Source: an uncultured Chthonomonas sp. (GTDB lineage: Bacteria; Armatimonadota; Chthonomonadetes; Chthonomonadales; Chthonomonadaceae). From it: 64,000 bases of DNA. The stretch spans positions 1 to 64,000 of the forward strand of contig CAIONQ010000131.1 of NCBI GenBank assembly GCA_903859705.1. The letters are read 5' to 3'. Below the pieces are notes generated by a model. The model saw only the letters and a list, made by a program, of their open reading frames with translations. It did not search any database and was not told the DNA's origin. Shown here in pieces: positions 1-64,000 of the stretch (positions are counted from its first letter, which is position 1; each line of letters starts with the position of its first letter). The position numbers and the translations under genes are program-made.

Positions 1-410
1 GCCCGGATTGGTCTAACCCATGCAAACACATTGCCGCGGTGTACTATTTGTTGGGTGAAGAGTTTGATAGGGAGCCGTTTCTGATATTCAAGCTGCGCGG
101 GTCAACCCGAGAGGCCATCGTATCCAAAATTGTTGGCGCATCGGCCGCAAACGGTTTGGAAGATGCCCCGGAGCCCGAGCCGCTGAGCGCAGACGTTGTG
201 GGATTCTGGCAAATTCAGGAAGATGCTGGTGAAGCACGTGGTTTTGCTGCCGTGCCGCCCGTACATGCGGCCCTGCCCAAAAGGCTTGGCAGCTTGCCTT
301 TTTGGCGGGTAAGCACCCCGCTTGTTAACTGCCTTGAACCAATGTACAAAGCGGCCAGCGCGCACAGCCAGATGCTGCTTGCTGGCGATACTGAGGAAGC
401 AAAGCTGTAG
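1..410 (+). CDS. SWIM zinc-finger protein, C-terminal part (5' end outside window)
   Basis: The reading frame is open from the first bases (first whole codon at position 3) and ends at a TAG at 408-410, so this is the end of a gene that starts before the window. The first residues read PDWSNPCKHIAAVYYLLGEE. This matches the C-x-H half of a SWIM zinc finger (CxCx(n)CxH) with the conserved AAVYYLLGEEFD.DPF follow-up seen in bacterial SWIM proteins. SWIM fingers are thought to bind DNA or protein partners, and in bacteria such genes often sit beside SNF2 helicases; no helicase is visible here. The remaining 100 residues are a variable tail. It faces the minus-strand gene at 492. Confidence 0.75.
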   Translation, partial: PDWSNPCKHIAAVYYLLGEEFDREPFLIFKLRGSTREAIVSKIVGASAANGLEDAPEPEPLSADVVGFWQIQEDAGEARGFAAVPPVHAALPKRLGSLPFWRVSTPLVNCLEPMYKAASAHSQMLLAGDTEEAKL

Positions 411-491
411 CACAGTGAAGGCGTACAGTTGAAGCAATAATGTTGCAAATGAGAATGAGAAGAGGCTACCGACATGCAAGGTGTAACCGTG

Positions 492-2033
492 TTACGCCCC
501 CTTCTGCATCATCTTGATAATCTCGTCCGCGATTTTCTCAGCCTCATCAAAGTTGCTGGTTTCTATGCACTGCTGCAATCTCTTCATCAGGGCGGTGGCT
601 TCAGCGGCCCTCTCTGGGCGGCCAGATTTCTGCACCCAGGCCGGCAGTTCGTTCTGAATTTTGTGGATCTTCGGAGGCAGGCGTTCCTGAATGGTGGATG
701 CATCTCCCTTCACCTCTGTTAGCGGAGCGCCGGATAGAAACTTGCGGTATGCGGCAATCGCCTCCGCGCCTTCTGTAACCAACCGAAAGTTCATGGTTTT
801 CATGGCATCGCCGCCAAGGCCCCAGGCAAACACATTTACCACCGTTGCGCCGTGGTTAAACATTCTTGCCAGGTAGGTTTCCATGTTCATTCCAGATTGC
901 CCGGGTCCGCTATCTGGCTGCATGTTGGTGCCCTCGCTGGATGCCCAGTGCTCCTGTTTGTGTTTTGTCAGTTCTGAGTAGATGTCATCAAACAGGCCTG
1001 GCTGTGGGTAGGTTGAGAAGCCCGGGCGGTGGTTGTCTCCAAATGCTACCGAGGGTGGCGCGAAGTGATTGTGCTGTGAATAGGCAGAGTTTTTGGCTCG
1101 CTGCATGTAGGTTACCGATTTGTCTGCACCCAGCTCAAAAGATCGATGGGAGAGAAAGGCCGTGTGAGAGTAGATGCTCTGCGGCGAAACGCCGGTTGCT
1201 GCTATTCCGGCTGTCCACCTATCTATAAACTCTTTTACTATACTCTCACGCTCAATGTTGATATCTCGCGGGGGATGCTCGCGGTTAAAGCCACGGTTTT
1301 GTAAAGCGCGATATCCCAGGTACTTGCCAGTGCTAAACTCCTGGCCAATCATGGTTTCCCAGCCAACTATCACCCCGGCAAATAGCTCCGGGTGTTTGTG
1401 CTGTGCAAGCTGCGCTGTTCCGGCAACTATGGCCCTGCCAATCACCATAGATCGGCGCCTAACCGCCCGCTGTATGGCAGGGCTGTTAAAACACATCTGC
1501 GGTGGTGCCTGCGTGGGGGTTTTGCTCCAGTCCAGTCGGCGGCCCATGCTCGGTGGTGCATCCCAATCGGCGGTTTCCAGGTTATTAGGGTCTGTTAAAA
1601 GGTCTTTGCGGTTCGCCCAAAAGATGGAATCATCGATATGAAACCCGATGGCAACATTGGTTTGCAGCGCTATATCAAATGCATTGCTTATGTACTGGCT
1701 TATCTCGGCATCGGTTTGCTCAAAGCAGAGGGGGCCAAGCATTACGGCCAGGCGGTTGCTGCCCATGCCAACGGTGCCAATGCGCTGTTTAATATCGTTA
1801 ACGTAGTTCAGCAGTGCCTGGTTGCCGGGCGTAAGTGGGTCCCGCATTCCATTGCTCAGCAACTGGGCGACTTCTGGTTTGTTGCTATAGTTTGTGAAGA
1901 TCTGGAAGGCGAGGTATTTCGTCTCCTCATCGGCTACCATTGCCACTGGCGTAGGCCCGAAATAACTTGCATCCGGTGTGCGTAGCCCGGGCATCAGCAG
2001 CGATATGGCAGCGGCTATCAGAGCGCAGTGCAT
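492..2033 (-). CDS. secreted TIM-barrel-like protein, function unknown (possible glycoside hydrolase)
   Basis: A 513-residue protein. The ATG at 2033 is preceded by GGAGGTACTGA, a good ribosome site. The N-terminus (MHCALIAAAISLLMPG) is short and hydrophobic, which suggests a signal peptide. Inside are GFHIDDSIFWANR (about residue 150), GWETMIGQE and SSEGTN segments. Their spacing and acidic residues resemble strand ends of a TIM-barrel glycosidase, but I cannot assign a family or catalytic pair. The last 90 residues are charged and probably helical. The gene lies 89 bases downstream of the large clan-A glycosidase at 2123-5230 on the same strand, so a role in the same extracellular sugar degradation is likely by context only. 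Confidence 0.7.
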   Translation of the reverse strand: MHCALIAAAISLLMPGLRTPDASYFGPTPVAMVADEETKYLAFQIFTNYSNKPEVAQLLSNGMRDPLTPGNQALLNYVNDIKQRIGTVGMGSNRLAVMLGPLCFEQTDAEISQYISNAFDIALQTNVAIGFHIDDSIFWANRKDLLTDPNNLETADWDAPPSMGRRLDWSKTPTQAPPQMCFNSPAIQRAVRRRSMVIGRAIVAGTAQLAQHKHPELFAGVIVGWETMIGQEFSTGKYLGYRALQNRGFNREHPPRDINIERESIVKEFIDRWTAGIAATGVSPQSIYSHTAFLSHRSFELGADKSVTYMQRAKNSAYSQHNHFAPPSVAFGDNHRPGFSTYPQPGLFDDIYSELTKHKQEHWASSEGTNMQPDSGPGQSGMNMETYLARMFNHGATVVNVFAWGLGGDAMKTMNFRLVTEGAEAIAAYRKFLSGAPLTEVKGDASTIQERLPPKIHKIQNELPAWVQKSGRPERAAEATALMKRLQQCIETSNFDEAEKIADEIIKMMQKGA

Positions 2034-2122
2034 TCAGTACCTCCAACACAAAGGCAAACGGGAATATCTGTTACTACGGCACAGCGCACTGCAAGGCTTC
2101 ATTTGTCTTCAGGTGGCAAGCG

Positions 2123-5100
2123 TCACTTTCCCCAGCCGAATGCCACCTCATTTTGCCAGTGCTCCACCCAATCTACATGAAACGAGCCGCCGTGCTTTGC
2201 TACGCTGCGCCCACGCGCAAGCTCCATGCAGCCCACCCCGGCGTTATCGTTTACCCTGAAAGAGAACCGTATCTGTTCCCCGGCATCTTTGCGGGCCTTC
2301 ACCTCTGGTATTTCGCTCCACGGGATGGCCGCTTCCACAATGCGCGTGCTGCCGAGGTGGGTGGTTACTAACTTTCCTGTGAGAACAGGCCCATCTTGCT
2401 TTGACTTTGGCTGGCGAGGATAGAAGTGCTTAAGCGGCATTCCGGGGGCATTTAAGCGCCAGATTTCGGTGCCACCACCGTACTTCTCGGCCACTTTATT
2501 AAGTGCGTATTCATAGTCAGAGTCGGGGGAGATGGTGTAATCTGGCATTGTTCCTGGCGGATTGGCCGTAAACTGCTTCTGGCTGCGTGGTAGCACGTTA
2601 AAGGCAATCTGCACATTATCAATATTGGGGAAGTTGCCTGCAGGCAGGATGGGATCCATTCTGTAGGAGTATCGCCTAACATCCGTGGGCCAGGTAACCG
2701 CCTGTGGTGTAGCGGTATCGGTATCCTTAAATGGGGCGATGCCCGGGTGCTCCAGGCGTTTTACAAACGAAACTGCGGGATAGAAGAAGGCATCGTCATC
2801 CCGGGTGGCAAAACGCAGCGTACCGGCATCTGGCGTGGAATCGGCGATTTTGGCCGCGAAATAGAAATAGCTATCATCGTAGGCCAGGTAAGCAGTTGCA
2901 ATGCCTTGCCTGGTGTTTGCCTCAAACTTCTTGAATGGAAACCAGGCTGCTTCGGTTAAGGTTGGCGCGCTGTTTTCGCTCACAATGGTTTGCGGCAGCA
3001 CCCCGTTCCAATCCTCAAGGCTGCCATCTATTTTTATTGTGCGTTTTGCAATCACGTTTACATGCATGTTTTCGTGGTGTATGGCCATCCCATCTCGGCT
3101 ACCGCAATCAAACTTAACTGTTAACGGGTAGGTGTTGCTATCGGCCGCTCTACCGCCGGTAACTCTTAGCGTTACCTGCTTTGTTTCGTTTGGTGCCAGG
3201 GCTATTGTTCGGGTTGGCTCCTGAAGTGTGAGCCCGGCCAGTGAAACAGAAAGCGCGCCCCTAACCGGGCGATTAAGTACGTTTGTCAGGGATAGCCGCA
3301 ACACGGGGTTATCCTGGATGCGGGCAGTTAAATCGTGTGCAACGGTGGCGAGTGGCTCAATACCATGAATATCCGATTCTCGAATGGCCTTGATGAGTGC
3401 CGCAAAGGATCCGGGCCGACCATCGCCCCTTAAATAGAGGCCGCGCCCATCCAATGGAAGCACAATCTTGCCCGATTGCGGCGGCACGGTGTTTCCATAG
3501 GAGTCGAAAGCCAGCACCCTGCCGCTCATGCTGGAGAGCGTCATGGTTGCGCCCGAGAGCGTTTCCGGCGTTCTTAGCGCCTTTTGAAGCGCTTCCATTT
3601 TGGCTGCTTCAGAAGCGGTAAGTGAGGCCAGTTGTTTTCGGATGGCCTCTTTGTGGTTGCGTTCGGCGGTGCCGCGCGCGGTACGGAACAGCAGATTGTC
3701 TGCACCAAACTCCTCGCCAAGGTCTCCCACCACCACTACGGTGCCGTCTTCTGCGCGTCCCTCCAGCCCTCCAAAGGCTATTACCCAGGGCAATCCGTTC
3801 TTAAATACCAGCTCTTTAAAGGGCCTATCACCCAGAAAGTGCTGAGCTGCACCAACGGCAGCCGCTACCGACCAGGCGTTGTTGCCCTCATGAATGTTGC
3901 CGCCGTAAATTCCCATAGCACGGTCGTAACCTGCAGATCGGTTTGCGGCAATAACGGCAGCCACACGGTCATCTGTGTTGGCAACCCAGCTTTCGGTATC
4001 CCAAATCTTCACGCGGCCGCGCGGGCCGGTGCGGTTTAGCCACGGTTTGTAGTTGGCGTAGGAGGCCATGCCCTGGTAGTGGACACTCAGGAAATCGAAA
4101 TCGTTCAGAAACTGCTGGCTGCCATCCGCGAAGAGTTTGTCGAGAGCGTTCGAGGAGGAGTCGCATCCGCCAACCAGAACATCGGCCCCGGCCTGTTGCC
4201 GTGCCTGCCGCACTCCTTCTGCCATATTTGAATAGATATCCCTGTAGCGCAGCATATCCGCGCCCCAGCCAGAGATGGAGATGCCTTCCCACGGCTCATT
4301 CCACAGCGAGCAGGCGGTAATAGGGCCCCTTGGCCAGCCAAAATCGGAGCAGAGGCGCGCAACAAACTTCTTGAAATCGGCATCGTAGGATGGCAACCAT
4401 GCAAGATCAAACTTGGTATCCAACATGGTTCCACTTGCATCCAGCCAGGGGCGCGGCCTGCCCAATGGCTGAGTGCCGCCAAAGAAATCGCCACCGCCGA
4501 ACATTGCAAGTACTGTTACTCCAGAAGCGTGCAGCAGCTTTAGCTCCTTCGTCTGCTCCTGATACCAGCGTTCAAAATCGTTATCTGTTGTGGGTTTGTA
4601 GCTGATACCACGCCGAATGGCATGCACTCCGAGGCGTTGCAGCACCCCTGGGCCCAGATCATCCAGGCTAAGCGCGGGGTACTGCACGCGGGCCGCCTGT
4701 GGCCTGAACGTGCGCACGCAGGAAACTACGAAGCGCCTGCCCAGCTTCGGCCCCAAATCCAGCACCAGGGCATAAGCCCCAAATCTGGCGGGTATTTGCG
4801 GCGAAACAGTTAGCGTTTGGGAGCTCTTTGCTGCCACATTTATCGAAGCGGGAATTGAGCCAACATCGCCGAGCTTTATAACGGTGGGCACCCATACATC
4901 GCCGGGCTTCCCTTTTGTTCCGTAAGCAATCACATCGATTCTGCCGCTTGCGGCCAGCCCTTCGGAAGTGTGGTTATCAACCCTGATGTTGAAGGTTACT
5001 TTATCTCCCGGCCACAGAATGTTGCCCGGGATACTGCTGGCGATTACTTCCGCGGCGATATCGTTTGAGGGTGAGTTGGAACTTAGCCCGAACACCTTTG

Positions 5101-5230
5101 CAAAATCCGTCATACCCGGGCCGGTTACCATTTGAGCAGTTGCGCGTTGTGCTACAGATCCTGAGAACAACAAACCAACGGAAATCAATGTCGCCAGAAA
5201 TTTCAGCCTGCAGTCACTCAAAATGTTCAT
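2123..5230 (-). CDS. secreted clan GH-A-like glycoside hydrolase with CBM9-like C-terminal domain
   Basis: The start is the ATG at 5230 because GGAGGG lies 7 bases upstream and a classical signal peptide follows (LATLISVGLLFSGSVAQ, cleavage near residue 33). This gives 1035 residues. A beta-sandwich region (about 60-170) precedes a TIM barrel in which SLWNEPWEG places the acid/base Glu near residue 312 after an Asn, as in clan GH-A enzymes. KIWDTESW puts a possible nucleophile Glu near 413. From about residue 745 the segment beginning IKIDGSLEDW is typical of CBM9-like domains that bind sugar chain ends. The exact GH family and substrate are not clear. It is probably co-transcribed with the gene at 492-2033. 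Confidence 0.8.
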   Translation of the reverse strand: MNILSDCRLKFLATLISVGLLFSGSVAQRATAQMVTGPGMTDFAKVFGLSSNSPSNDIAAEVIASSIPGNILWPGDKVTFNIRVDNHTSEGLAASGRIDVIAYGTKGKPGDVWVPTVIKLGDVGSIPASINVAAKSSQTLTVSPQIPARFGAYALVLDLGPKLGRRFVVSCVRTFRPQAARVQYPALSLDDLGPGVLQRLGVHAIRRGISYKPTTDNDFERWYQEQTKELKLLHASGVTVLAMFGGGDFFGGTQPLGRPRPWLDASGTMLDTKFDLAWLPSYDADFKKFVARLCSDFGWPRGPITACSLWNEPWEGISISGWGADMLRYRDIYSNMAEGVRQARQQAGADVLVGGCDSSSNALDKLFADGSQQFLNDFDFLSVHYQGMASYANYKPWLNRTGPRGRVKIWDTESWVANTDDRVAAVIAANRSAGYDRAMGIYGGNIHEGNNAWSVAAAVGAAQHFLGDRPFKELVFKNGLPWVIAFGGLEGRAEDGTVVVVGDLGEEFGADNLLFRTARGTAERNHKEAIRKQLASLTASEAAKMEALQKALRTPETLSGATMTLSSMSGRVLAFDSYGNTVPPQSGKIVLPLDGRGLYLRGDGRPGSFAALIKAIRESDIHGIEPLATVAHDLTARIQDNPVLRLSLTNVLNRPVRGALSVSLAGLTLQEPTRTIALAPNETKQVTLRVTGGRAADSNTYPLTVKFDCGSRDGMAIHHENMHVNVIAKRTIKIDGSLEDWNGVLPQTIVSENSAPTLTEAAWFPFKKFEANTRQGIATAYLAYDDSYFYFAAKIADSTPDAGTLRFATRDDDAFFYPAVSFVKRLEHPGIAPFKDTDTATPQAVTWPTDVRRYSYRMDPILPAGNFPNIDNVQIAFNVLPRSQKQFTANPPGTMPDYTISPDSDYEYALNKVAEKYGGGTEIWRLNAPGMPLKHFYPRQPKSKQDGPVLTGKLVTTHLGSTRIVEAAIPWSEIPEVKARKDAGEQIRFSFRVNDNAGVGCMELARGRSVAKHGGSFHVDWVEHWQNEVAFGWGK

Positions 5231-5643
5231 GTATCGCCCTCCGGTAACCCTGCCTATTTGCCATGTGATTATCGTTTCTCTTAAAGGGGCAATATACCTG
5301 CGCACCAACACGCAGCACCGCGCCCATAGCGGGCTTTAGCACTGCCCTAACCCGCAGCGCTAAGTGTTTCATAAAGAATAATACTGAATGTGGGTGATTG
5401 CGTAATGAGCTCAGAAACAGACAAGGCATCAACAGATCGGTCAACAATGCCGGGGCCATACAGTTATGATCTCAGGTTCAACCAGATCCATCTACGTTTT
5501 CCTGGGATCAAGAATTACTGGCGTTGCCTGAAAGCGGTGGTACTCAGGTGATGGGCTGCAGAATTGCTCTGGTTCTTGTAAAGAATGATCGAAGTGTGGC
5601 CTTTGTTTTACAGGCCACACATCTGAACGCACACGAAAATTTC
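5231..5643. other. 413-base intergenic region between two minus-strand genes
   Basis: No convincing gene. It should hold the promoter of the glycosidase gene at 2123-5230 and the terminator of the gene at 5644. A plus-strand frame of 48 codons (5405-5551) has no ribosome site and is treated as noise. The inverted repeat at 5594-5620 is listed separately. Confidence 0.5.
5594..5620 (-). terminator. inverted repeat, possible terminator of the stalk-domain gene
   Basis: GTGTGGCC at 5594-5601 pairs perfectly with GGCCACAC at 5613-5620 across an 11-base loop, 23 bases past the stop codon of the gene ending at 5644. No clear U tract follows on the minus strand, so it may be a weak terminator or an mRNA end-stabilising hairpin. 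Confidence 0.45.
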
Positions 5644-7368
5644 TTATTTAGTTCGGAACTTAACCACTGTAGCATCCGAAGTTTCGCCGGCCGCGTTTAT
5701 TGCAATGGCGCTAATGGTGTACTCAACGCCATGGCTGCCAAGGGTTCGCCCCATGTTGATTGGCTCTGTTTGCCAGTTACCTGTTCTGCTGGCAATAACA
5801 GTAATATCTGCAGCAGTGCCCTGTAGCGCGAACACTCCGAGTACCCTGTTTCTGTAAATAACACGCACCTGCACCCTGGCATTTGGGCGGGCTTTGCCTG
5901 CAACCACCAGCGGATTTCCCGGAACCTCGTTTGCCCCTGGCGAGGTTACAATTGGGGGTTCTGGCTTGCCTGTGGTTACGCGCACCATGCGCCGTGAGGA
6001 CTGTTCAAATCGCTGCCCATCCGCTGTTTCCAGGTGGAAAACTATAGGCTTATCGGTTATATCATCGCCGCGTTTAACTGTATACTCGGCGGCATAGTGC
6101 CCGGGCTGCTGTTCTCGCATGGCAACATTCTGAATGGGGCCAATGCTAAAGAAGGCACGCCCACCGGGGCTGGCAACCATATCTCCGCGCATTGTATCGC
6201 CGGGCAGAAGAGCATGGTCTACGTTATCGGAAACAGATTTGATCCCCGCCTCGGCTCTGGGCTGCTCCATAAAGGCCCAGCGGCTGCGGCTAACATTGCC
6301 AGCCATGTCTGCAACCTGCAGTTCAACCTGCTGCATGCCTGCGGGCAGGGGCGTTTCTGGCCTGTAGGTAATAAAATCTCGGGTAACGGTTGCTCGGCCG
6401 GTAACGTCTCGGCCGTTAACCGTAAGTCTCACGCTCTCCTTATCAACACCACTGCCATCATCCTCAAACGCAGCCGAGATACTTGGCCTGGTATCGTTCA
6501 GGTTGGATTTGTCCTCCGGGGAAGCATCCCGAACCATTGGGAGCACCGTATCTATTGAAACCAACTGGCCTGCCTGAATTAGCGGAGCCGATCGCGTTCC
6601 GATAGTCAGGCTGCCAATAACTGCTGCAGCCTTCGTTCTCAGGCGCTTATCGTTTGGCACTTGCCAGGTAGCAGTATAGTGACCCGAGCCGGTTTCTCTC
6701 ATCGGCACCTCGTCAACCAGGCCGGGCACCCGGAAGCTCGCCTGGCCGCCCGGGGTTCCATCAAGTGTAACTTCCAGAGGATCGCCGGCATGCATCCATT
6801 TGTTGGATCTCTGGCTAAACGATTCTATTTGTGGCGCTGGCCCAGCAGGCGGCTGAACTGGTGGCGGGTTATTTCTTCGGGGTGGATCGTTACCATTTTC
6901 GTTGCGTTGATGTTGTCCTCGGCCGGTTTTGATGATAACCGTGCGTGAGTCTGCATCCCACCGGAGGTCTGCACCCAGCGATTCGCCAAGGAACCGAAGC
7001 GGTACAAAAGTGTGGTCGTTAATGGTTTGAGCAGGCACATCGAGCATAAGGGCTCGGCCGTTAACTATTGCTCTCTGTGAGCCAATAGTAAGCTGAATAT
7101 CGATGGTGGCCGTGCTTGCAGTCACGGTTTGCGTTGCGCTGTTGAAGTGAACATCGGCACCAAGTTTCTCGAGCACACCGCGCACTGGCACCATAGTTCT
7201 GCCGTTGATCTGTTGTGGGCCTATGCCCTGAAACTGAACAATTTCGCCATCCACGGTAACCATTATCTGTTGCGCCATTGCGCCAATCCCCGGTGTGAGC
7301 ATGGTAAGTGCCAGCAACCCTGGCAATATGTATTTCTTATTACTATATAAATTCAGCTCTTGTATCAT
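5644..7368 (-). CDS. secreted stalk-domain (copper amine oxidase N-terminal-like) protein with Ig-like repeats
   Basis: The ATG at 7368 is preferred because GAGGG then lies 9 bases upstream; an in-frame ATG at 7377 directly abuts the same GAGGG. A signal peptide (LLALTMLTPGIGAMAQ) leads into two stalk-domain repeats: GRTMVPVRGVLEKLGADV and DHTFVPLRFLGESLGADL followed by RTVIIKTG. This is the hallmark of the copper amine oxidase N-terminal-like or stalk domain of cell-surface proteins. A Pro/Asn-rich linker (RRNNPPPVQPP, about residue 165) leads to three or four beta-sandwich modules of Ig-like type, including a typical PDKSNLNDTRPSISAAFEDDGSGVD segment. No catalytic domain is visible. It is likely an envelope-attached scaffold or adhesion protein. 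Confidence 0.8.
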   Translation of the reverse strand: MIQELNLYSNKKYILPGLLALTMLTPGIGAMAQQIMVTVDGEIVQFQGIGPQQINGRTMVPVRGVLEKLGADVHFNSATQTVTASTATIDIQLTIGSQRAIVNGRALMLDVPAQTINDHTFVPLRFLGESLGADLRWDADSRTVIIKTGRGQHQRNENGNDPPRRNNPPPVQPPAGPAPQIESFSQRSNKWMHAGDPLEVTLDGTPGGQASFRVPGLVDEVPMRETGSGHYTATWQVPNDKRLRTKAAAVIGSLTIGTRSAPLIQAGQLVSIDTVLPMVRDASPEDKSNLNDTRPSISAAFEDDGSGVDKESVRLTVNGRDVTGRATVTRDFITYRPETPLPAGMQQVELQVADMAGNVSRSRWAFMEQPRAEAGIKSVSDNVDHALLPGDTMRGDMVASPGGRAFFSIGPIQNVAMREQQPGHYAAEYTVKRGDDITDKPIVFHLETADGQRFEQSSRRMVRVTTGKPEPPIVTSPGANEVPGNPLVVAGKARPNARVQVRVIYRNRVLGVFALQGTAADITVIASRTGNWQTEPINMGRTLGSHGVEYTISAIAINAAGETSDATVVKFRTK

Positions 7369-7473
7369 TGTTATCATCCCTCTGCGCCGTGGGCTGTTTG
7401 AAGTTCAGACCCTGTGTGCTGGAGAGACGCAACTCGCTGCTCCGAAGTTCCTCGTTACTGCCAGGCAAAGCAA

Positions 7474-7508
7474 AGCCCCCGGATGCTATGGCTATGCATC
7501 CGGGGGCT
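7474..7508 (-). terminator. rho-independent terminator of the stress-type gene
   Basis: A 13-bp perfect stem (AGCCCCCGGATGC, 7474-7486, with its complement at 7496-7508) has a 9-base loop. On the minus strand it is followed by TTGCTTTGCC, a moderately U-rich tail. It lies 41 bases past the stop of the gene at 7550. Confidence 0.8.
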
Positions 7509-7549
7509 CTGGATCAATTATAAGATTTACCCGGTTCGGGCAATGCCAA

Positions 7550-8221
7550 TTATGCAGAGGCTAATGTGTAATTGTTCATTCCAGGGTAGGTGCTGACATT
7601 TGCTGCCTGATACTTGGATAAGATGATCTTTACTTGCCCTTCGTTCAATTCGCCAGAAGGTACGTAGATGGTTATAACGGCGGAGCCATTTTTGTAAGCA
7701 TGCTCGTACCCCTTGGCTGCATCGTTTGGCACACCCTGGTCAATAAGGTATCCCGTAACTCCCCCTGCAATTGCGCCTGCAGCTGTTGTTGCGGCAGCCC
7801 CTGCCATGGCAACGGCAAGCGCACCGCCACCCAGCACCAGGCCAAATCCGGGGATCATAATGGAGGCTATCGCTGCAGCAACGCCCACACCCAGGCCAAT
7901 ACCGGCCCCTTTGCCGGCTCCTGCTTCTGCATCGGCTGCGGTAGTGCTGCTGATTCCTGATTTACCAGCATGCTCTAATTTGTTATCCTTTGCCCTGTCA
8001 TAATCCGCAACAAAATCGTTTCCATCCAGATCGAGGGTGCTGTTCACCCTCACGTCGCAACCTGTTTGGGCGGCTAGCTTCACTTCGATACGGTGTTCGT
8101 CCGCACGATTTTTTGAAATCACGCTGATGTCCTCATTGCGGACACCATGATCCAGAAGCGCTCCAACAGCTTTTTCTGCAAGGCTTGTATCATCGAATGT
8201 TGCATATAGCGTATCAGACAT
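7550..8221 (-). CDS. general-stress-type protein with glycine-zipper membrane segment
   Basis: Start ATG at 8221, with GGGAGGAAATACCA directly upstream; 223 residues. The N-terminal 75 residues (TLYATFDDTSLAEKAVGALL...EDISVISKN) resemble the small domain of heat-induced or general stress proteins of the YflT/17M type, which folds as beta-alpha-beta. The middle (about 105-170) is a long Gly/Ala-rich hydrophobic zipper (GAGIGLGVGVAAAIASIM) that probably inserts in the membrane. The end (SAVITIYVPSGE...IILSKYQA) is a second small alpha-beta unit. Such proteins are common in soil and plant-surface bacteria and are stress-induced; the molecular role is unknown. The 27-codon gene at 8380-8463 lies upstream on the same strand. 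Confidence 0.75.
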   Translation of the reverse strand: MSDTLYATFDDTSLAEKAVGALLDHGVRNEDISVISKNRADEHRIEVKLAAQTGCDVRVNSTLDLDGNDFVADYDRAKDNKLEHAGKSGISSTTAADAEAGAGKGAGIGLGVGVAAAIASIMIPGFGLVLGGGALAVAMAGAAATTAAGAIAGGVTGYLIDQGVPNDAAKGYEHAYKNGSAVITIYVPSGELNEGQVKIILSKYQAANVSTYPGMNNYTLASA

Positions 8222-8379
8222 TGGTATTTCCTCCCGGGGTGGGCAATTCAAAAATCCCCTGCTTGTTCGTGGAACAGACGCGGACAATGAAAACATGTTC
8301 CCAGAGTTTAAGTGGGTACATACCTTTGAAGAGAGCCGCCGGTTTAAACAAAAACGGGTGGCTCCCCATTGCCGCACCA

Positions 8380-8463
8380 TTACATCCTTCGGCGCCCTCG
8401 GTAGTAAAATCCACCGCCACCAAACAACATGATCAAAACCACGATAATTAGAATAGTCTCCAC
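8380..8463 (-). CDS. 27-residue single-span membrane peptide with GGGG-YYRGRRR tail
   Basis: A GTG start at 8463 lies 7 bases after AAGGAGGTGA (8479-8470), a near-perfect match to the 16S rRNA anti-Shine-Dalgarno. The 27 codons encode METILIIVVLIMLFGGGGFYY followed by RGRRRM and a stop. The layout is one hydrophobic helix, a glycine run, two Tyr and a basic tail. This is the pattern of the very short hydrophobic proteins (DUF3309-like or lmo0937-like) annotated in many stress loci. It is 158 bases upstream of the stress-type gene on the same strand, so the two may share a transcript. The perfect ribosome site is the main reason to believe it. Confidence 0.6.
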   Translation of the reverse strand: METILIIVVLIMLFGGGGFYYRGRRRM

Positions 8464-8592
8464 TTGGAATCACCTCCTTGCCTGCAGAACCAACGGTATC
8501 CCGATGGCAATGGTTCTGTTCATTTAAATGCTTTGATCAACGGGCCTATTTGCCGCATAAGAGCATACGGCTGCACTTGCGGATTGGTAAAC

Positions 8593-9255
8593 TTACGGCA
8601 CCTTCTTAACATCTGCATCTGTGGCGTGTACCCAGCCTCTTAGGGCCTTTACAACAGCAATTTGGACAGCCCTTTGCTCATAAACTACATGCTTGCTGCC
8701 ACGTGCAATCACCGGCAACGGCGTTGCCAGCAACTCGGCACCCATTCTCCCCGCCTCCAACTTTTCGTCACTCGTGCCGGTAACATTTTGCCTGTCGTAA
8801 ACTGGCTTACCATCTCCAATATCGAAGATGGAAATGCCGACATACGCTGTTGTGATGTTGTGAACTGGGACCCCGGTAGTATTTCTAGAACGGAAGTCGA
8901 TGAAGGAAGTGATTACATAGCGTGCCTTAACAGCGCGGCCAAACTCTACAATTGACTTAAGGCTCGCGGGCCTGTCAACTACCGGCAAGCGGAGGCTCAG
9001 CCTTTTCCATGCTCCTACTGCATCGGCATCGGATACCACCGTATAGTGGTGTTTTACAAGAACTTCTTTAAACGTTCGAGTGCCAGCCGCTCTGGAAGCT
9101 TCGTTCCCGCTGTTGCGGCTGAATACCACGGGATAAACAGCAACAACTACCTCTGAGGAAGTTTGTGCACGGGATATCTGCGGCAGAAACACCATGCCAC
9201 ACGCGATGGCAACAAGGAGGGCGCCGGTTGCCCGACGATTACGCACCGATTTCAT
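8593..9255 (-). CDS. secreted protein of unknown function (CsgG/LpoB-like fold possible)
   Basis: The ATG at 9255 is chosen because AGAGG lies 7 bases upstream and the product then begins MKSVRNRRATGALLVAIAC, a good signal peptide with cleavage near SRAQ. This gives 220 residues. The mature part alternates strands and helices (VVVAVYPVVFSRNSGNEASR..FKEVLVKHHYTVVSD; RYVITSFIDFRSRNTTG; AYVGISIFDIGDGKPVYDRQ). That resembles periplasmic proteins of the CsgG, LpoB or TolB-N type that collect outer-membrane or stress partners, but no family can be fixed by eye. It is alone between the stress locus and the beta-helix gene. Confidence 0.6.
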   Translation of the reverse strand: MKSVRNRRATGALLVAIACGMVFLPQISRAQTSSEVVVAVYPVVFSRNSGNEASRAAGTRTFKEVLVKHHYTVVSDADAVGAWKRLSLRLPVVDRPASLKSIVEFGRAVKARYVITSFIDFRSRNTTGVPVHNITTAYVGISIFDIGDGKPVYDRQNVTGTSDEKLEAGRMGAELLATPLPVIARGSKHVVYEQRAVQIAVVKALRGWVHATDADVKKVP

Positions 9256-9404
9256 TCCATACCTCTTCTGAACGGATATTCTGAGAGGCGGCAACTACAT
9301 GCTGCAACGAATTATCCGCGACCTGAATGCATTTGAGATCGCAGAGATGACTCGGGCAATAAGATTAAGGTTCCATGCAGGGTGTGTGTACCATTGGGCT
9401 GCCC

Positions 9405-11663
9405 TTATTTATCGTGCGCCTTAAGCACTATTCGGCAATGCAACAGGTTTTCGAAGGGGCCGGGAGATGGGTTGGCAGAGTCTCGCCTGGTGCCAGCAAA
9501 ATCGTAATCGATGTGTATTTGCGAGGCATCTGCCTGTTCAAACGGCAGCTGAGGAATAAGGGCTATTCCCAGCAAACGGGTGTTAACAATCTTGCGCTGG
9601 CGTGATTCTTTCCATCCTGCATCCAGGGTGAGCTGAAGGGTGAACTCGGTGCCACTGCCCACAATACGCATTGCAATATCGGCATCAGAGATAAGCGGAT
9701 CGGCTTCAATTGCGCAAGGCTTTGCACCACGCAAATATACATTTCCGTCCATCGCCACTGGCAGCTTTGCCCCGTTGTACTGGCTAAGATCTACTGGCTG
9801 CATAAAAATATTGTTGTAGTACCGGTCATCCCCGCGCGGGTTATCATGCAGCCCGCCCAGCTCGGTAGAGTGGGATTTAAGATAAGGCGTAAGGCGGCCA
9901 TCGTAATGAAAGATGTTTATAGCGCCCGCGTAGAGGTTATGCACAAACGCCCCTCCGCGTGAGCAGCTCTGGAACGATGCTGCCGACAAAAACAGGTTGT
10001 TATCCACAACAAATGGTCCGTGATCTACCTCGGTGAAAACATCCAGCGCATTGTGATGGAAGGTGTTGCCAGATACCCTTGTGCCCTGCGCCATCCAATC
10101 CAGCCAGAGCCCCAGGCACGTTCTGAAAATGTGATTGCCTTTAATCACGGTATCTATGGCGCCATGAAATTTAATGCCCGCCATTTCGGCACCCGTGAAC
10201 AGGCGGCGCACATGAATATCGTGTATGGTGTTGCCGCTAATGGTGCTAAAAGCCGCTCCCAGGCTGCCAACAATGCCTGCCTGTTCGCAATGAGATACCT
10301 CATTGTTCCTAACAATGTGGTGGCCAATGGTATCCCGGTTCCAGCCATCTATTAGCCCGCGATGAATGGTCTCTACATAGCCTTCTGCAGAATCTGCAGA
10401 TTTGTTATCCCACGCATCTCCATACTTTCCAAGCGATATGCCGGAACATACAGAGTGGCTAACCTGGTTGTTTTCAATAATCCAGCCTTTGCTCCAGTGC
10501 GGGCCAATAACGCCAATCTGCTCTGCTGTGGGTGGTGCCCAGGGGGTGGCGGCATCGCGCAGGATGAAGCCGCGAACAGTAATGAAGTTACGGCCGGGCT
10601 TATCCGGGTAGAACACCGTTCTGCGCACATTTATCTCAACATTCTCACGATTTGGGTTTACGCCGGGGAACTGCGCCCAGAGGGTTGTGCTGGTTTGGCC
10701 AACCTGCGAAAACCACAGTGGTGCGTTGAGGGCGGCGCGTTTTAGCGGCACAAACACCAGGCACAAATTAGTTGGGCCGCTAAGTGGTTTGGTGCGTATG
10801 CGGTAGGTTTCCCAGGTTTGCCAACCGCCCGTGTTCGGCACATCTACGCTGCCAAGCAGAGGGCCAGTTGCACTGTCTTGGTGAACCTCAATACCGCCGC
10901 CCTCGGATGCAGCAGCAACACGCACCTCAATCTCGGAGCAGCGCTTACCGCAATCCACGGCAGTATAGGTTAACCAATCTTGCCTGCGGATAAAGCCAAC
11001 ACACTCGCCACCCTCCCCACATGGCGCATTTTGCGTTCCCAGCTTTGCGCTCATCTGAGCCGCCGGGATGCGTTTTGCAGACGTTATGTGTGGGCGCAGC
11101 CACGCAATGTTGATGAGGTATTCATCCCCGCCCTGGCGGGATTGGGTGGCAGTATTGGTGTTCGTAAGCTCCGCCAGGCTGGCGGCTTCAATTAACCAGT
11201 TGCCATTCAGATAAACGGCCCCTGTGTGGTGCACCCGCCCCAGTGGCGAAAACCAGTCTCCATGGATCTCATCGGAATAGGGGTTGAACTCTCCGAATAC
11301 GGTGTTGGGCACCTCGGTTTTCCACAGGTTATCGGTTACGTTGGCCCAGTTACCCACTGGCTCCGAGCCTTTGATTTCAACGTGCTCTCCCTTTGCTGCC
11401 TGGTAAACAATTCTGGCCGATTCGGAGGTGCCACCACGCGGTGGATTTACACGCTCGCGGTATGTTCCCGCGTGAACTGTGATGGTATCGCCGGGCTGTG
11501 CAAGCTCGGCGGCATGCTGAATAGTTCGCACGGGCAGCGCGCGTGTGCCTGGGCTGGAATCAGTGCCAGTTACTGCTACATGAAACTCGGAGGCAAGGGC
11601 CTGTGGCCCCAGCGCCAGAATGGTAAACACGCTTAAAACCACACTCATTAAGAAACATCTCAT
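9405..11663 (-). CDS. secreted right-handed beta-helix protein with CBM6-like insert
   Basis: A 752-residue protein with a clear signal peptide (MSVVLSVFTILALGPQALAS). Residues 25-100 (VRTIQHAAELAQPGDTITVHAGTYRERV) are the standard opening of DUF1565-type beta-helix proteins such as pectate-lyase-like or GH141-like enzymes. Around residues 230-310 a CBM6-like jelly roll appears (WLTYTAVDCGKRC...GGWQTWETYRI). Repeats of the type NNQVSHS, RNNEVSHCEQAGIVG, GNTIHDIH and GNHIFRTC then build the helix. The likely role is binding and cleaving an acidic or branched polysaccharide at the cell surface; catalytic residues could not be assigned. The first ATG at 11663 has only a weak ribosome site, and the ATG at 11648 is an alternative. 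Confidence 0.8.
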   Translation of the reverse strand: MRCFLMSVVLSVFTILALGPQALASEFHVAVTGTDSSPGTRALPVRTIQHAAELAQPGDTITVHAGTYRERVNPPRGGTSESARIVYQAAKGEHVEIKGSEPVGNWANVTDNLWKTEVPNTVFGEFNPYSDEIHGDWFSPLGRVHHTGAVYLNGNWLIEAASLAELTNTNTATQSRQGGDEYLINIAWLRPHITSAKRIPAAQMSAKLGTQNAPCGEGGECVGFIRRQDWLTYTAVDCGKRCSEIEVRVAAASEGGGIEVHQDSATGPLLGSVDVPNTGGWQTWETYRIRTKPLSGPTNLCLVFVPLKRAALNAPLWFSQVGQTSTTLWAQFPGVNPNRENVEINVRRTVFYPDKPGRNFITVRGFILRDAATPWAPPTAEQIGVIGPHWSKGWIIENNQVSHSVCSGISLGKYGDAWDNKSADSAEGYVETIHRGLIDGWNRDTIGHHIVRNNEVSHCEQAGIVGSLGAAFSTISGNTIHDIHVRRLFTGAEMAGIKFHGAIDTVIKGNHIFRTCLGLWLDWMAQGTRVSGNTFHHNALDVFTEVDHGPFVVDNNLFLSAASFQSCSRGGAFVHNLYAGAINIFHYDGRLTPYLKSHSTELGGLHDNPRGDDRYYNNIFMQPVDLSQYNGAKLPVAMDGNVYLRGAKPCAIEADPLISDADIAMRIVGSGTEFTLQLTLDAGWKESRQRKIVNTRLLGIALIPQLPFEQADASQIHIDYDFAGTRRDSANPSPGPFENLLHCRIVLKAHDK

Positions 11664-12014
11664 GCCTCAACCATCCTGTCCGCAAGTGCCGTTGCTATAC
11701 GCCAGTAAATGGCGCCGCCTTGCTAAGGACTTAAGCCTCGTCGCCCTGCAAATCCTGCGTAGTAAGGGCCTGAGCGGGCGTGTGCCAAATAGGTGCGTGG
11801 GTGAGGGTGGGAGGAAGTTAGGAGGCTTCGCCTGAGGAGGCCGCTACGCTCAGGTAGGCCGCTTCGCCTGGTTAGGGCTCCTCGCGACAAAGGGAGTCCA
11901 CGGCTCCTAAACGTGTCTACCGGGTATAACGGCAGGGAACTTGCCAGCGACCAGAATAAGAAATTTCAAGCTGAGAACTGCAATCCGTAAAGCCATCCAA
12001 CCTATTCCGTTCCA
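11664..12014. other. intergenic region with GGAGGC/GGCCGC repeat cluster
   Basis: 351 bases without a gene. It presumably carries the promoter of the beta-helix gene and the end of the gene at 12015. The middle holds the repeated palindromic units described at 11821-11871. Nothing else recognised. Confidence 0.5.
11821..11871. repeat. short intergenic palindromic repeat cluster
   Basis: Three related units follow each other: GGAGGCTTCGCCTG (11821-11834), AGGAGGCCGCTACGCTC and AGGTAGGCCGCTTCGCCTGG. The first and last form AGGC-TTCG-CCT-type mini-hairpins. CCTGAG (11831-11836) pairs with CTCAGG (11849-11854). The pattern resembles dispersed intergenic palindromic elements of other bacterial genomes. 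Only this copy is seen in the window. Confidence 0.55.
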
Positions 12015-12392
12015 TTACGGCATTGTCTGTATGTATGAGCCTGTGCAACGGCCATCTTTATCGATGGATACCCAGATGGAAGATATTCTTGCTGCATTAA
12101 GCGGCGTCTCTGCCTGATAGCTGTCAAAATTGAGAGCATGTCCGCCCTTTGCAACCGCAAGGTTGGCAGCTTCCGGCACGTTATCCGCCTCGTAGGTTCT
12201 AACTTCTAGACTATGAGGTATCCGGGCAAGAAGCTCCTTCTCAGGGGTGCCCGGCGTGAGTGCCATCAGGATATTCACCCGTCGTTCGAGCGTATCTATC
12301 TGGAATTTCGCTTTGATGAGTCCTATGGCAAGAATTGCGATAACAACACCCACAAGTACTTTAACAGCATATTCGCTTCGCTTTTGAGTCAT
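12015..12392 (-). CDS. small membrane-anchored protein of unknown function
   Basis: 125 residues from the ATG at 12392, with GAGGAG 7 bases upstream. Residues 9-27 (VKVLVGVVIAILAIGLIKA) form one N-terminal membrane helix. The rest is a small soluble domain (TPGTPEKELLARIPHSLEVRTY...ISSIWVSIDKDGRCTGSYI), so the domain is probably outside the cytoplasm. No family recognised. It stands alone between two long intergenic stretches. Confidence 0.6.
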   Translation of the reverse strand: MTQKRSEYAVKVLVGVVIAILAIGLIKAKFQIDTLERRVNILMALTPGTPEKELLARIPHSLEVRTYEADNVPEAANLAVAKGGHALNFDSYQAETPLNAARISSIWVSIDKDGRCTGSYIQTMP

Positions 12393-12769
12393 GGGATCTC
12401 CTCAAGGTACCGCCGCAGAAAACGTATGCCTGCATTTCACTGGTTAAAGTGGTGCACGGGCCAAAAACATTTTAGCCTTGAAATAGCCTTTTATGGCGCC
12501 TGCTCATCAAGTGCTAAAGCAGTACTCTTCCTACCCACCACAGCACACGGCTGCACCATAACCCGTAAGTTAATTTTGGCGCATGGTTCTCTTCCTACAC
12601 TCCGTTCACTTAATTGTAATTAATTTGCTTGCACGGTAAGCAGGAAATATCACAGCTTCAGGCGGATTTTATAAGCGCTGTTGGGCTTTGCCCCACGCCA
12701 CCACGCAGCGAGTGATCGCTGCAGTCCGCCGGATCCATCATTCCACTTATTCCCTTCAGGAGAAATAGC
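12393..12769. other. divergent intergenic region
   Basis: 377 bases between divergent genes. It should hold promoters for both. An AT-rich stretch around 12600-12640 (cttaattgtaattaatttgc) is a plausible promoter area for the plus-strand lipoprotein gene, but no -35/-10 pair is convincing. No gene seen. Confidence 0.5.
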
Positions 12770-14341
12770 GTGCAACAGGTTTCTATTGGCCGTGTGCTTG
12801 GTGCATACGGTAGAATTGCCGCAGGCATGGTTGCAGCCTCTGCGGCTGCACTCAGCATTGGGTGTGGAGGCGGCGGCGGGGGCGGCAGCATCGCCAACCA
12901 GCCGTTTTGGGCAGGCTATGGCCGCTCGGCCCAGCATACCGCGATTTCAGATGTAAGCACCGTTCCGCTTACGAAAGTTAAGTGGACGCACACCGTGGAT
13001 GCAACCAACCCCACAGGTACCATTTACATTCACTATGGCTCCCCTTCTATCACCCGCGCAAACACCATTATTGTGCCCGTGAGAACTGGGGCCAGCAGTT
13101 TCCGGTTTGATGCCCTCGCAGGCGCAACGGGCACCCAGCTCTGGACAACCGATACAGACTACATTGTTGCCCCGCACGATTGGGTTCCGAGCTGCTCTGG
13201 TGTAATTTCGCCCTCTGGCCGCTTTTACTACCCGGGCGCGGGTGGCACCATTTTGTACCGCGATGCTCCCGATAGCGCAACGCCGCCAACCAATGGCACG
13301 GGCCGCATTGTCTTTTACGGCACAGCAAACTATGCAGGTGCCAACATTGCAACCTACAATGCAAACCTGTATATCAACACACCAATCACTGCCGATTCTG
13401 CAGGCAACATCTATTTTGGCGTAATGTCCACCGGGGCCACCCCCACCAACACCGCCAGCTCTATCGTGAAAATCGATAAAATGGGCGTGGCCACAGCCGT
13501 CTCCATCACCAGCCTCTCTGCCGATATGACCAAGATTGCCCACAACTGCGCCCCTGCAGTTAGCAACGATGGAACCCTGGTGTACTTCGGCATAAACAAC
13601 ACCAATGGTTCTGGCGCATCGGCCGGGTATCTGGTTGCTCTAAAAACCTCCAACCTGACCATTGCGGGCAAAATCAAGCTGAAAGATCCCAAGAGCGGCA
13701 ACGATGCTGGCGTTTATGATGCAGGCACCGCTTCACCCACCGTTGGCCCGGATGGTGATGTTTATTACGGCGTGCTGGAAAGCCCCTTTGGTGGCAACCA
13801 CGGCCGAGGTTTTATGCTGCACTACGATAGCCAGCTTGTAACCACCAAAACGCCGGCGGCATTTGGTTGGGACGATACTGCTTCCATAGTGCCCGCAACC
13901 ATGGTGCCCTCCTACAAAGGCGCATCCACCTACCTGCTTTGCATTAAGTACAACAACTATGCTGATGGCGGCGGCGATGGCCACAACCGTGTAGCAGTAG
14001 TAGATCCTGGCCAGTCTGCTGTAGAATCCATCTCCGGCGTTACCTGCATGGCCGAAGTGCTTACCGTGCTTGGCCCAACACCAGATAGCGGCTTCCCGGG
14101 AGTTCCCGGCGCAGTCCGTGAGTGGTGTATCAACAGTGCAGCGGTAGACCCTGGCACCAAATCCGTTATCATCAACTGTGAAGATGGCCACTGCTACCGA
14201 TGGAGCCTGGTAACAAACGCGCTAACCGAGGATGTTTTCCTTGCTTCGCCAACAGCAGAAGCCTATACACCAACCCTTATTGGCCCGGATGGCACCAGCT
14301 ACGCAATCAATGATGCAACGCTGAACGCCGTGGGCAAGTAA
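12770..14341 (+). CDS. PQQ-like beta-propeller lipoprotein
   Basis: GTG start at 12770 with CAGGAG 7 bases upstream; 523 residues. The signal peptide ends in a lipobox (AAALSIGC) and the mature Cys is followed by GGGGGGGS, a flexible glycine linker typical of surface lipoproteins. The body consists of repeated blades such as FDALAGATGTQLWTTD, DSAGNIYFGVMS, SNDGTLVYFGINN and GPDGDVYYGVLES, as in PQQ-like or quinoprotein-type propellers. No enzyme residues are evident, so it is probably a binding or structural surface protein. A strong terminator follows at 14357-14394. Confidence 0.8.
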   Translation: MQQVSIGRVLGAYGRIAAGMVAASAAALSIGCGGGGGGGSIANQPFWAGYGRSAQHTAISDVSTVPLTKVKWTHTVDATNPTGTIYIHYGSPSITRANTIIVPVRTGASSFRFDALAGATGTQLWTTDTDYIVAPHDWVPSCSGVISPSGRFYYPGAGGTILYRDAPDSATPPTNGTGRIVFYGTANYAGANIATYNANLYINTPITADSAGNIYFGVMSTGATPTNTASSIVKIDKMGVATAVSITSLSADMTKIAHNCAPAVSNDGTLVYFGINNTNGSGASAGYLVALKTSNLTIAGKIKLKDPKSGNDAGVYDAGTASPTVGPDGDVYYGVLESPFGGNHGRGFMLHYDSQLVTTKTPAAFGWDDTASIVPATMVPSYKGASTYLLCIKYNNYADGGGDGHNRVAVVDPGQSAVESISGVTCMAEVLTVLGPTPDSGFPGVPGAVREWCINSAAVDPGTKSVIINCEDGHCYRWSLVTNALTEDVFLASPTAEAYTPTLIGPDGTSYAINDATLNAVGK

Positions 14342-14356
14342 TCCATAATTAGAAGT

Positions 14357-14394
14357 AAATGGCGGAGAGAACCCAGGTTCTCTCCGCCATTTTT
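14357..14394 (+). terminator. strong rho-independent terminator (convergent genes)
   Basis: ATGGCGGAGAGAACC (14359-14373) pairs perfectly with 14376-14390 across a two-base CA gap (loop of about four after fraying), followed by TTTT. It lies between the ends of the propeller gene and the minus-strand gene at 14442. The A-rich left flank lets it also work weakly in reverse. Confidence 0.9.
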
Positions 14395-14441
14395 AGTTTG
14401 GAGGCTTGTAATTAGCCAGCCTTTACGGATATTTGGTTCGA

Positions 14442-15299
14442 TCAGACAGAATCCCTGGACCAGATTTCGCCAGCCGGAATCCGCACCTTAAGATGGTTTT
14501 GCAAGGGCGGCAAAGGGCAAGTGGCGTGCGGCGTGAAGCCACAGGGCGGGGTGTATGCCTGATTAAAATCCAGCACGGTTTCTCCGTTCACTGGCAGGGG
14601 GGTATACAAAAACCGGCCGGGCGGATAACTGGTGTCCCCACAGGTTAGATCTTTGAAATTGATGAACAGCTCATCGCCGGCAAGTTGCACATCCAGGCTG
14701 CAGGCCACGCCATCTATCTCAAAGTGAAGTGATCCCGGGCAAGGCACTTCGGATTGTTCTCCAAGAACATTAATTATATTCAGCACTCTGCCCGGCTCAT
14801 ACTCGTGAAAACAGGCCACCACCCGGTAAGCCAGGCTGGCCGGGTACCAGCGATTGCCCTTAAACGCTGTTCTGGTTGTGGCTTCGTTGTTACAAACTCG
14901 GATGGCAAAGCGCCCACCGCGCACAATAACCGTAAACGAGATGGGGCCAATTTCTACACGATCTGCCGGCCCATCTGAATCCGATTTCAACGATACACTG
15001 TTTTCCAGGCTACCATCCCCGTTCCATGTGGCAGAAACGCCATCTGCCACTTTCAGTGCAACGGTTTCGCCATCAAAGGTGAGGGTGCCCGTAACCGCAG
15101 GGCACCATGGGCCGGGCAAAACAACATCCGATGCAGGATCAGAGCCCAGGCTGTTTTCGCCCTGCTTCAGCCAGAAGAGCCCCGCAAGGCTCAGCCAGTT
15201 GTAGGGTGCCCGCAGGCGTTCTTCCCGATCTCGCTGCCAGGCATGGGTTTCCTGTTCAAATGTTTGAAGGCCAGTTGCATCCACATCGGTAAGGGTCAA
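14442..15299 (-). CDS. DUF1684 protein
   Basis: The TTG at 15299 is the preferred start because GCAGGAGG sits 6 bases upstream; a TTG at 15317 would have this ribosome site inside the gene. The product has 285 residues. It opens with W(Q)RDREERLRAPYNWLSLAGLFWLKQGENSLGS and ends with NQAYTPPCGFTPHATCPLPPLQNHL..RIPAGE, both diagnostic of DUF1684. DUF1684 proteins have unknown activity; the conserved C-terminal Cys pair (PPC...ATC) suggests a structural or metal role. It is cytoplasmic, as there is no signal peptide. The minus-strand gene upstream (15383-16606) is probably in the same transcript. Confidence 0.85.
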   Translation of the reverse strand: MTLTDVDATGLQTFEQETHAWQRDREERLRAPYNWLSLAGLFWLKQGENSLGSDPASDVVLPGPWCPAVTGTLTFDGETVALKVADGVSATWNGDGSLENSVSLKSDSDGPADRVEIGPISFTVIVRGGRFAIRVCNNEATTRTAFKGNRWYPASLAYRVVACFHEYEPGRVLNIINVLGEQSEVPCPGSLHFEIDGVACSLDVQLAGDELFINFKDLTCGDTSYPPGRFLYTPLPVNGETVLDFNQAYTPPCGFTPHATCPLPPLQNHLKVRIPAGEIWSRDSV

Positions 15300-15382
15300 G
15301 CGAATCCTCCTGCACAAAACATAAGTAGTTCTGGGCTGTTTATACTACGCGCCAAAATTGGGCAAATTCTTCTGCTTCGGCT

Positions 15383-16606
15383 TCAGTAATCCCAGTCGTT
15401 CACGGGTACTGGCAGCCGAATTGCGTTATCCAGCTCTGCCAGAAGGCCAGGCGTTGCCTCAAGGTGCTCCGTGTGAGCTAGGCCTGTTGAAGGACGAACG
15501 CCCATCCAGAGCCGTGTAAACGGACCAACGCCCGTTTTGAGTGTCGGCAGCCCGGGCTCCGTGCCAGGTTCTGCGCTGCAGATTTCGCCAAGTTGAACCA
15601 CGTAGCTGCCCGCTACGCCATTCCACCCCTCCCGCCCATGCAGATACTTCTCAATAGGATCAGATAGCTCGAGATTAAACTTAAGTACGGTTCCGGGCAG
15701 GCGCAAAGCTGCCACACAGGCTGGAACATTACAGATACGATACTGAAATGCTGCCCGTGTTGAAATACCAGCAGAGAAATCACCCTTCGCTGAAATCTGC
15801 GCCTGTTTGAATGGCTGCTCCATCACATCCTGAATTAGCACCCCGGCTGGTTCGCGCATGCGCACGGCCCGAACCTGATCTCCAAAACTCCGCATTATGG
15901 ACATCAGCTCCCGAAACTGCTCCGGCGTGTGATAAACAAACCACTCTATGCGGTATGGGCCACGCTCGCCGCGCGCTCTGCACCAGAAGTGGTGCGTTAT
16001 CTCCCCGGTCTGTTCATCTCTGTAACCGAGGCCGAACCCGGTTTCGCCCTCGCGCATGTGGCCCCAGGAGCCAACTTCTGGATGAACCGTGCACTGCCCA
16101 TGATGCGCAGGGCGCCTGAGCCTTGCGGCATGCACGGCAGAGGAATCTTTAAGGGTGATTCGTGAGGGTACTCGATGGGAACCGGGCACATGAATCTGCT
16201 GGGGGTCAAAGGTTACTTCGTGCTCGTACCCGCCGGTGCCGAAGCCCAGTTTGTTATAAAACCCCTGATCAAATATCCCCAGCGAGGCAACAATTGCGCC
16301 GGCCTCTACATCCTCAGCAATGGTGTGCGCTGTGGTGCGCAGTGCCAGCCCCTGCTTGCGCGCAACGCGGCTGGTTGTAACGCCTGTTACCAGGGATGCC
16401 GGCAGATTGCTGTGCTGAATGGTAACAGTGCCGGGTGCGGTGCATACCATGCACTCTGCCTCGCCGTTCAACTCGCTTACCATGGTGCGCCCGGCATCCA
16501 CCCAGGCATCCACAATATCTTCTTTACCGGGGGATATCCAGCCTGTTTCCTGCCATATTCGGCGAGAAGCTTCTCGATCTCTGGCAGCATCAAAGTGTCT
16601 TAACAA
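15383..16606 (-). CDS. Eis-like GNAT N-acetyltransferase
   Basis: The start is set at the TTG at 16606: CAGGAG lies 8 bases upstream and the protein then begins with LLRHFDAARDREASRRIWQE, the usual opening of this family. It has 407 residues. The acetyl-CoA region reads VTGVTTSRVARKQGLALRTTAHTIAEDVEAGAIVASLGIFDQGFYNKLGFG (residues about 75-125), with the GFY..LGF motif. A second GNAT-like half follows, then a C-terminal SCP2-like domain (about 300-400). Proteins of this build (Eis, YitI-type) acetylate amines, including aminoglycosides in mycobacteria. The real substrate here is unknown. Confidence 0.8.
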   Translation of the reverse strand: MLRHFDAARDREASRRIWQETGWISPGKEDIVDAWVDAGRTMVSELNGEAECMVCTAPGTVTIQHSNLPASLVTGVTTSRVARKQGLALRTTAHTIAEDVEAGAIVASLGIFDQGFYNKLGFGTGGYEHEVTFDPQQIHVPGSHRVPSRITLKDSSAVHAARLRRPAHHGQCTVHPEVGSWGHMREGETGFGLGYRDEQTGEITHHFWCRARGERGPYRIEWFVYHTPEQFRELMSIMRSFGDQVRAVRMREPAGVLIQDVMEQPFKQAQISAKGDFSAGISTRAAFQYRICNVPACVAALRLPGTVLKFNLELSDPIEKYLHGREGWNGVAGSYVVQLGEICSAEPGTEPGLPTLKTGVGPFTRLWMGVRPSTGLAHTEHLEATPGLLAELDNAIRLPVPVNDWDY

Positions 16607-16752
16607 AGCATATGCTCCTGATGATTTTGTTGCAGATATTATGGCTGGAAAGCAGGCTATCATCGGACTCTTTCGATAATCAGCAGGAACCACGCAACAA
16701 ACGGAGAACCGTTCAGGGCATAACGCAATTGCTGAGGAGCCCGAGGAGCCTA

Positions 16753-17643
16753 ATGACCAGACGCCTATCATTGATTACCATCCTGATTTACCTTGTTGCC
16801 GCCACAACGTTGTGCCGCGCACAAGACGAGGCGGCGGGTCGCAGGCTGCTTACCACCGAATATGGAAACACACCTAACAGGATGGTGCTGATTGAGCCAG
16901 ATGGCCATATCTCCTGGGAGTACAAACCACCCTCAATCTGTGTGATTTTTCAGCCGCTGAAAAACGGCAACGTATTAATGGCTTGCGGGGGCAGCCCAAC
17001 CTTTGTTCAAGAGATAGACCACAACCAGAAGGTGGTGTGGAAATACACCAGCTCCTGCCCGCAGGTACTTGGCTGCGAACGCCTTAAAAATGGCAACACT
17101 CTTATTGCCGAACAGGGCCCACCGCGCGCTGTGGAGGTAAACAAGAAGGGCGAGGTTGTGCACATTACGCCACTCTCTACCTCGGAAAAGCCCTACCATC
17201 TGCAGGTACGCAACGTGCATAAGCTTGCGAATGGCAATATTCTTGCCGCTCATGAAGGCGAGGGCGCCGTGCGGGAAGTGGATATAAATGGCAAGTTAGT
17301 GTGGGAGTACCGGGGAGTAGAAAATACTGGCGATGCACAGCGGCTAAAGAATGGCCACACGCTCATCTCCTGCGGTACCCAGAAGCGCGTTATTGAGGTG
17401 GACAAAGCAGGCAAGATTGTGTGGGAATTCTCAGCAAAGGATGCCCCAGAATTGGGAATTGTTTGGGTTTCCAGCATTCAGCAGCTAAAGAATGGAAACC
17501 TGCTGGTGGGCAACTTTGTGCGTACGCATGAAGGGCAGGGAGTGCACGCCTTTGAGGTTACGCGAGACAAGAAGGTGGTGTGGACCTATGCCGATCATAC
17601 GGCGATCCGCTCTCTAACAACCGTGCGCGCGCTCGATGAATAG
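16753..17643 (+). CDS. secreted PQQ-like beta-propeller protein
   Basis: The ATG at 16753 follows GAGGAGCCTA and opens a signal peptide (LSLITILIYLVAATTLCRAQ). This gives 296 residues, with cleavage near residue 24. Six to seven blade repeats are visible through a recurring LKNGN(T/V)L motif: PLKNGNVLMACGG, RLKNGNTLIAEQG, KLANGNILAAHEG, RLKNGHTLISCG, QLKNGNLLVGNF. Each is followed by a V/I-W-E/K-Y/F strand (KVVWKY, KLVWEY, KIVWEF, KVVWTY). This is a small single-domain propeller of the arylsulfotransferase-like or PQQ-like class. No active site is seen. The region between it and the divergent acetyltransferase is only 146 bases. Confidence 0.8.
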   Translation: MTRRLSLITILIYLVAATTLCRAQDEAAGRRLLTTEYGNTPNRMVLIEPDGHISWEYKPPSICVIFQPLKNGNVLMACGGSPTFVQEIDHNQKVVWKYTSSCPQVLGCERLKNGNTLIAEQGPPRAVEVNKKGEVVHITPLSTSEKPYHLQVRNVHKLANGNILAAHEGEGAVREVDINGKLVWEYRGVENTGDAQRLKNGHTLISCGTQKRVIEVDKAGKIVWEFSAKDAPELGIVWVSSIQQLKNGNLLVGNFVRTHEGQGVHAFEVTRDKKVVWTYADHTAIRSLTTVRALDE

Positions 17644-17718
17644 CCCATCTCTAACAGAAGTGTAGAATATTATGAGGGTGCACTTACCGGCACCACATGC
17701 GTTTAACCGGAGAAGTAA

Positions 17719-18474
17719 ATGGCAGATCAGAGCGAATTTCCTGAGTCTCAGCGGGATGCAATTGAGGCCGCGTTACAAGCAACGGGTGCTGCGGGCGTTG
17801 TTGCACTTATAGCACAGTTCGGCACCATTGCAGAGCGCCGTGCTCTGTATGGCCTTGCCCGCAAAGTGCTGCTAAAACAAACTCCGGTAAGCCTGGATAC
17901 TATTATTACTGTGGCACAGGCTGCCATTGCAGATCTCATTGCAGAATCTGCTCAACAAGCAGACGCAGATGCCGCCAATGCACTCAAAGATGGCGCAAAT
18001 ATATTCTCCTACAACCTGAGTGCCGACCTGGCCCCCTGCTGGCCCGGCGATGATGTTGTGCGGGAAACCCGCCATTATGAGGTTGGCCTGGCCGCCGCGC
18101 AAGATTGCCTGAAATGGCGGCATGAGCTACATAAAGGCCCCTGGCCGTTTTCTATAGCGTGGTGGGCTGTGGGCGTGCATCAGCTGGGGCTGGGCAATAA
18201 TGCAGCGGCTATCGAGGGCTTCCTACAATCCTACCATCACGCTGAGCTGGTGGTGGCAGGCTCTGAAGCAGACCCTAACACAGATTTTGGATGCCTTGTT
18301 GCGGAAGGTTACCTTGGCCTGGCAGAGGAAGCGGCAGGTGTGGTGGGCGGTGCAGAGCGCTATGCAGCGGCCATTGCTAAGTTTGAAGCCGTGGCCGCCG
18401 GAGAGCCCGGCGAAGCCGTAGACGATGCGAAGTTCGGCATTTCTCAGCTGCAAACAATGAAATTTCGGCTGTAG
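17719..18474 (+). CDS. helical protein of unknown function
   Basis: 251 residues, ATG at 17719 with GGAGAAGTAA upstream. The sequence is Ala-rich and almost entirely helical, with TPR-like pairs near the end (AIEGFLQSYHHAELV; AAAIAKFEAVAAGEPGEAVDDAKFGI). No signal peptide or membrane segment. It sits 21 bases before the ankyrin gene on the same strand, so the two are probably co-translated partners. Family not recognised. Confidence 0.6.
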   Translation: MADQSEFPESQRDAIEAALQATGAAGVVALIAQFGTIAERRALYGLARKVLLKQTPVSLDTIITVAQAAIADLIAESAQQADADAANALKDGANIFSYNLSADLAPCWPGDDVVRETRHYEVGLAAAQDCLKWRHELHKGPWPFSIAWWAVGVHQLGLGNNAAAIEGFLQSYHHAELVVAGSEADPNTDFGCLVAEGYLGLAEEAAGVVGGAERYAAAIAKFEAVAAGEPGEAVDDAKFGISQLQTMKFRL

Positions 18475-18495
18475 TACAAGAAAAGGAGCAATGCA

Positions 18496-19470
18496 ATGCC
18501 AGCGATAGAGGCGTTTGTAGAGGCCGTTAAAAAGCAGGATTTGGATACGGTAAACGCATTGCTGAAAGAAGCGGAAGTGCGTGAGCAGATAAACGCACCG
18601 CTGCTTTACTTCGATGCCCCGGCGCTGGTATTTGCAGCGGGCTCAGGCAATATTCCGCTTGCCGCCGCCCTGCTGGGGGCCGGTGCAGATATCAACCTCA
18701 AAAGCAGCTGGTGGGCTGGTGGCTTTGCCCCTATCCACAATGCCAATGCTGAGATGACCGAGTTTCTGATTGAGCATGGCGCCACAATCGATGTGTACGC
18801 AGCATCCAAACTGGGGCTAACAGAGCGGCTGATAGAGCTGCTGGATGCAAACCCCGAGCTTGCAAAAGAGAAGGGGCCGGATGGCATGACCGCCCTGCAT
18901 TTTGCCGCCACTCCGCAAATTGCGGATCTGCTGCTGAAGCGCGGGGCAGATATAGAGGCGAGAGATATAGATCATGGAGCTACTGCCGCTCAGTACGCAG
19001 CCGGAGTACGGCCCGAAGTATGCCGGTTTCTGGTTGGCAGAGGCGCGGATACCGATGTGTTTATGGCCGCCGCACAGGGCGATAAGGCGGAGTTGGAGCT
19101 CATACTGCGTGCCTTCTCAGATCTGTTGAACACCACAACAACAACGGGTCCTCATAACCCTGTGCCCGCCCCAGGCGAGCATATTTATGTGTATCAGCTG
19201 GCCTATGGTGCCTCTCCGCTTGCCGTTGCCGCGCTTAAACATCAGTTTGAAGCGGCGGAGTTACTGCTGGGACATGGCATAGAGATCAGCAAGATAGTTG
19301 GCAAAGCAACGGCGCTGCACCATGCCGCATGGCGAGGCAACCGGGAGGCAGTGGAGTTTTTATTAGCTCACGGAGCAGACCGCATGATACAGGATCTTGA
19401 ATTTAGAAGCACGCCTGCAGGCTGGGCCAGGCATGCCGGGCATACCGAGTTAGCCACACTGCTGGATTAA
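18496..19470 (+). CDS. ankyrin-repeat protein
   Basis: 324 residues, ATG at 18496 after AAAAGGAGCAATGCA. Ankyrin repeats are clear: PALVFAAGSGNIPLAAALLGAGADI, GMTALHFAATPQIADLLLKRGADI, GATAAQYAAGVRPEVCRFLVGRGAD, ATALHHAAWRGNREAVEFLLAHGAD and a final TPAGWARHAGHTELATLL. These build a protein-binding surface; there is no catalytic domain and no signal peptide, so it acts in the cytoplasm. Four genes on the same strand (17719, 18496, 19497 and 20045) are spaced by about 20-30 bases, suggesting one transcript ending in the Lhr helicase. Confidence 0.85.
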   Translation: MPAIEAFVEAVKKQDLDTVNALLKEAEVREQINAPLLYFDAPALVFAAGSGNIPLAAALLGAGADINLKSSWWAGGFAPIHNANAEMTEFLIEHGATIDVYAASKLGLTERLIELLDANPELAKEKGPDGMTALHFAATPQIADLLLKRGADIEARDIDHGATAAQYAAGVRPEVCRFLVGRGADTDVFMAAAQGDKAELELILRAFSDLLNTTTTTGPHNPVPAPGEHIYVYQLAYGASPLAVAALKHQFEAAELLLGHGIEISKIVGKATALHHAAWRGNREAVEFLLAHGADRMIQDLEFRSTPAGWARHAGHTELATLLD

Positions 19471-19496
19471 AACAACCAATAGGAAGCGCTGAATAG

Positions 19497-20015
19497 ATGG
19501 GAACAAATGCCATGAAGACCCTGCTCGAAACGTGCCGAAAATTTGGGCAAGATCGGCTTGCGATTGCAGAAAAGGCCCAGTCTCCTGCAGACTGGATGCA
19601 GTTATGGTACGATCCAATCAACCCATACCCATTTACATGGGGCAGTTGCTGGAAGGGCTGCATAGAGTACCGGGCAGCAGACTATGCCGTTGAAATAGGT
19701 TTCTGGCTGGATTTGATAGGACTGGATTCCAACACTTTGAGCTCAGATTTCACCATGCTCATGAGCCCGGACCAGGCATTTTACTTCGCTGTGGTGCCTA
19801 CGGGCGATGCAGCCCCTACTCCTGCAGATGCCATCCGGATACAGTTTATGCTCCAAGATATTGTTGCTTCTGCTGCCCAGCTTCAAGAGCGGGGCATCGA
19901 ATTTGAGCAGCCCGCACAGCCAGAATCTCCAGGATCACCTCTGTACAAAGCCGTGTTGCGAACCCCCGCAGGGATTGCCGTTGATCTCTGGGGTATTGTT
20001 TCCACCGCAGCCTAA
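19497..20015 (+). CDS. VOC-like (glyoxalase-fold) protein
   Basis: 172 residues. Two ATG codons are possible: 19497 (AGGAAG 11-12 bases upstream) and 19512. The middle (RAADYAVEIGFWLDLIGLDSNTL, then SPDQAFYFAVVP) and the end (QLQERGIEFEQPAQ...SPLYKAVLRTPAGIAVDLWGI) follow the beta-alpha-beta-beta-beta layout of vicinal-oxygen-chelate proteins. Typical metal ligands are not obvious, so it may be a binding protein rather than an enzyme. It is the third gene of the cluster before the Lhr helicase. Confidence 0.55.
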   Translation: MGTNAMKTLLETCRKFGQDRLAIAEKAQSPADWMQLWYDPINPYPFTWGSCWKGCIEYRAADYAVEIGFWLDLIGLDSNTLSSDFTMLMSPDQAFYFAVVPTGDAAPTPADAIRIQFMLQDIVASAAQLQERGIEFEQPAQPESPGSPLYKAVLRTPAGIAVDLWGIVSTAA

Positions 20016-20044
20016 ACCTGAGAATAGGAAGTCCGTTTTCTCCG

Positions 20045-23000
20045 ATGTTGGAAGAGCCACACGCAGTCCTCAGCCTGTTTCATGAGCCCGTTCAGCGCTG
20101 GTTCCGCAGGGCTTTTCCCGCGCCTTCCCGCCCTCAGCAGCTGGGCTGGCCCGCTATTTATCGCGGCGAAACCACACTGATACTTGCCCCTACAGGATCT
20201 GGAAAAACCCTTACCAGCTTTCTTGTAGCAATTGACCGGGTGATGTTTAGCCCTGCCCCGCCAGAAAAACAGCGGTGCAGGGTTCTTTATATATCTCCAC
20301 TTAAGGCATTGGCAGTGGATGTGGAGCGCAACCTAACGGGTCCGCTGGCAGGGGTTGCCGCTGAAGCGGAAGCCATGGGATTGGATGTTCATTGGCCCTC
20401 CATTGCGATCAGAACAGGAGACACACCGGGCAAAGAGCGCGCTGCCTTTCTGAGGCACCCGGCCGATATTCTGATAACCACCCCGGAATCGCTCTACTTG
20501 ATGCTCACCAGCTCTGCACGAGAAGTGTTGAAATCTGTTGAGTGTGTGATTATCGATGAAGTGCACGTGATGGCGGGCGGCAAACGTGGAGCGCATCTCT
20601 CCCTTTCCCTGGAGCGGCTGGAAGAGATTGCAGACAAACCGCTGCAGCGAATTGGCCTATCGGCAACGCAACGCCCGCTAGAAGAGGTGGCCCGATTTCT
20701 GGGTGGCTTTCAATACATGGAAGAGGGCAAACTTTGCGAGCGGCCGGTAACCATTGTGGATGCCGGGCGTGTAAGGGAGCTAGCACTAACCGTTAAACTA
20801 CCAGCAGAGAGCCTGGCACAACTGGCCGAACGCGATGACTACGAGCGCCCAACAGGAGGGCCGGGGGCCATAACGGGCATCTGGGCCTCCATCCCGCCCG
20901 TTATTCTGGAGCTGATACGGCAGCACACATCCACGCTAATTTTCGTAAACTCTCGAAGGCTGGCAGAGCGGCTTGCCGCCATGTTAAACGACCTTGCCGG
21001 AGAAGATCTGGTGCAGGCGCACCATGGATCTATTGCGCGCGAGCAACGCCTGCAAATTGAAGAGGCCCTGAAATCTGGCAGGCTCCCAGCGATGGTGGCC
21101 ACCTCTTCGCTGGAGCTTGGCATAGATATGGGCGCTATCGACCTGGTGATACAGGTGGGCGCACCGCCGAGTATTTCGGGTGGCATGCAGCGCGTTGGCC
21201 GGGCAGGCCACCGCATAGGCGAACCTTCGACAGGCGTGATACTGCCCAAATTCCGAAGCGATTTGCTGGCATGTGCCGCCCTAACCCGGCAGATGACGGC
21301 CGGACAGGTGGAGGAGATGCACTACCCGCGCAATCCGCTGGATGTGCTTGCGCAACAGATTACTGCCATGACGGCAGTGCAAGACTGGAAAGTAACCGAA
21401 CTGGCAGCCGTATTGCGCCGCGCCGCGCCCTTTGCCGAACTTCCAGATTCGATGCTGAACGAAGTGCTGGATATGCTCTCTGGCAAGTACCCCGCAGCGG
21501 ACTTTGCGGAACTGAAGCCACGAATAACCTGGGATAGGTGGACCGGTATCCTTTCATCTCGCCAGGGCACACGCAGCCTGGCCATCACCAACGCCGGCGT
21601 AATTGCAGACAGGGGCCTGTACCCGGTTTTTTTAGCCGGATATGAGGGCAAACGCGGTAGCGCGCGGGTTGGCGAGCTGGACGAAGAGATGGTGCATGAG
21701 AGCCGCGTGGGCGATGTAATACTGCTTGGCGCCAGCAGTTGGCGCATAGAGGAGATTACACCTCACAAAGTATCGGTTACCCCCGCACCGGGCGCAGTGG
21801 GCAGAACGCCGTTCTGGCATGGAGACTCGGTGGGAAGGCCGCTGGAATTCGGCAAGGCAATTGGGGCGCTGGCCCGCACTGTTACGGGGCTGGACAAACA
21901 GGATGCGCTGGATCTGCTAACTCAGGAGCACTTTCTGGAGCCCGCCGCTGCAGAAGCATTGATGGAGTATCTGAACGATCAGATTGAGATTGGTGGGGCG
22001 GTACCTGATGATAGAACCGTTATTGTAGAGTACAGCCGGGATGAACTTGGCGACTGGCGGATATGTATTCTTTCTCCGCTGGGGGCACAGGTGCTTGCAC
22101 CCTGGGCGATGGCTATCGCGGCAACAATTAATGCAAGAACAGATATCGACACCGATGTACTGTGGGCGGATGATGGCATTATAATCCGATACCCTAATGT
22201 AGATGAGCCGCCACCTGTAACCTGGTTTACCCCCTCTGCAGAAGAAGTTGAGGAGCTTGTGGTTCGGCAGCTAGGTTCCGGCGGGGGCGGTGCCAGGCAA
22301 AACACCTTTGTAGGTGGTAATGCGCTGTTTGCTGGCAAGTTTAGAGAGGCAGCCGGCCGCAGCCTGCTATTGCCCAAACGCTACCCGGGCCACCGATCTC
22401 CGCTGTGGCAAACACGAAAGCGCGCCGCCGATCTGTTGAAAGCGGCATCTGCCTACCCCGGTTTCCCTATAGTGCTGGAGACATACCGCGAAATACTGAA
22501 AGACGTGTTTGATATGGGGGCTGTCACTACCCTGTTAAGGGAGATAGAGAGCGGCGAAATGCGCCTTATCCCCGTATCTCTGCAGCGCCCATCGCCCTTT
22601 GCCAGCGCCCTAATCTTTAGCTACGTTGGCAACTTCATGTATGAGTATGATTCTCCGCTGGCCGAGCGCCGCGCAATGGCTCTGCAGATAGATCTTGCCC
22701 AGTTGCGTGAACTTATGGGCGATGCCGACCTGCGAAGTTTGTTGGATGAAGAGGCACTTAATGACCTGGAACAACAGCTTCAGCACCTATTGCCAGAGCG
22801 GCGCGTTACGCATGTGGATGCATTGCACGATCTATTTCTGCACCTGGGAGATCTTAGCCGCAACGAAGTTTACGAGCGGGTTACAGGGCTGGCAGAGGGT
22901 GGAGCAGATGCCTATTGTTTGATTGCTGCCCTTCAGGATACGAAGCGTATTATCCCTGTTACTATTGGCGGTGAGGAGCGCTGGATCGCTTTTGAAGATG

Positions 23001-24628
23001 TTGAGCTTTACACAAGTGTGCTCGGCACCAAACTGCCCGAAGGCTTTGCCATGCCAGCACCAGCACCGGATGGCAGCAAAACAAAGAGTACAGGCGAGGA
23101 CAAAACCGGCGAGCTGTTATCCCGGTATGCCCGAACACACGGTCCGTTTACCACAGCAACGGCTTCGGCACGCTTCGGGCTTGGCACCGGCATTATCCAC
23201 GGTACATGTGCCCGCATGGCTGCGGCGGGCCAATTAACGGAAGGCGAGTTCCGGCCCGGCTCCGAAGGGCGGGAGTGGTGCGATACAGAAGTGCTTACCA
23301 TATGGCGTAGGCGATCACTGGCACGCTCTCGCAATGAGATCGAGCCCGCACCCACCGAAGCCCTCACAAGATTAATGCTTAGCTGGCAGGGGCTCACTTC
23401 CGAAACCCGCAAGAATAGCCTGATTGAAGTGATAGAACAGCTGCAGGGGGCAGCATTGAGCGCCTCCGCTCTGGAGAGCCAGATATTGCCGGCAAGGCTC
23501 CCGGATTATCAGCCATCTGAGTTGGATATTCTAATGGCATCTGGCGAAGTGGTGTGGGTTGGTGTGGAGGCGGTTGGGCAACACGATGGCCGGATACGGT
23601 TGGTACTTGTGGAGGATGCGTCCCTTATGCTGGAGGCGGCCGCTGTGCCTGCCAAGTTTGCGGATAGCCGGGTACATATGGCGATACTGGAGCATCTTGC
23701 AGAGCGTGGCGCCTGCTTCTTCAGCCATTTGCAGTTGGCGGTGCAGGGCTTTAAGAACGAAACTCTGGATGCCTTATGGGAGCTGGTGTGGTGTGGGCTG
23801 GTTACCAACGATACCTTTTCTCCGTTGCGGGCCGTACTGAAACCGGCCGTTACAGATGCGCGCCTGGCAGGGCGCAGGGCCGCACTCTCTGCAAGAGGGC
23901 GTGGTATCTCCAGATCGCATGCTCCCTCTGTGCCTCAAGAGGCTGCGGGGCGGTGGTCGCTTACATCCCAACTGATCTCGATGCGAGCGTGCACACCCAC
24001 CGAGCAGATAAAAGCCCGTGCCACCCAGGCCCTTACCCGGTTTGGTATTGTTACAAGAGAAACCATACAATCTGAGAGCGCAAATGGTGGGGCCGCCTAC
24101 ACAGCCATGTACCCTGTTCTGAAGTTAATGGAAGAAAGCGGCACCGCAAGGCGTGGTTACTTTGTTAAAGACCTGGGGCCAACACAGTTTGCCTTGCCGG
24201 GTGCGGTAGACAGGCTGAGGTTGCTGAGGGAAGCAGGCACGGGCGGCACTGAGCCCATATTTGTTGGGGCAGCAGACCCCGCCTCGCCATTTGGAGCCGC
24301 ACTACCATGGCCAGAGCGGAGTGCAGGCCGCAAACCCATGCGGGTGCCGGGAGCCTGGTGCATTGTAATAGATGGTGCCCTGGCTGGCTGGTTAGCTCCG
24401 GGTGAAACAGAGCTGGTAACCTTCCGGCATACACATCCAGAAAAATCGGAAGCCGAGATGGCAACTGCGGTGGCTGGCGCACTGGCAGAAGCAGTAGATG
24501 GGGTGAGGCGCAGAGCCCTGTTTTTGGAGGAGGTAGATGGAACCTCAAAGGTGCAGGAGCCCATGGCGGGAGCCCTGTTGGCTGCCGGTTTTCAGGCAGG
24601 TGAGCAGGGCTGGCTTAAGCGCAAATAA
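20045..24628 (+). CDS. lhr: Lhr-type superfamily 2 DNA/RNA helicase, long form
   Basis: A 1527-residue protein. Walker A is APTGSGKT (residues 48-55), motif II is DEVH (171-174), motif III is SATQ, and the second RecA domain contains the SSLELGIDMGAIDLVIQVG and QRVGRAGHR motifs. This order, with about 900 further residues after the core, is that of bacterial Lhr (large helicase-related), a 3'-5' helicase with winged-helix and beta-barrel Lhr-core parts linked to DNA repair or RNA processing. The length matches long-form Lhr (about 1500). No exonuclease or kinase genes flank it. The ribosome site is weak (AGGAAG 13 bases upstream), consistent with read-through from the gene before. It ends 6 bases from the convergent gene at 24635. 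Confidence 0.9.
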   Translation: MLEEPHAVLSLFHEPVQRWFRRAFPAPSRPQQLGWPAIYRGETTLILAPTGSGKTLTSFLVAIDRVMFSPAPPEKQRCRVLYISPLKALAVDVERNLTGPLAGVAAEAEAMGLDVHWPSIAIRTGDTPGKERAAFLRHPADILITTPESLYLMLTSSAREVLKSVECVIIDEVHVMAGGKRGAHLSLSLERLEEIADKPLQRIGLSATQRPLEEVARFLGGFQYMEEGKLCERPVTIVDAGRVRELALTVKLPAESLAQLAERDDYERPTGGPGAITGIWASIPPVILELIRQHTSTLIFVNSRRLAERLAAMLNDLAGEDLVQAHHGSIAREQRLQIEEALKSGRLPAMVATSSLELGIDMGAIDLVIQVGAPPSISGGMQRVGRAGHRIGEPSTGVILPKFRSDLLACAALTRQMTAGQVEEMHYPRNPLDVLAQQITAMTAVQDWKVTELAAVLRRAAPFAELPDSMLNEVLDMLSGKYPAADFAELKPRITWDRWTGILSSRQGTRSLAITNAGVIADRGLYPVFLAGYEGKRGSARVGELDEEMVHESRVGDVILLGASSWRIEEITPHKVSVTPAPGAVGRTPFWHGDSVGRPLEFGKAIGALARTVTGLDKQDALDLLTQEHFLEPAAAEALMEYLNDQIEIGGAVPDDRTVIVEYSRDELGDWRICILSPLGAQVLAPWAMAIAATINARTDIDTDVLWADDGIIIRYPNVDEPPPVTWFTPSAEEVEELVVRQLGSGGGGARQNTFVGGNALFAGKFREAAGRSLLLPKRYPGHRSPLWQTRKRAADLLKAASAYPGFPIVLETYREILKDVFDMGAVTTLLREIESGEMRLIPVSLQRPSPFASALIFSYVGNFMYEYDSPLAERRAMALQIDLAQLRELMGDADLRSLLDEEALNDLEQQLQHLLPERRVTHVDALHDLFLHLGDLSRNEVYERVTGLAEGGADAYCLIAALQDTKRIIPVTIGGEERWIAFEDVELYTSVLGTKLPEGFAMPAPAPDGSKTKSTGEDKTGELLSRYARTHGPFTTATASARFGLGTGIIHGTCARMAAAGQLTEGEFRPGSEGREWCDTEVLTIWRRRSLARSRNEIEPAPTEALTRLMLSWQGLTSETRKNSLIEVIEQLQGAALSASALESQILPARLPDYQPSELDILMASGEVVWVGVEAVGQHDGRIRLVLVEDASLMLEAAAVPAKFADSRVHMAILEHLAERGACFFSHLQLAVQGFKNETLDALWELVWCGLVTNDTFSPLRAVLKPAVTDARLAGRRAALSARGRGISRSHAPSVPQEAAGRWSLTSQLISMRACTPTEQIKARATQALTRFGIVTRETIQSESANGGAAYTAMYPVLKLMEESGTARRGYFVKDLGPTQFALPGAVDRLRLLREAGTGGTEPIFVGAADPASPFGAALPWPERSAGRKPMRVPGAWCIVIDGALAGWLAPGETELVTFRHTHPEKSEAEMATAVAGALAEAVDGVRRRALFLEEVDGTSKVQEPMAGALLAAGFQAGEQGWLKRK

Positions 24629-24634
24629 CGGGCG

Positions 24635-25612
24635 CTAATTTCCCCTTATAGCTTTGCGGATGGCAATGAGCTGAGCCATAGCGGGTGGGTAAACAATGCC
24701 ATGATCATCCACATGCACATCCATGGTAACGGCACCGCCCTCTGAGTTGATTTTATGGATGGCTTCGATCACCTCAGAATCTGTGGATTTGAGACCATCG
24801 CTTGTGCTCCAGGCTTTGCCCAGAAACGTTAGAATTTGCCACTGCACTTCTCTGGGTGCAGGGTACGATGACGGTGAAGCCACCCACTCGTTTTGTTCAC
24901 CTGCAGTGTAGTCCTGCTCGGCGCAGAGCGCTGTGAAAGCCTTACTCAGATCAGTGCCAGGATTAAACGCCAGCAGGCTATTGGGGTTGCCTGCGCGTGT
25001 TGCGGCCGCCCAGGTTGTCCAGCTATAGGGCTTGCTCAGATCATCCCACCCCGCTGTGTTGTAAGATCCGTCAAACCACCACCCGGAGACACGGCCTTTG
25101 TAACGGAGCGACCACTCTCGGATGACTTCTCCCCATAGGTGTGTAAATTCCTGTGGTGCGGGCTGCTGCTCATTTACATCTTGCAAAGCGGCCATGGCTA
25201 CGGCATCGCGCTGAGGAGCACGCGAGGGCAGATAGAGGCACATGCGGATGTGGCGTTTGGAGAGAGATTTTGAGAGATCCATGGGTAGATCGCGCTTAGA
25301 GCACTTCTCAAAAGGCTTGCACCCAACCAGCTTTTCATAGGTGCGGTTGGGCGAAAGATACCAACCATTGTTCTGGCCGAGTGTAATATAAACATAGCCT
25401 GCCCCGGCCTGCACCATTTGATCCGCAAAGGCCTCGGTATCGAAGGAGTCTATCTGCTTCTGGTAATCTGGCCCACCTGGCAAAAAGTGGAAGAACACCC
25501 CGTATTTCGCCTTGCGCATCCAGTCTGCACTGCGCGCGTGATCCTGCGCTTCTGCCTGCACAGCACAAAACAGCAAGGCCCCCGCCACAATCATCAACAA
25601 TCTACCGCTCAT
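24635..25612 (-). CDS. secreted alpha-L-fucosidase-like (GH29-like) protein
   Basis: The start is the ATG at 25612, which follows GGAGGGGTTGTG and opens a signal peptide (LLMIVAGALLFCAVQAEAQ). This gives 325 residues. The core AKYGVFFHFLPGG...FADQMVQAGAGYVYITLGQNNGWYLSPN matches the opening of the GH29 barrel. RVSGWWFDGSYN places the expected nucleophile Asp at residue 181. GH29 enzymes usually run to about 450 residues with a C-terminal beta domain, which is absent here, and the usual H-H-x-K substrate motif is not evident, so substrate specificity may differ from fucose. Confidence 0.7.
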   Translation of the reverse strand: MSGRLLMIVAGALLFCAVQAEAQDHARSADWMRKAKYGVFFHFLPGGPDYQKQIDSFDTEAFADQMVQAGAGYVYITLGQNNGWYLSPNRTYEKLVGCKPFEKCSKRDLPMDLSKSLSKRHIRMCLYLPSRAPQRDAVAMAALQDVNEQQPAPQEFTHLWGEVIREWSLRYKGRVSGWWFDGSYNTAGWDDLSKPYSWTTWAAATRAGNPNSLLAFNPGTDLSKAFTALCAEQDYTAGEQNEWVASPSSYPAPREVQWQILTFLGKAWSTSDGLKSTDSEVIEAIHKINSEGGAVTMDVHVDDHGIVYPPAMAQLIAIRKAIRGN

Positions 25613-25968
25613 CACAACCCCTCCAGTGCCAAACTCACAGCAAACTTCCCGGTATACGAGAACAAATCCTGCAGAACCAGGGTTCTGGGTTCGGATAGCA
25701 GGGAAAGTACCAGGACTGCTGAGATACTCTCCATCAGGCTTTCGCAATGCAGATAGTGTATTTGCGCGGCTTTTTTCCGGAGATCATCATTAGTATTTTA
25801 TAATCCAAATATTTTATATGACAGAATTTACCGCATAGTGTTATTATTGTTAGTGTATGCACTCGATTTTGCACATAAAATGCAAACTCTGTGCATGCTG
25901 TGCCGAAATGCACACCTCTAACTGTTTCGTCGCTTGAGGGTTGTTATAGAAAAAAAGAGTAGGTCTAC
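25613..25968. other. AT-rich divergent intergenic region with GCAC/GTGC inverted repeats
   Basis: 356 bases, markedly more AT-rich than the flanks from about 25790. It contains a TATAAT-like hexamer at 25799-25804 without a matching -35. There are several copies of a GTGCAT or ATGCAC half-site: GTGCAT at 25891-25896 and ATGCAC at 25908-25913, with more GCAC nearby. This could be an operator for the plus-strand gene at 25969. No gene seen. Confidence 0.4.
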
Positions 25969-27675
25969 ATGCACGGCACAGACTCACGAAGGTTCTGGCA
26001 GTCTCATATGCAGAATGATTCCGACATTCAGCAATCAGCCACCTTCATCTCCGAAGGTAATAGGCTCATGCACTCCAGTCAGTGGCTGCGTATACCGATC
26101 ACCATGTATTTTTTGGTGGCTATTCTATTGATCTCAGCATGCAAGCAGTCGAAAGCTGGCAGTTATATAGTTACTTACACTGGTGGAATTACGACTTACA
26201 CGAGCATGTATGGAGGAGGTACCGTTCCGTTTTCTACTTCAAACGGCACGTACTCTGGAAATATGTCCTCCAGTTCATCATGTAATAGCGCTGGCACAAT
26301 TACTGTTTCGTTTCAATGGCAGCCAAACGCAGGCATGGACTTCGTCACGGACCCTGCACCTAATTCCGTTATTATAAAGCTGAGCGCTTCAGCAAGCGCT
26401 ATCGACTACGGGTCAATGTTCGGTGGCACACCTTCGACTATAGTTGCAGACGATGGGCTCGGCGATCCACAAACAGTTGGTCAGTATACAGTTAGCTCAT
26501 CCGGCGATGCCTATACAAGCTGTTCATCCAGCTCGCCACTTGTTAACTTCACCAGCAGTCTTTTACCAGCACCAAATGTCCTTTCCAAGTGGAACGGCAC
26601 AGGTTGGCCGATGACTCAGGTGTATTATTCGCTGACCGCTTCGGCTTACCCAGTAACAATTGCGTTAACGGGCGGACTGAAGGTAAATGGTGAAATAACC
26701 TATCTAATTGGACAACAGTGCAGTGCGTCAATATCGCTTCCGGCACTTTCGGCAGATGGCGCAACATATTCGTGGTCTGCACAAGGTGGAGCGCCATTCG
26801 GCAACTTTACCACTGCATCCACAATCTACGACAATTCTCAATTTGCCAAGTCCGTTTTCCAGCCTGATCCAGTGTTAACAAATCCATCGCTGATCTGTTA
26901 CTTTTCTCAGGGTCCCGCACCAATTACTATTAGCTGCTGCGCGGTCTTTAAATTTGGAACATATGTTGTAACGTGCACACCAGTCACGACAGCAGCTACC
27001 CAAATACCCAGCTTTAAAAGGCTCTTCCTCAACATTGGTGCAACAAGCATTTCTGGTGGGCAATTAGGTCTGTTCGGTGCTGCATTTCCAATGGGCTACC
27101 CGATGGGGCCAGGTGCTGGAATATACTGGTACGGCCAAGTTGCGACACCTGCTCCTTTCAATAATAATCCGAGCACGTGGGGCGTAGCGCAAATGTTTAA
27201 GACTACACGGAGTTACACACAGTTAGGGGTACCTTATGATATGTTCTGGCTTCCACTCATGAGTAACCCTGTAAACATCGTTGCAGACCAAGTGCCAGGC
27301 CTTGACACCATGTTTCCGTATGACGATCCGACGGGATGGTTTCCGGCGGACGGCTCCAATCAAGGCGATGGTGACAGGCCCAACGTTAGGCTTAATGGGG
27401 TGAAAACATTTACGGGTGGCGACAGTTTTTCTGATGTAATTATGTACTTTCCACCCGGCCAAGGTAGCGTACCGGTACCCATAGCAACGTTTACTTGGTT
27501 ATGGTCTGGAGTTGCCGCGTATTCCACTGATGCGAATGGCAACTCAGTTTGGAGCCTTCAAAACCCGAACCAAGCAAACTCACCCGTCATTACCCCAGCC
27601 TTTGGTGCTTGGCCAGCGTGGACGCGCAGGTATTCACTGAGCACAATGGCAAACCTGCAATACATGCAGCGGTGA
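25969..27675 (+). CDS. secreted or lipid-anchored protein of unknown function
   Basis: 568 residues if started at the ATG at 25969 (AGGTCTAC before it). An internal ATG at 26068 would give MHSSQWLRIPITMYFLVAIL ending in a lipobox (LLISAC), so the export signal fits the shorter form better. The mature protein is rich in Ser, Thr, Gly, Tyr and Pro with beta-type repeats, and contains paired or clustered Cys (SSSSSC, SCSSSS, ISCCAVF, VTCTP). No family recognised. Base and codon use look different from the neighbours: fewer GCC, CGC and CTG codons and more AT-ending ones. It is likely an acquired surface protein. Confidence 0.6.
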   Translation: MHGTDSRRFWQSHMQNDSDIQQSATFISEGNRLMHSSQWLRIPITMYFLVAILLISACKQSKAGSYIVTYTGGITTYTSMYGGGTVPFSTSNGTYSGNMSSSSSCNSAGTITVSFQWQPNAGMDFVTDPAPNSVIIKLSASASAIDYGSMFGGTPSTIVADDGLGDPQTVGQYTVSSSGDAYTSCSSSSPLVNFTSSLLPAPNVLSKWNGTGWPMTQVYYSLTASAYPVTIALTGGLKVNGEITYLIGQQCSASISLPALSADGATYSWSAQGGAPFGNFTTASTIYDNSQFAKSVFQPDPVLTNPSLICYFSQGPAPITISCCAVFKFGTYVVTCTPVTTAATQIPSFKRLFLNIGATSISGGQLGLFGAAFPMGYPMGPGAGIYWYGQVATPAPFNNNPSTWGVAQMFKTTRSYTQLGVPYDMFWLPLMSNPVNIVADQVPGLDTMFPYDDPTGWFPADGSNQGDGDRPNVRLNGVKTFTGGDSFSDVIMYFPPGQGSVPVPIATFTWLWSGVAAYSTDANGNSVWSLQNPNQANSPVITPAFGAWPAWTRRYSLSTMANLQYMQR

Positions 27676-27714
27676 AGATATCGCTGTTTGATCGATAACG
27701 AAAGAGCAGATCCT

Positions 27715-28581
27715 ATGATGGCCAATCCGATGCATCCACACATGAATAAACTGGCTTGCCTGTTAGTACTTTCAATTTGCGGGCTTGCTTCCTCGGAGAG
27801 TAGGTCTCTGGCAAAGCCTGCAACTGTTGGCGCACAGGAACAACAGGATAGAGTTAGCTTTCGAGGCAAAAACGATGCAACACGCCCGGCAGCATTCCTT
27901 ATGGTCGATGAAGCAGACAAGGATATAGACAATACCAACTACGCGGCAGCGCTCGCGAAGTGTGACAGAGCCCTTCTACTGTTTAAAGAAGAGTATCCAG
28001 ACGCAATAGAACAGCCTGGCTCCATAATGAATTCAATGGCTTTTTGCCTGATTGAGATGGGGCATTACCAGGAGGGCCTGGACATACTGCTTCCCTTGCT
28101 CCGCCGCGGATTCGGCACTTACTGGTATGAATACGCTGGTCTTGCCCTGGCGCATCTCGGCCGCAACAAGGAGGCTCTTGAAAGGCTAAAGGAGCCCGCT
28201 TCGAACGGTCCCGGTAATGTAGATGTTGCCTGGAACAACATTGGTGAAGACAGTAACAGCTTAGAAATGCTGGCAAGGCACAGATTGAGGGTGCTAACAC
28301 TTGGTTTCAACCTCTATAAGGCTGCGATGCGCCATGCTCAGGAAGAGAAAAAGCTTGGCCCACGGCATCCGCTGGCGGCGTTGGATATGGGCATCACCTA
28401 CTTTACGCTGAGACGGTACTCGGAAGCAGAAAAAGAGTTTCTGCTTGCGTCAAAATCCAGGGACAGCACTATACTGAAATCGACTGCCTACTGGCTGGAG
28501 AAGGTGCATTACCAGCTGCAGACTTTGGAGATGGATAAAGCGGCCGGTCGCATTCGGAAATATGGCCCGATTTACCCGTGA
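27715..28581 (+). CDS. secreted TPR-type protein
   Basis: The ATG at 27715 is chosen over an upstream TTG at 27688; it leads into MHPHMNKLACLLVLSICGLA, a signal peptide with cleavage near residue 25. This gives 288 residues. The mature part carries TPR-like helix pairs: NYAAALAKCDRALLLFKEE, GHYQEGLDILLPLLRRG, GLALAHLGRNKEALERLKEP, and YFTLRRYSEAEKEFLLASK near the end. It is probably an extracytoplasmic protein-binding module. It follows the unknown secreted protein by 39 bases, so the two may act together. It shares the atypical composition of this segment at its start, then becomes more like the neighbours. Confidence 0.65.
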   Translation: MMANPMHPHMNKLACLLVLSICGLASSESRSLAKPATVGAQEQQDRVSFRGKNDATRPAAFLMVDEADKDIDNTNYAAALAKCDRALLLFKEEYPDAIEQPGSIMNSMAFCLIEMGHYQEGLDILLPLLRRGFGTYWYEYAGLALAHLGRNKEALERLKEPASNGPGNVDVAWNNIGEDSNSLEMLARHRLRVLTLGFNLYKAAMRHAQEEKKLGPRHPLAALDMGITYFTLRRYSEAEKEFLLASKSRDSTILKSTAYWLEKVHYQLQTLEMDKAAGRIRKYGPIYP

Positions 28582-28743
28582 TGACAGATGCAGACTGATT
28601 GCCAAGAAGCCCGGTTATGCCTCCCCGGGCGAGCGGGGAGCCGTGGCAATCGCTCAGATAGCGGTAAAGCGCGAGGAAATCTGGAGAACTACATGCGCTG
28701 TAACTCCCAGCTTGCCAGAAGTGAATAGCAGCCTCGAACAAGA

Positions 28744-28933
28744 TCAACCCTTTTCCTGCTCCCATTGCATAACAACCACTTCCGCAACGTAGGTGCCACC
28801 GCCGGCTGCGCAGACGCCAATTCCATCACCCCCGTGCGCACGCCACGCTCCAAAATCAGCCATAATAAAGGCACGCAAGCGCATGCCTGCTTTTGAGGGC
28901 ACCCGCAGCGGGATGCTGCAGCGAAGCGCCATT
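28744..28933 (-). pseudogene. C-terminal gene remnant (CAP-domain-like?)
   Basis: Within the 375-base gap 28582-28956 the minus strand keeps an open, protein-like frame from an ATG at 28933 to a TGA at 28744. It encodes 62 residues ending MADFGAWRAHGGDGIGVC then AAGGGTYVAEVVVMQW. The IGVC..GGGTYVAEVVV pattern resembles the end of CAP (SCP/PR1) domains (hvGvG...yyv.qvF). There is no N-terminal part: the frame runs into the start of the next gene, and no ribosome site is present. The best reading is the tail of a gene whose front was lost. The rest of the gap shows nothing. Confidence 0.35.
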
Positions 28934-28956
28934 TCCCTGCTAAGGAGCAGTAAGCA

Positions 28957-29703
28957 ATGTCTGGCAATCTGGGTTATAGTGATACACCGGTTCTCGCCGA
29001 TTCTGGCTTCCATGTACATGATGGCGAGCGGCCGCAGCCTAAGGTTATCTCCCCTGGCGTTACGGGTACTCCCACCTCTATTGGCGTACCGCCCTGTGAT
29101 GCCGTTGTGCTTTTTGATGGCACCAGCCTCGATGGATGGTTGGATAAGAATGGTGCCCCTGCCACATGGCTGGTTCAGGATGGTTACCTGCAGGTTTCGC
29201 CCGGTACTGGCGACATTCGCACAGCAGCAGAGTTCGGAGATTGCCACCTTCACCTGGAGTTTGCCTCACCGGAAGTGGTGAAGGGCGATGGGCAGGGCCG
29301 CGGCAATAGCGGCGTGTTTCTTATGGGCCAGTATGAAATTCAGGTTTTGGATTGCTACCAGAACCCCACTTATCCGGATGGCACCACCGGCGGCATTTAT
29401 GGCCAGTATCCGCCGCTTGTGAATGCATGCCGCAAACCGGGTGAATGGCAAACTTACGACATTATTTGGACTGCACCGAAGTTTGAAGGCGAAGCGCTGG
29501 TTACTCCTGCGTACGTAACTGTTCTTCTTAACGGTGTGGTTCTGCACTATCACAAAGCGCTGCTGGGGCCAACCCAGCATCGCAACCTCGCACAGTATGT
29601 TCCGCATGCACCTGTTGGCCCGTTAAAACTACAGGATCATGGCGATCTGGTGCGCTTCCGCAACATCTGGTATCGTCCCACCGGCCAGTATGACGTGGTG
29701 TGA
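28957..29703 (+). CDS. DUF1080 (3-keto-disaccharide hydrolase-like) protein
   Basis: 248 residues, ATG at 28957 after AAGGAGCAGTAAGC. Residues 50-245 are a DUF1080 jelly roll: AVVLFDGTSLDGWLDKNG...WLVQDGYLQVSPGTGDI, then GNSGVFLMGQYEIQVLDCY, GEWQTYDIIWTAPKF and GPLKLQDHGDLVRFRNIWYRP. This family, common in Planctomycetota and Armatimonadota, includes 3-keto-glycoside hydrolases and carbohydrate-binding forms. There is no signal peptide, which is unusual since most members are exported. Two Cys sit near residue 87 and in DCYQ. It may be the first gene of the plus-strand run to 34.9 kb. Confidence 0.88.
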   Translation: MSGNLGYSDTPVLADSGFHVHDGERPQPKVISPGVTGTPTSIGVPPCDAVVLFDGTSLDGWLDKNGAPATWLVQDGYLQVSPGTGDIRTAAEFGDCHLHLEFASPEVVKGDGQGRGNSGVFLMGQYEIQVLDCYQNPTYPDGTTGGIYGQYPPLVNACRKPGEWQTYDIIWTAPKFEGEALVTPAYVTVLLNGVVLHYHKALLGPTQHRNLAQYVPHAPVGPLKLQDHGDLVRFRNIWYRPTGQYDVV

Positions 29704-29731
29704 GTGAGGATATCCCCATCAGGTACCAACA

Positions 29732-30784
29732 ATGAGCCCAGAACCACAGGCACCAAAGGACGGTAACTTTCCAAACCCGTCGCGGATAATGGATCTCGCG
29801 ACGGGTTATTGGGGTTCTGCTGCCTTGCTTGCCGCAGTTCAGCTACAGGTATTTGACCTGATGGCTGATGGCCCGCAAACGGCGGATTGGCTTGCATCGT
29901 GCCTTGGCTGCAATGCACGCGCACTGGGCACGCTGTTGGAGGCACTGGTATCGCTTGGCCTGTTACATCGCTACGCATCTCCAAGTTCGTCTGACCCAGC
30001 TCAGTTTGGCAACACGCCAGATTCTGCTTCATTTCTTGTAAACAGTAGCCCGGCATTTATCGGCAGCGCCATTTTATGGAGCGCGGGCCAGTACACAGCA
30101 TGGGGTAACCTTGCCGCCACAGTAAAAATTGGCGAGCCCGCTGTGGATCCCGCTCAGCACCTTGGCGATAATGAGAGCACAACACGCACCTTTGTAATTG
30201 GTATGAATAACCGTGCAAAGGGTGTGGCACGCGGAGTAGTTGGCTTTCTGGACCTTAAAGGCTGCAGCAAGTTGCTGGATGTTGGCGGGGGTTGCGGGGC
30301 ATACTCTGTGCTGTTGGCAGAGCGCAACCCGGGCTTGATGGCCACTGTTCTGGATTTGCCTGGAATAATTGATGTTACGCGAGACCTGGTTTCGCGAAGC
30401 CCGGTTGCTAGCCAGATACTGTTGCGCCCTGGCGATGCCACGAAAGACGTGTATGGCTGGGATGAGTTTGATGCCGTGCTCTTTTCTGGTGTGTTACACC
30501 AGATGAAGCCAGACACTATTCGCACAATGCTGTCTAACGCGCGCACAGCGTTGCGCCCTGGCGGGCGCGTAATTATATGTGATGTTATGTTGGAGCCAGA
30601 CAGAACCGGCCCGGTCTTCTCTGCACTCTTCTCATTGCAAATGCTGCTAACCAGCGCCGAGGGCGCGGTTTTCTCAAGAGCAGAATGCGCCGGGTGGCTA
30701 ACAGAGCTTGGCTTTGAAAACATCAATACCGTTGTTTTGCCGGCGCCGTTACCATACACAGTAATAACCGCATTCGTCCCTTAA
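29732..30784 (+). CDS. SAM-dependent O-methyltransferase with winged-helix dimerisation domain
   Basis: 350 residues. Residues 15-100 form the N-terminal winged-helix dimerisation domain (RIMDLATGYWGSAALLAAVQLQVFD...LEALVSLGLLHR). The SAM-binding motif I is LLDVGGGCGAYS (181-192), followed by acidic LDLPGII. Motifs GDATKDVYGWDEFDAVLFSGVLHQ and LRPGGRVIICDVM complete the class I fold of the acetylserotonin or hydroxyneurosporene O-methyltransferase family. The natural acceptor is unknown. The ribosome site is weak. It is 28 bases after the DUF1080 gene and 10 bases before the aminotransferase. Confidence 0.85.
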   Translation: MSPEPQAPKDGNFPNPSRIMDLATGYWGSAALLAAVQLQVFDLMADGPQTADWLASCLGCNARALGTLLEALVSLGLLHRYASPSSSDPAQFGNTPDSASFLVNSSPAFIGSAILWSAGQYTAWGNLAATVKIGEPAVDPAQHLGDNESTTRTFVIGMNNRAKGVARGVVGFLDLKGCSKLLDVGGGCGAYSVLLAERNPGLMATVLDLPGIIDVTRDLVSRSPVASQILLRPGDATKDVYGWDEFDAVLFSGVLHQMKPDTIRTMLSNARTALRPGGRVIICDVMLEPDRTGPVFSALFSLQMLLTSAEGAVFSRAECAGWLTELGFENINTVVLPAPLPYTVITAFVP

Positions 30785-30794
30785 TCTCGCTGCC

Positions 30795-32024
30795 ATGCCC
30801 ATTCGCCCATCTCTAAAATCGGTTCAATTTGCCGAGTCCGTTATCCGTGAAATGACACGGGTGTATCTTAACCATGTAGCCGCCGGCGGCGATGGTGTAA
30901 ACCTGGCACAGGGTTTTCCAGATTTCTCCGCTCCGCAGGAGATGAAAGAGGCCGCTTGCCGTGCCATTGCAGACAACATAAACCAGTATGCCGTTACCTG
31001 GGGATCTCGCAATCTGCGTACCGCAATCGCCGATAAAACGGCAGCCTTTTACGGCGTACGGCCAGATCCAGAGCGTGAAATTACCGTTACTTGCGGAGCA
31101 ACCGAAGCCATGATGGCAGCCATGATGGCTGTGGTGGACCCGGGCGATGAAGTAATTGTGTTTGAGCCCTTTTATGAAAACTATGGGCCAGATGCCATCT
31201 TATCTGGAGCAAAGCCTGTATTTGTAAAGCTGCGGCCGCCGCTGTGGCAATTTGACCCGGAGGCACTGGCTGCCGCCTTCAGCAGCAAAACGCGCGCCAT
31301 CATCATCAATACTCCCAATAACCCAACGGGCAAAGTATTTGTGCGTGAAGAGCTGCAGATGATTGCCGACCTCTGCCAGAAATGGAACGTAACGGCAATT
31401 ACAGATGAGATATATGAGCACATGGTTTACAGCGGATCTCATGTGCGCATGGCAGATTTGCCCGGTATGGCAGACCTGACGATTACGATTAGTGGAGCCT
31501 CAAAAACATACAGCGCCACCGGCTGGCGCATAGGCTGGTTAATAGCCCCGCCAGTGGCTACAGATGCCATTCGTAAAGTGCATGATTTTCTTACGGTTGG
31601 CGCTGCGGCCCCCCTTCAGGAAGGTGTAGCCTATGCCCTGCAATTCCCCAACAGTTACTATTCAGAGCTAGAAAACAAATACCTGGAGCGCCGCGATACC
31701 CTGTTGGCAACACTATGCCGAGCCGGGTTTGAGGCAGAGACCCCTGCCGGCGCATACTATATTCTTACCGATGTAACAAAGCTTATGGCCCGTGTTGAGA
31801 CTCAGAGGGGTATCTCCTTTCGTTCGACGGAGCTTCGTGGAGGTGCCACTGCAGACTCCCGATTTGCGCACTGGTTAATAGATAATATTGGTGTTGCCAC
31901 GGTGCCGGGCAGCAGTTTCTACCGCACTCCAGAAGAAGGCAGCACGAAAATCAGATTTTGCTATTGCAAACGCCCCGAAACCCTGGAGAAGGCGGCTAAA
32001 TTGCTTGCGAGGTTGGCCGACTGA
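30795..32024 (+). CDS. class I PLP-dependent aminotransferase (methionine/kynurenine type)
   Basis: 409 residues. The fold-type I signature is complete: NNPTG (175-179), AITDEIY with the PLP-nitrogen Asp at 204, SGASKTYSATGWRIGW with the Schiff-base Lys at 237, and the final Arg in TKIRFCYC. The N-terminus (NLAQGFPDFSAPQEMKEAA) and TWGSRNLRTAIADK place it in the YbdL/KAT group, which transaminates methionine, kynurenine or aromatic amino acids. Cytoplasmic. It starts 10 bases after the methyltransferase, so the two are probably coupled. Confidence 0.93.
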   Translation: MPIRPSLKSVQFAESVIREMTRVYLNHVAAGGDGVNLAQGFPDFSAPQEMKEAACRAIADNINQYAVTWGSRNLRTAIADKTAAFYGVRPDPEREITVTCGATEAMMAAMMAVVDPGDEVIVFEPFYENYGPDAILSGAKPVFVKLRPPLWQFDPEALAAAFSSKTRAIIINTPNNPTGKVFVREELQMIADLCQKWNVTAITDEIYEHMVYSGSHVRMADLPGMADLTITISGASKTYSATGWRIGWLIAPPVATDAIRKVHDFLTVGAAAPLQEGVAYALQFPNSYYSELENKYLERRDTLLATLCRAGFEAETPAGAYYILTDVTKLMARVETQRGISFRSTELRGGATADSRFAHWLIDNIGVATVPGSSFYRTPEEGSTKIRFCYCKRPETLEKAAKLLARLAD

Positions 32025-32073
32025 TGGGTTTCGGATTACGAATATTGCTGGTTCAAAGGGATGGCTACTCCCT

Positions 32074-34092
32074 GTGATACCAGATGGCACTGAACCAGAA
32101 ACTCGCCGGCTCCGCCCCATTGTGGCTCTGTTGGCGCTAGCAGGCATTGTACCGATCGTTGTGATTGTTCAATGGAGCGATCTGCTGGTGGGCGGCACCA
32201 TGATGGCTGGCCCATTTCCACCCCTGGCTGCCTGCCTGCTATGGAGCCTACTGCTCGGCTGGCAACTGCTGCGCTTGCGGCATGGTAAGCGCCCGCTTTT
32301 TTGCAGGGCAGACATGCTGGTGCTGCTTTCTGTATGGATTGCAGCCAATATGGTTGCCGGCCGCGGCATGCTGCATCCACTACTCGCCTCTATTGCTGGC
32401 CCCGTTTATTACGCAAAAAGTGGTGCAATGGCAAAGGCCATACCCGCCACTATTCCCCCGTGGTTGGCCGTAACCAACCCCGCTGCAGCCAGAGATTTTT
32501 TTGAGGGCCATGGTGTGCAGGTGCCCTGGAACCTTTGGATACCCCCGCTCATCACGTGGTCGATGCTGTTTCTGCCGTTCCTGATCACCAGCGTAAGCAT
32601 GGGCATGTTGTTTGAACGCATGTGGGTTCGCCATGAGAAGCTTGCCTTTCCACTGGTAGCACTGCCGCTGGAGGCGGTAGGAGCCCTTGATGGCAACCCG
32701 GACCCCGCACAGAAAACAGTAAGAAAGCTGCTGCTGCGTGCCGTGCTAACGGGCATGGTTTTCCCGGTTTTGCTGCATGGTTTTGGAGTTGCCCATGCCT
32801 ACCTGCCATTTGTGCCCTGCATCCCGTTTTTTAACGATGTTTCAAGCGCAATAACCTCTGCACCCTGGACGGCTATGAAGCCGATTTACATCAACGTCTA
32901 CCCGTTGCTAATTGGGCTAACATTTCTTGCTCCAACAGATGTAACGCTTAGCGTGTGGTTCTTCTTGCTGCTAAACAAGCTGGAGATGGTTGTGGGGGGG
33001 GCAACGGGCTGGACCGACGGCGCAACCGGCGGTGGGATGACCGCTGCACCGCCTTTTCTGGAAGAACAATCGGCAGGGGCCTACCTTGCCCTGGCTGCCG
33101 TGCTGGTTTGGAACGCGCGCAGGCACCTGAAACGTGCCGCCCAGGCGTTTGTTGGTCCGCGCGTTCTCAAACTGTTACAGCCCACCAGGCCAGACATTGC
33201 CGAGGCGGCACGCACCTATGCCCAGTATCGGTGGCCAGTGGCAGGCATGCTGGGTGGTTTTACGGCCATTATTGTGTGGTGCGTGCGTACAGGTATTCCT
33301 GCCTGGTTTGCCGTAGCATTTTTCGGTTTTTACTTTGCGGTGGCGCTGGTGCTTAGCAGGCTTATGGCGGAAGGCGGCGTAAGCTGGATACTTGCCCCAA
33401 TACTGCCAGATAAGCTGATCTTCGGCCTCACGGGATCGGGAGTGCTATCGGCGCAAAGCATTGCCCGGCTATCTCTTCAGGTTCAGCATCTGCGCGATAC
33501 GCGCCAGATGATTGCCCCCGCCATAATGCAAACCGGCAAACTGCGAGATGAAGCGCGCATATCGGCAGGCAGTTTTTACGCCTTAATGCTTACGGGCGTG
33601 TGTGCCGCGCTGGTGCTGGGCGTTGTGATATCGCTGCCACTGTTTTACGGGCATGGCGCACTCACACTTGCACCCAATAGCGATGGCCTGCAGATGAGCG
33701 CCAATGTGGTGCCACTTACTGGCGTTAACCAGGCTGCTGCGCGTTTATCCCATGCCATTCCATCTTCCGCAGGTGCGGCGGGTGGCCTCTGCTTTGGAAT
33801 GTTAACCACGCTGGCTCTGAGCGCCTTACGATTGAGGCTGCCATGGTGGCCGCTACATCCGCTTGGCTATGCACTAACGGGCACGCTGCAGCTTGGTTAC
33901 GCCAACAAAATGCTCTTTTCCATTATTCTAGGCTGGCTGTTTAAAACCATCACCCTCCGATTTGCGGGCGCAAAAGGTTACCGTTATCTGCGCGGTGTGG
34001 CCCTTGGCCTAATCTGTGGAGACCTGCTTATGGGCGGAATTCTAAAGCTGCTGGATGCCCTGCTTGGCCCCAGCGGTTATGCTATTTTCTGA
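32074..34092 (+). CDS. polytopic membrane protein of the DUF6785/OPT-like type
   Basis: The start is uncertain. The frame is open from 31888, but that overlaps the aminotransferase; the first reasonable codon after it is the GTG at 32074, giving 672 residues. About fourteen hydrophobic spans are visible, for example VALLALAGIVPIVVIV, FLPFLITSVSMGMLFERMW, GFYFAVALVLSRLMAEGGVSW and LMLTGVCAALVLGVVISLPL. RPLFCRADMLVL, HEKLAFPLVALPLE and RLMAEGGVSWI are typical of the large DUF6784/DUF6785 proteins of Planctomycetota and Armatimonadota, which resemble OPT oligopeptide transporters. Transport function is inferred. The SpoU gene follows 10 bases later. Confidence 0.75.
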   Translation: MIPDGTEPETRRLRPIVALLALAGIVPIVVIVQWSDLLVGGTMMAGPFPPLAACLLWSLLLGWQLLRLRHGKRPLFCRADMLVLLSVWIAANMVAGRGMLHPLLASIAGPVYYAKSGAMAKAIPATIPPWLAVTNPAAARDFFEGHGVQVPWNLWIPPLITWSMLFLPFLITSVSMGMLFERMWVRHEKLAFPLVALPLEAVGALDGNPDPAQKTVRKLLLRAVLTGMVFPVLLHGFGVAHAYLPFVPCIPFFNDVSSAITSAPWTAMKPIYINVYPLLIGLTFLAPTDVTLSVWFFLLLNKLEMVVGGATGWTDGATGGGMTAAPPFLEEQSAGAYLALAAVLVWNARRHLKRAAQAFVGPRVLKLLQPTRPDIAEAARTYAQYRWPVAGMLGGFTAIIVWCVRTGIPAWFAVAFFGFYFAVALVLSRLMAEGGVSWILAPILPDKLIFGLTGSGVLSAQSIARLSLQVQHLRDTRQMIAPAIMQTGKLRDEARISAGSFYALMLTGVCAALVLGVVISLPLFYGHGALTLAPNSDGLQMSANVVPLTGVNQAAARLSHAIPSSAGAAGGLCFGMLTTLALSALRLRLPWWPLHPLGYALTGTLQLGYANKMLFSIILGWLFKTITLRFAGAKGYRYLRGVALGLICGDLLMGGILKLLDALLGPSGYAIF

Positions 34093-34102
34093 GGCAAACG
34101 GA

Positions 34103-34954
34103 TTGAAAGATAGAAACGATAAAATCTCCAGCAATGCAATGGCAGATCACCATGTAACCAGCGGCAAAGATCCGCTGATTGCTCACCTTAACGATCTCTC
34201 CTCGCCGGCAGGCAGAAAGAGCCGGGGGCAGTTTCTGGCCGAATCCACGCTGCTTGTTCAACGCGCGCTGGAAGACCAGCTGCCGATAGACTGCATCCTC
34301 TACACCAGCGACTTGCTAAAAACCGAAGGTGGCCAGGCGATGCTGGCACAGGCTCGCTCACGAGGGATACGCTGCGCAACCGCATCTGGTGGGCTGCTTG
34401 CAAAGGTAACATCCAGCCGCCCCGTGCCAGAAGTTTGCGCCATTGTAGGCATTGCCTATCCTGAGGCTACCGTTAACCCCGAGTGCAGACTTATATTGAT
34501 TGCCGAAAACATAAACAATCCGGATAACCTTGGGATGATACTGCGCACGGCCGATGCTGGCGGCGCCGATATCGCGGTTATTGCCGGTGCAGATCCACTT
34601 CATAAAAACTGTGTGCGTGCCGCACGCGGCGCAGTGGGCCGCATGCCAATGGCGTATACCGCAGACCTGGCAGGCTATGTTGCTCAGTTAAAGCAGAATG
34701 GCTGGATTGTGCTGGGAACTGCGCTCGATGCGGATAGTGGCCTGTACGAACTTGAGCTGCCAGAAGGCAGCCGCGTGGCAGTGATTGTGGGCAACGAGAA
34801 CTCAGGTGTTACACGGCCCGTGCTGGATGCCTGTACCTGGCGTATTTTGATACCGATGGCCCATGGCCAGGACTCTCTAAACGTAGGGGTTTCTGCCGGG
34901 GTTATGCTTTATGAGCTTTACCGATGCGGCGTTGGTGGGCGCATAGGGCGCTGA
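34103..34954 (+). CDS. SpoU/TrmH-family RNA 2'-O-methyltransferase
   Basis: All three SPOUT motifs are present: motif 1 NNPDNLGMILRTADAGG, motif 2 VAVIVGNENSGVTRPVLD, motif 3 IPMAHGQDSLNVGVSAGVML. An N-terminal substrate-binding domain (GRKSRGQFLAESTLLVQRAL...ILYTSD) resembles the L30e-like part of 23S rRNA or tRNA TrmH enzymes. The start is set at the TTG at 34103 because TGAGG, overlapping the stop of the gene before, lies 8 bases upstream; the ATG at 34139 has no ribosome site and is the alternative. It ends exactly one base before the convergent gene at 34955. The target nucleotide is unknown. Confidence 0.9.
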   Translation: MKDRNDKISSNAMADHHVTSGKDPLIAHLNDLSSPAGRKSRGQFLAESTLLVQRALEDQLPIDCILYTSDLLKTEGGQAMLAQARSRGIRCATASGGLLAKVTSSRPVPEVCAIVGIAYPEATVNPECRLILIAENINNPDNLGMILRTADAGGADIAVIAGADPLHKNCVRAARGAVGRMPMAYTADLAGYVAQLKQNGWIVLGTALDADSGLYELELPEGSRVAVIVGNENSGVTRPVLDACTWRILIPMAHGQDSLNVGVSAGVMLYELYRCGVGGRIGR

Positions 34955-35767
34955 TTATACTGCCGGGGATTTTCGCACAATAAAAAACAGCTCGCCAGGG
35001 TACAGAAGCTTTTCGGCCTGCCAGCCTGTGGGCGCAATAGTCTCCAAAAACCGGGCCTCGTAATTGGTTGCCATGCCCTTGCCACGGCCGCTGAGGCTGC
35101 CTGTTGGAAAAGAGACCAGCAGGGTTTTTGCAGGAATGCTTTGAAGCCAGGCAAGGGCTCCACCGCGTCTGTTTTGTTCTACCACCGGTAGAAACTTTAG
35201 AATTATTGCCAGATCGGCAGAAATTGAGGGTGGCTGCCCCACTGCATCCGCCATGGTGAATTCGCCGTTTACACCCAATCTCCGATAGCAGCGGATTAAG
35301 AATTCCATCATATCGGAGTAGAGATCGCAGCCAGAATATCGCACTTCGGTGGGCAGCCCCATAAAGGGAAATGCCAGCGGGTTTAGCCCACACGCAACAT
35401 CCAGCACAGAAGTAAACGGCCCAACGGCCTGAATAACCTCTCGGAATTGCTGTTGAAATAGCGGGAGCCGCTCCCGAGTAGAAGCATGGCACCGCATCCA
35501 TTGCAAGAAGAGATCGGGAAGGGCATCATCCTCTGCGGCATCCAGCGCGGCTATCCAACGAGAGTATGGCGGGGTGGAATCTAGATACGCTCCGGCACTT
35601 TGATGCAGGCGGCTACGGGTTTCTTGAATTGCTACCTTGAGACTGGGGCGATTGGCCAACTCTGCGGCACCGATGCGCCTAATAAGGTCTGGTGAGAGGG
35701 TGCGGTACTTGGCACTTCCGCTGATATCTGCAACAAGCGCATCCAGAGTGGCAGAATCAAACTTCAC
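34955..35767 (-). CDS. 16S rRNA methyltransferase of the aminoglycoside-resistance (RmtB/FmrO, m7G1405) type
   Basis: 270 residues from the GTG at 35767, which overlaps the stop of the gene before as TAGTG and follows GGAG by 5 bases. The family marks are all there: KYRTLSPDLIRRI (20-32), TRSRLHQSAGAYL (50-62), HASTRERL (94-101), SAM motif LDVACGLNPLAFPFM (122-136), SGCDLYSDMMEFL, ILKFLPVVEQNRRGG and VSFPTGSLSGRGKGM. In known members (FmrO, GrmA, ArmA, RmtB) this protein N7-methylates G1405 of 16S rRNA and gives high-level resistance to 4,6-linked aminoglycosides. Here it sits in an RNA-modification operon, so a housekeeping or self-protection role are both possible. No mobile element flanks it. 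Confidence 0.85.
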   Translation of the reverse strand: MKFDSATLDALVADISGSAKYRTLSPDLIRRIGAAELANRPSLKVAIQETRSRLHQSAGAYLDSTPPYSRWIAALDAAEDDALPDLFLQWMRCHASTRERLPLFQQQFREVIQAVGPFTSVLDVACGLNPLAFPFMGLPTEVRYSGCDLYSDMMEFLIRCYRRLGVNGEFTMADAVGQPPSISADLAIILKFLPVVEQNRRGGALAWLQSIPAKTLLVSFPTGSLSGRGKGMATNYEARFLETIAPTGWQAEKLLYPGELFFIVRKSPAV

Positions 35768-36897
35768 TATGGCTCCGTGGTTTCGGCCGTGCTGCCTTCC
35801 GCACGCAACAGCTCAATTAGCCGGGTCATAAACCGTAGATTGTGCAGCGTTGCCAGCCTGTAGAAAAGGGTATCGCCACACTTATGAAGGTGCCGCAAAT
35901 ACCCCACCGAGTAGCGCGTACAGGTAAGACAATCGCAGCCAGCATCTATTGGTCCATTGGTCTTGATGTGCTTATCATCGTCAATGTACAGGGTTTTGAG
36001 CCAGCCACTCTCCAGGCTAAGGCCCTCTGCGCCAGGTGCTTTTCTAAAAGTGTACAGGCGGCCAGTGCGGGCATCCCGGGTGGGCAGTGCGCAATCAAAC
36101 ATATCGTAGCCCATGCGGTAACAGGCAGCAACGCTCTCAGGGTGGCCAACACCCAGCGCATGCATGGGGAATTCGGCAGGAATGGCATCTCGCGTTGCTC
36201 GAAGCATGTCTTCCAGCAGTTTTCCCGAGGCATCCAGCGGCCAGCCGCCATAGCCATAGCCATCAAATCCAATTTCCAACAGGCGTTGCGCGCAACGGTG
36301 GCGTCTTGCCGGATCGCCACCACCCTGAACCACTCCGAACAGTAATGGACGCCTATCGCCGTACTTCCGCTGTTTAAGCAGTTTGAGGAACTCTGTTTTG
36401 CAGCGCGCAGCCCATTGAACGGTGCGCTCTACAGAGAGATCCTGCTCTTCGTCGGAGGAATCGACATGCGTGCAATCGTCGAGGCAGATAACAATATCCG
36501 CTCCATAAGACATCTGCAATTGAATACTTTTTTCGGGCGAAAGCTGAAACTCGCGTTCCGCACCTTCCGGCTTAAACCGTATGCCGGAATCGCTGAGCCT
36601 GCCAAATTTTGGGTTCTGGCGAATAAGGGAGTAGGCCTGAAAACCACCACTATCGGTGATAATGGCATGTGGCCACCCGGCCATTTCGTGCAAGCCACCA
36701 AGGGCAGCAATGGTAGAGGAGCCGGGCTTTTGCATGAGGTGAAAAACGTTCATCACCACGGCGCGAATGCCGCTTGCTTCCAGGTCAGAACTATCGATGG
36801 CCCGAACGGCGCCGAGTGTGGCATCCGGCAAAAATGCAGGCAGCGCCAGATCACCATGTATTAATGGCAGAGAAGTTCTGCGAGCTGGCTCACTCAT
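35767..36897 (-). CDS. tRNA-guanine transglycosylase family protein with variant substrate loop
   Basis: The ATG at 36897 overlaps the rsmI stop by 8 bases and gives 376 residues; a longer in-frame start exists at 37032 but would read through the rsmI tail. Catalytic marks: ITDSGGFQ (Asp 82), LDDCTH (Asp 140), [19 protein letters not shown] (nucleophile Asp 268), and zinc ligands C-x-C-x2-C (321, 323, 326) with a downstream His. The usual GGLAVGE loop is replaced by GGWPLDASG near 217-225. Tgt normally puts preQ1 or queuine at tRNA position 34. The variant loop raises the chance of a different base or acceptor. Confidence 0.88.
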
Positions 36898-37717
36898 TAT
36901 GGTCTTCGGCACTGTCTGCACTGTCGGCACTGTCTGCATTGTCTGCATTGTCTGCATTGTTGTCATCGCCGGCATCGGCATAATCGGTGGCGTCTTCAGT
37001 TGCGTCGCTGTCGTCACCGGCATCATCATCATCTATGGACGATCCGGTACCTTTTTCAACGCCCTCAATCACAACAATGTACTCGCCTCTGGCGGCTTTC
37101 TTTTTAAGCCCTGCAAGCAGTTCTGAAATGGTGCCTCTATCTACCGATTCAAACTTCTTGGTGAGATCGTTGGCAATGGCTGCGCGTCTATCCCCGTACA
37201 CTTCCAGGGCATCCTTCAGCAGGGCTTCCAGGCGATAGGGGCTCTCATAAAAGATAAGGGTATGTGGAGAGCGGGCATCGATGCCGAGAAAACGCTTGCG
37301 GGGGCCAGGTTTGCGAGGTGCAAACCCACGAAAGGTAAAGGCGTGCAGCGGCAAGCCGGAGAGCACAACCGCCATAATGAGGCCGGCGGGCCCAGGGATC
37401 ATGGTAACTTCATGCCCCTCAGCCAGGGCCTTTTGCACAATGGAGTAACCAGGATCGGCGATGCCCGGAGTACCGGCATCCGTAACCAATGCAACATTCT
37501 TGCCTTCGGCAAGAATGCCCATTATTCTGCCACCTGCGCGGGCCTCGTTGTGCTCGTGAAAAGCGATTTGGGGTTTGCTGATTTCGTAGCGCTTCAGCAG
37601 CATGCCCGTGTGGCGGGTATCTTCGCTGGCTACAAAATCCACTGTGCGCAGAGTTTCCAGGGCGCGAAGGGTGATGTCCTCCATATTGCCTATGGGGGTG
37701 GCTACAAGGTAGAGCAT
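36890..37717 (-). CDS. rsmI: 16S rRNA (cytidine1402-2'-O)-methyltransferase RsmI with acidic repeat tail
   Basis: Starts at the ATG at 37717, overlapping the stop of the GNAT gene as TAATG. Residues 1-225 are standard Rsm[89 protein letters not shown]. RsmI methylates the ribose of C1402 in the 30S P-site. The last 45 residues are an unusual Asp/Asn/Ala/Ser tail ([20 protein letters not shown] and then NAD/SAD repeats) encoded by a 9-base tandem repeat. The whole protein has 275 residues. It is coupled to the genes before and after. Confidence 0.95.
36910..36963. repeat. six-unit 9-base tandem repeat inside rsmI
   Basis: On the plus strand the units are CACTGTCTG, CACTGTCGG, CACTGTCTG, CATTGTCTG, CATTGTCTG and CATTGTTGT. 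They encode the NAD/SAD tail of RsmI. The same stretch is also open in the tgt frame, where it would encode MQT and VPT repeats. Such repeats can change length by slippage without frame loss. Confidence 0.85.
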
Positions 37718-38193
37718 TAGCCCTCCGGGGAAACGTCCGAGGTGATAACGGCGGATCCGGGGTGGCCAGGCTGGAATATCATCCATCTGCCCGGTTCCGG
37801 AAGGGGGCCAAAGCCCACCGATTGGTATACCGTGTGGGCATCTCGCGTAGCGAGTATCCAGCGAGACACATCCGTTACTTCCGGATGCTCCAGCGCAAAC
37901 TTTACCATGCTGCGCGCAAGGGTTTTGCTGCGGTGATTTTCATCTACCCACACATCGCAAATATACGCGAACCGGGTGGTATCTGAGATAACTCTGAGAT
38001 AGCCCGCCTGCTCGCCAGATTCTTGATGGTATGCAGAGATTACAAGCGTTGAGTGCCTGGCACCGCGCTCTACGCGCTCTCGAGAAATGCCTTCGCTCCA
38101 GTAAGAGGTTGTGAGCCAGCCATGTACGCGCTCAAAGTTAACGCGCCCCAGGCAGTCATCAATCTCATAACCATTCTGGAGATCCAGGATCAT
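37717..38193 (-). CDS. GNAT-family N-acetyltransferase
   Basis: 158 residues from the ATG at 38193, with GGAG 7 bases upstream. The GNAT fold shows as [41 protein letters not shown], in place of the common R-G-x-G-x-A acetyl-CoA loop, then [16 protein letters not shown] at the end. The overall form ([37 protein letters not shown]) is a known uncharacterised GNAT group. The substrate is unknown. It heads the four-gene overlapping operon with rsmI, tgt and the 16S methyltransferase, and lies just after tRNA-Gln, whose terminator separates them. Confidence 0.85.
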
Positions 38194-38215
38194 TTTTCGG
38201 CTCCATCTGCGCCAC

Positions 38216-38251
38216 AAAAATTGAAGCCTCCGCCTCAAGGGAGGCGGAGGC
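38216..38251 (-). terminator. terminator of tRNA-Gln
   Basis: GCCTCCGCCTC (38226-38236) pairs perfectly with GAGGCGGAGGC (38241-38251), with a four-base loop. On the minus strand TTCAATTTTT follows. It lies directly after the tRNA gene. Confidence 0.9.
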
Positions 38252-38254
38252 GTA

Positions 38255-38325
38255 CTGCCCGACAAGGATTCGAACCTCGATTATCTGGGCCAGAACCAGG
38301 TGTGCTGCCATTGCACCATCGGGCA
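38255..38325 (-). tRNA. tRNA-Gln (anticodon CUG)
   Basis: The 71-base minus-strand sequence folds as a cloverleaf. The acceptor stem is TGCCCGA with TCGGGCA and the discriminator is G. The D stem is GTGC/GCAC. The anticodon loop is TTCTGGC with anticodon CTG. The T arm is GAGG-TTCGAAT-CCTT. The first anticodon-stem pair (27-43) is a C-A mismatch and the other four pair. CCA is not encoded. A U1-A72 first pair (normally T-A in DNA) and G73 fit glutamine tRNAs. Confidence 0.92.
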
Positions 38326-38341
38326 TCGCAAACGATACAAA

Positions 38342-38370
38342 GTATACCGGAGGCTCGAAGGGTTGTCAAG
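38342..38370 (-). promoter_or_regulatory. sigma-70-type promoter of tRNA-Gln
   Basis: On the minus strand TTGACA (38370-38365) and TATACT (38347-38342) are separated by exactly 17 bases. The expected start is near 38335, about 10 bases before the tRNA. Confidence 0.88.
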
Positions 38371-38413
38371 GAGAATGCAGGCTACAATCAGTGTTGAATA
38401 GCTGCCAAATACC

Positions 38414-39778
38414 TCAGCGCAACAGACGCATAATGGCCTCTGCCAGCAGACCGGCATCGTGGCGAACCACATCGGTCTGGTTTATAAAGTCTCCACCGAT
38501 GGGGCGATATCCCTCCGACTTGATGCGATCGATATCTGGCTCTACCATGACGGCACCTGTTTTTCGATATTTATCGGCCAGTTCTGGGGTTGGCTGCCGA
38601 ATGTTTACCAGCACGTATTGAAAGATCTTCTGGCGGGCGTGGTGCTCTATTGCCTTCACATGATCCAGCGCCGAATAGCCTTCCGTTTCCCCTTTCTGGG
38701 TCATTACATTACAAACATACACCTTTTTGGCCTTGCTTTGCCTTAGCGCTTCCGGTATCCCCTGCACAAGCAGGTTGGGAATGAGGCTGGTGTACACGCT
38801 GCCGGGGCCAATAACAATAACATCTGCACTTTGAATTGCATCAAGCACACCATCTACGGGCTTGGCATCTCCAGGCATCAGCGATATGTGTTTAATCTTT
38901 AGCTCAGAGTGCGCAATCGTTGTTTCGCCTTCCAAAATGGATCCATCTTCCATCTCTGCTCTAAGGCGCACATGCTCTACTGTGCTCGGTAGTACGCGGC
39001 CACGAATGTTGAGTACCCGGCTGGTTTCACGCACAGCACGTTCGAAATCACCATCATTGATGGCGCACATTGCGGCAATCAGCAAATTGCCGAAAGCGTG
39101 ATCTCGTAACCCCTCGCCAAAATTACGGGGGTCTACTGGTAACGGAACCTCTTGATCTCGGTGAGGATGTGTGGGCCGAACCGCATTACGGAAGCGGTAT
39201 TGAAACAGCTGAGTCATCTGCGGTTCAGAATCTGCAAGGGCCACCAGGCAGTTTCGAATATCGCCAGGCGGTAGTATGCCGAGCTGCTTTTGCAGTTTGC
39301 CGCTGGAACCACCATCATCAGCTACCGTAACGATGGCCGTTATGTTGGCAGAGTACTGTTTTAAACCTCGCAGCATAGTGGAGAGGCCAGTGCCTCCGCC
39401 GATAACAACGATTTTACGGCCGGCCGTGAGCCGGCGCTTTTGATAAATGAGGTCTACAAGGCCACTGGGCGCCAACTCTGGATCAAGCACGCTGGTAAGC
39501 GAATAAATTAGCCGAAAGAGAGCAAAGACGCACAGCAGAATACCGATGATTGAAAGTGCTGCACCTATAACCCCGGGGCGCACTGGCAGCCGTGAGTTTT
39601 CTATTATCCATTCTGCAATGCGCACAGACATCGTTGCGCCGCGCGTGCCTCGAACCTGGATAATGATGCCCATACCCAGCATAAAGCCAAGCAGGCCAAT
39701 AAAACCGAGGGCGAACCATCGCTTTACCTGCATGCCGGGCACAAACCACTTTAGAAAGGCTGTTTTCTTATTGTTCAT
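38414..39778 (-). CDS. yvcK: YvcK-family gluconeogenesis/cell-wall factor with N-terminal membrane anchor
   Basis: 454 residues from the ATG at 39778 (a GTG at 39799 is the alternative; both have weak ribosome sites). Two membrane helices come first (ALGFIGLLGFMLGMGIIIQV and GVIGAALSIIGILLCVFALF), then the CofD/YvcK domain: KIVVIGGGTGLSTMLRGLK, TVADDGGSSGKLQ, LPPGDIRNCLVALAD, NLLIAAM, VIGPGSVYTSLIPNLLV, YVCNVMTQKGETEGY. YvcK binds UDP-GlcNAc and links carbon status to peptidoglycan synthesis and cell shape. The membrane-anchored form is known in some phyla, unlike the soluble Bacillus protein. The rapZ gene lies upstream on the same strand, 90 bases away. Confidence 0.92.
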   Translation of the reverse strand: MNNKKTAFLKWFVPGMQVKRWFALGFIGLLGFMLGMGIIIQVRGTRGATMSVRIAEWIIENSRLPVRPGVIGAALSIIGILLCVFALFRLIYSLTSVLDPELAPSGLVDLIYQKRRLTAGRKIVVIGGGTGLSTMLRGLKQYSANITAIVTVADDGGSSGKLQKQLGILPPGDIRNCLVALADSEPQMTQLFQYRFRNAVRPTHPHRDQEVPLPVDPRNFGEGLRDHAFGNLLIAAMCAINDGDFERAVRETSRVLNIRGRVLPSTVEHVRLRAEMEDGSILEGETTIAHSELKIKHISLMPGDAKPVDGVLDAIQSADVIVIGPGSVYTSLIPNLLVQGIPEALRQSKAKKVYVCNVMTQKGETEGYSALDHVKAIEHHARQKIFQYVLVNIRQPTPELADKYRKTGAVMVEPDIDRIKSEGYRPIGGDFINQTDVVRHDAGLLAEAIMRLLR

Positions 39779-39868
39779 TGAAGAGCCGCAGGGCACCAAG
39801 TACTGTTTGTGTAGAGGGTGATGCTTCTGCCTGATGCGTTTTATAAACGCTAAATTACGATTGTTGAG

Positions 39869-40753
39869 CTAAGACTTTGTGGCTTCACTCACATTGCAGT
39901 CTCGGTGATGCAGCGCAACGCTATAGCCTGCCCCACGCAAATCGCCCGTTAGCTGCTCTGCCAGAGCCACAGAGCGGTGCTTGCCGCCTGTACAACCAAT
40001 AGCGATATTGAGATACGCCTTGCCCTCACGCATATATTGAGGAAGACAGAATAGCACCAGCTCCTTCATTCGGGCGTAAAACTCCGGTGCATTGGGATCG
40101 CGAGATACATACTCTGCTACGCGTGGATCTGTTCCATTAAGAGGGCGTAACTCTGGCACATAGTGAGGATTAGCCAGGAAGCGTACATCAAACACCAGAT
40201 CTGCATCTACGGGCAACCCATGTTTAAAGCCGAAAGAAACTACAGTTATCAGCAGGCCGGGGCGGGTTTCTGTGGCATAACTGGTGTGGATAGACTCGCG
40301 CAGTTCACCAGGCGTGAAGGCAGAAGTATCCACCACATGATCGGCACAAGCGCGGATAGAATCGAGCAGGGAACGCTCCGCCTCGATTACCTCCATAATT
40401 CCGCCTTCTGTTTCACCAGCCACGTTTTTGTTGCGTAAAGGGTGCGGCCGCCGTGTTTCCTTATAACGCTGAAGTAGGGCCGAATCGCTTGCGTCCAAAT
40501 ACAGTACTTCTGCATCTGCGCCAGCCAGTTTCATATGCTTAATGATAGAGGGTAGTTCAGAAAAAGCTTTCCCAGAGCGCGTATCTATCACTACAGCACA
40601 CCGCTCCTGGCGTTCCTGGGCACAGAACCCGGCCAGCGCAGGAAGCAGAGGGGGAGGCAGATTATCCACGGTGTAGTAGCCTGAATCTTCGAGGCTATGA
40701 AGAGCAAGAGTCTTGCCTGCACCGCTCGGACCTGTGATTACAACAAGACGCAT
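39869..40753 (-). CDS. rapZ: RapZ/YvcJ nucleotide-binding protein
   Basis: The ATG at 40753 gives 294 residues, the usual length; an in-frame extension of 59 codons upstream is not family-like. Walker A is GPSGAGKT (8-15). Further marks are DSGYYTVDNLPPPLL, VIDTRSGKAF, FLDA-type VLYLDASDSALLQRYKETRRPHPL, FGFKHGLPVDADLVFDVRFLANPHY and the C-terminal GCTGGKHRSVALAEQL. In enterobacteria RapZ controls amino-sugar supply through small RNAs; elsewhere it accompanies yvcK, as here. The common third partner, whiA, is not found nearby. Confidence 0.95.
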   Translation of the reverse strand: MRLVVITGPSGAGKTLALHSLEDSGYYTVDNLPPPLLPALAGFCAQERQERCAVVIDTRSGKAFSELPSIIKHMKLAGADAEVLYLDASDSALLQRYKETRRPHPLRNKNVAGETEGGIMEVIEAERSLLDSIRACADHVVDTSAFTPGELRESIHTSYATETRPGLLITVVSFGFKHGLPVDADLVFDVRFLANPHYVPELRPLNGTDPRVAEYVSRDPNAPEFYARMKELVLFCLPQYMREGKAYLNIAIGCTGGKHRSVALAEQLTGDLRGAGYSVALHHRDCNVSEATKS

Positions 40754-41037
40754 GAGCTGTTTCTCACCGTTTCTCAGAGAAATATCAGAAAATAATTTCG
40801 TGATCTGAATGCCCTGTATTGAACGCCGATTCCGATCGTCAGTTACATACGTATAATACCAGAAAGGGCTTGATGACAGAAAATCAGTGAAGGCCATTAT
40901 ATTCCGGTCAAAATTGCTCTTTAAATGCAAATAAAATTGCCAATACTGGCAAGTGCACCGCTTTTAATGGCAGTACAGAAGGCGATAAAGGTATCTGGAA
41001 CTACTCAAAAATAGGGTGGTTTGTGCGTAATAATTGC
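40754..41037. other. divergent intergenic region before rapZ and the RRM gene
   Basis: Nothing gene-like. A possible minus-strand -10 (TATTAT, 40858-40853) could serve rapZ, but the matching -35 is poor. The right-hand end carries the promoter of the RRM gene. Confidence 0.4.
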
Positions 41038-41066
41038 TTGACACTGTTTTGAGACGCCTGTATACT
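41038..41066 (+). promoter_or_regulatory. consensus sigma-70-type promoter of the RRM gene
   Basis: TTGACA (41038-41043), a 17-base spacer and TATACT (41061-41066). Transcription should start near 41073. Confidence 0.88.
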
Positions 41067-41072
41067 TGAGCT

Positions 41073-41291
41073 GCATAACCGTGCTGGTAAGCATAGCCCG
41101 GAGCGTGCGAATAGTCATAAATGGTCTCACGGATAAATAGAACGGGCTCTGGTTTCAGTCAGTGTTTTGGCCGCGTAATCGACCGTCCCTCCTGTTTACC
41201 AGGAAACACTCCTGTTCGATAATGTACGTGATATCGGGATAGCGAGGCCCTTAGTCCTTGCCCCAGCGGGTCGAAAAGGAGTTTGGATCGA
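41073..41291 (+). promoter_or_regulatory. about 220-base 5' leader of the RRM gene
   Basis: Between the predicted start and the ATG at 41292 there is no ORF. The leader contains a pairing AGTGTTT (41161-41167) with AAACACT (41204-41210), and competing shorter hairpins around CCTGTTTACCAGG. Long leaders on cold-shock and RNA-binding protein genes often act in temperature response or autoregulation; that role is inferred here. Confidence 0.5.
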
Positions 41292-41699
41292 ATGGCGAAG
41301 CGTATCTATGTCGGCGGGTTGCCTTATTCCGCTACCGAGGAAGATCTGGAAAACCTGTTCGCTTCGATAGGAAATGTTAAAGAAGCCACAATTGTGACTG
41401 ACCGGTATACCGGACAGGCCAAAGGTTTTGGGTTTGTTGAGATGGAGTCTGATTCAGATGCGGAATCTGCAATCAATTCCCTCAACGGAACCCAGATGGG
41501 TGGGCGCACCCTGACTGTTAATGAAGCCAAGCCGCGCGAAGATCGCCCCAAGGGCGGTGGATACGGCGGCGGCGGTTACGGCGGCGGCCGTGGCGGCAAC
41601 AGTGGCGGTGGCGGATATGGCGGCGGCGGTGGCCGCGGAGGATACGGCGGCGGGAATGATCGCGGCGGCTACGGCGGCGGCGGTGGTGATCGCTGGTAA
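41292..41699 (+). CDS. glycine-rich RRM RNA-binding protein
   Basis: 135 residues from the ATG at 41292 (AAAAGGAG 10 bases upstream; a TTG at 41283 is too close to it). One RRM domain: RNP2 IYVGGL (5-10) and RNP1 KGFGFVEM (44-51), with aromatic residues in place for RNA stacking. The last 45 residues are a Gly/Tyr/Arg tail (GGGYGGG repeats) ending in DRW, as in cyanobacterial Rbp and other bacterial cold-inducible RRM proteins. It binds single-stranded RNA and is probably an RNA chaperone. It is monocistronic, with its own promoter and terminator. Confidence 0.95.
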   Translation: MAKRIYVGGLPYSATEEDLENLFASIGNVKEATIVTDRYTGQAKGFGFVEMESDSDAESAINSLNGTQMGGRTLTVNEAKPREDRPKGGGYGGGGYGGGRGGNSGGGGYGGGGGRGGYGGGNDRGGYGGGGGDRW

Positions 41700-41729
41700 T
41701 TCGATCCAGACTCTACATACAAGAACACA

Positions 41730-41767
41730 GCCGGCAAGCCTATACCACGGGTTTGCCGGCTTTTATT
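41730..41767 (+). terminator. terminator of the RRM gene
   Basis: GCCGGCAA (41730-41737) pairs with TTGCCGGC (41753-41760), with extra pairing toward the loop, then TTTTATTTT. Confidence 0.9.
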
Positions 41768-41788
41768 TTACAATATTGCCTTGTGGCG

Positions 41789-43621
41789 CTAACCAAACTG
41801 TTTGAACAGCAGTTGTACTGCTTCTGCACGCGTTGTGGCTGGCAACGGAAGCATAACCTCTTTACCCAAAGAACGCAGCCACAGCTGCCAATGTTCTTGC
41901 AAGATGAGCTTATCTGGATGAAACAGCAGATCGAGCGAGCTGCCCAGTTCTGCTCCAACCCCGGCGAGCCACTGCACCGAGGCAAACGCGGCATGACCAT
42001 CCGGCACATCTACAAACCAGTGCAAAGCGATGCCCTGCTGCACCAGATGCCGCTGGAAAATCTGTAATAGGGATATGTCTCTATACACTAACCCAGGAGT
42101 GAGCGAGTTCTGCACACACCAGGCCGCCAGCAGGCCAGCAGATTCCCCAATATTCCACTCAATTGGGTGCAGCCTGTAGGCGCCATTTGTGAGATGCGTT
42201 ACCCCCAGGTTTTTACAAGCTGGCAGCAGGTTTAATAATCGGCGCGGAATCAGTGCCCCAAGCGGTATCTGAAACGGCCTGGTAGGAACGTAATGATTTG
42301 GCTCGCCATGCCCATTGGGGTGAATATCCAGGGCATAGTGGCCAATGCCAACGGAATCTGCAAAGAATTTTGCCCGAGCCGATGCACCCTGGCATTCCTT
42401 CCCACTGAAATCCGTAACAACAATGTCCTGCTCTATTACCGTTTGCTGCGCACGGATGCGCCGAGATTCACGGATATAGGGCTCTGGTGCCAGGCCATCT
42501 TCAGTAGCAAACAGGTCTTTACGTAATCGGAACTCAGGATACCCGAGCTCACCGGCTGTGGTAGGATCTGCACCGCCACCGGGTGCAGCAAGAAGATCTT
42601 CGTGGGTGCGCTCACACTCAGTTTGCAGCCAGTATAGGTACCCCAGCGAAACTCTGCGTGCCCTTGCCAGTTCTGCAGATGCATGCTCGGGCGTAATCAC
42701 GTCACCGCTCGCGGTCTTACCAATTATATTGCCGCCATAATAGTCGTTGCCTGCAGTGTTGATCATTGCCACATCACTTGAGATGGCAGGATCGTCAAAA
42801 TTGTCTGCGGCAATTAATCTGCGATAACGCCACCAGGGGGCACGGCCCGCAAACAACCCGGTGATTGCGCCATGAATTACATGGTAGTTCTGTGTTTGCT
42901 TTAACTCTTCGTAATCATGTGGTTTATCAATAACATTGGTGGCTTTACCCTGCGGATACCAATCTATTGCAAATGGAAATGTAAACGGCTGTACCCAGTG
43001 GGGGCGTGGTTCGGCAGGGGCATCTGGCTCCCCCGTATCTTCAAAGCTTTCGGCTCCAGTAACCCAGTCTTTGCCCTCTTCACCACACAGGCCCAGTAAA
43101 TCGCCAGTATCGGTAGCATCCAAAAAGTAAGAGGCCCGCAATTGCTGGGTGCCTGAGGCATCAATGGTCTGAATTTGAACGGAACGTATGTGTAGTGAAT
43201 CGCTGTCCTGAGTAACACCGCAAACAGTTGAATTAAGAAATACACTAAGCGTGCCCGCAATAATAGCTGGCCTCGCCATTTCTAACAGTAAATCTGCCCC
43301 CACTGCAGGCTCATAACTTAACCTGCTAACCCAGCAAGAGCCCGGATTAAAGTTTGGATTGGATTGTGCTGAGGGAGTGAGGCGATATTTGCTGCAGTAG
43401 TAGGAACGTACCGAGGTTCTAAACCGCATGTATCGGCGGGTACCACCGAATGCTTCTATGTACTGCTGTTCATCTGGTGTGCAAACGCCCTGCGTTGTGA
43501 GCTGCCCACCGAGTTGGGCAAAGTTGCACACAAGTGCAGTGCGGGCCCCGGTTTCTGCAGATGCGAGGGCAGCGGCAAAACCGCCAGCGCTGCCCCCAAT
43601 AACTACAACATCAAACTCCAT
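41789..43621 (-). CDS. FAD-dependent oxidoreductase (FAD_oxidored family)
   Basis: 610 residues. The N-terminal FAD motif is VVVIGGSAGGFAAALASAETG (G-x-G-x-x-G type) with TALV and GGQLTTQGVCTPDEQ after it. YFLDATDTGDLLGLCG near 165 and a C-terminal LLPACKNLGVTHLTNGAYRLHPIEWNIGESAGLLAAWC segment are characteristic of the FAD-dependent oxidoreductases found next to sugar genes in Planctomycetota and relatives. The substrate is unknown. The ATG at 43621 overlaps the end of uppP by 11 bases, so it is probably translated by coupling; no separate ribosome site is seen. Confidence 0.85.
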   Translation of the reverse strand: MEFDVVVIGGSAGGFAAALASAETGARTALVCNFAQLGGQLTTQGVCTPDEQQYIEAFGGTRRYMRFRTSVRSYYCSKYRLTPSAQSNPNFNPGSCWVSRLSYEPAVGADLLLEMARPAIIAGTLSVFLNSTVCGVTQDSDSLHIRSVQIQTIDASGTQQLRASYFLDATDTGDLLGLCGEEGKDWVTGAESFEDTGEPDAPAEPRPHWVQPFTFPFAIDWYPQGKATNVIDKPHDYEELKQTQNYHVIHGAITGLFAGRAPWWRYRRLIAADNFDDPAISSDVAMINTAGNDYYGGNIIGKTASGDVITPEHASAELARARRVSLGYLYWLQTECERTHEDLLAAPGGGADPTTAGELGYPEFRLRKDLFATEDGLAPEPYIRESRRIRAQQTVIEQDIVVTDFSGKECQGASARAKFFADSVGIGHYALDIHPNGHGEPNHYVPTRPFQIPLGALIPRRLLNLLPACKNLGVTHLTNGAYRLHPIEWNIGESAGLLAAWCVQNSLTPGLVYRDISLLQIFQRHLVQQGIALHWFVDVPDGHAAFASVQWLAGVGAELGSSLDLLFHPDKLILQEHWQLWLRSLGKEVMLPLPATTRAEAVQLLFKQFG

Positions 43622-44552
43622 AGTTGGTTGGGTTGGAATTTGGTGCTATGCGCACCGTAGCTGCTGCCGCAGCTTTTTCTTTCTTTTCTATGGCTGCAGG
43701 GGCAGAATTATCAATTTTATGTGTTGCAACAAGTGCAAGCAGCAGCAGGCCCAGGGCGATACGATACACAATGAATACCTTTGTATTGTGCTCTTTCATG
43801 TACCCAAGGAACCACGCGATAACGGCATACGCCACCACGCCAGCTATAAGAGCAGAAAATACGTAGATGCCCGCCTGGCCACCCAGGCCCGTAGTTTTCA
43901 CAACCTTGAGCAACTTATATAGGCCCGCAGCCGTAATTGCCGGTATGCTCAATAGAAAACTGAAGCGGGCAGCACTTTCCCGGCTCAGCCCGCGGAAGAG
44001 GCCAGCAGTAATTGTAACACCCGATCGTGAAGCACCGGGTACAAGAGCCAGTACCTGAGCCAACCCAATAGCCCCTGCATCCTGAATCGTGATATCCTTC
44101 AGCTCACGCGTTCGCTTGCTTTGGGCTTCGGCGATAAGCATAACCAGGGCAAGCACAATCAGGAAGATACCCATAACCGATGGCTTGCGGAAGGTGGTAT
44201 CTATTTTGTGCTCAAGCAGCACTCCCATTATGGCAAGGGGAACTGTGCCAAGAAGTGTAAACCATCCAAGCCTGGCATCCGTATCATTAGTTGTGATGGC
44301 TTTGCCAGGAGTGCCTGTGCGCAGAATTCCCTGAACGTACCGCACCAGATCCTGCCGGAAGTAGAGCAGAATTGCGAAGATGGGGCCGAGCTGCACCACT
44401 GCAGAAAATGCCGCGCCAGCATCCTCACCATACAGCATGCGAGAAGCCAGAGCCATGTGGGCTGTAGAACTAACAGGCAGGAACTCTGTAAGCCCCTGAA
44501 GTACGCCAAGTACTGCACCGCGTACGAAAGTGATGTCACCGATTAACAGCAA
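43611..44552 (-). CDS. uppP: undecaprenyl-diphosphate phosphatase
   Basis: 313 residues from a TTG at 44552, with GGAGG 7 bases upstream. The signatures are GVLQGLTEFLPVSSTAH (18-34) and VPGASRSGVTITAGLFRGLSRESAARFSFLLSIPAI (about 185-220), with the catalytic Glu and Arg-Ser in place. Eight or so membrane spans are visible. The enzyme recycles the C55 lipid carrier for peptidoglycan and other wall polymers. The C-terminus has a longer Lys/Ala tail (IEKKEKAAAAA) than usual. It is divergent from murA across 239 bases. Confidence 0.95.
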   Translation of the reverse strand: MLLIGDITFVRGAVLGVLQGLTEFLPVSSTAHMALASRMLYGEDAGAAFSAVVQLGPIFAILLYFRQDLVRYVQGILRTGTPGKAITTNDTDARLGWFTLLGTVPLAIMGVLLEHKIDTTFRKPSVMGIFLIVLALVMLIAEAQSKRTRELKDITIQDAGAIGLAQVLALVPGASRSGVTITAGLFRGLSRESAARFSFLLSIPAITAAGLYKLLKVVKTTGLGGQAGIYVFSALIAGVVAYAVIAWFLGYMKEHNTKVFIVYRIALGLLLLALVATHKIDNSAPAAIEKKEKAAAAATVRIAPNSNPTNYGV

Positions 44553-44634
44553 AACAGGGCCTCCAGAACCAGAAACTTGTTACTTTGGCAGCTTAACAGG
44601 GTCCGCCAACAGTTATCGTGTTAAGTATACCGGA

Positions 44635-44653
44635 GCCGCCTTAATAAGGCGGC
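44635..44653. promoter_or_regulatory. 19-base palindrome between uppP and murA (possible operator)
   Basis: GCCGCCTTA (44635-44643), a single A, and TAAGGCGGC (44645-44653) form a perfect 9-bp inverted repeat. It lies 19 bases upstream of the murA -35 and next to a TATACT-like hexamer (44629-44624, minus strand) that could serve uppP. A regulator or a hairpin are both possible. Confidence 0.5.
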
Positions 44654-44671
44654 CGAATTTGGCGGCCCGAT

Positions 44672-44700
44672 TTGACACAACACACCGAAAAAAGTATACT
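44672..44700 (+). promoter_or_regulatory. consensus sigma-70-type promoter of murA
   Basis: TTGACA (44672-44677), a 17-base spacer and TATACT (44695-44700), with an expected start near 44707. Confidence 0.85.
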
Positions 44701-44791
44701 TGATGCGTGATTTTAGGAATTTTAGAGCGCCACACACCACTACGAGAGCGCCCGTTTGGACCACGATTCCGGAGCAGGAAGGCAGCAGTAT

Positions 44792-46069
44792 TTGGATAAG
44801 ATCATAATCCGGGGTGGTCTTGCACTGCACGGTGAAGTGCAGATTGGCGGCAGCAAGAACGATACAGTTGCCATCATGGCGGCCGCCCTGCTGGTACCCG
44901 GTAAAACGGTTCTCCACAATGTACCCCGCATCAGTGATGTTAACACTCTCAATGAGATTTTGCGCCTGCTTGGGGCGGAAGTAGCCTTCAGGGAAGACGG
45001 CGCACTTGAGATTGATGCAACCACACTGCGCACATCGGTAGCGCCCCAGGAGTTGGTGCGCCAGATGCGTGCCTCTTTCAACGTGCTTGGCGCGCTTCTC
45101 GCTCGCTTTGGTCATGCATCGGTTGCAATGCCTGGCGGATGCGACATCGGCTCTCGGCCGGTGAACTTCCACGTACGTGGCCTGGAGCAACTCGGCTGTC
45201 ATCTCACCCTGGAACACGGTATATACACGGGTGAGGTAGATCGCTTTCAGGGTGCAAGTATCAATCTGGAGTTCCCAAGTGCCGGCGCAACACAGCACCT
45301 GATGATTGCCGCAGCCAAAGCCAATGGCCGAACAATTATTACAAACTGTGCTGCTGAACCTGAAGTTGTGGACCTGGCGAACTTCCTGAATGCCAGCGGC
45401 GCAAAGATTGAGGGCGCGGGTTCAACACGCATCGTTATTGACGGTGTAGAGGAGATGCACCCGGCTGAGTTTAGCGTTATTCCAGACCGAATGCAGGCTG
45501 GAACCTTCGCGATTGCAGCCGCGATTACAGGCGGCGATGTGCTCATCAAGAACGCGGTTATTGAACACATGCGCCCGGTGTTCGCCAAAATGGAGGAGGC
45601 AGGCGTTACTATCACGCAGGATAAGGCCGGCTGCCGAATACAGCGCACAGGCCGAGTCAATGCGGTTGATATTAAGACCATGCCGCATCCCGGGTTCCCA
45701 ACAGACATGCAGCAGCCCTTTGTGGCGTTGTTATGCCTGGCAGACGGCGTATCTACGGTAACGGAAACCGTTTATGAAAGCCGATTCCGCTATACTACCG
45801 AACTTGTACGCATGGGCGCGGATATTCGAGTTGAGGACCGCACGGCCATTGTCCGCGGAGCAGAACGCCTTACCGGGGCGCCCGTAACCTGCACCGACCT
45901 CCGGGGAGGGGCCGCCGTGGTTGTGGCGGGCCTGGCCGCGGAGGGTGAAACGGTTATAGATAACCTGCATCACCTCGATCGGGGCTACGAAGGCATAGTA
46001 GACCACCTCAAAGCCCTTGGCGCGGATGTTACCCGCACTGGCACAGAAACGACTACGGTTTCTGTTTGA
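44792..46069 (+). CDS. murA: UDP-N-acetylglucosamine 1-carboxyvinyltransferase
   Basis: Start is a TTG at 44792, giving the family opening (M)DKIIIRGGLALHGEVQIGGSKN. The AGGAAGG site is 10 bases upstream; an earlier TTG at 44756 would add 12 unlikely residues. 425 residues. Lys 22 in GGSKN and the catalytic Cys 117 in MPGGCDIGSRPVN match the E. coli positions (Lys 22, Cys 115). The Cys rather than Asp predicts sensitivity to fosfomycin. It makes the first committed step of peptidoglycan synthesis. mreB follows 49 bases later. Confidence 0.97.
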   Translation: MDKIIIRGGLALHGEVQIGGSKNDTVAIMAAALLVPGKTVLHNVPRISDVNTLNEILRLLGAEVAFREDGALEIDATTLRTSVAPQELVRQMRASFNVLGALLARFGHASVAMPGGCDIGSRPVNFHVRGLEQLGCHLTLEHGIYTGEVDRFQGASINLEFPSAGATQHLMIAAAKANGRTIITNCAAEPEVVDLANFLNASGAKIEGAGSTRIVIDGVEEMHPAEFSVIPDRMQAGTFAIAAAITGGDVLIKNAVIEHMRPVFAKMEEAGVTITQDKAGCRIQRTGRVNAVDIKTMPHPGFPTDMQQPFVALLCLADGVSTVTETVYESRFRYTTELVRMGADIRVEDRTAIVRGAERLTGAPVTCTDLRGGAAVVVAGLAAEGETVIDNLHHLDRGYEGIVDHLKALGADVTRTGTETTTVSV

Positions 46070-46118
46070 TCTCTTTTTCTTGCGAGCATTCGCACAGAGC
46101 GAAGTTTAGGAGGGCTGC

Positions 46119-47123
46119 GTGTTCAGCTTAGTGCCGGAACTCGGGGTAGACCTGGGAACGGCGAATATTCTTGTTTATGTCAAAGACAAGGGAATTGTGC
46201 TGCGCGAACCATCTGTGGTTGCGATTAATAAGCACAGCAAAAGAATACTTGCTGTAGGAGAAGAAGCACGCCTGATGCTCGGCCGTACACCGGGCGACAT
46301 CGTTGCTATCCGCCCAATGAGCGATGGTGTTATCGCAGACTACACTACTACCAAGAAGATGCTTGAGTACCTGTTTCATAAGGTAGTTGGTAAGAAGCGC
46401 ATCTTCAAACCACGTGTTCTGGTTTGTGTGCCATCTCAGGTTACAAGTGTAGAGCGGCGAGCTGTACGGCAAGCAGCCCTGGAAGCTGGCGCCAGCGAAG
46501 CACAAACTATTGAAGAGCCTATGGCGGCTGCAATTGGCGCGGGCCTACCCATTAACGCACCCGGCGGCAATATGGTGGTGGATATTGGTGGTGGAACCAC
46601 CGATATCGCTGTTATATCGTTGGAAGGTATTGTGGCAAGCGAGAGCCTGCGTGTTGCGGGCAACCGGATAGATGAGGTGATTGTACGCCACGTTAAAACG
46701 GCCTTTAACCTGATGATTGGCGACCGCACTGCGGAAGAGATTAAGGTTAAAATTGGCTCTGCATACCCGCTGGATGAAGAGCTGTGCCTCTCAGTTCGCG
46801 GTAGAGATATGCTTGCCGGCCTGCCCAAAACTGTGGAAGTGCGCTCCGAGGATATCCGAGAAGCACTGATGGAACCGATTACAGCCATTGTTGAGAAGGT
46901 TAAGCGGGTTTTGGAACAGACACCGCCCGAGCTCTCAGCAGACATTATCGACCGCGGGATTGTTCTCACCGGCGGTGGTGCTATGCTCCGTGGGCTGGAT
47001 CGGCTCATCTCTGCCGCAACAGGCATCCCCGTTTATGTAGCAGACGATCCACTATCTTGCGTGGCAATTGGAACCGGACGAGCGCTAAATGAGTATCGTG
47101 CAATAAGAGAGAGCGAATACTGA
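46119..47123 (+). CDS. mreB: rod-shape-determining protein MreB
   Basis: GTG start at 46119 after TAGGAGGGCTGC; 334 residues. Actin-fold motifs: ELGVDLGTANILVYV (phosphate 1), NMVVDIGGGTTDIAVISL (phosphate 2), IVLTGGGAMLRGLDRL (adenosine). MreB forms membrane-bound filaments that steer wall synthesis and cell width, so the cell is likely rod-shaped. mreC and mreD, often next in line, are absent; an SLH protein follows instead. It is probably co-transcribed with murA. Confidence 0.97.
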   Translation: MFSLVPELGVDLGTANILVYVKDKGIVLREPSVVAINKHSKRILAVGEEARLMLGRTPGDIVAIRPMSDGVIADYTTTKKMLEYLFHKVVGKKRIFKPRVLVCVPSQVTSVERRAVRQAALEAGASEAQTIEEPMAAAIGAGLPINAPGGNMVVDIGGGTTDIAVISLEGIVASESLRVAGNRIDEVIVRHVKTAFNLMIGDRTAEEIKVKIGSAYPLDEELCLSVRGRDMLAGLPKTVEVRSEDIREALMEPITAIVEKVKRVLEQTPPELSADIIDRGIVLTGGGAMLRGLDRLISAATGIPVYVADDPLSCVAIGTGRALNEYRAIRESEY

Positions 47124-47173
47124 CTGAACTCGCCTGGCACCCGCCGCAAGTAAAGTCCTGGAGGGGTACTCCG

Positions 47174-47917
47174 ATGAAAGCTGAAAACAACCGAATGAAT
47201 GCTTTTTGCTTGAAAATCGGAGTGCTCTCTGCATTTGCCGCACTCTTTTTAACTGCCAGAACAGAGTGTGCACTGGCACAACTTCCCTCCGATGTGCGCG
47301 CCAACCACTGGGCAGCATCTGCCGTAAAACAGGTTCTGGCCAATCATGTTATGCCAAATGGTTCCGACGGCCAGTTTCATGGCGAAGCACATGTTACACG
47401 GCAGGAAGCCGCCATTGCCCTTGCCACCCTTGCAAAGCAGATTGAAGGCGGCGGCTGGCATCTGGAAACTGCGAAGCCCCTTCCAGATAAGGTTGCTAAA
47501 GTTCTTAGCCAATCAGATTGGAAAACCCGGAAAGTAACCCGGTATGAAATGGCCTCTGCACTGGCACGCTTCGCTAACTATTTTGTTGCTGCCGTTTCGC
47601 GCCCGCAACCCGGTGCTAAAGACCTCGCGAAATCTAACGCTCTGCCTGAAAAAGTAACCATAGCAATACCGAAAAACGCGCCCGCATACTCTGCCCTGCA
47701 GTATCTGGCAGCTGGCCGTATGATAGGGCCCGGCTCCGATTTGCTGACAGCAAATACCAGCCTTATACAGGCGGCTGCATTAAGCAAAGGGATTGCGCAG
47801 GTGGCCGCAGGCCTGGTGGATAAGATGACGGAGCTCGGGCTGGATTCTTCTGGCAGTACTCCGGATTCCAGTTTCCATAATCGTAAAACGGCCTCCCCTG
47901 CCACGAACAAACCCTGA
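47174..47917 (+). CDS. exported S-layer-homology (SLH) domain protein
   Basis: 247 residues, ATG at 47174 after GGAGGGG. Signal peptide with cleavage near residue 35 (SAFAALFLTARTECALAQ). Right after it comes an SLH unit: PSDVRANHWAASAVKQVLAN, then VMPNGSDGQFHGEAHVTRQE. A second weaker unit (ALQYLAAGRMIGPGSDLL...IQAAALSKGIAQV) follows. SLH domains bind wall polymers or, in diderm lineages with OmpM-like proteins, link the outer membrane to peptidoglycan. There is no beta-barrel here, so it is a small binding protein. It fits its place after murA and mreB. Confidence 0.8.
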   Translation: MKAENNRMNAFCLKIGVLSAFAALFLTARTECALAQLPSDVRANHWAASAVKQVLANHVMPNGSDGQFHGEAHVTRQEAAIALATLAKQIEGGGWHLETAKPLPDKVAKVLSQSDWKTRKVTRYEMASALARFANYFVAAVSRPQPGAKDLAKSNALPEKVTIAIPKNAPAYSALQYLAAGRMIGPGSDLLTANTSLIQAAALSKGIAQVAAGLVDKMTELGLDSSGSTPDSSFHNRKTASPATNKP

Positions 47918-47967
47918 CGCCAGATCAATAATCTCCGGTGCTGATAAATATAACTGGAAGGATTGCC

Positions 47968-48489
47968 ATGTCTCCCGCTCAAGAAGTGCGGTGTGGATGC
48001 CGGAAACGAGCCATAACAGGGCTGCGCTGCCAGCGCTGCGAAACTCCTATCTGCCCGGATTGCTCTAAGCCCGGGGCAGTGGGTTTTTTGTGCCGAAGCT
48101 GCGCAGCGGGTAGTAAATCTCCCCTTTATGATGTAACGCCTGCCCGCCTTTTGGCAGCAGCCGTTACAGGAATTGTAAGTGGTGTGGCAGGTGGTTGGCT
48201 ACTGGCAACCCTGCCCCTTGGCGGATTGTTGATGCTTGTGGGCACCTACTTTTTAGGCAGTATAAGCGGGGAAATGGTTTTGCGGGCTGTAAGCCGAAAG
48301 CGTGGTGTCAGGCTGGAGATAATTGCTGGCTTTACCGTGGGGCTTGGGGTGTTGGCAGGTGGGATATTGCACTCTTCCATGCTAATTGGTATGGAAGATG
48401 CCGGCGTCTCGCTAATGACAAATGGCCTGCCGATTGTGGGTGCTGCAATCGCTGGCTACGGTGCTTTCAGCCGCGTTCGCTTTCTCTGA
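47968..48489 (+). CDS. B-box-type zinc-finger membrane protein
   Basis: 173 residues from the ATG at 47968 (GGAAGG 6 bases upstream). The N-terminal 40 residues have a cysteine array (C-x-C-x(8)-C-x2-C-x4-C-x2-C-x(9)-C-x2-C) typical of a B-box or rhomboid-associated zinc ribbon. Three to four membrane helices follow (LLAAAVTGIVSGVAGGWLLA; LLMLVGTYFLGSISGEMVL; IIAGFTVGLGVLAGGIL; LPIVGAAIAGYGAF). There is no catalytic motif. The cytosolic finger may recruit a partner to the membrane. A strong terminator ends the murA-mreB block. Confidence 0.75.
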   Translation: MSPAQEVRCGCRKRAITGLRCQRCETPICPDCSKPGAVGFLCRSCAAGSKSPLYDVTPARLLAAAVTGIVSGVAGGWLLATLPLGGLLMLVGTYFLGSISGEMVLRAVSRKRGVRLEIIAGFTVGLGVLAGGILHSSMLIGMEDAGVSLMTNGLPIVGAAIAGYGAFSRVRFL

Positions 48490-48508
48490 TTCGCTTCAAT
48501 TCATATCT

Positions 48509-48545
48509 AAACAGGGTTGGCAGATTGTATCTGCCAACCCTGTTT
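48509..48545 (+). terminator. strong terminator after the zinc-finger membrane gene
   Basis: A 17-bp perfect stem (48509-48525 with 48529-48545) has a three-base loop. The right arm ends in GTTT and a T-rich stretch follows. Confidence 0.88.
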
Positions 48546-48584
48546 AGCGTTCGTTTTGGTTTATGAAAACCAGCAGTACAGTTA

Positions 48585-48869
48585 TTACTGGCCGCCAGAG
48601 CCCGGAGAGCCACCGGAACCAGGGGCCCCACCACTCATGCCGCCACTGCTCATTCCGCCGGGCATTGGGTAGCTGCGGCTGCCGCCAGTATGCGGAGATT
48701 GCATGCTGCCATTTGCCATGCCGTGCTCTTTCATTTTTGCTGCCATATCGGTTGGTGTTGGGCCAGTAGCTTTCTTAGCGCCAAGCGCTTTGAAGCCAAT
48801 AATTCCTACTAGTGCAACCACGGCAACCACTACAGCCGCCACAACACCCGGGCCAACGTTCTGTTTCAT
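48585..48869 (-). CDS. small membrane protein with Gly/Met/Ser-rich tail
   Basis: 94 residues, ATG at 48869 with GAGGTGA 8 bases upstream. One N-terminal membrane helix (VVAAVVVAVVALVGIIGFKAL), a short charged part, then a Met/Gly/Ser/Pro-rich tail (PMPGGMSSGGMSGGAPG). The start overlaps the stop of the CRTAC1 gene as ATGA. The helix is close in style to other genes in the region but no family is known. Confidence 0.7.
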   Translation of the reverse strand: MKQNVGPGVVAAVVVAVVALVGIIGFKALGAKKATGPTPTDMAAKMKEHGMANGSMQSPHTGGSRSYPMPGGMSSGGMSGGAPGSGGSPGSGGQ

Positions 48870-50647
48870 TTGCTTTTCACCTCATAGAATGGGGTACGGG
48901 GATCGGGCTTAGAGCCCTGCCCCTCGGTGATTAGGTATTGCCGGTCTGCCTGAAGGTTGTCCGCCCTATCGGTAGAGCCTCCTGGCCAGATGATTTCAAT
49001 GTGTTCTGCCTGGTTTGCTGCACCAAGGCCGAACGTTAACTGGCGCTGGCTCTCGGATAGAAAGCTGCCACCACTGTGTACGTACTGTGACTGTGTAACT
49101 CCGTTCGCAGTCACCTTCACCAGTGCGCCAATGCCATCGCGATTGGCCCTTACGCCTTCGAGGCGAAAGCGTATCCAGTGATTCTGGTTGTTTCTCTGGT
49201 TCCGGTAAAGCCGAAACTGCCCTCCGTTATCCACGAGGGCGATGTCCAGAGAACCATCGTTATCGAAATCTCCAGAGGCGGCACCACGGCCCACCACTTT
49301 ATCGGTGAGGCCCAGTTTTTCGCCAATCTCTGTGAAGCCGGTACCCTTCTGGTTATGAAACACCATAGGGCGCTCTTTAAACGAGAGCATTGAGTTGTAA
49401 GTGGCCACTACATCATCGATGTACCCATCTGCAGTGAATGCATCCTGGTATCCATCCAGATCATAATCGAAGAAGAAAAGGCCAAATGTAAGGTACGGCA
49501 GACTCGGGCCAGCCAGCCCTGCCTGATGTGAGTTATCTGTAAACAGCACATCGGGCCCGGCGGGCCCATCGCGCTCAAACAGAGAGAGCCCTTCACCGGC
49601 AAAGTTACCTATCAATATAGAGAACTTGCCGTTATTGCGCCAATCTGCCACGTCAATGCCCATACCCGCTTTGTAGTGGCCAACTTCACCGGTGGCAATG
49701 CCAGATTCCACACCCTTTTCGGCGAAGTGCTTGCCACCCTCATTCATCAGCAAGAAGTTAGCCCACGTATCGTTTGTAATGGCGATATCTATAAAGCCAT
49801 CGCCATTAAAATCGGCAATACCAATACCGAAAGATTTGCCGAGGGCAATATCGAGGAGGCCCATTTCGCGGGTTACATCCTTAAAACGCCCATTGCCTTC
49901 GTTATGGTACAGAGTTAAATGGGAGCCTTCAAATGTGTTGGGTGGGCAGTATCCGCGTATGCCATTGTGCCCACACCACTGGTTAAGTTCCGGGCTCCAT
50001 TTAACGTACTGGCACACCAGCAGATCCAGCTTGCCATCGTTGTCGTAATCTATCCAGCCTGCTGTGGCGCTCCATTTCCACTTTAGCGGAAGGTTGGCTA
50101 CAGGCTTCCCCTCCACACCTGCCGTGGGAGTAACATCGGTAAATGTGCCGTTGCCATTGTTATGGTAAAGGTGGTTGGCCCCGATGGCAGTAATGTACAG
50201 ATCCTCAAAGCCATCATTATCGTAGTCGCCTACCGCCACTCCCATTCCGTACATTTCAACTGCAAGCCCGGCCTGGCTGGTAACATCGGTAAACGTGCCA
50301 TTCTTGTTGTTATGATAAAGATGCATGGTGGTGTGGCGAGGCTTATCACCTGGCCAATTTGTGCCGTTTACAATAAGCACATCCTGCCAACCATCGTTAT
50401 CATAATCCAGAAAGGCAACGCCAGAACCTACTGTTTCCGGCATGTTCTTCTTGCCTGCGGCACCATTCTCATGGGTGAAGTTAATCCCAACAGACTGGGA
50501 TACTTCTTTAAACGTTACACTTAACGCAGTATCTGCTGCGGTGCCGTTACCCGGTTTTTGTTCCGCGGATTGGCGATGCGTACAGCCTGCAAATAGCATT
50601 AGCAGCACAGGTAGCAGTATCGCCTTGTTATAATTAGAGCAGCTCAT
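48866..50647 (-). CDS. CRTAC1-family (FG-GAP/VCBS, ASPIC/UnbV) lipoprotein
   Basis: 593 residues with a lipobox (LLPVLLMLFAGC, Cys 22). Seven or so FG-GAP or VCBS propeller repeats are visible through DYDNDG-type calcium loops: LDYDNDGWQDVLIVNG, DYDNDGFEDLYITAIG, YDNDGKLDLLVCQY, DFNGDGFIDIAITND, DYDLDGYQDAFTADG, DFDNDGSLDIALVDNG. The ASPIC/UnbV end (WIRFRLEGVRANRDGIGALVKVTANG...IEIIWPGGSTDR) closes it. Such proteins are surface-exposed, calcium-binding and of unknown substrate. It is preceded at 28 bases by the TPR gene and overlaps the small membrane gene after it. Confidence 0.9.
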   Translation of the reverse strand: MSCSNYNKAILLPVLLMLFAGCTHRQSAEQKPGNGTAADTALSVTFKEVSQSVGINFTHENGAAGKKNMPETVGSGVAFLDYDNDGWQDVLIVNGTNWPGDKPRHTTMHLYHNNKNGTFTDVTSQAGLAVEMYGMGVAVGDYDNDGFEDLYITAIGANHLYHNNGNGTFTDVTPTAGVEGKPVANLPLKWKWSATAGWIDYDNDGKLDLLVCQYVKWSPELNQWCGHNGIRGYCPPNTFEGSHLTLYHNEGNGRFKDVTREMGLLDIALGKSFGIGIADFNGDGFIDIAITNDTWANFLLMNEGGKHFAEKGVESGIATGEVGHYKAGMGIDVADWRNNGKFSILIGNFAGEGLSLFERDGPAGPDVLFTDNSHQAGLAGPSLPYLTFGLFFFDYDLDGYQDAFTADGYIDDVVATYNSMLSFKERPMVFHNQKGTGFTEIGEKLGLTDKVVGRGAASGDFDNDGSLDIALVDNGGQFRLYRNQRNNQNHWIRFRLEGVRANRDGIGALVKVTANGVTQSQYVHSGGSFLSESQRQLTFGLGAANQAEHIEIIWPGGSTDRADNLQADRQYLITEGQGSKPDPRTPFYEVKSK

Positions 50648-50675
50648 AGAGATCGATTAGTTCTTGCCGGTGGCG

Positions 50676-52637
50676 CTACTCTGGCGCCTGGCCAAGCAGC
50701 CCTTCCAGCTTCTTTATCTTAGCTTTGGTATCAGCACTGCCAGGTTGCAGGGTGAGTGCTTGCCGGTAGTAAAGCATAGCATCTGAGTAGTTGCCAGATT
50801 GCTCAAGAAACTCGCCCATTGCCTTCTGGGCAGATGGATCCTTCTTCCGCGCACGAGATTGCGTTGCCAGGGTTTTCTGTTTGAGATCGAAATCCACATA
50901 CTTGTGGTAGAGCTCAAACATGCGGTCGCTACCCTGCTTGTTTCCCATCTTCGCGTAAACTCGCCCAAGTTCCTGGTAAGTGGCGCCATCTCCTGGTAAT
51001 AGATCCAGCGCATGCTCAAGGCTTCGTGCGGCTCGCCGAAGGTCTCCCTTTGCGGCATATGCAATGCCAATTCGCTGATATCCGATGACTTCATACCGAT
51101 CGAGTTTCATCACGGTCTTAAATTCATCTATCGCCTTATCCAGGCGGCCACCTTCATTGCGGCGCTCCATGTAAAGCTCACCAAGAGTGGCATGGTAGGA
51201 AACCGAGGCAGGTTTGAGTTTGATAGCTTCCTGAATGTAGGTTTCTGCCAGGTCTCTCATTCCCTGCTTATCGGCAACATCGCTGAGTTGCTTGTAGATC
51301 GTTGCCGAATTCTTCGGGTTCTTCGTTAGCGCTCGCTTCAGCAGGCGGTTCTGTTCATCCGGAAGATCTGCCGAACCATAGGCACCCGCCATGGTAACAT
51401 CATCTTCTGCAGTTGCGGATGCAGTAACATCCTGCATAGCAGCAACATAGTCCTTCATGCGGTTCATATCACGGTAGGCGGCGGCCTCGGCAGCTCGTGC
51501 TCGGCGCTTCCACTCCGGATCCTGTTTCGCTTCGCCTGCGTATTTCAGCTGCGCAGTAAAGTCTTCCCGCGCGGCAGCGGCAACGCTGCGCCAATATGCC
51601 GCGGCAGATTTCTTGCCCAGCTTCTCATACGCAAATGCGGTTGCAGCAGCGGCACCGGCATCGCTCAAATCGGAAAGTGCAATCTTTTGCAGCGCAATAA
51701 CACAGTGCGTGTAGTCTTTTCGCCTATCATAGGCTTCGGCAAGCCGTGAGTAAGCGTTCATCATCGATGGATCCAGCGCCAGGCATTTCTGCCACTGCAC
51801 CATGGCATCTGGCTCACGGCCTGCGGCGATCAGTGCCATTCCATAGGAGTAGTGGATGGCAACCTCAGTGGGAGCGATCGAGAGAGCCTTCTCCAGGCGC
51901 TTTATTGCTTCAGGATACTGTTTGCGTGATACAAGGATCTCACCAGATACAGCATAGCCCTCCGGGCGATCTGGTGCAACTCGCATCAGGTCTTCCGCCA
52001 TCTTCATGGCGTGATCAAGATCTGCCTCGCTCAAGAAATAATAAAGCAGTTGCTCTATAGAGGCAATGCCTGTGGCGGATCCATCGCTATCCAGGCCAGG
52101 ATGCCTGTTTAGAAAGCCCACCATAACTTCAGACGCTTCTTTGCGTCGATTTTCAGCATCGTAAACATCAGCAAGCTGTCCTGCGGCCTTAATACTGTCT
52201 GGCAGCAAACGAACAGCTTTTTCCATCTCTGTTCGGGCTTCATCAAAATGCCCCAGGAAAACGAGAGCCCGCCCCATTGGCAACAGAAATTCTGTTTCGT
52301 TCGCGCCGAGTGCTCGCGCAGAAGAGAACCTACGAACCGAATCCGTGTAGTACCCTGCCACAACATCAAGTTTACCGAGTTCAACATAGGCCTCAACATC
52401 GGATGGATCATGCTCAGCGCGATCCGACCAATACTTCATCTTAACCTGTAAAGAAGCTTTTGCCGGTGGAAGAGGAGGGCGAGACAACAGTATGCGGCGA
52501 GTAATTGGCAGGGCGATGGCAGCAACGCCAAGCACCGCTAGGAGTGGAATAAGGCGCCTGCTTTGTGAAGGCGCTCCCTTCGTTTCCCCGGTGCCTCCTG
52601 CCGATTGGCCGGCCCGAGGGCTGGAGTTGGAGCTCAT
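50676..52637 (-). CDS. membrane-anchored TPR protein
   Basis: 653 residues. After a Ser/Gly-rich start there is one membrane helix (LIPLLAVLGVAAIALPITRRIL, about 29-50). The rest is at least twelve TPR units, for example VEAYVELGKLDVVAGYYTDSVRRF, PEGYAVSGEILVSRKQYPEAIKRLEKAL, MNAYSRLAEAYDRRKDYTHC and DAMLYYRQALTLQPGS. It is a protein-assembly scaffold outside the cytoplasm. The pairing with a CRTAC1 protein is common in Planctomycetota- and Armatimonadota-like genomes. The weak ribosome site is CAGGTTG. Confidence 0.88.
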   Translation of the reverse strand: MSSNSSPRAGQSAGGTGETKGAPSQSRRLIPLLAVLGVAAIALPITRRILLSRPPLPPAKASLQVKMKYWSDRAEHDPSDVEAYVELGKLDVVAGYYTDSVRRFSSARALGANETEFLLPMGRALVFLGHFDEARTEMEKAVRLLPDSIKAAGQLADVYDAENRRKEASEVMVGFLNRHPGLDSDGSATGIASIEQLLYYFLSEADLDHAMKMAEDLMRVAPDRPEGYAVSGEILVSRKQYPEAIKRLEKALSIAPTEVAIHYSYGMALIAAGREPDAMVQWQKCLALDPSMMNAYSRLAEAYDRRKDYTHCVIALQKIALSDLSDAGAAAATAFAYEKLGKKSAAAYWRSVAAAAREDFTAQLKYAGEAKQDPEWKRRARAAEAAAYRDMNRMKDYVAAMQDVTASATAEDDVTMAGAYGSADLPDEQNRLLKRALTKNPKNSATIYKQLSDVADKQGMRDLAETYIQEAIKLKPASVSYHATLGELYMERRNEGGRLDKAIDEFKTVMKLDRYEVIGYQRIGIAYAAKGDLRRAARSLEHALDLLPGDGATYQELGRVYAKMGNKQGSDRMFELYHKYVDFDLKQKTLATQSRARKKDPSAQKAMGEFLEQSGNYSDAMLYYRQALTLQPGSADTKAKIKKLEGLLGQAPE

Positions 52638-52696
52638 AAGTACAACCTGTTAAACTGCGGAATACAAAATAGGGAGAAACGGATTAGATAAACATT

Positions 52697-52743
52697 AAAA
52701 AAAGTCCCTCGCTATCGCCACAGATAGTGCGACGAAAGCGAGG
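52697..52743 (-). terminator. terminator of the pseudopilin gene
   Basis: On the minus strand CCTCGCT (52743-52737) pairs with AGCGAGG (52713-52707), with further inner pairing. A run of seven T (52703-52697) follows shortly after. Confidence 0.88.
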
Positions 52744-52760
52744 AACTTAATTTTGCGTAA

Positions 52761-53618
52761 TTACTGACCGCCGAGGTTTGCGCCGCGGACGCCGACCTGA
52801 CCGAAGTGATCGTTCGGGCCGTTCCACTGCGGTTTCTGGTTTCGGTTGAGCCAGTACTGGCTGAGCTTAATGGCCTTGGCGTGGCCATCAAAGAAGGTTA
52901 CGTTGCACATGCCGGAGTGGCGCGGGTAGGGCATCGGATAGCTATCCGAACCGCCGCCCCAGTTGGCGCGATCTTCGTTGAAGAAGTTGCCGCCGGTAGA
53001 CATGCTGGTGTACTTGGCCTTCTGATTGTCCGGGTCAGCGTCAAACTCCAGGTAACCCTGGCGTCCGCCGTCCCATGCCTGCCAGCCACCCGTGGTGCCA
53101 GCATCATAAACAGAACCGGCATCAGCAAAGTGAACAGAGAAAGCTGGTGAATTGATCTGCGAAAGGCGGACCGTACCAGTGTCCCATGCAGACATCATGT
53201 CGTTCTCGCAGAGGGTGCCGCCAACGCGGTGATTCTGCGGATCGTTCGGCCAGTTCGGGCCGCCATCTGTTGGGGCATCCGGGCAGGTGGTTATATTGTA
53301 GTTCTTGAGATAAGGCTGAATGCGCTCCGGCCAGAAGCGAACCCAATCACGAACCTGACCGTTGTAGCTGCCTACATCACCATCGGTGAGGTTAAGCCAT
53401 TCTGGCAGTACCTGCTCGTCATAGTCCTGTGAATACATGAGTGAACCGGTACCGCACTCTTTCAGGTTAGACAAACAGGATATTGCCCTGGCCTTCTCAC
53501 GGGCCTGTGCGAACACAGGGAAGAGAATTGCAGCAAGTATCGCAATAATTGCGATCACCACGAGGAGCTCGATAAGAGTAAAACCCGAGGCTTTCCCGCG
53601 CGGAGTGTGTTGCTTCAT
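52761..53618 (-). CDS. DUF1559-type pseudopilin with H-X9-DG motif
   Basis: 285 residues from the ATG at 53618 (AAGGAG 9 bases upstream). The prepilin signal is [19 protein letters not shown], with cleavage after Gly 12 and Glu at mature position 5. [20 protein letters not shown] follows, a strong Armatimonadota-style signature. The C-terminal part has [12 protein letters not shown] (the H-X9-DG motif). Such proteins are made in many copies per genome and build type II/IV pilin-like surface structures. Strong own promoter (53742-53771) and terminator; the gene is probably highly expressed. Confidence 0.93.
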
Positions 53619-53741
53619 TGGCACAGTCTCCTTGAACAATCTATCGTTGTTCTCTCGTCGGACATCAGAACCATCCAGCCCAAACCATCCGGAGTAGACA
53701 GGAGTGCCTTTGGAATGGAAGGAAGATAGGATAGCAAGACA

Positions 53742-53771
53742 ATTATAAAAGAACTTTAATCTTAATGTCAA
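53742..53771 (-). promoter_or_regulatory. sigma-70-type promoter of the pseudopilin gene
   Basis: On the minus strand TTGACA (53771-53766), an 18-base spacer and TATAAT (53747-53742). The start should be near 53735, giving a leader of about 117 bases. Confidence 0.85.
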
Positions 53772-53881
53772 GCAACCAGATAGGGCTGACAATGCAATTT
53801 GTTGGCACAGACCAGGCTATATCTACCCACTTGCGAGTACGAAATCAACAAATGTGCCAGTTAATAGCCACTAATCGCGCG

Positions 53882-53907
53882 CAAAATTGACATTTCTGTC
53901 AATTTTG
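53882..53907. promoter_or_regulatory. perfect 11-bp inverted repeat (CAAAATTGACA/TGTCAATTTTG)
   Basis: Arms 53882-53892 and 53897-53907 with a four-base spacer TTTC. A further overlapping TGTCAA is at 53906-53911, so three half-sites lie together in the 650-base region between the pseudopilin and peroxiredoxin genes. It could be an operator controlling either gene, or a hairpin. Confidence 0.55.
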
Positions 53908-54023
53908 TCAATTCCAGGTGTCATTCTTGCCTGATTACGCTGCAATGTACGTTAAATCTGTCCACAAAGAAACTTATAAATTTTTTATTATTTAATAAGG
54001 TTTTCTAAATAAACTCACGTACA

Positions 54024-54053
54024 TTGACAGGCACCACGGAATCCGAGTAAGAT
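54024..54053 (+). promoter_or_regulatory. possible promoter of the peroxiredoxin gene
   Basis: TTGACA (54024-54029), an 18-base spacer and TAAGAT (54048-54053), a weaker -10. This gives a leader of about 210 bases. The region 53619-54271 otherwise holds no gene. Confidence 0.5.
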
Positions 54054-54271
54054 AACGCTTATAATCTATTAATATGATAGGTTTAGTAAAGTATCCAGTC
54101 ACTTCGCGTGATGGAAACTGGCTCGGGAAGCTCAAAAATGCTGACCTGCCTACCTGTTTTCGCGGTGTTTCACGTAGAAACATCGCACAACACTATCTGT
54201 GCCGTACAAATTAGCATGTGCATACGCCGCTTATGCAGGCATTGCACTCAATTTTTCTCAGGAGGATACCA

Positions 54272-54910
54272 ATGGCAATTCAGCTGGGCGATGAGGCACC
54301 AGACTTCACGCAGGAATCAACCGAAGGTACAATTCACTTTCACGAGTGGGCTGGCGAGAGCTGGGTAGTTCTCTTTTCTCACCCACGTGATTACACCCCG
54401 GTGTGTACCACGGAATTGGGCACCGTTGCAAAGCTCAAGCCAGAGTGGGAAAAGCGCAACGTCAAGGTTATTGGCCTTAGCGTAGACCCACTCAAGGATC
54501 ACGAAGGCTGGTCGGCGGATATTGCCGAAACCCAGGGCACCGCACTCAACTTCCCGCTTATTGCAGATGCCGATCGCTCTGTTTCTGAACTGTACGGCAT
54601 GATTCACCCTAACGCCAGCAACACCTTTACGGTGCGTTCTGTATTTATAATTGGCCCGGATAAGAAGGTTAAACTCACCCTCACCTATCCTGCAAGCGCT
54701 GGTCGCAACTTCAACGAGATTCTGCGAGTGATCGACTCTCTGCAACTTACCAGCGATTACAAAGTTGCAACCCCGGCAAACTGGACTCCTGGCGAAGATG
54801 TAATCATCGTGCCGACCGTTACCAACGAGGAAGCCACAGCCCTGTTTCCGGCCGGTTTCAACCAGATTAAGCCTTATCTGCGCACAACAAAACAGCCAAA
54901 CCTCAAGTAG
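54272..54910 (+). CDS. 1-Cys peroxiredoxin (Prx6 type)
   Basis: 212 residues from the ATG at 54272, with AGGAGG 7 bases upstream. The peroxidatic Cys lies in SHPRDYTPVCTTELG (PxxxTxxC, near residue 45), with the conserved Arg in TFTVRSVFIIGPD. There is no resolving Cys, and the long C-terminal arm (DYKVATPANWTPGEDVIIVP...NQIKPYLR) is that of Prx6/AhpC-like 1-Cys enzymes. It reduces hydrogen peroxide and alkyl peroxides in the cytoplasm with an external thiol. Isolated, with its own terminator. Suggests an oxygen-exposed cell. Confidence 0.95.
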   Translation: MAIQLGDEAPDFTQESTEGTIHFHEWAGESWVVLFSHPRDYTPVCTTELGTVAKLKPEWEKRNVKVIGLSVDPLKDHEGWSADIAETQGTALNFPLIADADRSVSELYGMIHPNASNTFTVRSVFIIGPDKKVKLTLTYPASAGRNFNEILRVIDSLQLTSDYKVATPANWTPGEDVIIVPTVTNEEATALFPAGFNQIKPYLRTTKQPNLK

Positions 54911-54932
54911 GCGCATGCTACTTGATAACATT

Positions 54933-54968
54933 CAGGGCTCAGAAGCATTTGCTTCTGAGCCCTGTTTT
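54933..54968 (+). terminator. terminator of the peroxiredoxin gene
   Basis: CAGGGCTCAGAAGC (54933-54946) pairs with 54951-54964, then TTTT. Confidence 0.9.
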
Positions 54969-54975
54969 AGTTTGG

Positions 54976-55437
54976 TTATCGCCTGGAAGGGCCGTTTTTT
55001 GCACCATGCTTCTTCAGCAATTCTGCTACGGCATCGGCATTGCCGCTCTGCGCCCTATCTAACGGGCGCTCACCAAGGGCGGTTGTGAAGTTAACATCCG
55101 CACCTCCATCAATCAAGATCTGCGTTGCCTCACGATTGTTGAAAAATGCCGCTGTAAACAACAACGTAGTACCAGCAAACGTTTTTGTTGGAATATCTGG
55201 CCGCTGCTTAATAAGATCTTGCAACCTGCCGTTTTCTTTACGAGCAATCACTTCAGAGAGTACCTGATTGTTGGCAGGCTCTAAGGAAGGCTTTGCCTTA
55301 TCTGTTTCCGATAAATCCTTGCTTGCCATGGCACTGTTAGAGAGTGTGTGGCAGCCCATTAGCAAACCTATTAACAGAGATGCTACACCAACCGATGCGG
55401 CCGCTTTCATGATTCTGCGTGTGTTGTTGCGTGGCAT
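54976..55437 (-). CDS. ankyrin-repeat lipoprotein
   Basis: 153 residues from the ATG at 55437 (AAGGCGAG just upstream; an ATG at 55410 is the alternative). A lipobox (LLIGLLMGC) anchors it in the membrane. The C-terminal 75 residues carry two to three ankyrin units (GTTLLFTAAFFNNREATQILIDGGADVNF, GERPLDRAQSGNADAVAELLKKHGA). It lies 64 bases after the RACo gene on the same strand, so it may be the last gene of the methyltransferase transcript, though its role there is unclear. Confidence 0.8.
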   Translation of the reverse strand: MPRNNTRRIMKAAASVGVASLLIGLLMGCHTLSNSAMASKDLSETDKAKPSLEPANNQVLSEVIARKENGRLQDLIKQRPDIPTKTFAGTTLLFTAAFFNNREATQILIDGGADVNFTTALGERPLDRAQSGNADAVAELLKKHGAKNGPSRR

Positions 55438-55501
55438 TTCTCGCCTTTTGGGGCCGGATTGGCCGGAGCGTGTGAGATTACTGGAGTATTGCACAGTTGC
55501 T

Positions 55502-57022
55502 CTATTCTGGTGCCGGAAACCCCATGCACTCTACATAGATATCCTGAAACGCCGGGTCGGCAGTAAGCCCAAAGTGAGTGGTAGTTCCAAGAATCCTGGC
55601 GTACTTCAGGTGCTCTTCATCCTGCGCAAATAGGGCGATTTTTGCACCCAGGAGTGCGCTGTTGCCTATGGGCTCTACCCTGTCTGGTGCAAACTCAATA
55701 AGCCCGATTCTGCGGGCAGAAGCGCGATCGATATAGTTTCCGAAGGCACCAGCCAGATAGATGTGCTCCAGATCTTCAGAACAGGCACCCCAGGCATTCA
55801 AAAGTATCTGAATCCCTGCGGCTATGGCTCCCTTGGCAAGTTGAAGCTGGCGGATATCGGTTTGAGTTAGCTTTACAGGTTCCTGCAGCAGCATATCACC
55901 CCCGCCTTTTATTCGGCCCGTTGGAGTGATTACTCCCATATCCAGCCCAACGGCAACGGCATCAACAAGGCCACTGCCGCATAGGCCGGTGGGCGTAATG
56001 CTGCCAAGCACATCACAGCGCAATGCGTCCGATCCCACTTCTGGCACTGCAACCTTCCATATGGCCCCACTGGAGGCGCGCATTCCCATAGATATGCGTG
56101 CGCCTTCAAATGCCGGGCCGGCCGCAGTGGAGGCAACGAGTATCTTCTCCTTATTGCCCACAACTATTTCACCGTTGGTGCCAAGGTCTACAAGCAGAGA
56201 GGGTTTATCGCGCAGGTGCAGGCCTGAGGCAAGGATGCCCGCAAGAATATCGGAGCCAACAAAGCTGCCGAGGCAGGGCAAAAACCAGATCTCAGCATCT
56301 GAAGGCAGATCGAAGCCCGAATCTGCGACACAGATTCGCACCAACCCGGCGTTTTCTGTTTCAAACGGATAGCGGCTCAGCGGTTCCAAATCTATTCCAC
56401 AAAACAGATGGTGCATTACGGTGTTGCCAACAAGCACTACCCTGCATATTTCATGGAAATCAACATCTGCGGCTTGCGCCAGTTGCTTCAGGAGGGCTCC
56501 AGCATGCCTTAGGATGGCCTCTTTTAACTGCTCGGCCCCATTTTCAGATACGGCGTGCTGTACGCGGCTCATAACATCCGCGCCATACCTGGCCTGTGGA
56601 TTGAGCGCTGTGCGCACCGCAATTACTGCGCCAGTGGTTAGGTCCAGAAGCTGAGCTACCAGGGTGGTAGTGCCCACATCAATGGCAACGCCCAGGCCCT
56701 TGCGCGGCACAAACGCAAACTCGGTATCGTTTGTAAGGATCGTAGAGTCCCACTGTCGAAGCTCAAGGGTAAGATCCGATTCCGCCGAACACTGGCAGGC
56801 AAGCCGCCAGCCCTCATCCAGTTCCTGCTGTGTAAGGCGCTCCAACTGAGCCTCGTTTACCGTTGTCTCGCCAGCCACAACGCGCACTCTACACCCGCGG
56901 CAACGGCCCTGCCCACCACACGGAAACTCCACGGAGTGTTCAAACAACAGGTCTTTAAGCGCTGCTCCATGCTCAGCTATAAGTTCAGAGCCTACTGGCT
57001 TCAGCGTTACTTTGTGCTTCAT
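55502..57022 (-). CDS. RACo-like [2Fe-2S]/ASKHA corrinoid activation protein
   Basis: 506 residues from the ATG at 57022 (GTGAGG upstream). The N-terminal ferredoxin domain has four cluster cysteines: Cys 35, 41, 44 (CGGQGRCRGC) and 76 (RLACQC). The long DUF4445/ASKHA part follows with GVAIDVGTTTLVAQLLDL (phosphate 1), LVGNTVMHHLFCGID, LLVDLGTNGEIVVGNK (phosphate 2), STAAGPAFEGARIS and YLAGAFGNYID. This is the architecture of RACo and RamA-like proteins, which use ATP and one electron to reduce inactive cob(II)alamin of corrinoid proteins to cob(I)alamin. Its place behind methyltransferases fits exactly. Confidence 0.92.
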   Translation of the reverse strand: MKHKVTLKPVGSELIAEHGAALKDLLFEHSVEFPCGGQGRCRGCRVRVVAGETTVNEAQLERLTQQELDEGWRLACQCSAESDLTLELRQWDSTILTNDTEFAFVPRKGLGVAIDVGTTTLVAQLLDLTTGAVIAVRTALNPQARYGADVMSRVQHAVSENGAEQLKEAILRHAGALLKQLAQAADVDFHEICRVVLVGNTVMHHLFCGIDLEPLSRYPFETENAGLVRICVADSGFDLPSDAEIWFLPCLGSFVGSDILAGILASGLHLRDKPSLLVDLGTNGEIVVGNKEKILVASTAAGPAFEGARISMGMRASSGAIWKVAVPEVGSDALRCDVLGSITPTGLCGSGLVDAVAVGLDMGVITPTGRIKGGGDMLLQEPVKLTQTDIRQLQLAKGAIAAGIQILLNAWGACSEDLEHIYLAGAFGNYIDRASARRIGLIEFAPDRVEPIGNSALLGAKIALFAQDEEHLKYARILGTTTHFGLTADPAFQDIYVECMGFPAPE

Positions 57023-57046
57023 TGCCTCACCCCTGTCCATATCCGT

Positions 57047-58057
57047 TTACCGGTGAGTTTGTGCGTAATCGGATAACACTCTAAGATTCTCATGGGGTGT
57101 ATCTCGCACAACTTCGCAACCGGCTCCAACTATAAATCGCTTCCCGGCCTCAGCATGGCACTGTTCCAGCACGGCATACACCTCATCTGGTGTGCCGTTG
57201 CGCAGAACGCGTACCGGATCCATATTGCCCAGCAGCGTTTGATCTTCGCCCATATCCGTGCGGGCTTTGCTTAGCGGAGCAAGAAAATCGATATCCACGA
57301 TATCGCAGCCTAACCTGCCCATTCCGTTCAATATGCGTTTTGTGTTTCCGCAGATGTGCAGGCGAACCATAGCGCCCATTGCGTGCACTCCGTCTACCAT
57401 GCGTTTTTCGTATGGATACACAAACTCTTCGTACAATGCTGGCCCAATAAGCGATGCGGCAGCATCGCCAATACCAATACACTGAGCCCCCGCTGCAATT
57501 TGATGTTTTGCAAACTCCAGCTCCATTTCCAGTACAAATTCAAACAGATCCGTTACAAAGGTGGGATCATCATAAAAATCAAGCATCAATGTGTTTAACC
57601 CGCGCAGATCTGCCGCTTCTGCCATGGGGCCTTCGATCCAGCCTTCAATCATCAGGGAGGTACCCACCCGTTCGCGGTACAATTCCAGCGCCTTAAGGCG
57701 GTTATTCATACGACCGCCAGCGGTGGAATCGGGTATTTTCAGGCCAGTAAGCAGGCTCTTATTCACAAGTAGTGCCCGAGATTCATCAATTGCGGGTGGT
57801 GAGTTAGGGAAGAAAGTTACTCCGGCACCACAATCGGCAGCCTCACAGGCCGGGTCCGACATGGTGTTTACATAATCCAGCCCAAATGCCTCTGCAGTTC
57901 TCAGTTGTCCCTCTACCAGTACGCGGTAATCGGTGGCGTAATCCAGATACTGGGCTCCAATAAGATCGCAGGCAAACTGCATTGTTATCGGCATGCATGC
58001 CAGCCTATCGGCATTATTGCCGCGGGCAGCGGCCTCCACTATGTCTCTTCCGGTCAT
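57047..58057 (-). CDS. MtaA-like corrinoid methyltransferase (UroD family)
   Basis: 336 residues, ATG at 58057 after GAGGAG; the start overlaps the stop of the DUF1638 gene (ATGA). The zinc motif of MtaA-type enzymes is complete: RLHICGN (His 234, Cys 236) and VGAGCEV (Cys 314). From memory, the spacing matches MtaA of methanogens (His-x-Cys, then about 77 residues, Cys). The UroD barrel is seen in DYVNTMSDPACEAADCGAGV, IEGPMAEAADLRG and VDIDFLAPLSKARTDMG. These enzymes move the methyl group from a methyl-corrinoid protein to a zinc-bound thiol. The acceptor in this organism is unknown, since coenzyme M is not expected. Confidence 0.88.
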   Translation of the reverse strand: MTGRDIVEAAARGNNADRLACMPITMQFACDLIGAQYLDYATDYRVLVEGQLRTAEAFGLDYVNTMSDPACEAADCGAGVTFFPNSPPAIDESRALLVNKSLLTGLKIPDSTAGGRMNNRLKALELYRERVGTSLMIEGWIEGPMAEAADLRGLNTLMLDFYDDPTFVTDLFEFVLEMELEFAKHQIAAGAQCIGIGDAAASLIGPALYEEFVYPYEKRMVDGVHAMGAMVRLHICGNTKRILNGMGRLGCDIVDIDFLAPLSKARTDMGEDQTLLGNMDPVRVLRNGTPDEVYAVLEQCHAEAGKRFIVGAGCEVVRDTPHENLRVLSDYAQTHR

Positions 58058-58830
58058 CCCAGGATCTCCTCAGCAGGCTCTATATCCACAATACGCTCGT
58101 CGTACTTTGCACGTACCTGGCTGCCAGGCGGCACAATAAGAAACTCTTCCTGGTTCCACTCCCCGTCTGTAAGCTGTTGTATTAACCTCATATCACCGCG
58201 AACGTTTTGAAACTTCCAGCCACGTTCATCAGCTTCTGCTTTTGTACTATCGGCATAGCTGCTATTTGGCTCTACTCCCATTTCTATAAAGGTGTACTGG
58301 CCGTAGTTGTGCCTGTCATCCCCCAGCATTTGAAACAGATATCGCCCGTTATCTTCACCGTATTTGGAAATAAAATCGGCAAGGAGTGTATTGATGCCAG
58401 CCTGCTTCTGTATAGATAGCTGGCTAAACTCGCCAGAGGCACTGCCCCTATCTATCCAGCCTGTTGTTTTAAAGTAGGTTCCGGGGTTGGCGTTAAAATA
58501 CTCAACATACCGTTGGCGGCTGCCCAGAAACAGCGTTATGCAATCGTGCGCGCGGGGAAGCACCAGCGGTACAGTGCGTGCCTGCAGCCCTGCCAGGCCG
58601 TTATTGCACAGCCCATACCCAAGTAGGATAGCGCTATAGGTTATGCCTTGCGCTTGCATCTCCGCCTCTGCAACATCCACAGCCGCCTGCATGCGCTCGC
58701 GCATACCGGCAGATCCGATATCGTGCAGCCCCTTGGGCAAAAACGAAATATCGATCATATGTGGCGACCGGGAGACAGCAAGGCACATCTCCCGGTAGAA
58801 CACTTCGCAGCTAATGAGCTTTAATCGCAT
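58054..58830 (-). CDS. DUF1638 protein
   Basis: 258 residues, ATG at 58830 after GAGGAAGTAG. The signatures are LISCEVFYREMC (Cys 8), ILLGYGLCNNGLAGLQARTVPLVLPRAHDCITLFLGS (about 70-105) and NPGTYFKTTGWI. DUF1638 genes are found beside corrinoid methyltransferases in methanogens and acetogens, and their function is not known. Conserved Cys and His residues suggest metal or corrinoid handling. It is coupled by a 4-base overlap with the MtaA-like gene. Confidence 0.9.
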   Translation of the reverse strand: MRLKLISCEVFYREMCLAVSRSPHMIDISFLPKGLHDIGSAGMRERMQAAVDVAEAEMQAQGITYSAILLGYGLCNNGLAGLQARTVPLVLPRAHDCITLFLGSRQRYVEYFNANPGTYFKTTGWIDRGSASGEFSQLSIQKQAGINTLLADFISKYGEDNGRYLFQMLGDDRHNYGQYTFIEMGVEPNSSYADSTKAEADERGWKFQNVRGDMRLIQQLTDGEWNQEEFLIVPPGSQVRAKYDERIVDIEPAEEILG

Positions 58831-58851
58831 CTACTTCCTCTGTGCGATCCA

Positions 58852-60018
58852 TTAACCCAGATGCCAGGAGTAGCGCTCCCGGTCTGAGGTGGCGGCATTT
58901 TCATCTACCACGCCCGTAGGCTTAAGGTTGGGAAGGCCCTTGCCCCACACGCGCTTGGCCTCTGTGAGGTAGAAGAGATAGTTATCCAGCGAGACATCCG
59001 GTGGAACGCGGTGATCCGGTGTAGGAATGAACCCACCATCTTCAACAAGCCAGTTCAAACGCTCTACCTCTGCTGTAATCTCTTCTCGAGAGCCAGCAAG
59101 TATCTGTTTGCCCACGCCACCAACCATCAGCAGATCGCGGCCGAACTGTTTGCGGTACTTAATGGCATCTGCCCCCCAGGTTCCCACCTCTATGGGGAAC
59201 ATGGTGTTAACGCCACCCTCCAGCCACAGCGGCAGCAGTGATGTCATATCGCCATCGCAATCTACAATCACCACATCCACACCATGCTTTTTAAGCAGGT
59301 CTGTAATTCTGCGGTATTGCGGCACCAGAACCTGCTTAAACACACGCGGCGATAGCAGCGGGCCGGCCCTGTAGCACATATCTTCCCACATCATGGCGTA
59401 CTCAAATTTCACGCCAGATTCCAGGGCTGGTGTTAGAGTTTCTATCATGCAATCTGCAACCGTTTCAACCATTTCTTCAAACAGCTTGCGGTCGTCAAAT
59501 ACCAGCATCGATACCGCTTCAAGGCCCATCCAGTTACGAATCCAGCCATACAAGGATCCTGCATTGATGCCCAACGGGTAATCGCGATCAGGGTTCAGAT
59601 AGTTCGGCAGTTGGTTGGCCCAATGCCGGGAGTAACGTGCCTTATCTGACCCGTTCAGGCGCCATTTAAACTCTTTTTCCCAGCTATCCCTATCTTTAAG
59701 GGTGTGATCTATGTGCCGGGGGATGGAGCCCAGAAACTTACCCTGTTCCTTGGTTACTCCCTCACCATCCCGCACTATCTCAGAATCGCCCTTATCTTCC
59801 AGCACGGTGTACTGAAACGAAGGGCACAGATTCACATTGATAGGTGCCACATGCCACTGAGGGTCCATACCAAAGAAGGCATCAGGATCACATTTGCCGG
59901 GCAGTCCATAACGCTCCCAGATCACAAGCGTTTCATCCCAGAAACCAAAATCCATGATCGGGGATCTATCCCGCTCCTGGTAGTGCATCGTCGCTATAAA
60001 GCGTTCTCGTGCGTTCAT
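58852..60018 (-). CDS. UroD-family protein with altered metal motif
   Basis: 388 residues, ATG at 60018 with GGAG 7 bases upstream. The UroD barrel is recognisable (NARERFIATMHYQERDRSPIMDF, MMWEDMCYRAGPLLSP, VDVVIVDCDGDM, GGFIPTPDHRVPPDVSLDNY). Where MtaA has H-x-C-G, this protein has D-C-D-G, and there is no C-terminal Cys partner. It is therefore neither a heme-pathway decarboxylase by context nor a canonical zinc methyltransferase. This subgroup is common in Planctomycetota and Armatimonadota. It is 21 bases before the DUF1638 gene. Confidence 0.88.
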   Translation of the reverse strand: MNARERFIATMHYQERDRSPIMDFGFWDETLVIWERYGLPGKCDPDAFFGMDPQWHVAPINVNLCPSFQYTVLEDKGDSEIVRDGEGVTKEQGKFLGSIPRHIDHTLKDRDSWEKEFKWRLNGSDKARYSRHWANQLPNYLNPDRDYPLGINAGSLYGWIRNWMGLEAVSMLVFDDRKLFEEMVETVADCMIETLTPALESGVKFEYAMMWEDMCYRAGPLLSPRVFKQVLVPQYRRITDLLKKHGVDVVIVDCDGDMTSLLPLWLEGGVNTMFPIEVGTWGADAIKYRKQFGRDLLMVGGVGKQILAGSREEITAEVERLNWLVEDGGFIPTPDHRVPPDVSLDNYLFYLTEAKRVWGKGLPNLKPTGVVDENAATSDRERYSWHLG

Positions 60019-60053
60019 TTGAATCTCCGCGGCATATTCGCCCGCTTGTATCT

Positions 60054-60932
60054 TTACTTTCGATCGTTAAGGGCCGCACCCAGAGCCGTGATGAACTCTG
60101 GAGAAGTGCCGCAGCACCCACCCACAAACCCTGCGCCAGCATCTACCAGCAGCATCACATTGGCAGCAAACTCTTGCGGCGACGTTGAGTAAACCGCTGC
60201 GCCATCCACAATTTGTGGCAACCCTGCGTTTGGCTTCATCCACACCGGCATTCCAGAGGCAGTTCTTAAGCGTTCACAAATTCCTACCATCTGTTCGGCC
60301 CCCTGGCCGCAGTTGGCACCTACCAGATCTGCCCCGGCACCCAGAAGTGCATCTGCAGCCTGTTCGGGCGTGGTGCCCATAATCGTTCTGTCAGCACTAC
60401 GGCCAGAGCCATACGTCATGCAGGCTACCACTGGCAAGCCGGAGCTTTTTGCCGCCCTTACAGCAATGACAGCCTCTTCCGGATCAGACATCGTTTCCAC
60501 CACAATGGCATTGGCACCCCCTTCTGCCATTGCAATTGCCTGTTCCGTAAATGCCGCTAACAACTGCGCTTCTGTAACTTCCCCCATGGCGAGCATTTTG
60601 CCGCTTGGCCCCATGGATGCAAATACAGAACATTCTTCCCCAGCGGCCGTTCGTGAAATGGTTGCCCCTGCCCTGTTAATATCTGAAGCCAGAGGCGATA
60701 GGCCATGCCGATCCAGCGTTATGCGCGTTGCTCCAAAAGTATTGCTCAGAATAACCTTGCTGCCAGCCGCTACATACCCGGCTGCAACCTGCGAAACAAG
60801 ATCTGGATTGGTAAGGTTCCAGGCATCCGGGCAGGCACCAAAGGCCAGGCCACGCTGCTGAAGCTGCGTGCCCCAGGCACCATCGGTAAGCACGGGTCCA
60901 TCCGTAAGCAGGTTTTGCAGAAACGAGTTCAT
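60054..60932 (-). CDS. zinc homocysteine S-methyltransferase (MetH N-terminal type)
   Basis: 292 residues, ATG at 60932, weak site. Zinc ligands: Cys 208 in GANCGQG, Cys 273 and Cys 274 in GGCCGTSPEF. These are within one residue of the three Cys of Thermotoga MetH (recalled, not checked). TDGAWGTQLQQRG, LSNTFGATRITL and VVETMSDPEEA complete the barrel. The domain binds and activates homocysteine and moves a methyl group to it. It has no folate, cobalamin or reactivation domain, so it must take the methyl from a separate protein. In this operon that could be a methyl-corrinoid protein. Confidence 0.92.
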   Translation of the reverse strand: MNSFLQNLLTDGPVLTDGAWGTQLQQRGLAFGACPDAWNLTNPDLVSQVAAGYVAAGSKVILSNTFGATRITLDRHGLSPLASDINRAGATISRTAAGEECSVFASMGPSGKMLAMGEVTEAQLLAAFTEQAIAMAEGGANAIVVETMSDPEEAVIAVRAAKSSGLPVVACMTYGSGRSADRTIMGTTPEQAADALLGAGADLVGANCGQGAEQMVGICERLRTASGMPVWMKPNAGLPQIVDGAAVYSTSPQEFAANVMLLVDAGAGFVGGCCGTSPEFITALGAALNDRK

Positions 60933-60947
60933 AGAGGGTTGTTTCCT

Positions 60948-62201
60948 TTATTGGTTCGCATTTGTTTCGTTGGCACAATCCAAATTAGTTACAAAACGGC
61001 CGTACTCCCGGCACGTCTGCACCATGGCTTCGGTATTTTCAGGGGGAGTATGCGGGGCCAGGTTGTTGCCCTCACGCATTACAAACTTTCCACCCTCCAG
61101 CACACCAGAATTCAATATTCGCAGTGTTTCTTGCTTTACATCTTCCACACTGCCGGAGCGCAACAGCTCTATATGCGGCCCGCCCTGGATACGTACATCC
61201 GTGCCGACCTGCTTGCGCAAGGCGCCAAAATCCACGGGGAAACCCGTATCGAACGAGCGGATGTTCAGCTCGTCTCGGAGCGTGGTGAAATGCCTCGTAG
61301 CATCGCCGCATAGGTGAATGGAACCCGGAGCGCCCGTGCCAAGGGTGCTATATATCTGGCGATGGTACGGCAGAATATGTGCCCGGTACATTCTGGTTGA
61401 GATGAGGGCAATGCTGTCATCCGCTATGCCAAAACCCGGCTGAGGAAATGGGATGCCAACCAGCCTGCGCCATGCCAGCATTCGGCTAATGGTGGCCTCG
61501 GTGATAAATTCCAGCAGCTTATGCAGCCTCTCTGGCTCCGTTGCCATAGCTGTACACACAAACTGTGCACCAAATAGATTGCAGGCCACCGTCATTGGGC
61601 CATCGCTGCCAAGGCCGAATCCGGGTGGGTTAATATCTATTGGCCGATTGAGATACGTTTCCCCACGTTTTTCCGCACGTATTTGAAACCGATTATAGTA
61701 ATCCAGGCCGCGCGCCATCACTCCACCAAATGGATCGGGCAGGCCATGCTCCATCACCCGTTCCGGGCAATCGGCAAAGGATGCCCGTGTATCCGGCACT
61801 TCGCCCTGGCAGTACACCAGTGGGCACCCAAACCAGGCGGCTTCGTAATAGTTCTGAAAATCAACGCTTATTCGCCATCGCTCTGGCAGGCCCAGTTCGG
61901 CATCCTGCAGTAAATTGGTTCGGCTCCAGCGGGCAAAGCGCAACTGCGCTTCAAACATAATATCCGGGTTTTCAGTATAAGTACGAAAATCCAGGTGGCA
62001 CGGATTCGCCGCTTCGTTAAACATAAAATACCGGGTATTTGTACCCAGTATTACCGGAACCCGGGTGGGTGTACCCGCATTGAAGGCGGCCCACATTGCC
62101 CGCACTTCTGAATTGTGCTCTTCAAAATTGAGATGTTCCAGCCTATCGGGCTGGGCTGGCGCTTTATCGAATGGTACGCAGGTTTGGGCAGTAGTTGTCA
62201 T
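60948..62201 (-). CDS. UroD-family protein with partial zinc motif
   Basis: 417 residues from the ATG at 62201, which overlaps the stop of the gene before (TAATG). H-x-C is kept (SIHLCGD, His 296 and Cys 298), but the third Cys is replaced by REGNNLAPHTPPEN. This last pattern is typical of UroD-like methyltransferases that bind another ligand there. N-terminal FNAGTPTRVPVILGTNTRYFMF and VACNLFGAQFVCTAM are also family-like. The likely role is methyl transfer to or from a corrinoid protein. Confidence 0.88.
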   Translation of the reverse strand: MTTTAQTCVPFDKAPAQPDRLEHLNFEEHNSEVRAMWAAFNAGTPTRVPVILGTNTRYFMFNEAANPCHLDFRTYTENPDIMFEAQLRFARWSRTNLLQDAELGLPERWRISVDFQNYYEAAWFGCPLVYCQGEVPDTRASFADCPERVMEHGLPDPFGGVMARGLDYYNRFQIRAEKRGETYLNRPIDINPPGFGLGSDGPMTVACNLFGAQFVCTAMATEPERLHKLLEFITEATISRMLAWRRLVGIPFPQPGFGIADDSIALISTRMYRAHILPYHRQIYSTLGTGAPGSIHLCGDATRHFTTLRDELNIRSFDTGFPVDFGALRKQVGTDVRIQGGPHIELLRSGSVEDVKQETLRILNSGVLEGGKFVMREGNNLAPHTPPENTEAMVQTCREYGRFVTNLDCANETNANQ

Positions 62202-63280
62202 TAAGCAACCCCTTTTGCCGTTGGCCAACCTACACTGCGCAGCAGCTGCCGTGCCTGGGCCTCGGTATCGGTGCGTGTGTGAATGAACATGCCTTCGGGG
62301 CCAACGGCATCCAGCAAAGGCAATACCTCATCAGGATGAACATCTATGGCCTGAACGCTTTTGCCGGCAGCTTTAATCTGTTTGTAAAGCTCATACCATT
62401 GCGGCGAGCCACCCCCCGGAAGGCCCGCCTGCGGGGTCCACTCTATTGCTTTGATGCCCTCTATGGCAAGCAAGTTCGGCAGTTGTGGAATTGCCTGGGT
62501 TCCATCCAGATGGTACATGGCGTAATCCAGATACGCGCACTGCTGGGTAAGTGCAGGGGAAATAAAGCGGCGGAACATTCGCGGGCTTATCATGCAGCAG
62601 AAATCACACTGAACCTTGGCTGTTTTACCGGGGCCCCACAGTTGAAAAGCGTAGAATGCGCTGCCACCCCAGGCATCCTGCAGCTCTTTCCAGAGCACGT
62701 CATAGCACTCGATATAGGCCTGGCCAATTTCATCCAACCATCGTTGCACCTGCTCCGGGCGTTCGATTAAATCCATCAGGCATTGCTGCGATCCTCGCAA
62801 CTGCGCCAGGGTATCGATATTCTCAACCAGATCGGGAACAGTAACCAGGTAGCGCCCCTGGGATGCTTTGAGGGCCATACGGATGAGGGTAATGTGCTTA
62901 TCCCACCACATGCCCTGTTGTGTAAATTTTATGGGTGGGTGGTTTTCTGGGTCCAGAATGCAGGGCTCGTACCACACCGTTGTTTCATCGATATGCCCCT
63001 CGGCGCCAAGAAACAGCCCCAGGCTGCCCGGGCCGCCGATATCCGTGTTAAACAGAGGCAGGGCTGCGCCGCCGAAGAAAGTGTTGGCGAGGCGAAACTC
63101 TTCGGCGCGCAGTACCCAGTCCAGATCCAGACGCCGGCGTTCTGGCGTTACGTCCAGATCGGGTGGCGGCACCGGTTCCCGGGGGGCATCCCCGGGTGCG
63201 GTGACCGAGAGGGCCAGGGCGGTGCCGTTCCACCAGCCTGTTAACGCGGCGCGTGCCTCCGCCCAGTCCTCTTTCCACAC
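62201..63280 (-). CDS. divergent UroD-fold protein
   Basis: 359 residues from a GTG at 63280 overlapping the stop of the MtaB gene (TAGTG). It is UroD-like by overall layout (RYLVTVPDLVENIDTLAQLRGSQQCLMDLIERPEQVQRWLDEI; CDFCCMISPRMFRRFISP). The catalytic H-x-C has become H-L-D-G (YHLDGTQ) and no C-terminal Cys is seen. No separate ribosome site is present, so it depends on coupling. The function is not known. It may be a chaperone-like or regulatory relative of the active enzymes in the operon. Confidence 0.8.
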   Translation of the reverse strand: MWKEDWAEARAALTGWWNGTALALSVTAPGDAPREPVPPPDLDVTPERRRLDLDWVLRAEEFRLANTFFGGAALPLFNTDIGGPGSLGLFLGAEGHIDETTVWYEPCILDPENHPPIKFTQQGMWWDKHITLIRMALKASQGRYLVTVPDLVENIDTLAQLRGSQQCLMDLIERPEQVQRWLDEIGQAYIECYDVLWKELQDAWGGSAFYAFQLWGPGKTAKVQCDFCCMISPRMFRRFISPALTQQCAYLDYAMYHLDGTQAIPQLPNLLAIEGIKAIEWTPQAGLPGGGSPQWYELYKQIKAAGKSVQAIDVHPDEVLPLLDAVGPEGMFIHTRTDTEAQARQLLRSVGWPTAKGVA

Positions 63281-64000
63281 TATGCTAACCCGTATTCTGA
63301 AGGTAGGTAGGGAGCATCTTTTAGCTGATCTCGCATCTGATCACAGATCTGCTCTTCTGTTTCAGGAAGCGATTCGGCCTGCTTACAGAACTTATCCAGC
63401 CAGCGGATTTCGTTACGAGGAATCTTTACGTCGCCAGAAGCATGGGCTTTACGCAACTCATCCAACGTGGCAATGGCGGCAGCCCTGGTGCGCTGATAGG
63501 GGTTTTCGTACTTTATAATTTCGCCAGCGAGGCGAATTACCACATCCGGCCTCAGCACATAAGCCTGCGGATCCATAGCAGAATCCGATTCCACCAGCCA
63601 GTTGCGCATCTTCAGCCTATCGGCATCAGAAGAGCGACCTGCTGTGTTTAGCAACCGGCAATCATAAGCCAGCTGTTCGAGAGATACAACCGGAGCGCTG
63701 GCACTTAGCAGCCGAACATTCTGAACAGATTCGTTCGACCAGCAATCACATACCGCCTGCGAGATATTGCCTACAGAGCTGAGGTGCGCACAGGCGGCGC
63801 TGCGCCCTTCCATAGAGATAGGGGCACCGGTGATGGCCTTGATGTAGGGACCTTCGTAAGCACAGTCTTTACTGGGCCCAACGGCCCCACACTCATAGGC
63901 AACCAGCCCACGCGGCACCGAGGCTACTCGCACCACGGCCGCAAAAACGCGCGGCACCATGCGCTGCTCTGCAAGCACCATGGCAGTGTTTGCAAACCCG
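63280..64000 (-). CDS. mtaB: methanol:corrinoid methyltransferase MtaB-like, C-terminal part (5' end outside window)
   Basis: The frame is open to the end of the window; 239 residues are seen and the start lies beyond it. The segment GLVAYECGAVGPSKDCAYEG, then ITGAPISMEGRSAACAHLSS and NISQAVCDCWSNESVQNVRL, and a final LPSEYG, match MtaB as I know it. The Cys in YECG and the second Cys in CDCW are 49 apart, the same as the recalled zinc ligands Cys 220 and Cys 269 of M. barkeri MtaB; the third ligand would lie in the missing part. MtaB breaks methanol and passes the methyl to a corrinoid protein (MtaC). A related methyl donor is possible. Confidence 0.85.
   Translation of the reverse strand, partial: GFANTAMVLAEQRMVPRVFAAVVRVASVPRGLVAYECGAVGPSKDCAYEGPYIKAITGAPISMEGRSAACAHLSSVGNISQAVCDCWSNESVQNVRLLSASAPVVSLEQLAYDCRLLNTAGRSSDADRLKMRNWLVESDSAMDPQAYVLRPDVVIRLAGEIIKYENPYQRTRAAAIATLDELRKAHASGDVKIPRNEIRWLDKFCKQAESLPETEEQICDQMRDQLKDAPYLPSEYGLA

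Follow-up and report, generated by a model that had tools for sequence, protein, structure and literature searches.

Analysis of the window, the whole stretch of 64,000 nucleotides under study, revealed a compact nine-gene B12-dependent operon whose first gene, encoding the corrinoid protein, lies just past the window end. The products of this operon probably form a split methionine synthase that is donor-fed and independent of folate, by which methyl groups would be salvaged for biosynthesis and not burned for energy. The parts of this route are known separately from methanogens and from marine bacteria. Their combination, probably serving the transfer of methyl groups from methanol or related compounds to homocysteine to yield methionine, is not described in the searchable literature (mostly without subscription papers), which gave no account of such an operon either for MtaB in Armatimonadota or Acidobacteria or for corrinoids in Chthonomonas. 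Eight of the genes are located on the minus strand of the window, and the coordinates of the open reading frames confirmed the original prediction that neighbors overlap or are separated by gaps of 35 bases or less. Pfam and NCBIfam profiles supported the RACo, URO-D, DUF1638, S-methyl_trans, and MtaB assignments. The same operon, with the same gene order, was found in the sister genome, an "uncultured Chthonomonas sp." metagenome-assembled genome (MAG) that is the nearest record, in agreement with the predicted Armatimonadota lineage. Because this order is kept in the sister genome and the gene set recurs in other phyla, the operon is far beyond chance. It holds a complete set of donor, carrier, acceptor, and reactivator proteins with intact metal ligands. 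A search for a riboswitch or other regulatory clue upstream of the corrinoid protein gene gave nothing above the threshold.

The gene at contig positions 63280 to 64704 (63280 to 64000 in the window, minus strand) encodes a protein of 474 amino acids that belongs, as predicted, to the MtaB family of methanol:corrinoid methyltransferases. At full length it matched PF12176 with 523.7 bits (cutoff, 25) over model positions 3 to 460 of 460, and it aligned with the structure 2i2x_A with an E value of 1.4e-86. Its zinc ligands E179, C235, and C281 correspond to E164, C220, and C269 of Methanosarcina barkeri MtaB (2i2x_A). The match to the NCBIfam MtaB_Meth equivalog, which represents methanogen MtaB, reached 387.9 bits and lies under the cutoff of 720. 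The predicted substrate of this protein is methanol, whose methyl group would pass to the cob(I)alamin carried by the small corrinoid protein. Extension of the contig past position 64000 revealed the gene for this carrier where it had been expected, at contig positions 64744 to 65472, as the next gene upstream of mtaB. The deduced MtaC/MtgC-like protein of 242 amino acids matched PF02607 and PF02310 and contains a DxHxxG motif with His132. It is nearer to 1y80 (E value, 1e-58) than to MtaC of 2i2x (E value, 4e-28) and nearer to the MtgC/MtbC models than to MtaC.

The putative acceptor enzyme is a stand-alone homocysteine S-methyltransferase (HMT) of 292 amino acids, encoded at positions 60054 to 60932 (minus strand). 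It matched PF02574 with 213.6 bits, is of the type of the MetH homocysteine module, and aligned with the MetH structure 1q7m with an E value of 2.6e-44; the zinc ligands C208, C273, and C274 are retained. Its family and ligands suggest that it transfers the methyl group from the corrinoid protein to homocysteine, yielding methionine. The last gene of the operon (positions 55502 to 57040, minus strand; domains RACo_C_ter, Raco_middle, and Fer2) encodes a RACo/RamA-like reductive activator of corrinoid proteins, which aligned with 3zyy with an E value of 1.2e-75. A DUF1638 protein (PF07796, 107.5 bits) is encoded at positions 58054 to 58830 (minus strand); a search for DUF1638 on plasmids gave nothing. 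In Phaeobacter and Ruegeria, methionine is produced jointly by HMT, a corrinoid protein, DUF1638, and a RamA-like protein (PMC5764234, PMC12478193), and in Phaeobacter both DUF1638 and the RamA-like protein are needed for this synthesis (PMC5764234). The features of this split methionine synthase, i.e., a stand-alone PF02574 protein with zinc ligands, a stand-alone PF02607-plus-PF02310 protein, the RamA-like protein, and DUF1638, are all present here, whereas MtgD is absent. This shared set points to homocysteine as the acceptor. By analogy, DUF1638 may be an accessory to corrinoid methionine synthase or its reactivation, and together with the RACo-like protein it would serve the re-reduction of cob(II)alamin, which would be frequent in an oxygen-respiring cell. 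The original prediction had overlooked the Phaeobacter/Ruegeria set.

Corrinoid-dependent methanol transfer is an anaerobic energy route in methanogens and acetogens. The content of the genome was checked family by family with profile searches. Only two HMT genes were detected, that of the operon and that of a full-length MetH; a MetF is also encoded. PF00809 occurs in the genome only in FolP and MetH, so no known enzyme unloads the corrinoid carrier onto folate. The same search revealed neither a stand-alone methyltetrahydrofolate (methyl-THF):corrinoid methyltransferase, in the operon or elsewhere in the genome, nor an MtgD-type pterin-binding subunit; the genome is 95.7% complete, so a gene scored as absent may have been missed. 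The genome also gave no match to PF03598 (CODH/ACS), PF06253 (MttB superfamily), or PF02679 (ComA); the last result, which covered the ComA route, agrees with the originally noted lack of coenzyme M genes. A methanogen-type coenzyme M system was rejected given the lack of ComA, an acetogen-type system given the lack of a stand-alone folate methyltransferase and of CODH/ACS, and a trimethylamine or betaine donor given the lack of PF06253. Cytochrome c oxidase genes, with a fused cytochrome c, are present and suggest an aerobic, oxygen-respiring host.

These data bear on the alternative of methylotrophic catabolism, in which the methanol methyl group would pass via the corrinoid protein to tetrahydrofolate and, as in acetogens, be oxidized for energy or assimilated; the gene for the folate methyltransferase would then lie outside the operon. 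MtaB, the corrinoid protein, and the RACo-like activator are acetogen parts, MetF is present, and in one relative (G209) the operon adjoins genes for an AcsE-like methyl-THF methyltransferase, MetF, and formate-THF ligase (Fhs), so that some lineages do have a link to folate. Against this stand the restriction of stand-alone PF00809 proteins to FolP, the lack of CODH/ACS, and, at a threshold of 1e-20, the lack of any match in G043, a genome of the same genus, or in G033 to G036 and G054; catabolism of this kind is considered unlikely. The original prediction had proposed a methyl-salvage or methylotrophic route; its salvage part is in line with the data, and its methylotrophic part (energy or carbon) lost support because both the stand-alone methyl-THF:corrinoid methyltransferase and CODH/ACS are missing from the genome.

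A survey of 80 public MtaB loci revealed HMT in 12 and methyl-THF methyltransferase in 10 (all Bacillota), with both in none; the remaining 58 have neither enzyme nearby, in some cases because the contigs are short. In the MtaB clade that contains the operon MtaB (43 rows; SH-aLRT, 100), HMT accompanies 13 members and methyl-THF methyltransferase none, and among 38 Armatimonadota MtaB regions the corresponding counts are 13 and 0. HMT also adjoins MtaB in Acidobacteriota, Bacteroidota, one PVC bacterium, and Chloroflexota. In the HMT tree, the operon HMTs of Armatimonadota, Acidobacteriota, Bacteroidota, and PVC cluster apart from MetH and the alphaproteobacterial Bmt (SH, 93). Taken with the genome lacking a folate methyltransferase, CODH/ACS, ComA, and MttB, this pattern of HMT and folate enzymes makes a donor-fed split methionine synthase the best reading, rather than methylotrophy like that of methanogens or acetogens. 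Several observations count against it: the host's MetH and MetF would make the route dispensable for prototrophy, and to these are added the 58 of 80 MtaB loci with neither HMT nor the folate enzyme nearby, the folate link in G209, the incompleteness of the genome, the MtaB score under the methanogen cutoff, and the lack of a regulatory clue.

Four further proteins of the operon are related to the UroD superfamily. The MtaA-like protein (positions 57047 to 58057, minus strand) matched PF01208 with 196.8 bits and TIGR01463 with 148.3 bits (under the cutoff of 235.4) and aligned with 4ay7 with an E value of 1.3e-19. Its zinc site H234, C236, and C314 is complete, as originally noted, with His, Cys, and Cys invariant in six homologues. 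The original RACo, DUF1638, HMT, and MtaA-like assignments were all upheld. It is a putative thiol-type methyltransferase and might act as a second thiol-side enzyme or as a demethylase for a methylated thiol. U426 (positions 60948 to 62228, minus strand; translation may actually begin at the ATG at 62201) matched PF01208 with 100.8 bits and aligned with the MtaA-like protein in a profile-profile comparison (99.5%; E value, 2e-22). It keeps H305-x-C307 and has Asn (N388) in the third ligand position, all three being invariant. U388 (positions 58852 to 60018, minus strand) matched PF01208 with 50.6 bits, and its predicted fold (AlphaFold pLDDT, 72) gave 4ay7 as the best Foldseek match (E value, 5e-9), plus UroD. 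Its carboxylate/His site (D253, D255, and H336) is invariant in 12 homologues. U359 (positions 62201 to 63280, minus strand) has no Pfam match by sequence, and its UroD/MtaA fold comes solely from the predicted structure (pLDDT, 89; best Foldseek matches, 4ay8/4ay7, methylcobalamin:coenzyme M methyltransferase; E value, 1e-6), by which it is probably a corrinoid methyltransferase. H257, D259, and G260 are invariant in 11 homologues, and H257-x-D259 replaces the His-x-Cys motif. Direct profile-profile comparison with the MtaA-like protein gave no match for U359 and a weak one for U388, and PDB sequence searches revealed no relative of either; none of the three has a close characterized relative.

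U359, U388, and probably U426, the presumed metal sites of which carry carboxylates or miss a cysteine, are probably further donors, which would take methyl groups from other methylated compounds, likely O-methyl ones, and load them onto the same corrinoid protein. UroD corrinoid enzymes with carboxylate sites have been described as O-demethylases (PMC10418091). This argues against a corrinoid methyl pool, fed by methionine or methanol, from which the UroD proteins methylate an unnamed acceptor in biosynthesis. Three divergent UroD proteins with no close characterized relative could work in either direction, yet the surroundings of the operon contain no conserved genes for a product or an acceptor, and such a pool appears very improbable. 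An arrangement modeled on type 1 mlp gene clusters would agree with several UroD proteins, one of them with a His-Cys-Cys site, beside a corrinoid protein and an activator, a make-up like that of type 1 (PMC10418091). However, only one of the four UroD proteins here keeps His-Cys-Cys, the type of site expected of Mlp2 and Mlp3; MtaB and HMT are outside the type 1 definition as described; and the hosts of type 1 clusters are obligate anaerobes, in contrast to the cytochrome oxidase-containing genome studied here. Such a function of the operon is considered unlikely.

Relatives (L169, L170, L173, and L174) retain genes for HMT, DUF1638, the corrinoid protein, and UroD proteins but have no MtaB, which makes MtaB look like a swappable donor and fits interchangeable donors. 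The optional nature of MtaB in relatives had been overlooked in the original prediction. In HMT-less loci, the neighbors of MtaB (sulfatase, pyruvate dehydrogenase, aminotransferase, and others) gave no common substrate hint. We tentatively propose a modular methyl-to-methionine hub of aerobic, nonmethylotrophic bacteria of several phyla, in which one corrinoid protein would be unloaded by a dedicated MetH-type HMT. The donors that charge it would be interchangeable: MtaB would serve for methanol, alongside at least two so far undescribed families of UroD-fold O-demethylases (U359 with His-x-Asp and U388 with Asp-x-Asp plus His). If this is true, MtaB was recruited in oxygen-respiring bacteria, as part of a gene set found in several phyla, for salvaging the methanol methyl group into methionine without folate. 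The presence of mtaB in a metagenome alone would then be no proof of methanogenesis or acetogenesis, several unnamed UroD-fold families would gain a function and a substrate class, and DUF1638 would gain a further setting.

Comparison with known systems revealed partial likeness to each. The operon resembles methanogen MtaABC (methanol:coenzyme M) in the MtaB zinc ligands, the small corrinoid protein, and the MtaA-like His-Cys-Cys UroD protein; it differs in the lack of ComA, in MtaB and MtaA-like scores under the curated cutoffs, in a corrinoid protein that has MtaC as a more distant match than 1y80 and the MtgC/MtbC models, and in the presence of HMT. With acetogen MtaBC plus methyl-THF methyltransferase (Acetobacterium and Eubacterium) it shares MtaB, the corrinoid protein, and the activator, whereas those loci have a PF00809 folate methyltransferase without HMT and the operon has the reverse. 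Type 1 mlp clusters (PMC10418091) likewise comprise multiple UroD proteins, a corrinoid protein, and a Ram/RACE activator and have no folate methyltransferase; MtaB, HMT, mostly non-His-Cys-Cys UroD proteins, and an aerobic host set the operon apart. The core methionine synthases MesA to MesC (PMC7857596) also transfer methyl groups from a corrinoid protein to homocysteine independently of folate, but they are MetE type, unlike the MetH-type PF02574 protein with a dedicated methanol-type donor found here. Like MtgBCDE, the split methionine synthase and glycine betaine demethylase of Ruegeria pomeroyi and Phaeobacter inhibens (PMC12478193, PMC5764234), the operon has a separate corrinoid protein, a separate PF02574 HMT, a RamA-like activator, and DUF1638, with a donor methyl group linked to methionine in an oxygen-respiring host. 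In contrast to MtgBCDE, the donor is MtaB and not MttB/MtgB, the pterin-binding MtgD is missing, three UroD proteins and the MtaA-like protein are added within one operon, and the host keeps a full MetH. The operon would work in the mode of Ruegeria MtgBCDE, with MtaB in place of MttB and no pterin subunit.

The positions of the eight genes in the original prediction were confirmed; all are minus-strand genes that overlap or are separated by no more than 35 bases. Profile scanning revealed RACo (55502-57040), an MtaA-like UroD (57047-58057), DUF1638 (58054-58830), a UroD variant (U388; 58852-60018), a homocysteine S-methyltransferase (HMT; 60054-60932), a second UroD (U426; 60948-62228), and the C-terminal half of MtaB, and gave no Pfam match for the 359-amino-acid protein at 62201-63280 (U359). 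The window comprises the initial 64000 bases of a 90770-base contig. Reading past its end revealed the whole MtaB gene (contig 63280-64704, minus strand) and, next to it, the corrinoid protein gene predicted beyond position 64000 (242 amino acids; contig 64744-65472, minus strand). Because the genes past the corrinoid gene are on the opposite strand, the operon consists of nine genes, starting with that of the corrinoid protein. The operon is real and conserved; the nearest relative (L045/L129) carries all nine genes and one extra UroD. A peroxiredoxin gene adjoins the operon. Past the window, the operon is also adjoined by genes for an ImuB-like Y-family polymerase and then a DnaE-type (DnaE2-like) polymerase (L004:7471-12171; contig 67471-72171), which likely form a mutagenesis cassette, and a YeeE/YedE-like sulfur-transport gene pair (L004:17747-19074) lies approximately 12 kb from it.

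Profile search placed the gene at 63280 in the MtaB family, as predicted, with PF12176 covering its whole length. Comparison with Methanosarcina barkeri 2i2x_A (E value of 1.4e-86) aligned E179, C235, and C281 with E164, C220, and C269, the zinc ligands of the M. barkeri MtaB structure. The corrinoid protein contains the DxHxxG motif and is closer to Moorella 1y80 and to the MtgC/MtbC models than to methanogen MtaC. The HMT resembles the homocysteine module of MetH and has kept its three cysteines, the MtaA-like protein retains His-Cys-Cys and matches 4ay7, and RACo matches 3zyy.

Analysis of the host genome (6.24 Mb, 95.7% complete) detected PF02574 only in MetH and the operon HMT, and PF00809 only in FolP and full-length MetH. 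A stand-alone methyl-THF:corrinoid methyltransferase was therefore not found in this genome, nor were CODH/ACS, an MttB family protein, or ComA. This leaves no known folate enzyme that would unload the corrinoid protein, whereas a putative dedicated homocysteine enzyme shares its operon. The genome encodes MetF. It also has a gene cluster for a CoxB-cytochrome c fusion, CoxA, and CoxC, which suggests that the host respires aerobically.

MtaB was present in 47 of 291 Armatimonadota genomes. Among the best 80 MtaB loci returned (one genome per species), 12 had an HMT nearby, 10 had the acetogen methyl-THF methyltransferase, and none had both. The former belonged to Armatimonadota, Acidobacteriota, Bacteroidota, one PVC bacterium, and Chloroflexota; the latter were all from Bacillota. 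Within Armatimonadota, 13 of 38 MtaB regions contained an HMT and none the folate enzyme. In a quick MtaB tree, the host protein fell within a 43-row clade (SH-aLRT, 100) with 13 HMT loci and no folate enzyme; the label switches many times on this tree, indicating that either association is gained and lost often. In a quick HMT tree, operon HMTs from several phyla formed a moderately supported group (SH, 93) that excluded MetH and alphaproteobacterial Bmt. A CobW-family GTPase gene, possibly encoding a metal chaperone, directly adjoins MtaB in MAGs of Kiritimatiellota and related lineages (L083:1353-2285, L088:4150-5136, and L066:3843-4586). In Acidobacteria bacterium YP4.bin42 (L071), HMT and DUF1638 matches lie within one 547-amino-acid open frame starting at 3793, an apparent fusion tying DUF1638 directly to homocysteine methylation. 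On a plasmid of the alphaproteobacterium Terrarubrum flagellatum (L185:5001-7539), the gene for a Bmt-type homocysteine methyltransferase adjoins those for sarcosine oxidase and a member of the MttB family, so that here too a donor is paired with an HMT.

U426 has His-x-Cys with Asn at the expected third ligand position. U359 and U388 were too divergent to reveal relatives in PDB sequence searches, and their structures were therefore predicted from family alignments (mean pLDDT, 89 and 72, respectively). The best structural match of both models was the methylcobalamin:CoM methyltransferase 4ay7/4ay8. By position, the invariant residues H257/D259 of U359 and D253/D255/H336 of U388 would be metal ligands. 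Profile comparison with the MtaA-like alignment was weak for U388 and gave no alignment of site residues for U359. In characterised UroD methyltransferases, His-Cys-Cys accompanies sulfur/selenium substrates and carboxylate substitution accompanies oxygen substrates (PMC10418091); on this pattern, both U359 and U388 resemble the O-type enzymes.

Operons in genomes without MtaB were located via close HMTs. G054 retains the corrinoid protein, HMT, U388, DUF1638, another UroD, the MtaA-like protein, and RACo; G028 and G030 retain the corrinoid protein, U359, U426, HMT, and DUF1638; G059 retains the corrinoid protein, U359, additional UroD proteins, HMT, and U388. Since these genomes keep the remaining operon, the stable core appears to be the carrier, HMT, accessory proteins, and UroD enzymes, with MtaB as one exchangeable donor. 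Between U359 and U426, G059 (L170:3960-11710) has an added 318-amino-acid UroD and a Gfo/Idh/MocA-like dehydrogenase, a possible hint of sugar-type substrates. In G209 (L172, G209:C44:3001-18309), HMT, DUF1638, the MtaA-like protein, U388, and RACo are joined to an AcsE-like methyl-THF methyltransferase, MetF, formate-THF ligase, and a pyridine-nucleotide oxidoreductase, with no MtaB in that stretch. A folate link to the operon is therefore possible, yet it is absent in the host genome; a phylum-wide search for the AcsE-like enzyme gave no match at 1e-20 in the operon-bearing G043, G033-G036, and G054.

Most likely, the operon passes methanol and other methyl groups via one corrinoid protein to homocysteine. 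MtaB would load this protein from methanol, and U359, U388, and perhaps U426 would load it from other, probably O-methylated compounds; homocysteine would then accept the methyl group. The data establish the protein families, their ligands, the operon structure, the missing genes, and the association across phyla; from these we infer the substrates, the direction, the acceptor, and what the MtaA-like protein does. The corrinoid protein would be reactivated by RACo and DUF1638, as suggested by genetic work in Phaeobacter, whose three-part MetH needs both a RamA-like protein and DUF1638 to make methionine (PMC5764234), and by Ruegeria, where betaine demethylation and methionine synthesis share one carrier (PMC12478193). 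A protein with a GH120 insertion domain and CBM6 (window 9405-11663) suggests xylan breakdown. Given this protein, a host with MetH and MetF may plausibly keep the operon to salvage methyl groups of plant origin. From soil enriched with methanol, 13C-labelled DNA yielded one Armatimonadota MAG (PMC10994693); its label may stem from cross-feeding, and it offers no more than a hint.

A literature search of incomplete coverage revealed no paper describing an MtaB-fed split methionine synthase operon. Judged by its gene content, the operon would encode a split methionine synthase that is built around a corrinoid protein and receives methyl groups from MtaB. It differs from the known MttB-fed split methionine synthase in that its donor is MtaB instead of MttB and in that it has no pterin subunit.
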